From JAUWCW01 sp030609125 [NCBI: Candidatus Rokuibacteriota bacterium] (GTDB lineage Bacteria > JAUVQV01): DNA of 5,777 nucleotides. The stretch is from assembly GCA_030609125.1 (NCBI GenBank), contig JAUWCW010000142.1, positions 1-5,777 of the forward strand. The letters are read 5' to 3'. This document shows, piece by piece, positions 1-5,777 of the stretch. The notes beneath the pieces are model-generated. The model worked only from the letters and a program-made list of their open reading frames with translations, had not been told where the DNA came from and did no database searches. Positions within the stretch are counted from its first letter, which is position 1. Every line of letters starts with the position of its first letter. The position numbers and the translations under genes were made by a program.

Positions 1-37
1 GAACGGGTATCTGTAGGTTCGCCGTTATGCACGAGGT

Positions 38-715
38 TCACGTATGGACAAAGACACCAGAGACGAGCACGACCAAGCCCCCGAAGGCCGGCCGCTCCCT
101 GAGCAGGAGCCGGCGGCCTTCCAGGGCTTGCCTTTCGCCGGGGAGAACCCTCCCCAGCGCCGCGGCCATACGGTCGACGGCCTCACCGGCCAGCAGGGGG
201 TCGAGCCAGAAGTACGGGTTGTCGCCCTTCGGCGCGGAGGCCTCGTCCAGCCCGAGGGCGGAGGTGAAGATCTTCCGTTCCGTCTCCTCCGGCTTCGAGG
301 GAGCGATCAGTTCCATCCCCTCCGTGAGATCGACGACGGCGACGCCCTGGCCCGCCGCCTGCATCGCCAGCGTGTCGGCCCGCCCCTCCAGCCCGCTCCC
401 CACCTTGAAGTACAGGAGGCTCCCGGCGATCTCGCGGAGGGCGTCCCCGTCGGGACCGCCCTCACCCCGGGGAGCCGCGCCCGGAGGGAAGAGCGCCACA
501 ACCCGGACCGAATCTCCGACGAGCCGCTGCGCCAGGTCCGCTATGGGGGCGATGCTTGCGGCGACCCGGACCTCGCCGCGGGCGGGCGCGGCCGGCGCAC
601 AGAGCCAGAGGGAGAGGGCGAGAGGAAGGAGTGTCGCCCCGCCTCGTCCAAACGGCCCCGAATCAGGGAGGGAAAGCCGCGGCGGCAATCTTCGCCAGCC
701 CCTTTTCGATGTCAT
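38..715 (-). CDS. Short TroA/ZnuA-like metal ABC transporter substrate-binding protein, probably C-terminally truncated
   Basis: This 225-residue protein resembles the N-terminal lobe of periplasmic cluster A-I (TroA/ZnuA) binding proteins, which deliver zinc or manganese to an ABC importer. An Arg-containing N-terminus and a hydrophobic stretch (about 27-45, LLPLALSLWLCAPAAPA) look like a Sec signal, cleaved near APA/RGEV. The mature start VRVAASIAPIADLAQRLVG, the VVALFPPGAAP segment (73-82), LLYFKVGSGLE (100-110) and NPYFWLDP (166-173) are family landmarks. Two positions that are normally metal-binding His are Arg83 and Tyr168. Family members are usually about 300 residues. This one loses resemblance after about residue 208 and ends in an unrelated tail, so the C-lobe ligands are absent. 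Start: ATG at 715 lies inside the upstream kinase gene (53-nt overlap). A TTG at 688, preceded by AAAAGGGG, is an alternative. It may be a decayed gene, a frameshifted gene or a divergent binding protein. No permease or ATPase partner is visible. Confidence 0.62.
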   Translation of the reverse strand: MTSKRGWRRLPPRLSLPDSGPFGRGGATLLPLALSLWLCAPAAPARGEVRVAASIAPIADLAQRLVGDSVRVVALFPPGAAPRGEGGPDGDALREIAGSLLYFKVGSGLEGRADTLAMQAAGQGVAVVDLTEGMELIAPSKPEETERKIFTSALGLDEASAPKGDNPYFWLDPLLAGEAVDRMAAALGRVLPGERQALEGRRLLLRERPAFGGLVVLVSGVFVHT

Positions 716-2258
716 CGCTCGTGTCCACTCTCACCGTCGCCCGGCGGGGCGGCGTGTACACCTTCTTCATGGCACGGTAGATGCTCCAGTCCGCATCGGA
801 GAGTGTTCGCCCCGACCGGCCCCTCATCTCGAGACGCCGGCGGGCGATTCCGGCGGGGCAGATGCACTCCACCGTCACGTACCGGGCCCCTTTCCTGCGG
901 GCCGCTGCCGCGGCGAGCCTTCGGAAAGATCTTTGGGCGAAGGTGGCGTCGATGACGACGCTCCGCCCCCTGCGGAGGAGCCCCTCCGCCCGGCGGACAA
1001 CCTCCCCGTAGACTCTTTTCGTCCACTCCGCGGAGTATATCCCTTTCTGCCACCCCGCTCCGCCCCTGGTGGAGCCCGCCGCCGCGAGTTCCCTGCGCAC
1101 CCCGTCGGAGGTGATGCACGCCGCCCCCAGACGCTGCGCCCAGTCGCCGGCGAGAGTGCTCTTTCCCGTCCCGGGGAGCCCCCCGACGGCGAAAAGGCGC
1201 GGCTGTCCGTCTCTTCGCGCCAGGTCTCGGGCGAGGTGAAAGTACCGTGCGGCCCTGCGCCTGGAGGCCTTCTGCTGTGCCGGCGGAACGAGAGGGTCGG
1301 AGAAGCGGAAGCTCTCCACCTTCTCCCGCACCACGGCGCGGTAGCAGGCATAGAAGGAGAGGAGAAGCCGGATCTCCCAGTCACCGGTGAGCCGGATGTA
1401 CTCATCGATGAAGGCGCGGGCCAGGTGGGGGTGACGGTGGAAGAGAAGATCCATGTACAGGAAGGCGATCTCGGCGGCGACGTCGCAGTGGCGCAGGCGG
1501 GAGCTGAACTCCAGGCAGTCGTAGATGACGATCCCGTTGGTGACGCAGATGTGCTCGGCGTGCAGGTCGCCGTGACAGTCGCGGATCCTGCCGTCGCGGA
1601 CCCTTTTCTTCAGCAGGAAGAGACGGCTTTCCAGGAAGCGGCGGTTGTAGTCGTAGACGGCGCGGTAGTCCGACCGGCTCACGGTGCGGCCGATGTAGGG
1701 CTCCGTCTGGCGGAAGTTCTCCTCGAGGTTCCGCCGCAGCAGGCCGAGCCGCCGATTGGGAAGCGGGGCCTCCCGGGCCGCGGCGTGAAACTCCGCCACC
1801 TTGCGGGCGATCCTGCGGGTCTGGGCGAGGGTGGCCCGCCCCCGGGCCATGAGGGTGGAAAAGAGACGCTCCTCGGGGAGGCGCTTCATGACCACCGCGT
1901 ACTCGGCGACTGCACCGGGAGGCTCCAGGGAAAACTCATCGCCCCGCCGGTATATCCGGGCGGTCCCGAGATAGAGGTCGGGGGCGAGCCGGCGGTTGAG
2001 CTCCACCTCCCGCCTGCACCAGTAGGCCCTCTTGCGGAGGGTGGAGTAGTCGAGAAAGCCGAAATCGACGGGCTTCTTGACCTTGTAGACCAGCTCGCCG
2101 GCGAGAAATACGGAGGAGATGTGCGTCTGGGTGTGCTGGACACGGCGGGGGCGGTGGGGATAGAATCGGGGTGAAAGCATGGCTTCGACCAGGGAAGGAG
2201 ATGTCTGCCCGCCCGGTCTCCGGGACGGTTCCGCCGTGCCTGTCCTCGGGCCTGCCAT
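663..2258 (-). CDS. Bifunctional APH-like phosphotransferase / P-loop (AAA-type) kinase family protein
   Basis: A cytoplasmic two-domain protein of about 531 residues from the ATG at 2258. The N-half resembles the APH-like kinase group (COG2187 type). It contains VYKVKKPVDFGFLDYSTL (57-74), probably holding the nucleotide-contacting Lys, then the catalytic-loop motif HGDLHAEH (229-236) and IYDCLEF (245-251), whose Asp would coordinate Mg in this fold. The C-half is a zeta-toxin/gluconate-kinase-like P-loop domain (COG0645 type) with Walker A GGLPGTGKST (359-368), followed by SDGVRREL and VVIDATF (434-440). The fused arrangement and length are usual for this widespread family. Its substrate is not established, and the APH likeness should not be read as antibiotic resistance. 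Start choice: a GTG at 2294 would add 12 residues, and family similarity only begins around SLVEAMLSPRFYPH. None of the candidate starts has a Shine-Dalgarno, and a TACAAT box sits just upstream of the ATG. The gene overlaps the 5' end of the binding-protein gene, suggesting cotranscription. Confidence 0.9.
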   Translation of the reverse strand: MAGPRTGTAEPSRRPGGQTSPSLVEAMLSPRFYPHRPRRVQHTQTHISSVFLAGELVYKVKKPVDFGFLDYSTLRKRAYWCRREVELNRRLAPDLYLGTARIYRRGDEFSLEPPGAVAEYAVVMKRLPEERLFSTLMARGRATLAQTRRIARKVAEFHAAAREAPLPNRRLGLLRRNLEENFRQTEPYIGRTVSRSDYRAVYDYNRRFLESRLFLLKKRVRDGRIRDCHGDLHAEHICVTNGIVIYDCLEFSSRLRHCDVAAEIAFLYMDLLFHRHPHLARAFIDEYIRLTGDWEIRLLLSFYACYRAVVREKVESFRFSDPLVPPAQQKASRRRAARYFHLARDLARRDGQPRLFAVGGLPGTGKSTLAGDWAQRLGAACITSDGVRRELAAAGSTRGGAGWQKGIYSAEWTKRVYGEVVRRAEGLLRRGRSVVIDATFAQRSFRRLAAAAARRKGARYVTVECICPAGIARRRLEMRGRSGRTLSDADWSIYRAMKKVYTPPRRATVRVDTSDDIEKGLAKIAAAAFPP

Positions 2259-2265
2259 GGGAGGT

Positions 2266-2271
2266 ATTGTA
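2266..2271 (-). promoter_or_regulatory. Possible -10 element (TACAAT) for the minus-strand kinase gene
   Basis: Read on the minus strand, TACAAT matches the sigma-70 -10 consensus at five of six positions. It lies 7 nt upstream of the ATG at 2258, so transcription would begin at or next to that start codon and the message would be leaderless. This fits the absence of a Shine-Dalgarno there. No convincing -35 is found at 16-18 bp spacing (GTGCCG is the best in register), so the assignment is weak. If the GTG at 2294 is the real start, this box lies inside the gene. Confidence 0.25.
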
Positions 2272-2441
2272 CCGTATCTTCCCGGGGCCGGCACGGGGAT
2301 TACGGTTCGGCCCGCGATTCCGTCACGTCACTCTTCCCTGTGCAATAAATGCAGAACCCGCATGAAGGTATGACTTTTTTTCACAGTGGGCCGGCCGTCC
2401 CCGGAAAGAGAGGTTTTCATGGTCAACATAAAATTCTTTAA

Positions 2442-2454
2442 TATCACTCAGTTA
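2442..2454 (+). promoter_or_regulatory. Possible IHF-binding site
   Basis: TATCACTCAGTTA matches the IHF consensus WATCAANNNNTTR except for one base (C instead of A at the sixth position). It lies within an AT-rich tract, about 54-66 nt upstream of the predicted transcription start of the pilin operon. IHF commonly binds in this position, between activator sites and a sigma-54 promoter. The consensus is loose, so the match could be chance. Confidence 0.3.
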
Positions 2455-2481
2455 TCGTCAGCATTGGCACGTAGGCGAGCC

Positions 2482-2497
2482 TGGCATGGTTCGTGCT
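2482..2497 (+). promoter_or_regulatory. Sigma-54 (RpoN) -24/-12 promoter for the minor-pilin operon
   Basis: TGGCATGGTTCGTGCT fits the TGGCACG-N4-TTGCW consensus. The invariant GG (2483-2484) and GC (2495-2496) are separated by exactly 10 bp; the mismatches are T for C at the sixth base and G for T in the -12 block. Transcription would start near 2508, leaving a leader of about 40 nt with a Shine-Dalgarno before the first pilin. Pilin genes in Pseudomonas, Myxococcus and Geobacter are known to use RpoN with the activator PilR. A perfect TTGGCAC (2464-2470) just upstream has no correctly spaced GC partner. Confidence 0.55.
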
Positions 2498-2547
2498 TTT
2501 ATGATTGAGTGCACAGCCCGTGTGAGTGGGCAGAGGAGAGCAAAGGG

Positions 2548-3078
2548 ATGGTTATGAAGCAGAGTGGCAGGAAGGAAGAAGGATTCACTCTCGTTGAAAT
2601 CTGCATAGCCCTGGCGATCGCCGCCATCGTCGCCATGCTCGCCATCCCCTCCATGAGGGGGATGCTTCCCCGGCTCCGCCTTAACAACGACATTGCCACG
2701 CTTACCAACGAAATAGCCCTCGCCCGGGCGCGATCCATCGCCAAGAACAACGAGCTCCGCATCATCTTCAGCACCGCCGGCGACAGCTACACCCTCCGCA
2801 ACGAGACCGACGGCGTCAGCTTCGCCACCAACACCCTCTCGGGGGACATCGACCTCTACCAGGTCGATGACCTGGGACCGGCAAACACCCTCGCAATAAG
2901 GGCCGTGGGGAGCGTGGGGTGGGTCGACAGCGGCAGCTACAAGGACCTGGGTCTCGGGGTGGTGCCGGCCATGTCCCTGATGACCTCCGACGGGGCGTAT
3001 CGCAAGAGGGTCCGCGTCGAAGGGACGGGAAGGATGTACGTCGAGCGCTGGAACGGAAGCGGCTGGGTGGAGGAATAG
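2548..3078 (+). CDS. GspH/FimT family minor pseudopilin
   Basis: A 176-residue prepilin and probable minor subunit of a type IV pilus, held in the inner membrane before assembly. It has a 12-residue leader ending in Gly12, then FTLVE with Glu at +5 (residue 17), the site for PilD-type cleavage and N-methylation. The hydrophobic helix runs from about 13 to 36. The region NNDIATLTNEIALARARSIA (46-65) is the amphipathic helix typical of GspH/FimT proteins. A beta-rich globular part follows, ending with the family-like VEGTGRMYVERWNGSGW (157-173). Start choice: GAGGAG (2533-2538) is 9 nt before the ATG at 2548. A second ATG at 2554 is possible, and an upstream GTG at 2509 would sit at the predicted transcription start, so it is disfavoured. 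FimT and FimU cannot be separated by sequence alone. It is the first gene of the operon, 3 nt before the PilV-like gene. Confidence 0.88.
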   Translation: MVMKQSGRKEEGFTLVEICIALAIAAIVAMLAIPSMRGMLPRLRLNNDIATLTNEIALARARSIAKNNELRIIFSTAGDSYTLRNETDGVSFATNTLSGDIDLYQVDDLGPANTLAIRAVGSVGWVDSGSYKDLGLGVVPAMSLMTSDGAYRKRVRVEGTGRMYVERWNGSGWVEE

Positions 3079-3081
3079 GAG

Positions 3082-3510
3082 ATGAAACAGGCAGGTTTCA
3101 CCCTCATCGAGGTCATGATCTCCATGTTCATCATGCTTTTTATCGTCCAGGGCCTGGCCATGGTTTCGCTCTACGCCCAGCGATCGAGCATCTACGCCCG
3201 GCGCCTGACATCGGCCAACATGCTTGCCGAGAAGGAGCTGGAGCGCTGCCGCAACGTCGACTATGACAACCTGGCCACCCTCGATGGCGATGAAAGCTGT
3301 TTCGACGGCTTCATGACGCCCGTCGCCAACTGCGCCGGGAGCGATGCCGTCTTCACCCGGACGACGACGGTGACGGCGGACACGCCGCTCGCGAACACCT
3401 CGCAGATCGACGTCTCGGTGACGTGGGACGAAGGGCTCGCCTGGAACGCGCGCCTCGCCGCCGACGGCAGCTACGAGGCCAAAGTGGTGAGTTACATTTC
3501 GAGGTACTGA
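3082..3510 (+). CDS. pilV: PilV-like type IV pilus minor pilin
   Basis: A 142-residue prepilin. The leader is only five residues (MKQAG), followed by FTLIEVMIS with Glu at +5 (residue 10), then a hydrophobic helix to about residue 30. The segment RRLTSANMLAEKELERCRNV (40-59) and the later FTRTTTVTADTPLANTSQID (91-110) with VSVTW resemble the PilV family, whose members are of similar size. PilV is a minor pilin that works with FimT/FimU, PilW, PilX and PilE to prime pilus assembly. Cys73 and Cys84 could form a loop disulfide; Cys56 is extra. GGAGG (3069-3073), inside the end of the preceding gene, lies 8 nt before the ATG, indicating translational coupling. The PilW-like gene follows after 26 nt. 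Confidence 0.82.
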   Translation: MKQAGFTLIEVMISMFIMLFIVQGLAMVSLYAQRSSIYARRLTSANMLAEKELERCRNVDYDNLATLDGDESCFDGFMTPVANCAGSDAVFTRTTTVTADTPLANTSQIDVSVTWDEGLAWNARLAADGSYEAKVVSYISRY

Positions 3511-3521
3511 GGATGAAACGG

Positions 3522-3529
3522 GGAGGAGG
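3522..3529 (+). promoter_or_regulatory. Strong Shine-Dalgarno fixing the PilW-like start
   Basis: GGAGGAGG lies 7 nt before the ATG at 3537. An in-frame ATG at 3513 would place this sequence inside the coding region and add eight residues (MKRGGGTA) to the leader. The downstream start is therefore preferred. Confidence 0.75.
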
Positions 3530-3536
3530 CACTGCA

Positions 3537-5777
3537 ATGAGAGTCAGGGAGAGAATGAGAAAAATCCTTCGCGCCGACAGTGCGGCGGGCTTTTCGATGA
3601 CGGAGCTCATCATTGCCCTCGCCATCTCCGTCATTGCCGCCGTGGGCATCTACAGCGTCTATATTACACAGACGAAGCAGTCCACCTCCCAGCGGCTCTA
3701 CAACGACCTGCAGAACAACCTGCGCTACGCCATGGACTACATGAAGAACGAGCTTTACCTGGCCGGCTTCAAGGCCGTCGACGCCGCCGAGCCGATCAGC
3801 ACGGCGACGGCGAACACCATCACCTTCGAGTACTGGGACGACAACTCCAGCGCCGCTCCTCCCTACGACCGGCACATCCAGGTCACCTACATCCTCGCCG
3901 GCAACGAGCTTCGGCGCACCTTCCTGCAGTACAACACCTCGACGGCGGCGCCGAACCCGCGGTACGATCCCTCGACCACCGTTACCCAGGTCCTGGCCAA
4001 GAACGTCGACGCCCTCGCCTTCTCCTACCGCCAATCGGACGACCAGCCCTTCACGGTCGGTACCGACGATCCGGAAGACATCCGGACCATCCGGATCACC
4101 CTCGCCGGGCGCTCCTCCCGGCCCGACCCCATCCTGAAGGACCCTGTCTCCGGCGGGGACTACTACCGCAAGCTCACCCTCACGGGCGAGATCAAGTCGA
4201 GAAACCTGGCCATCGCCTCCAACCCCTTCGACTCCACGGCCCCCGGAACGCCGACGGGCCTCAACGTCTGGGACCCGCAGGAGTGCGGACGGCTGCAACT
4301 CGAGTGGGACGCCCGCACCGAGAAAGACCTGGCGGGCTACACCATCTACTACGGCCTCTCGGCGGGGAATTACTCGGGCCGGAAGCGGATCAGCCGCTCC
4401 CCCGGAACGGCGGGCGCCAAGGAGTACCTCACCCTCACGGGCCTTCAGTCCTACAACGCCATGTACTACGTTGCCATCAGCTCCTACGACCGCTCTAACA
4501 ACGTCAGCGCCATCTCCACCCCGGACCTCTACGGCAACCCCAGCCCCGACGGGACCACCGCCGCCGACGGGCCGGACTCGACGGTCAACCCCGTCATCCC
4601 GGGGCCCCCGGCGGATCTCGCCGCCGCCTACCCCGTGGACGATCAGGTGCAGCTCTCCTGGACCCCCTCGGTGACGCCGGGGGTGGTGGGCTACCGTCTC
4701 TTCCGGGCAGAAGAATCCGATTTCAGCGACGAGGTGATAATCGCCAACGAGATAGAGCTTCCGGCCGAAAGCACGGGCTATCTGGACACTGACGGCTCCC
4801 TCGTCGGCTGCGCGTACTACTTCTACCGGATCGCCTCGATCCACTGCGACGCGGCGGAGTTCAACGACGGCAACTACACCGACAGCGACTACGCCCTCAT
4901 CAGCGCGTCTCCCACGGACACGGTGCCGCCGTCGACACCCAACCTCATCGCCCGCCCCGGCTACCGGCGGATCATCCTTAACCTGGAGAACCCCGTCAGG
5001 GGCGACGAGCCGGACTTCGACTACACCGCGGTCTACTTCAGCACCGCGGGCTACCCCACCGTCAGTGAGGGCGTTGTCTCGAACGGGGCCCTTATTCCCG
5101 ACTATAGCGGCTACATAAGCGACGACGGCAGCATCCCCCCCATCAACTTCGACAGCGAGAGTCAGGTGACTCCGGCGGAGCCGGAGCTTCAGCCCGACAC
5201 GAAGTACTACTTTCTCGCCGTCGCGTCCGACCAGTGCGGCAACCACACCGACGCGACCTCCGAGTCTCTCGCGGAAGGGCAGCAGTGCGGCGACTGCGAC
5301 GCAGCGGAGATCTGCTACGAGGCGCCGCCGCCCCCGACGGGCATCACCAAGGCGGGGTGCGGCACCAGCATCGCCCTGAACTGGGATGCCATCGACCAGA
5401 TCGACTACCGCGACCTCGCCGGCTTCCGGGTTTTGCGCCGGGAGGGCTACGACTGGACCCTGAATCCCGCGTCGGAGGTGGAGCTCACGGGAGGGGAGGC
5501 GACGTGGTTCACGAACTGGACGGACACCACCACCTCGGCGAGCAACCCCCTGGAGATGGGCAAGCGGTACTCCTACAAGATCTGCTCCACCGACTGCTAC
5601 TACGAGCAGCACAGCGGGAAGTCGGCGGGGGACTGGCCCGATCCCGGGAACAACCCGGACGACAACATCGACTGCACCATCGTGAACGACATCTACCCGG
5701 GGAAATTCTACCTCGACGACCAGAGGGACGTGCCCGTGACGGGCGATCTGCTCTCCGTCCCGCCGAACTTCCGCCAC
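3537..5777 (+). CDS. pilW: PilW-like minor pilin with C-terminal tandem fibronectin type III-like domains (partial, runs off right edge)
   Basis: At least 747 residues with no stop before the window end. The leader is 18 residues, basic, and ends in Gly18; FSMTE follows with Glu at +5 (residue 23), then a hydrophobic helix (about 24-44). The sequence LYNDLQNNLRYAMDYMKNEL (54-73) followed by AGF is the amphipathic segment seen in PilW pilins, and the pilin globular part extends to about residue 225. Ordinary PilW proteins are roughly 200-350 residues. Here four FN3-like modules follow (about 236-327, 355-457, 465-575, 598-695), then a further segment with DNIDCTIVNDIYPGKFYLDD that may begin another domain. 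Eleven cysteines lie beyond the pilin part. The predicted location is the periplasm or outside, at the pilus tip or base, where the modules could present a binding surface; this is inference. It follows the PilV-like gene in the same operon. The pilin assignment is firm; the FN3 assignment rests on strand patterns read by eye. Confidence 0.85.
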   Translation, partial: MRVRERMRKILRADSAAGFSMTELIIALAISVIAAVGIYSVYITQTKQSTSQRLYNDLQNNLRYAMDYMKNELYLAGFKAVDAAEPISTATANTITFEYWDDNSSAAPPYDRHIQVTYILAGNELRRTFLQYNTSTAAPNPRYDPSTTVTQVLAKNVDALAFSYRQSDDQPFTVGTDDPEDIRTIRITLAGRSSRPDPILKDPVSGGDYYRKLTLTGEIKSRNLAIASNPFDSTAPGTPTGLNVWDPQECGRLQLEWDARTEKDLAGYTIYYGLSAGNYSGRKRISRSPGTAGAKEYLTLTGLQSYNAMYYVAISSYDRSNNVSAISTPDLYGNPSPDGTTAADGPDSTVNPVIPGPPADLAAAYPVDDQVQLSWTPSVTPGVVGYRLFRAEESDFSDEVIIANEIELPAESTGYLDTDGSLVGCAYYFYRIASIHCDAAEFNDGNYTDSDYALISASPTDTVPPSTPNLIARPGYRRIILNLENPVRGDEPDFDYTAVYFSTAGYPTVSEGVVSNGALIPDYSGYISDDGSIPPINFDSESQVTPAEPELQPDTKYYFLAVASDQCGNHTDATSESLAEGQQCGDCDAAEICYEAPPPPTGITKAGCGTSIALNWDAIDQIDYRDLAGFRVLRREGYDWTLNPASEVELTGGEATWFTNWTDTTTSASNPLEMGKRYSYKICSTDCYYEQHSGKSAGDWPDPGNNPDDNIDCTIVNDIYPGKFYLDDQRDVPVTGDLLSVPPNFRH
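4242..5621 (+). repeat. Four diverged tandem FN3-like modules within the PilW-like protein
   Basis: Each module starts with a Pro-rich boundary (APGTPTGL, IPGPPADL, VPPSTPNL, PPPPTGIT). The B-strand pattern follows: LQLEWDA, VQLSWTP, IILNLEN, IALNWDA. The C-strand pattern is LAGYTIYYG, VVGYRLFRA, FDYTAVYFS, LAGFRVLRR. The F-strand is Tyr-rich: YYVAISSYD, YFYRIASIH, YYFLAVASD, YSYKICSTD. Approximate spans are 4242-4517, 4599-4907, 4929-5261 and 5328-5621. The copies are too diverged to be recent DNA duplications. Modules 1 and 2 are joined by a Pro/Gly/Asp-rich linker (about residues 328-354). Module 3 is the longest and carries an insertion between its C and F strands. Confidence 0.7.

Follow-up and report, generated by a model that had tools for sequence, protein, structure and literature searches.

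The last gene of the DNA stretch analysed here raises the question of whether a minor pilin can itself carry, as a C-terminal arm, the part that PilY1 usually plays at the tip of a pilus. The window, by which the whole 5,777-base stretch is meant, is the entire contig C141 of the genome studied (G000), a draft assembly of 2.32 Mb in 376 contigs with 92% completeness, from a phylum represented by only two genomes in the collection compared.

The pilin part and its arm

From ATG 3537 to position 5777 the gene forms one frame of 747 codons with zero stops and, since the window is the whole contig and the frame is still open at its end, the gene is truncated by the contig end (Table 1). The first-pass annotation had described a single uninterrupted frame of more than 740 residues, a prepilin N-terminus, four FN3-like modules after approximately residue 230 and an extension several times the size of a pilin, and all of these are upheld, the length of the frame being a lower bound. 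The N-terminus contains the motif AAG18/F19SMTE23 followed by LIIALAISVIAAVGIYSVY, in which a leader ending in G, F1, E5 and a hydrophobic helix are all present, and prepilin peptidase would be predicted to cleave between G18 and F19, with Glu at +5. TIGR02532 passes its cut-off on the gene product (18.9 bits against 16.3), Pfam N_methyl reaches 24.6 bits in the genome search, above its cut-off of 21.2, but falls short of it in the protein scan (19.3 bits), and both G18 and E23 are invariant in the alignment of three homologues from G000, G001 and G058. The pilin head comprises residues 76-229. A PDB search with the pilin profile returned a non-pilin chain as its best match (E 0.013), with pilins appearing from E 0.028. 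The pilin ends at approximately residue 229 and the arm runs from there to the contig end.

Table 1. Coordinates of features in the window (positions on the 5,777-base contig C141).
Feature	Position	Strand	Evidence or remark
ZnuA-like protein	38..715	-	Family model matched over first half only
543-aa protein, APH-type phosphotransferase + AAA_33 kinase	663..2294	-	Ordinary fusion
FimT/GspH-like minor pilin (H position)	2509..3078	+	N_methyl 25.3 bits, above cut-off
PilV-like minor pilin (I position)	3082..3510	+	N_methyl 30.1 bits, above cut-off
Ribosome-binding site GGGAGGAGG	3521..3529	+	Sequence reading; 7 bases ahead of ATG 3537; good site
PilW-like (J-position) modular minor pilin	3537..5777	+	First 747 residues; 3′ part cut off by the contig end
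Class III leader peptide, residues 1-18, ending G18	3537..3590	+	Motif
Mature pilin part, residues 19-229: F1, E5, hydrophobic helix, head	3591..4223	+	
FN3 module 1 (residues 230-345)	4224..4571	+	Pfam 29 bits; hhalign 99.1%; fold matches
FN3 module 2 (residues 346-461)	4572..4919	+	hhalign 96.7%
FN3 module 3 (residues 462-583)	4920..5285	+	hhalign 95.5%, query residues 460-583
FN3 module 4 (residues 594-712)	5316..5672	+	hhalign 96.1%
Start of post-FN3 region, contig-truncated	5673..5777	+	Alignment to same G001 region

Only module 1 passes the Pfam FN3 model PF00041 (cut-off 25), modules 2-4 being unmatched, and the assignment of FN3, which we take to be IPR003961, to all four modules comes from profile comparison, in which hhalign was run with module profiles from the three homologues against 24 FN3 domains of six other long pilins. 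In control comparisons the pilin part reached 0.18% against FN3, and modules 1-4 reached at most 0.27% against SdrD_B and Calx-beta. A model of module 1, built on the window's own four modules, has seven strands and a mean pLDDT of only 65.7; with that confidence, it matches FN3 structures in Foldseek (E 2.1e-4) and superposes on an FN3 structure with a VIA Z of 11.4 and an rmsd of 2.4 over 89 residues. A fold predicted for the full 747 residues from the sequence alone (mean pLDDT 31.8) was set aside, and a PDB sequence search with the whole protein gave a best E of 0.11, to FN3 proteins. The idea that the four FN3 modules were inherited together is unsupported, because their best scores scatter: for modules 1-3 the top-scoring counterpart in other lineages is FN3 position 4, for module 4 it is position 2, and there is no one-to-one match to positions elsewhere. 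The later arm domains X5 and X6 of the G001 and G058 proteins gave no match to the FN3 or Big_7 reference, and the last module on contig C90 (see below) is weakly FN3-like (19.6 bits against the cut-off of 25; hhalign 28.6%). The PilY1 beta-propeller family PF05567 has no match within the 747 residues seen. Residues 232-279 of the query were also matched by an FN3-bearing protein of a Gemmatimonadetes MAG (L039), which was rejected as a homologous pilin, being a 2,034-residue frame whose start has no visible pilin motif; secreted FN3 proteins of this type have similar FN3 arrays but, in the case of L039, lack the pilin motif seen in the window protein.

The two upstream pilin genes score below the cut-offs of their specific family models, the first reaching 31.2 bits against the GspH model (cut-off 80) and the second 27.2 bits against TIGR02523 PilV (cut-off 52.2); the real start of the former is probably ATG 2548 or ATG 2554. 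The ZnuA-like protein stops near the contig start and is perhaps truncated, and an Rfam scan of the window gave zero matches.

Long PilW-like pilins, PilY1 and PilX across genomes

Of the 386 genomes sampled, 243 contain a match (E 0.001) to a pilin-part profile made from the three homologues and, among the matches listed, many frames were 850-1,930 residues long. Twenty loci with long PilW-like pilins were read from start to stop and encode proteins of 933-1,922 aa, two of them truncated by contig ends. An adhesin-type Pfam domain lies above cut-off in 14 of the 20, namely FN3 in six, Big_7/Big_13 in five (two also with FN3), Calx-beta in one and SdrD_B and/or FG-GAP in four, with a prepilin motif or sub-threshold matches only in the remaining six. 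An FG-GAP-repeat region, likely a beta-propeller, is fused to PilW in G268, G195 and G136 and to PilX in G106. Within the phylum of G136, four of eight genomes matched at E 1e-8 (frames of 999, 996, 901 and 645 aa, the last with an internal stop), and in that of G100 the PilW frames measure 950-1137 aa in five of seven genomes (one frame containing a stop) and 338 and 222 aa in the other two. Many lineages thus possess long PilW-like pilins, whose adhesin-type domains vary, and, with modular pilins described in 2021, the architecture is less unusual than the first-pass annotation had implied.

PF05567 was found in 57 of the 386 sampled genomes, which serve as the positive control because the 14 named control genomes have none, and it was undetected in profile searches of G000, G001 and G058. 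For comparison with PilW length, the 142 listed rows that start in the pilin N-terminus were used, from 116 genomes; eight rows starting at profile position 145 or beyond were left out, a genome without a listed match has no place in the sample, and a long PilW was defined as a frame of at least 700. Among the matches listed, PilY1 is found in 0 of 24 long-PilW genomes versus 23 of 92 with short PilW (Fisher p = 0.0034). Restricted to PilY1 above the family cut-off, the listed matches give 0/24 versus 19/92 (p = 0.012) and, counted once per family but with deeper phylogeny uncorrected, 0/19 versus 20/73 (p = 0.0099). The suggestion that the extension acts in PilY1's usual role gains support from this distribution and from the non-detection of PF05567 in G000. 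It is as non-detection that PilY1 absence must be read throughout, since PF05567 misses divergent PilY1: in G176, scored PilY1-negative, an 1803-aa protein beside PilX, at 21.3 bits to PF05567 (cut-off 28.1), turned out to be a divergent PilY1.

The size of PilX follows the same division. A length-blind search with a 65-residue N-terminal profile, keeping the best match per locus, located a PilX-like neighbour at 19 of 24 long-PilW loci (those of C90, G001, G058 and G104 among them), where it measures 328-777 aa, versus 104-233 aa at 19 of 21 PilY1 loci, with zero overlap; one PilY1 locus (G086) has an additional PilX-like frame of 566 aa. Where PilW is short and PilY1 undetected, a PilX-like gene was found at 20 of 23 loci, and 18 of these 20 exceed 233 aa, so that large PilX tracks missing PilY1 more than long PilW. 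The two exceptions of 233 aa or less are G176, with its divergent PilY1, and G242, on a 6.4-kb contig. This short-PilW set may be partly T2SS, since some of its members are GspK-like (G115 and G252), having K-type pilins of 1441 aa (L151, 5935-10257, plus strand) and 1484 aa (L155, 770-5221, minus strand), respectively, that carry helix-hairpin-helix and lamin-tail domains.

Several single loci may be recorded alongside these counts. The PilX-like protein of G106 (L081, 1179-3305, minus strand; 709 aa) has an FG-GAP match (PF13517, 29.2 bits, cut-off 26.9) and adjoins a Calx-beta-bearing PilW. In G078 and G220, proteins of 1,160 and 1,168 aa, respectively, with Big_5 and LTD domains are encoded close to the long PilW. 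Two genomes share the same family and genus label: L116 (G241) encodes a PilY1 frame of 2483 aa with a PilW of 197 aa and a PilX of 182 aa, and L115 (G104) a PilW of 851 aa and a PilX-like protein of 463-508 aa, with PilY1 undetected.

Proposed role at the pilus tip

The gene product is probably a J-position modular minor pilin whose arm, an adhesin or a spacer, sits at a tip free of PilY1. As proposed here, it would belong, as J subunit, to a tip complex of FimT, PilV, PilW and PilX, and would have acquired FN3 modules and a further beta-rich thread (together approximately 1,200 residues) as a grafted arm. Once cut by prepilin peptidase, the pilin would join its PilV-like and PilX-like partners and prime the pilus, passing the secretin first and leaving the arm exposed at the tip; the cleavage, tip location, surface exposure and adhesive function of the arm are all predictions from the gene and its relatives. 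The arm may be an adhesin, or a spacer that holds out a binding domain near the C-terminus and, together with the enlarged PilX, could take over the task of PilY1; with PilY1 gone, the PilX head and the PilW arm would lie outermost at the tip. The first-pass annotation had conjectured attachment to a surface, a polymer or a partner cell. An FN3 module is about 3-4 nm long, and the arm might act as the hook of a retractile pilus, reaching a few tens of nm.

Several precedents bear on these steps. Experiments show that minor pilins and PilY1 form a tip complex (PMC7541494), for which the modelled order in M. xanthus is PilA, FimU, PilW, PilV, PilX, PilY1 (PMC13190605), and that ligands are bound by the modules grafted on minor pilins of S. 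sanguinis (PMC8179133, PMC9934059). Against the model, PilW3 of M. xanthus fused to sfGFP enters the machine and then jams it (PMC7541494), which means that a long tail must be narrow to pass the pore; FN3 beads would presumably be narrow enough.

An unlikely alternative, although the best placed of those considered, is that the protein is a modular minor pilin of shaft or tip whose arm is a spacer only, the tip being capped by an undetected PilY1 or another adhesin. FN3 arrays are often plain spacers, which counts against an adhesive arm, and false negatives of PF05567 do occur, as in G176. G238, whose long PilW bears FN3 domains, encodes close to this cluster a separate 491-aa FG-GAP protein (L163, 5774-7246, plus strand) that is a possible small PilY1 stand-in, and in an assembly of 376 contigs at 92% completeness a PilY1 gene may simply be missing. 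However, when the 24 long-PilW genomes were searched with PF05567 at a permissive E of 10, no match exceeded the cut-off and the weak matches in seven of them all lay off the contig of the listed PilW, whereas 20 of the 23 PilY1-positive genomes encode PilY1 on the PilW contig, at a distance of 2.6-7.5 kb; moreover, PilX is enlarged as well where PilY1 is absent.

The preferred reading, a J-position pilin with its own arm, has close parallels among known proteins. The survey of modular pilins by Raynaud (2021) covered more than 1,200 proteins in 264 architectures, IPR003961 being one of the additional domains in the 15 most frequent, and noted that PilY1 and modular pilins have modules in common (PMC8179133). 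The modular pilins PilB and PilC of S. sanguinis similarly have C-terminal domains that are not pilus-specific and are thought to be tip-located (PMC8179133); by comparison, the present protein is the J subunit of an H-I-J-K set in a genome with PilT, and its arm is far longer (approximately 1,450 aa in total). PilY1/PilC is likewise large, modular and thought to be displayed at the tip by FimU/PilV/PilW/PilX (PMC7541494, PMC13190605), but is a non-pilin with a C-terminal beta-propeller (PF05567), while the window protein is a pilin with no such domain in the part seen. Tad minor pilins of the TadG/KilN type also are large, with a C-terminal modular domain that customises the tip (PMC12075869), but belong to another filament class (T4cP) and are other pilin subunits. 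The available part of PMC8179133 draws the parallel between modular pilins and PilY1 and contains nothing on mutual exclusion or an enlarged PilX, and neither the exclusion of long J subunits and PilY1 nor an enlarged PilX without PilY1 is mentioned in the text available from PMC8179133, PMC10191384, PMC9934059, PMC13190605, PMC12075869 and PMC7541494. A literature text search for PilW with FN3 found no paper, and further searches found no title stating PilY1/long-PilW exclusion or PilX enlargement, in a coverage that excludes most subscription journals. Modular FN3 pilins are thus already known; the pattern of long PilW and large PilX without PilY1 looks new.

A broader possibility, to which we give slightly less than even credence, is that a second widespread class of tip complex exists without PilY1, in which enlarged J and K pilins carry the adhesive domains, the window gene with its FN3 arm being a member, and which is an alternative to PilY1 repeatedly exchanged in evolution. 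If so, the minor pilins of many bacteria lacking PilY1 would both prime the pilus and supply the adhesins of its tip, helping to explain pilus attachment where the standard tip adhesin is missing; a long PilW and large PilX would then be expected in sequences wherever PilY1 is absent, and this candidate lineage would possess a grappling pilus with a long tip arm.

Family assignment, homologues and the missing 3′ end

The genes are ordered H-I-J-K (FimT/GspH, PilV, PilW-like, PilX-like) in G000, G001 and G058, the J position being defined by the FimT/GspH-like and PilV-like genes just upstream and a PilX-like gene that follows directly in G001 and G058 and, for G000, beyond the contig gap on C90. 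Pfam PilW models gave no match to the gene product at E 1, and the curated models fall far under their cut-offs (PRK10557, 24.7 bits against 120; GspJ, 15.6 against 64.85), so that PilW is a positional name. Of the earlier identification as PilW, what stands is operon position and weak similarity, on which the name rests; the curated families do not bear it out. The PilX-like proteins of the three genomes have a hydrophobic start without Glu at +5. A K subunit usually lacks this residue. A PDB search with the PilX-like profile gave nothing at E 1.

The weak curated-model matches are common to T4P and T2SS, and the gene could in principle encode the T2SS pseudopilin GspJ, with an arm for cargo recognition rather than adhesion, all the more as G000 has a GspE above cut-off (670 bits against 630) on C246 with pilins on the same contig. 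Those GspE-linked pilins, however, sit at another locus, the partners of the present gene are PilV-like and PilX-like rather than GspI/GspK-like by best model (below cut-off in G000), and PilT-family ATPases above their cut-off of 319.1 (495.4 bits on C347, 472.5 on C349 and 443.0 on C121) show that a retractile pilus is present. A T2SS pseudopilin is thought less likely than a pilus J subunit, and indeed improbable. A second prepilin cluster of G000 is found on C250 (L012), with N_methyl frames of 187, 150 and 322 aa and a PilX-like match.

The same architecture, with the same order of parts, is encoded in G001 (42% identity, 1604 aa) and also occurs in G058 (34% identity, 1005-1017 aa depending on the start), in both with a PilX-like neighbour and PilY1 undetected. 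Relative to G001, modules 1-4 are 45, 43, 47 and 34% identical and the helix and head 38-42%; arm and pilin are conserved to a similar degree. That a frameshift or assembly error has joined a short PilW to an unrelated FN3 gene is scarcely credible, even for a draft genome in which the window is a whole contig ending within the gene, since the frame has no internal stop and two distant genomes of other families encode the same uninterrupted fusion with full-length similarity, and the first-pass claim of a single real gene holds.

The 3′ end of the gene very probably lies on contig C90, where an open-ended frame of 305 residues (C90:2-919) matches the C-terminus of the G001 protein (blastp 28.9% over 298 columns, 75.9 bits) and is directly followed by the PilX-like gene of G000, starting at C90:900, just as a PilX-like gene is next in G001. 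C141 and C90 share no overlap, and a whole-genome search of G000 (E 0.01) that had the second half of the G001 protein as its query missed C90. Judging from the alignment with G001, about 410 residues would still be unseen, giving a predicted full protein of about 1,450 aa. Just past the PilX-like gene on C90 (L047, 2787-3908, plus strand) are multihaem cytochrome genes with doubled CXXCH motifs, in a region matching TIGR01905 with 106.6 bits, and a CXXCH-rich frame occupies the same place in G001 on the opposite strand (L037, 12471-14639, minus strand).
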